From: Candidatus Fermentibacterota bacterium
GTDB taxonomy: Bacteria; JAFGKV01
NCBI GenBank assembly: GCA_016928395.1
Contig: JAFGKV010000042.1
Coordinates: 1 to 9,683 of the forward strand
DNA length: 9,683 bases
Direction of reading: 5' to 3'
In this document: in pieces, positions 1 through 9,683 of the stretch
Layout: the number at the start of each line of letters is the position of its first letter
How positions within the stretch are numbered: the first letter of the stretch is position 1
The notes under the pieces: generated by a model
Seen by the model: only the letters and a program-made list of their open reading frames with translations
Told to the model about the DNA's origin: nothing
Databases searched by the model: none
Made by a program: the position numbers and the translations under genes

Positions 1-72
1 ACGTACTCGCGCTCGACTGCCCCAGCTCGTCGACGACGACAACGATACCGATAGCGATACCGACAACGAGGC

Positions 73-94
73 GGGCGACCAGAGACGGTCGCCC
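73..94. repeat. Hairpin module GGGCGACC-AGAGAC-GGTCGCCC (copy 1 of 5 identical)
   Basis: This is a perfect 8-bp stem (GGGCGACC/GGTCGCCC) with the 6-nt loop AGAGAC. Identical copies lie at 164-185, 261-282, 352-373 and 549-570, each followed by CCTACGA. The module resembles short interspersed palindromes of the GTAGGGGCGACC type that I recall from intergenic regions of several phyla; that resemblance is from memory and unchecked. A perfect stem in all copies suggests the structure matters or that the copies are recent. Confidence 0.9.
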
Positions 95-448
95 CTACGA
101 CGGCAACGGTAACGACGGCGACAACGACAACGATACCGATAGCGATACCGACCCCACCCCGGCGGGCGACCAGAGACGGTCGCCCCTACGAGGGCAACGG
201 TAACGACGGCGACGACTACTACGATACCGATAGCGATAGCGATAGCGACCCCGCCCCGGTGGGCGACCAGAGACGGTCGCCCCTACGAGGGCAACGGTAA
301 CGACGGCGACGACGACTACGATACCGATAGCGATAGCGACCCCGCCCCGGCGGGCGACCAGAGACGGTCGCCCCTACGAGGACAACGGTAACGACGGCGA
401 CGACGACTACGATACCGATAGCGATAGCGATAGCGATACCGACCCGGT

Positions 449-470
449 GGGCGGAGTCGGAGCCCCGCCC
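449..470. repeat. Variant hairpin in array unit 5
   Basis: At the place where the other units carry GGGCGACC/GGTCGCCC, this unit reads GGGCGG, then the loop AGTCGGAGCC, then CCGCCC. The outer GGGCG/CGCCC arms are the same as in the other units, the inner part is unrelated, and the inverted repeat is kept (6 bp). The trailing sequence is CTGCAAGG instead of CTACGAGG. The total length of the hairpin (22 nt) is unchanged. Confidence 0.8.
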
Positions 471-650
471 CTGCAAGGCAAGGGCAACGACGGCGACGAC
501 TACGATACCGATAGCGATAGCGATAGCGATACCGACCCCCGCCCCGGCGGGCGACCAGAGACGGTCGCCCCTACGACGGCTGACAGCCGATAGCCAACTG
601 CCGGCCGTCCTCTCCACCTCGATAACCGTGGGTGCAGTTTCATCCAGAGG

Positions 651-664
651 CCTCACTGGTGAGG
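651..664 (-). other. Short palindrome at the stop codon of the DUF454 gene
   Basis: CCTCAC-TG-GTGAGG is a perfect 6-bp inverted repeat that spans the TGA stop codon at 653-655. It has only a 2-nt spacer and no T-run follows on the minus strand. It could be a weak terminator or 3' stabilising element, or chance. Confidence 0.3.
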
Positions 665-1108
665 GGAATCACTCTCGACCCCCGTCAGGCCGCCTGTGGA
701 AAGGTGTGTCGGCCCCGCATCATGGGCAGGTGAGCGCGTCCCGAAGACCGGTATGCGCCAGATGTGGATGGTGACAGCCAGCGCAATGCAAAGAAGCACC
801 AGTCGCACTGGGAAGGAGGAGAGGACGAACAATCCCGTCGAGCCGATTGTCAGCCAGAGAAGGAGGATTGAAAGCACCTTGTGTCGGCGTGAGATACCCC
901 TGCCGTCGCGGTAGTTCCTGATATAGTGGCCGCACCAGCGATTCGTCACGAGCCAACGGTAGAACCGCCTGGAGCTGCGCGCGTAGCACACCGCGGCCAA
1001 GAGCAGAAAGGGCGTGGTGGGCAGGAGGGGGAGGAACATGCCAAGCACACCCAGCGCCACGCATGCCGTGCCTCCGATGAACAGCAGGGTTCGTGTCAGA
1101 CTGTTCAT
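653..1108 (-). CDS. DUF454 / YbaN family inner-membrane protein
   Basis: A 151-residue protein that matches the YbaN (DUF454) family along its first ~120 residues. Visible features are an N-terminal hydrophobic helix, the family signature GMFLPLLPTTPFLLLAA (about residues 23-39), the following CYARSSRRFYRWL segment, a basic loop with RNYRDGRG, a second hydrophobic helical pair at about 74-110, and the closing WRIPV. Topology is several membrane helices in the cytoplasmic membrane. The molecular function of the family is not known. About 25 hydrophilic residues after WRIPV exceed the usual length of about 125. The ATG at 1108 matches where YbaN proteins normally begin, but its ribosome site is weak (GACGAG directly before it). 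An in-frame GTG at 1156, preceded by AGGGG, would add 16 charged residues and cannot be excluded. It is the last gene before the repeat array. Confidence 0.85.
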   Translation of the reverse strand: MNSLTRTLLFIGGTACVALGVLGMFLPLLPTTPFLLLAAVCYARSSRRFYRWLVTNRWCGHYIRNYRDGRGISRRHKVLSILLLWLTIGSTGLFVLSSFPVRLVLLCIALAVTIHIWRIPVFGTRSPAHDAGPTHLSTGGLTGVESDSPHQ

Positions 1109-1361
1109 CTCGTCATGGCGTCGTGTTTCACGGCGCGTTGCCCCGACTGGCGGCACGGATCCCCCTGCGGCAGCGGGGAAATGAACCGAGAAGTGAAGGA
1201 GATGAGGAATGAACGCAACAACGGAGACAGGGATGAATGGACGCGAGGCTGTGCGCTTGAACTCCGGAATTCTGACACCCGTATGCCGGCATTCGAGTGC
1301 GTGGGGTGTACTGAACGCACACGAACAGCTCAGGCCTCAGACCGAGAAGTCTCAATGCGGC
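1109..1361. other. Intergenic region between the FKBP and DUF454 genes
   Basis: About 250 nt without a convincing gene: the open frames here are short and lack family motifs. It contains ATGCCGGCAT (1283-1292), overlapped by the imperfect palindrome GCATTCGAGTGC and enclosed by ACACCC (1275-1280) and GGGTGT (1304-1309). This could be a protein-binding site upstream of the DUF454 gene. I see no clear minus-strand -35/-10 pair. Confidence 0.5.
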
Positions 1362-1401
1362 GTGCGCCGCCACAGGGCCTGCCGGACTCGTGGCGGCGCA
1401 C
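1362..1401 (-). terminator. 12-bp hairpin just downstream of the FKBP gene
   Basis: GTGCGCCGCCAC (1362-1373) and GTGGCGGCGCAC (1390-1401) are perfect reverse complements around a 16-nt loop. On the minus strand the hairpin begins 9 nt past the FKBP stop codon. There is no U-run after the stem (the RNA continues GCCGCAUUGAGAC), so it is either a non-canonical terminator or a 3'-end stabiliser. A smaller palindrome, GCGGCG-TG-CGCCGC (1357-1370), overlaps the left arm and could form an alternative fold. Confidence 0.6.
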
Positions 1402-1410
1402 CAGCTGAGA

Positions 1411-2112
1411 TCAGCCCTCGATAGAGAGCAATTCAACCTCGAAGACAAGCGTGGCATTTGGCCCGATCTGCGATCCGGCGCCCCGCTCGCCATAGGCCAG
1501 ATGCGGCGGAATGAACAGCCGGTAGGTGCTGCCTACGGGCATGAGCTGCAGCGCCTCTACCCATCCGGGTATGACGCCACCGACTCGAAACGTCGCGGGT
1601 TCCCCTCGACTATGGGAGCTATCGAATTCGGTGCCGTCAATGAGGGTGCCGCGATAATGGACCTTCACCGTGCTCTTGTCCGTGGGCCTCGGCCCCGCAC
1701 CCTCCGTCACGACGAGATACTGCAGACCACTGGCCGTCGTAATCACGCCCTCGGCGCCCTTGTTCGCTTCCAGGAAGGCCGTTCCTTCCTCCAGGTTGTG
1801 CGCGGCCATCTCCCGAGCCTTGCCTTCCTGCCTTTCGCGGAACGTGTTTGCGAACTCCTCCCGGACTTCCGTGGCTTGTTCTGGGCTCATCAATAAGGCC
1901 TGCCCTTCCATTGTGTCGCGGATGGCCTGTGCCAAGACGGCTACATCCACCTCAATCTCCAGGTTCTTCAGATTGCTGCCGATATCCAGCCCCAGGGCAT
2001 AGCTAAAGCGTTCGGCGTCGGTAGTGAGGACACTCTTTTGGGGCACCTCTTTGCTGCAGGCAACACCGAGAACCAGTATGGCAAGAATGAGAAGCGTACA
2101 TCGTGGTTGCAC
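1411..2112 (-). CDS. FKBP-type peptidyl-prolyl isomerase, Mip/FkpA-like lipoprotein
   Basis: A 233-residue isomerase that would catalyse cis-trans isomerisation of X-Pro bonds in exported proteins. The signal peptide ends in the lipobox LGVAC with Cys19 as the lipidated residue, so the protein should be membrane-anchored in the periplasm or outer membrane. Residues ~32-117 form the helical FKBP_N dimerisation domain (start DAERFSYALGLDIG, then a charged helix rich in Glu/Arg). Residues ~139-232 form the FKBP domain with active-site residues in place: Tyr153 (VHYRG), Asp164 (EFDSS), the VIPGW turn with Trp184, Tyr207 (LAYGERG) and Phe224 (LVFEVEL). I chose the GTG at 2112 because GAGGA (2118-2122) lies 5 nt upstream and it gives a compact signal peptide; an earlier GTG at 2145 would add 11 residues. 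The gene starts 70 nt after the MPE-HD gene, so read-through from the polyphosphate cluster is possible. Identification of the family is firm; which of FkpA, Mip or FklB it corresponds to is not. Confidence 0.93.
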   Translation of the reverse strand: MQPRCTLLILAILVLGVACSKEVPQKSVLTTDAERFSYALGLDIGSNLKNLEIEVDVAVLAQAIRDTMEGQALLMSPEQATEVREEFANTFRERQEGKAREMAAHNLEEGTAFLEANKGAEGVITTASGLQYLVVTEGAGPRPTDKSTVKVHYRGTLIDGTEFDSSHSRGEPATFRVGGVIPGWVEALQLMPVGSTYRLFIPPHLAYGERGAGSQIGPNATLVFEVELLSIEG

Positions 2113-2129
2113 AATGTTCCTCGCTTTCC

Positions 2130-2179
2130 AAAAACACACAGCCACCCGCGAACACGGCGTCTCCGCGCCCGACGGTGGC
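2130..2179 (-). terminator. Possible weak terminator/attenuator between the MPE-HD and FKBP genes
   Basis: On the minus strand GCCACC (2179-2174) pairs with GGTGGC (2146-2141) around a loop that holds an inner GGCG/CGCC stem (2169-2166 with 2159-2156). The sequence then runs TGTGTGTTTTTGG, with five T's at 2134-2130. The stem is short and the T-run begins 7 nt after it, so termination would be partial at best. If real, it would uncouple the FKBP gene partly from the genes upstream. Confidence 0.3.
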
Positions 2180-2182
2180 CCT

Positions 2183-3514
2183 CTATGTCAGACGCCACTC
2201 GATCGCCAGATGCTTGCCCAGGGCCGACTCCAGAAGCTGGCCCTTATCCAGGGCCGCCTGGCGCTCCATCTCGGCAGGCCAGCGAACAAGGCAGGTAATG
2301 GCAATCCTCTTTGGCGTGATCTGGCAGGTAAAATCGTCCACGAGGCTGCGGTGGGTACGGTCGAGACCGTCGGCCACACGGAGAATCCCGGCCATCACAG
2401 CGACTCGCCTTCGGTCTTCCTCGGCCAGTACCATGTACTGCCCGTGGGTCGGCTTGGGAAGCGCCTTGCGATGATACCGCGCCGTCATGCCGATGAGGAG
2501 TCGGTCCCGCTCGTCAAACGGCAGCACCGTCGAACTGAGAATGATCCTCAGCGCGGTCTTATGATGCGCCTGTTGGCCCTCGATCCATCCGATATCATGC
2601 AGGAGCGCGGCGCAGTGGAGAAGGAATCGCTCCTCTGTCCCCAGCATGTGCAGTCCGGCCAGATCGTCAAACAGTTTGAGGGATAGCCTCGCGACTTGGT
2701 GGGTGTGCTCGGCCTCATACTCGCACGAGCGAGCCAGCTCCAGCACTGCCTCGATTCGAGAATCCGCGTTCCTCTCTGGCACAACAGCCGCCGCCTCGGG
2801 AGGAGCCGTCTCCGGCATCACACCTTGTCGCAGAGCCTCAGCTCCGTAGGCGGGGAGCCCACAGGCTTTCATGGCCACCGCAGTGGATTCGACGGGGTAG
2901 TCAACCCGCCTGAAGCTGGTGCGCACGACGCGCTCGGTGATGGTCATCACTGCGTAGGAGGCCCGGGGATCGCCGTCATGAGACTGGCCCACACTGCCTG
3001 GATTCATGAAGACCACGCCGCGGATGCGCCGAGTCCCGGCCGTCGGCTCGTGCCCGTAGACGACCACTTGTGCGTGGGACTCGTCAGCGAGGATGCGGAG
3101 ATGATCCAGAGTTGCCTGATGGGGAAGCCGTGCCGACGGCGATCCATGGACCAGCAGAACCCGGACACCGGCCACGGTGAGTTCAAGATGACGCGGAACC
3201 GACCGAAGAAACCGATGGTGTCCCTCACTCAGATGCGCCTGGGCATACCTCAACGGGACAAACTCATGCTGCATGGTCCGATGGACCGTATCCTCCATCT
3301 GGTGGAGCTTGAGCAGCAGCAGTTCATCGCGGCCCAAGACAGAAAGCGCCCCCAGCTCCTGCAGCCGGTCTATGACCGCACCGGGAAACGGCCCAAAACC
3401 CGTGAAGTTGCCCACATTCCAGATGGCGTCGACCCTGTGCTGCCGTGCATCGGCCACCACCGTGTCGAGAGCGGGAAGATTCGCCCTGATGCCACCCAGC
3501 ACCGCCACCCTCAT
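2183..3514 (-). CDS. Degenerate metallophosphoesterase-fold domain fused to a PPX/GppA-type HD domain
   Basis: A 443-residue two-domain protein. Residues 1-215 follow the YfcE-type phosphodiesterase pattern, including ANLPALDTV, GFGPFP, LLVHGSP, VVYGH and NPGSVGQSHDGDPRASYAV. The metal-binding residues are largely gone: SDIHGN is GGIRAN (7-12), GD is GN (Asn36), GNHD is GRDE (61-64) and GHTH is GHEP (154-157). Only His123 and His155 remain. Residues ~250-400 are an HD domain with expected ligands His270, His306-Asp307 and Asp382, plus AHHKT (316-320), ARYHRK (345-350) and RVADGLDRTHR (379-389), as in the C-terminal half of exopolyphosphatases. The last ~45 residues (ending FWR-like IEWRLT) also resemble the PPX tail. 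The ATG has GAGAGG 7 nt upstream, inside the last codons of ppk, and begins 4 nt after the ppk stop, so translation is probably coupled. The role is inferred as polyphosphate or nucleotide sensing or hydrolysis through HD; the N-terminal domain is probably inactive as an esterase. Confidence 0.85.
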   Translation of the reverse strand: MRVAVLGGIRANLPALDTVVADARQHRVDAIWNVGNFTGFGPFPGAVIDRLQELGALSVLGRDELLLLKLHQMEDTVHRTMQHEFVPLRYAQAHLSEGHHRFLRSVPRHLELTVAGVRVLLVHGSPSARLPHQATLDHLRILADESHAQVVVYGHEPTAGTRRIRGVVFMNPGSVGQSHDGDPRASYAVMTITERVVRTSFRRVDYPVESTAVAMKACGLPAYGAEALRQGVMPETAPPEAAAVVPERNADSRIEAVLELARSCEYEAEHTHQVARLSLKLFDDLAGLHMLGTEERFLLHCAALLHDIGWIEGQQAHHKTALRIILSSTVLPFDERDRLLIGMTARYHRKALPKPTHGQYMVLAEEDRRRVAVMAGILRVADGLDRTHRSLVDDFTCQITPKRIAITCLVRWPAEMERQAALDKGQLLESALGKHLAIEWRLT

Positions 3515-3518
3515 GGCA

Positions 3519-5711
3519 CTACCTCTCTTCGTGCCAAGACCCCCGGTGGGCGATCATCCACGCCTGGGAGTCAAGAGGCGCCTCGCCTGAGCCGGGTTGG
3601 CGCCGTTCGTATGAGCCGTTGGGCAGGAGGATCCGGGCCTGGCCCGTGTCCCGAAGATGAACCTGGAGGATCTCTCGCAGGTGCTCCCTCGAGAGGGAGT
3701 CCTTCACGGGAAACAATACCTCCACCCGCCTGTAGAGATTGCGCGGCATGAGATCGGCGCTGCCAATGAGCAGCTCCTCGTCACCGCCGTTGTGAAAGTA
3801 GTACATTCGTGCATGCTCCAGAAAGCGCCCCACCACCGAGGTTACCCTGATGCTCTCGCTCAGGCCCGGGATGCCCGGCCGCAGGCAGCAGACCCCCCGT
3901 ACCTGCAGATCGATGGAAACACCGGCGGCAGAGGCCATGTACAGCGCCTGGATGCAGGCCTTGTCCACAAGTGCGTTCAACTTGAACGCGAGGCGGCCGT
4001 CTCCCTCGCTCAAGTGGCGCTGGCGTTCCCGCTCGATCCGGTTGACGATCTCATCCCGCATGCGTCCTGGCGCCACGATGAGCGTGCGGTACGCGTCGTT
4101 GCGGGAATAGCCGGTCAGGGCATTGAACAGATCCGAGGCATCGGCGCCCACCGCGGGGTCGCAGGTGAAGTACCCCAGGTCGGCATACACCCGGGCGGTG
4201 CTTTCATTGTAGTTGCCCGTGCCCAAATGTACGTACCGCACAATACCGTCGCGCTCCCGCCGCACCACGAGCAGAAGCTTGGCGTGGGTCTTCAGCCCCA
4301 CGAAACCGTAGACGACGTGGATCCCTGCCTGATCGAGCGCCCGGGCCCACTCGATATTGTTCTCCTCGTCAAAGCGAGCTTTCAGCTCCACCAGAACCGC
4401 GACCTGTTTTCCCCGCTCCCGCGCCTCCATGAGCTCAGCTACCACGGGCGAGTTGGCGCCCACGCGGTACAGCACCTGCTTGATGGCGATCACCGCCGGA
4501 TCCCGGGCCGCCTGGTGGAGAAACTCCACCACGGGGGCGAAGCTGTCATACGGGTGATACAAGACTCTGGGGCGGCGGCGAATGGCGGCGAAGATGTCTT
4601 CGGTCTTGAGTATGGGAGGCGCCGAGGGTACGAACGGGGCGTCCTTCAGGTCGGGCCGGTCCATGGCGGTGAACTGCATCAGATCGGACGCGCCTATAAG
4701 CCCTGTGACTGAGTAGACTTGATAGGGAGCCAGCTCAAGATTCGAGGTCAGGATATCGCGGATACGATCGGGGGTGTCGCTGGCGATCTCCAGCCGCACC
4801 GGAGATCCGAAGTGGCGCATTCCCACGCCGTGCTCCACCGCCGCCAGAAGGTCGGCTGCCTCATCTTCCTCTAGATCCTGATCCGCGTCGCGGGTAACCC
4901 GGAAGGGGTATGCCGCCAGCACCTCCAGCCCAGGGAACAGCATGTCGAGATTGGCGGCCACTACCTGCTCGATCCACACAAAGCGGTTGGAGGCAGCCTT
5001 GGCCAACCCGAGGCTGCCGTAATCAGTCGAGGCCTCCTCGCTGGGGATCCGCAGCAACCGCGGGAATGTACCCGGAACCTTGATCCTGGCGAACCGCTCC
5101 CCCTTCTTCGGATCTCGCGCGACCACGGCAAGGTTCATGCTGAGGTTGGAGATATGGGGGAAGGGGTGGCCGGGATCGAAGGCCAGTGGCGTGAGCGCGG
5201 GAAACAGCTCCCGCTCGAAATACTCGCGCAGCACCCGCCGCTGATTGCGCTTGAGATCGGCATAGTCCTGCACCTTGATTCCCGCGTCTTTGAGCTGCGG
5301 GATGAGCACCGTACGCCAGTACTCCGACACGGTCTCGAGTTCAGGGAGGACATCCCGTCGGATGGCGGCCAGTTGCTGATCAGGGGTCATGCCGTCGGCA
5401 GACCGTTCCTGGGCGCCCATGGCCAACTGCCATCGGAGGCCTGCAACCCGAATCATGAAGAACTCGTCAAGGTTGTTGGCGAAGATGGCCAGGAACTTCA
5501 CCCGCTCCAGCAGCGGATGGCGGTTGTCCAGTGCCTCCTCCAGCACCCGGTGATTGAACTGCAGCCAGCTCAACTCCCGGTTTATGTAGAGATTGGGGTC
5601 ATCCAGGTCCACGGGGAGAGTCACGGCCTGCCGAATCGTGGCGGAAGAGCCCTCTGAAGAAGCGTGATCGTCGGCCTTCCGGGAGCGGGAATGGCCCTTA
5701 GACCTCGCCAT
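3519..5711 (-). CDS. ppk1: Polyphosphate kinase 1
   Basis: A complete 730-residue PPK1, which reversibly transfers the terminal phosphate of ATP to polyphosphate. The N-terminal domain begins with NRELSWLQFNHRVLEEA (about 44-60) and LDEFFMIRVAGL (81-92). The head domain includes HPFPHISNLSMNLAV (182-196). The two phospholipase-D-like catalytic domains carry YHPYDSF (385-391), AIKQVLYRV (409-417), THAKL (His476, equivalent by spacing to the autophosphorylated His435 of E. coli), HLGTGNYNESTAR (His495, equivalent to His454) and LEHARMYYFHNGG (His633, equivalent to His592), then SADLMPRNLYRRVEVLFPV. It is slightly longer than the E. coli enzyme (688) because of a basic, Ser-rich N-terminal stretch of about 35 residues. 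The ATG lies 14 nt inside the end of the CYTH-CHAD gene and has AGGA 8 nt upstream. The overlap upstream and the 4-nt gap downstream mark it as the centre of a polyphosphate operon. Confidence 0.98.
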   Translation of the reverse strand: MARSKGHSRSRKADDHASSEGSSATIRQAVTLPVDLDDPNLYINRELSWLQFNHRVLEEALDNRHPLLERVKFLAIFANNLDEFFMIRVAGLRWQLAMGAQERSADGMTPDQQLAAIRRDVLPELETVSEYWRTVLIPQLKDAGIKVQDYADLKRNQRRVLREYFERELFPALTPLAFDPGHPFPHISNLSMNLAVVARDPKKGERFARIKVPGTFPRLLRIPSEEASTDYGSLGLAKAASNRFVWIEQVVAANLDMLFPGLEVLAAYPFRVTRDADQDLEEDEAADLLAAVEHGVGMRHFGSPVRLEIASDTPDRIRDILTSNLELAPYQVYSVTGLIGASDLMQFTAMDRPDLKDAPFVPSAPPILKTEDIFAAIRRRPRVLYHPYDSFAPVVEFLHQAARDPAVIAIKQVLYRVGANSPVVAELMEARERGKQVAVLVELKARFDEENNIEWARALDQAGIHVVYGFVGLKTHAKLLLVVRRERDGIVRYVHLGTGNYNESTARVYADLGYFTCDPAVGADASDLFNALTGYSRNDAYRTLIVAPGRMRDEIVNRIERERQRHLSEGDGRLAFKLNALVDKACIQALYMASAAGVSIDLQVRGVCCLRPGIPGLSESIRVTSVVGRFLEHARMYYFHNGGDEELLIGSADLMPRNLYRRVEVLFPVKDSLSREHLREILQVHLRDTGQARILLPNGSYERRQPGSGEAPLDSQAWMIAHRGSWHEER

Positions 5712-7599
5712 GGGACTCGTCCTGCTCTAGCGTGGCCAATGCGGCGGTGATACGGCCGAAGAACTCCGGTCTTTGGAACTCGGCCCACCACTCGGGAAAG
5801 GTCTGAAGCAAACCGGCCAGTTCGCGCTGCCGGGTGGCCAGGTACGAAGCAACCCCTGGCGCCAGCACCGGTTCCGGGGGAACCGCCGCCCCCTCTACAT
5901 GACCCCATGTGCCCCAGGTCAGGTAGTCGCGGAGAAGTCCGCTGGCCACCACCGAATCCTGGATGTCGCCGAGGTGATCCTGGAGAAGGCGCAACTGGCC
6001 TATCACGTGGGCGGCCTCAGGACCCAGCACGGCCCGGAAAAACTCCATGGTGTACCGGAGGCGCTTCACCGCGATACGAAGCCTGTGAAGGCGGGGCAGG
6101 GAGGGATCAAGACCACTGACCCACTCGTCGAAGGCGCCAAGGGCCGCAACGCGGCTGTACACGACGGCGAAAAGAGCATGGCGGACACGGCGGGGGCGGG
6201 GCGAACCGTCACCACGAAAAGGAGGCCGTTCAATGGCCCCGGGCTGCTGAAGGAACGCCTCAAAAGCCGCGACAAGCCGGCCATATCGCGGCCCGTCCAA
6301 GTATTCGAGCAGCCTGCTGCGGGCCGCGGCATGGGCCTGAGCCCACACCGCTCGCAGCGACGCCAGCTCTTCGTGTTGGAGAGGAGGTAGAGATTCAAGG
6401 TAGCGGGCTGTCTTCTCCCAGAAGACATCAAGATCCCGTACGGCGCCCAAGGCCCGCCCAAGGCGGCGAAGCCCCTTGCCCAGAGGTCGAACCTGGGCGG
6501 GATCCAGAGCATCCTCGAACACCATCATCGCGGCCCGCAGCCTCCTGGTGGCCACCCGCATATCGTGCAGGTGTTCCGGGTCGTCCCCCGACCGGGCGCC
6601 TGCCTCATTGGCTTTCATTCGTTCAAAGTGGCGGGTCATGATGAGATGCGCAGCCTCGGCCATGGTCGATGAGACGCTGAAGCCAGCTTCCGCTGACGCG
6701 GCCGGTTGGCGCTCTTCCCCAGAGGGACAGCGCCGTGGTCCCTCCGGGGCCGCCCCTGCCAGTATCTTGCGGGGAAACACGCCCATGCCCCGTGTGCGGA
6801 AGGCGGCAGACCAATGCCGCACGCGGCGTTCGGACATCCCCGCCACGCGGCCCGCCTCGGTCTGGGTGGCGCCCCCATCCAGCGCCAGCAGGACCGCGGC
6901 GCGTCGGCCGTGCAGATCCATCCTCGCGGCCAGAGATCGGCACTGGGTACGCTCGGCATCGGTCAGGAGCCCCTCGACTTGTGCCATGGCCCGTTCCGGC
7001 TTTGACCTGGTCTCCGGCGTCAGCCCCCACTCCCCGCAGAGGGCCTGCGCCATCCTCGCGATATCATCCTCCGATCCCTGCGGGCCCAGTTCTACCTCCG
7101 CCTCAAGGTAGTGATCGGTATGCCTCCCTCTTCGTGCGGTGACGTCATCGAGGCTCAGAGTCCCCACAGTGCGCCCACCGACACTGATCTGCCGCGTGAT
7201 CCGGCGTTGGCCGATAGAGACCAAGGCCTGCAACGGCCGGTCGCCCACAATGTTCATGGCCATGTCCCGGGCCGCGCCTTCGGGCCAGTCACGGGGTGGA
7301 CCGTGTGCCTGCACGGAGATCTCCTCACGACGGTAAATCCCATCAGCCGCCGGGGCACAGCGCTTCAGGGTCATGGTCACCTCTCCCAAGGCTGTGCGGC
7401 GACGCAAGACAAACCCCGCCTCGTGGACGGCACGGGTCTGGGTGTCGAAGTAGACATCCTGAATCTCCACGGTAGTCGCTGCACCGAGCCGGAAACTGCC
7501 CAGTGAAGAAACGGTAGAGAGCCCGCTCAGCGTCTGTTCATCCGGCATGGCGAACTTCGCTTCGATCTCAGTTTGGATGTCGCTGTGATCTGGTTTCAC
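5698..7599 (-). CDS. CYTH - helix-turn-helix - CHAD polyphosphate-binding protein
   Basis: A 633-residue protein with three parts. Residues ~9-205 are a CYTH domain (triphosphate tunnel fold) with the ExExK motif EIEAK at 11-15, YFDT (50-53), LRRR (65-68), TLK, YLEAEVEL (164-171) and KPERA (200-204). Residues ~233-276 look like a homeodomain-type helix-turn-helix: RAAVLLALDGG, then TQTEAGRVAGMSERRVRHW and AAFRTRGMGVFP. Residues ~310-620 are a CHAD domain with its conserved His/Arg/Lys helices: LHDMRVATRRLR (344-355), VRDLDV (387-392), LHRLRIAVKRLRY (504-516) and LQDHLGDIQD (539-548). CYTH-CHAD proteins such as E. coli YgiF hydrolyse inorganic triphosphate, and CHAD domains bind polyphosphate; the HTH is not part of that standard layout. 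I took the GTG at 7599 because it directly precedes the CYTH fold and has GGTGG upstream; an ATG at 7674 would add 25 residues without family resemblance. The gene overlaps ppk1 by 14 nt. Confidence 0.92.
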   Translation of the reverse strand: MKPDHSDIQTEIEAKFAMPDEQTLSGLSTVSSLGSFRLGAATTVEIQDVYFDTQTRAVHEAGFVLRRRTALGEVTMTLKRCAPAADGIYRREEISVQAHGPPRDWPEGAARDMAMNIVGDRPLQALVSIGQRRITRQISVGGRTVGTLSLDDVTARRGRHTDHYLEAEVELGPQGSEDDIARMAQALCGEWGLTPETRSKPERAMAQVEGLLTDAERTQCRSLAARMDLHGRRAAVLLALDGGATQTEAGRVAGMSERRVRHWSAAFRTRGMGVFPRKILAGAAPEGPRRCPSGEERQPAASAEAGFSVSSTMAEAAHLIMTRHFERMKANEAGARSGDDPEHLHDMRVATRRLRAAMMVFEDALDPAQVRPLGKGLRRLGRALGAVRDLDVFWEKTARYLESLPPLQHEELASLRAVWAQAHAAARSRLLEYLDGPRYGRLVAAFEAFLQQPGAIERPPFRGDGSPRPRRVRHALFAVVYSRVAALGAFDEWVSGLDPSLPRLHRLRIAVKRLRYTMEFFRAVLGPEAAHVIGQLRLLQDHLGDIQDSVVASGLLRDYLTWGTWGHVEGAAVPPEPVLAPGVASYLATRQRELAGLLQTFPEWWAEFQRPEFFGRITAALATLEQDESHGEV

Positions 7600-7714
7600 G
7601 CCGCACCACCAATGAGCTGCACGCGTCTCGCGCCGGAAGCCCCATCGGGCTCCGTGGGCCCGACGCGATGGCATGCACGCCCGAACGCAGCTTCGTTCTG
7701 GAAAGAGGGAAAAC

Positions 7715-7743
7715 AGTATAAGATCTCAGCTCGTGGGTTATTC
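7715..7743 (-). promoter_or_regulatory. Candidate sigma70-type promoter for the CYTH-CHAD/ppk1 cluster
   Basis: On the minus strand TATACT (7720-7715) is a good -10 hexamer in an AT-rich patch (TCTTATACTGTTTTCC). The -35 position at 17-nt spacing reads GAATAA, a poor match; a better TTGCAG (7748-7743) sits 22 nt away, which is too far. Transcription would start near 7708 and give a leader of about 110 nt before the GTG at 7599. An activator or a non-sigma70 factor may be needed. Confidence 0.35.
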
Positions 7744-7856
7744 TGCAACTGGCGCGATCCTCACGTGTTCCGGCCCCTGACTCAGAAGCCTTTCGCGGCG
7801 CCAGGACAACTGAGGACCACGAGGCGATTCTCTCTCGATGCGCCACGACCCACCGC

Positions 7857-7883
7857 AGGAGGCCGAATTCGGTGGGGCCTCCT
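7857..7883 (-). terminator. Hairpin directly after the M23 peptidase stop codon
   Basis: AGGAGGCC (7857-7864) and GGCCTCCT (7876-7883) form a perfect 8-bp stem with an 11-nt loop, starting 1 nt past the TGA (7885-7887) on the minus strand. The loop side also contains the palindrome CCGAATTCGG (7863-7872). No T-run follows, so Rho-independent termination would be inefficient; a 3'-stabilising role is equally possible. Confidence 0.5.
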
Positions 7884-7884
7884 G

Positions 7885-9252
7885 TCAGAGGGACGTTCGA
7901 ACGAGATCTTCGCGGGAATGGTTGAATCCCGGTAACGAAGATTCGCCGATCGTATCGGCTCGAGCCTCGGCACAGAGGAGACGCCCGGGCCCCCCTACGG
8001 TGACAACAGGGCCATCCCTCACATGAGCCAAAGCGCTCTGCGCCAGGAGGGTGCGGAACTGAAGCTCATCCATCCGATCAGGATCCAAGGTCGGCCCACG
8101 GGGAGGCTGGAAGGTGAGCGGATTCACATGGTGACCGTGAACCTTGACCCTATAGTCGAGATGGGGGCCGGTGGCGATGCCTGTGGCGCCCACAGAGCCG
8201 ATGACCTGGCCCTGGTCAACCAAAGCGCCGGTCCTGACTCCAGACGCCATACCCCTCAGGTGCCCATAGGTGGTGACAACGCCCCCTGGATGCTTGAGTT
8301 CGACATAGTTGCCGAACCCCCTTCGCCATCCGGCGAACGCGACGGTCCCCTGAGCCACGGCCACCACAGGCGTGCCCGCCGGCGCCGCATAGTCGACGCC
8401 AAGGTGAGGCCGGCGAACCCCGAAGACCGGATGGCGGCGGCTGAAGGAGAACCCGGAAGAGATGCGCCGGTAGTTGAGAGGCGAGCGAAGGAAGGCCGTA
8501 CGCAGACTTCGACCGTCGGGGGCAAAATACTCCAGCTTCCCCTCCTGCTCCATGCCGATGGCCACCAACTCCCGATCACGCTGGCGATATCTCGCGGCCA
8601 GCAATCTTGACCCCGCAGTAGTGTGTTCCTCGTACACGACCCCAAACTGGTCGCCGACGCGGCACTCGGTGAGGAAGTCGAACACCCAGGCGAAGGCGTC
8701 GGCAAACTGCAGCACCATGTCGGGGCCGAGGCCGCAGTCAATGAACGCCTCATAGAGGGAGTGCCGGATCATGCCTGATGCCGCGCGCACCTCGACCCTG
8801 GACGCAGGCCACTCCACCCGCGTGCAAAACCCTTGGCCCTGCTCCTCGACAATCACCGTTCGGCCGTCGCGGCGGCGGTAGCGCAGCGCCGATGCTTCAC
8901 CACCGCTGTCAACGGAGACTTCATAGGTTTCGCCCGGGTATACGCGGGCCAGATAGTCAACATCGCGGGACGCCTCGATCATCCGCAGTGAGGCGCTGTG
9001 GGAAACGCCCCGGGAGACCATCCGGCGAAGCAAGGTGTCACCCGATGTGAGGGTGTCCGCCACGATACGGTGCGCGGTATGCTCGTCGATAAGCCAGGCT
9101 AGGTAGAGGGCCAGGTCACGATCCCGTAGGGGCCGGGGATCAGGCTTCGAGCCGCACCCCGCCAGGATCAGGGCGCCCGCAGACACGACGCACAGCATCT
9201 TCCTCAGAAGCCCGGGTCGACACGGCGTTGGAGAATGAGGGATCCTCGGCAT
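7885..9252 (-). CDS. M23 family metallopeptidase, MepM/YebA-like lipoprotein
   Basis: A 455-residue murein endopeptidase homologue. Residues 1-33 are a lipoprotein signal with lipobox LAGC (Cys33). Residues ~45-260 are the two regulatory domains seen in YebA/Csd3-type enzymes: DVDYLARVYPGETYEV (98-113), a SLYEAFIDCGLGPDMV stretch (165-180), FADAFAWVFDF (183-193) and FAPDGRSLRTAFLRSPL (243-259). Residues ~265-380 are the LytM/M23 domain: RHPVFGVRRPHLGVDYAAP (zinc ligands His283 and Asp287), GFGNYVELKHPGG, TTYGHLRG (His331) and ATGPHLDYRV (His364). In M23 enzymes the last motif is usually HLH; here the third zinc ligand would be Asp366 instead of His. About 70 residues of unassigned tail follow. 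The ATG at 9252 has AAGGA 7 nt upstream; the later ATG at 9198 would lack the positive n-region. It is separated from the polyphosphate genes by 285 nt and is probably its own unit. Confidence 0.93.
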   Translation of the reverse strand: MPRIPHSPTPCRPGLLRKMLCVVSAGALILAGCGSKPDPRPLRDRDLALYLAWLIDEHTAHRIVADTLTSGDTLLRRMVSRGVSHSASLRMIEASRDVDYLARVYPGETYEVSVDSGGEASALRYRRRDGRTVIVEEQGQGFCTRVEWPASRVEVRAASGMIRHSLYEAFIDCGLGPDMVLQFADAFAWVFDFLTECRVGDQFGVVYEEHTTAGSRLLAARYRQRDRELVAIGMEQEGKLEYFAPDGRSLRTAFLRSPLNYRRISSGFSFSRRHPVFGVRRPHLGVDYAAPAGTPVVAVAQGTVAFAGWRRGFGNYVELKHPGGVVTTYGHLRGMASGVRTGALVDQGQVIGSVGATGIATGPHLDYRVKVHGHHVNPLTFQPPRGPTLDPDRMDELQFRTLLAQSALAHVRDGPVVTVGGPGRLLCAEARADTIGESSLPGFNHSREDLVRTSL

Positions 9253-9683
9253 CGAATATCCTTACTTGTCGGCACATGTCGGCGGAGGGAGGATGGGCGA
9301 GACATGGCAGGAAACGCTGGCGTCGGTCTCCGGTCAAGCGCGACGTGACGAGACGCCGCCTCGCGTCGTTCGCAACTGACTGTTCACTACACGCCTCGCG
9401 CCATGAAGTCGGGAGACTGGGTTCGAGGTCCGGGGTTCGTCCCGCGTGCCGCCCGGCGCTGGTCGCGGCTGCGACGACAGCGTGTCATCCTGCCGTACTC
9501 TCAACCCCAAAGACCCCCATGGTAGAACGCCTTCGGAGACCAGCCTGAACCCCGAACCCTGAGCCCGCACTCTTCCCCGTTCGGCGGCCTTGGCACACAT
9601 AGTCCTTTTGCGACGGGACCTCCCAAGCCATATTGGGGGGTCCGGCCTATTCTCTTGTGTGTTGTGTGCCTGCCGCCCCCCGG
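9253..9683. other. Non-coding region upstream of the M23 gene, rich in inverted repeats
   Basis: 430 nt with no convincing gene. It holds the M23 ribosome site (TCCTTA on the plus strand, 9259-9264), a TTGACC -35-like hexamer on the minus strand (9337-9332) whose partner at 17 nt is only TTTCCT, an interrupted hairpin CGCTGGTCGC (9457-9466) / GCGAC-GA-CAGCG (9471-9482), and imperfect inverted copies of a GGTTCGxGGTxCGGGGTTC-like motif at about 9419-9439 and 9547-9567. The latter suggest a decayed small repeat element. Confidence 0.5.
9616..9643. other. 11-bp hairpin near the window edge
   Basis: GGACCTCCCAA (9616-9626) pairs with TTGGGGGGTCC (9633-9643) around the loop GCCATA, with one G-T wobble. 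On the plus strand it is followed by a loosely T-rich GGCCTATTCTCTTGTG, on the minus strand by CGTCGCAAAAGG. It could be the terminator of a gene that lies beyond the right edge of the window or a structured leader element; I cannot decide which strand uses it. Confidence 0.5.

Follow-up and report, generated by a model that had tools for sequence, protein, structure and literature searches.

Genes of unassigned role often adjoin ppk1, CHAD and ppx in polyP operons. In the Ppx/GppA family, it is the N-terminal ASKHA domain that carries PPX catalysis (PMC11234463), and deletions in V. cholerae GppA showed that function needs domains I-II, domains III-IV being dispensable (PMC7552824). CHAD domain proteins (phosins) bind polyP (PMC6537752), and VPS29, a retromer subunit and metallophosphatase relative, is an inactive, rigid scaffold (PMC3101248).

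The gene described here (P0001; 2183..3514, minus strand; 443 aa) lies in a stretch of 9,683 nucleotides, analysed whole and hereafter called the window, and fuses a metallophosphoesterase (MPE) half to an HD half. It shares with the stand-alone YfcE/Metallophos_2 phosphoesterases (3rqz, 3qfm, 1nnw; MJ0936, YfcE) the fold, over its full length to the GLP..G helix, and the NPGSVGQ..DGDPRASY loop, but lacks the metal ligands, is joined to an HD domain and stands beside ppk1. The HD half is homologous to Ppx/GppA domain III (D. radiodurans PPX, 8jgo; E. coli PPX, 1u6z), whereas the ASKHA half is absent, the HD set is complete where the solved PPXs carry HE, and the domain occupies a separate tree branch. 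VPS29 may be comparable as an inactive metallophosphatase relative, but is eukaryotic and stand-alone, with other losses and other partners. Phosins share the operon without sequence relation to the fusion, and intact MPE-HD fusions in two further genomes (G135, G319) have the same architecture and CHAD/ppk1 context but keep all MPE ligands. Literature searches found no description of an MPE-HD fusion. The best reading, to which we give about an even chance, is of a polyP-operon HD phosphohydrolase carrying a pseudo-MPE as scaffold or ligand-binding domain.

Architecture of the fusion protein

Pfam searches divided the protein into an N-terminal pseudo-MPE domain (residues 1-232; 2819..3514, minus strand) and a C-terminal HD domain of the PPX/GppA domain III type (residues 251-443; 2186..2764, minus strand), joined by a fast-evolving linker (residues 233-250; 2765..2818, minus strand; 40% identity to the sister orthologue described below over residues 226-250). 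The N-terminal half matched Metallophos_2 (PF12850; 64.8 bits, 1.2e-17, residues 1-194; cut-off 27), and the C-terminal half matched Ppx-GppA_III (PF21447; 52.9 bits, 5.1e-14, residues 253-402; cut-off 27.3) as well as HD (30.6 bits, 4e-7). The actin-fold PPX half (PF02541) had no match anywhere in the fusion protein. These results uphold the original prediction of a YfcE-type phosphoesterase scaffold, an exopolyphosphatase-like C-terminal half and a missing actin-fold half.

Since residues 1-233 aligned end to end with the intact phosphoesterase family (hhalign, E 9e-44, 233 columns), the N-terminal half is a whole phosphoesterase rather than a fragment, and it includes the GLP..G helix that stand-alone members typically have at their C-terminus. 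The sequence RQG at 229-231, considered as the PPX linker motif REG, was rejected, being part of this helix. The nearest solved structures were 3rqz and 3qfm for the N-terminal half and 8jgo (D. radiodurans PPX residues 320-489; 2.4e-27) for the C-terminal half; AlphaFold2, with only two sequences as input, gave a mean pLDDT of 40. The protein thus belongs to the calcineurin-like MPE fold family (profile over cut-off, whole domain) and falls outside its active members, with two of eight metal and active-site positions kept; it carries Ppx/GppA domain III and the ligand pattern of HD metal-dependent phosphohydrolases (H...HD...D plus further His), and is no Ppx/GppA exopolyphosphatase, as ASKHA domains I-II are absent. 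A YqeK-type Ap4A hydrolase was rejected as its identity, there being no NCBIfam match.

Operon context and the sister species

Directly upstream lies ppk1 (polyphosphate kinase 1; 3519..5711, minus strand; TIGR03705, 831 bits), whose TAG stop at 3521-3519 is separated by 4 bases from the fusion start at 3514, which follows AGAGAGG. The ppk1 start is overlapped by a CYTH-HTH-CHAD gene (5698..7674, minus strand; CHAD 1e-59, CYTH 2e-12), and the fusion gene is followed by a gene for an FKBP-type prolyl isomerase (1411..2145, minus strand; profile match), the link of which to the polyP system is uncertain. Between CYTH and CHAD the former protein has a helix-turn-helix (HTH_28, 2.7e-5, residues 257-296) and is possibly a DNA-binding phosin. 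Positions 31-580 of the window hold an imperfect tandem array (period about 91 bp, 5.8 copies) with CGATAG sub-repeats.

A full-length orthologue with 70% identity was found in Candidatus Eisenbacteria isolate Prado127, the sister species (L016:4001-5329), where the order CYTH-CHAD, ppk1, MPE-HD, FKBP is identical and the ppk1 stop and fusion start overlap as GTGA. The proposed link to ppk1 therefore holds as adjacency in both species, and translational coupling, which the original prediction took as given, is plausible from the gene spacing. The scan of genome contigs for relatives returned the sister only, a third member genome of the taxonomic family gave no match, and the viral contig scan gave none.

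Relatives of the fusion and its likely history

Relatives were sampled in 386 genomes across bacteria and 291 genomes in the phylum of G293. Single ORFs encoding an MPE-HD fusion beside CHAD, ppk1 or ppx were found in the window, the sister and, among the 386 genomes, G135, the last a full-length fusion (35% identity) in an operon of ROK kinase, CHAD, MPE-HD, PPX and PPK1. In G319, from the same sample, the order PPK1, CHAD, MPE-[HD] is split by two contig ends; as both pieces run off contig ends, a single gene is probable. The fusions of G135 and G319, two unrelated genomes, keep every MPE ligand, so the ligand loss in the window lineage is derived, and the fusion appears to be a modified copy of a rare accessory protein rather than a wholly new kind, since presumably working versions occur in unrelated bacteria. 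The alignment of homologues accordingly contradicts the idea that all ppk-linked copies have lost the ligands: these intact homologues of the same architecture, of the sort that the original prediction named as refuting it, refute a family-wide pseudo-domain and leave standing a retained one in the Eisenbacteria lineage. The PPX of the G135 operon (L041:7835-9391) matched the actin-fold model over profile positions 21-109 only, with a strong domain III, so that here, too, a catalytic half may have degenerated.

Within the phylum of G293, G596 has between its CHAD and PPX genes a 364-aa protein that combines a complete HD with an MPE both shortened and degenerate (27.7 bits, slightly above the Pfam cut-off of 27), and is a more extreme case of MPE ligand loss than the Eisenbacteria. 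G626 has an intact MPE after CHAD, running to the contig end, while in G627 and G597, close HD relatives of the window, an HD alone follows CHAD without the MPE half; G370 likewise has an HD alone adjoining CHAD. CHAD, PPK1 or PPX genes adjoin HD relatives in most loci looked at. At one further locus (L049:3259-4764), a PPX domain-III-like HD with HN in place of HD is fused ahead of CHAD, beside a second, intact HD gene.

In the HD tree, in which most branches have moderate support, the window, sister, G627, G597, G319, G370 and G596 group together (SH-aLRT 89) apart from PPX domain III. In the MPE tree, a branch (84/90) separates fused from stand-alone copies, and the stem to the two Eisenbacteria is long (0.93 changes per column); the window and the very long G596 branch are weakly joined (66/40), and the MPE loss may have had one origin or two. 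These trees fit, without proving, a single fusion event after which several lineages inactivated or lost the MPE, the HD half always being kept. By the HD tree, the HD family of the fusion is related to PPX domain III yet separate from it, and it is commonly found stand-alone beside CHAD or PPX genes.

The HD half

The complete HD set in the original prediction (His270, His306, Asp307, Asp382) stands, and the homologue alignment adds His317, His318 and His348. The residues are encoded on the minus strand at 2705..2707 (His270), 2594..2599 (His306-Asp307), 2561..2566 (His317-His318), 2471..2473 (His348, in RYHRK) and 2369..2371 (Asp382, in VADGLD). Of the stand-alone HD proteins, 26 of 30 have the full set, as do the window and G596, against just 19 of 42 PPX-length proteins; the E. 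coli and D. radiodurans PPX structures have HE instead of HD, and in E. coli PPX the first His of the set is replaced as well.

Because PPX catalysis lies in the ASKHA domain and GppA domains III-IV are dispensable, there is no ground for assuming that the HD half cuts polyP. By analogy with these proteins, it is unlikely, as far as is now known, that the HD domain degrades polyP, and that part of the original proposal of a binding or sensing domain on a polyP-degrading enzyme becomes doubtful; the live options are nucleotide or other phosphohydrolase activity, or polyP binding.

PolyP binding is central to the alternative that survives best, though we consider it only a one-in-four prospect in everyday terms, that is, clearly less probable than the favoured reading: the HD half would be no enzyme but, like its counterpart in classical PPX, a module for polyP binding and assembly acting in trans with a short two-domain PPX, a split exopolyphosphatase in which the MPE half is passenger or spacer. 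The window genome encodes a separate 305-aa two-domain PPX (PF02541 match) on another contig, while PF21447 matches nothing in this genome but the fusion protein, so the classical PPX modules all occur, though divided between genes. In G047, the genes for a 303-aa PPX and a 219-aa HD protein overlap, and the homologous region of E. coli PPX is known as a polyP-binding, non-catalytic domain, going by the titles of Saito 2005 and Alvarado 2006 in PMC6537752. Set against this, the metal set, needless for pure binding, is better kept in stand-alone HDs than in PPX domain III, and stand-alone HD genes often occur beside a full-length PPX with its own domain III, at a distance of about 1.5 kb in 10 genomes (G457, G458, G463, G468, G469, G476, G480, G640, G641, G642). 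The separate PPX gene, together with the separate and commonly stand-alone HD family, also speaks against the claim that a pseudo-MPE had replaced the catalytic half of a PPX. At L045:5672-7173 a two-domain PPX overlaps a stand-alone HD gene, and a gene for a Pit-type phosphate transporter that includes a PhoU domain comes next; the overlapping pair may be a split exopolyphosphatase.

Loss of the metal site in the MPE half

The MPE motifs, located from the homologue alignment, are all on the minus strand. At the D-x-H motif (3485..3493; 23 of 26 homologues have D8 together with H10), Asp8 is Gly and His10 is Arg (Ala and Arg in the sister); at the GD motif (3407..3409), Asp36 is Asn (still Asp in the sister); and at the GN-x-D motif (3323..3331), residues 62-64 are R-D-E (S-D-E in the sister, N-Y-D in the family). 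His123 (3146..3148) is retained (Asn in the sister), and at the GH-x-H motif (3044..3052) His155 is kept and His157 is Pro (His157 kept in the sister). At positions 8, 10, 36, 62, 63, 64, 123, 155 and 157, the window reads GRNRDEHHP and the sister ARDSDENHH, against D-H-D-N-x-D-H-H-H in all 23 intact homologues (x being Tyr in 20 of 23). The substitutions listed by the original prediction (G8, R10, N36, R62, D63, P157) are correct, H123 and H155 remain, and Asp to Glu at position 64 is a further change; Asp63 is present as described, but the His it was said to replace is not the subfamily norm, which is Tyr.

Six of the eight metal and active-site positions are therefore altered in the window protein, and the window, sister and G596 are the only ones of the 26 homologues to have lost ligands. 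Scoring as kept the residues invariant in intact MPE relatives, the window retains 2/8 ligand-site residues vs 17/20 other invariant residues (Fisher p 0.005) and the sister 3/8 vs 17/20 (p 0.02). The MPE half would thus be without catalysis in the Eisenbacteria fusion, and the simplest reading of this pattern is a loss aimed at the metal site while the fold was kept up.

Compared between window and sister, the MPE half had a dN/dS of 0.18 and the HD half one of 0.11, beside 0.14 in PPK1, 0.18 in FKBP and 0.20 in CYTH-CHAD, values from one pair (dS about 1.2), just two Eisenbacteria sequences carrying the dead-MPE fusion. Plain decay, in which the MPE half is a functionless, dying remnant kept only because the HD half lies downstream in frame, is an improbable account, somewhat behind a split exopolyphosphatase. 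It draws on the series among related HDs from intact (G319, G135) through dead (window, sister) and heavily shortened (G596) to absent (G627, G597, G370), and on the two sisters having lost different ligands; it is opposed by a dN/dS like that of the neighbouring FKBP gene, by the 17/20 non-ligand invariant residues kept in both species, and by an MPE half free of frameshift or length change. As 17/20 such residues are kept and dN/dS is close to that of neighbour genes, the evidence supports a dead half maintained by selection rather than in simple decay, and selection together with the pattern of ligand loss supports a retained pseudo-domain in the Eisenbacteria lineage. Continued MPE catalysis through a rebuilt, non-canonical metal site is very improbable: the two species have D63 and E64 in common, H155 remains and the NPGSVGQSHDGDPRA loop is unbroken, but D8, H10 and N62, metal-binding or bridging in the family, are lost in both, with Arg in place of His10.

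Proposed function and significance

On the favoured reading, an HD phosphohydrolase with a pseudo-MPE domain, the protein would serve as an accessory of the polyP operon and trace back to two phosphohydrolases that became fused. Its HD half would most likely be functional as a metal-dependent phosphohydrolase, kept in place at the polyP/PPK1/CHAD machinery, and probably act on a small molecule rich in phosphate, either short polyP or a nucleotide (NpnN or (p)ppGpp, for example). The MPE half, presumably catalytic in the ancestor, would in the lineage of the Eisenbacteria have lost the dinuclear metal site and been kept as a non-catalytic scaffold or phosphate-ligand-binding domain positioning or controlling the HD half. 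We infer the HD catalysis, its substrate and the regulatory role of the MPE half alike. That a binding or sensing pseudo-domain should sit on an HD enzyme, as originally proposed, is plausible given the ligand-specific loss and the dN/dS of 0.18, and VPS29, which the MPE profile also matched, offers a precedent for an inactive MPE scaffold (PMC3101248). Against this reading, the MPE half is evolving faster (65% identity between window and sister vs 79% for the HD half) and, with the MPE-less G627 and G597, fits a domain on its way out; the polyP-binding, non-catalytic role by which the homologous E. coli PPX region is known also tells against an HD enzyme. A bolder version, which we hold to be a long shot, is that loss of the metal site occurred in two or more independent events (Eisenbacteria, G596) and turned the pseudo-MPE into a sensor of phosphate ligands that needs no metal and controls an HD phosphohydrolase where polyP is synthesised, at the complex itself; this version is based on the basic residues (R10 or K10, and R62) that stand in for MPE ligands.

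An HD protein that recurs in polyP operons with a complete metal site, one that is broken in the solved D. radiodurans and E. coli PPX, points to a candidate hydrolase in polyP metabolism. The intact, dead and lost-MPE fusions would form a natural series for probing the role of the MPE half, and for deciding between catalysis and polyP binding as the task of the HD half.
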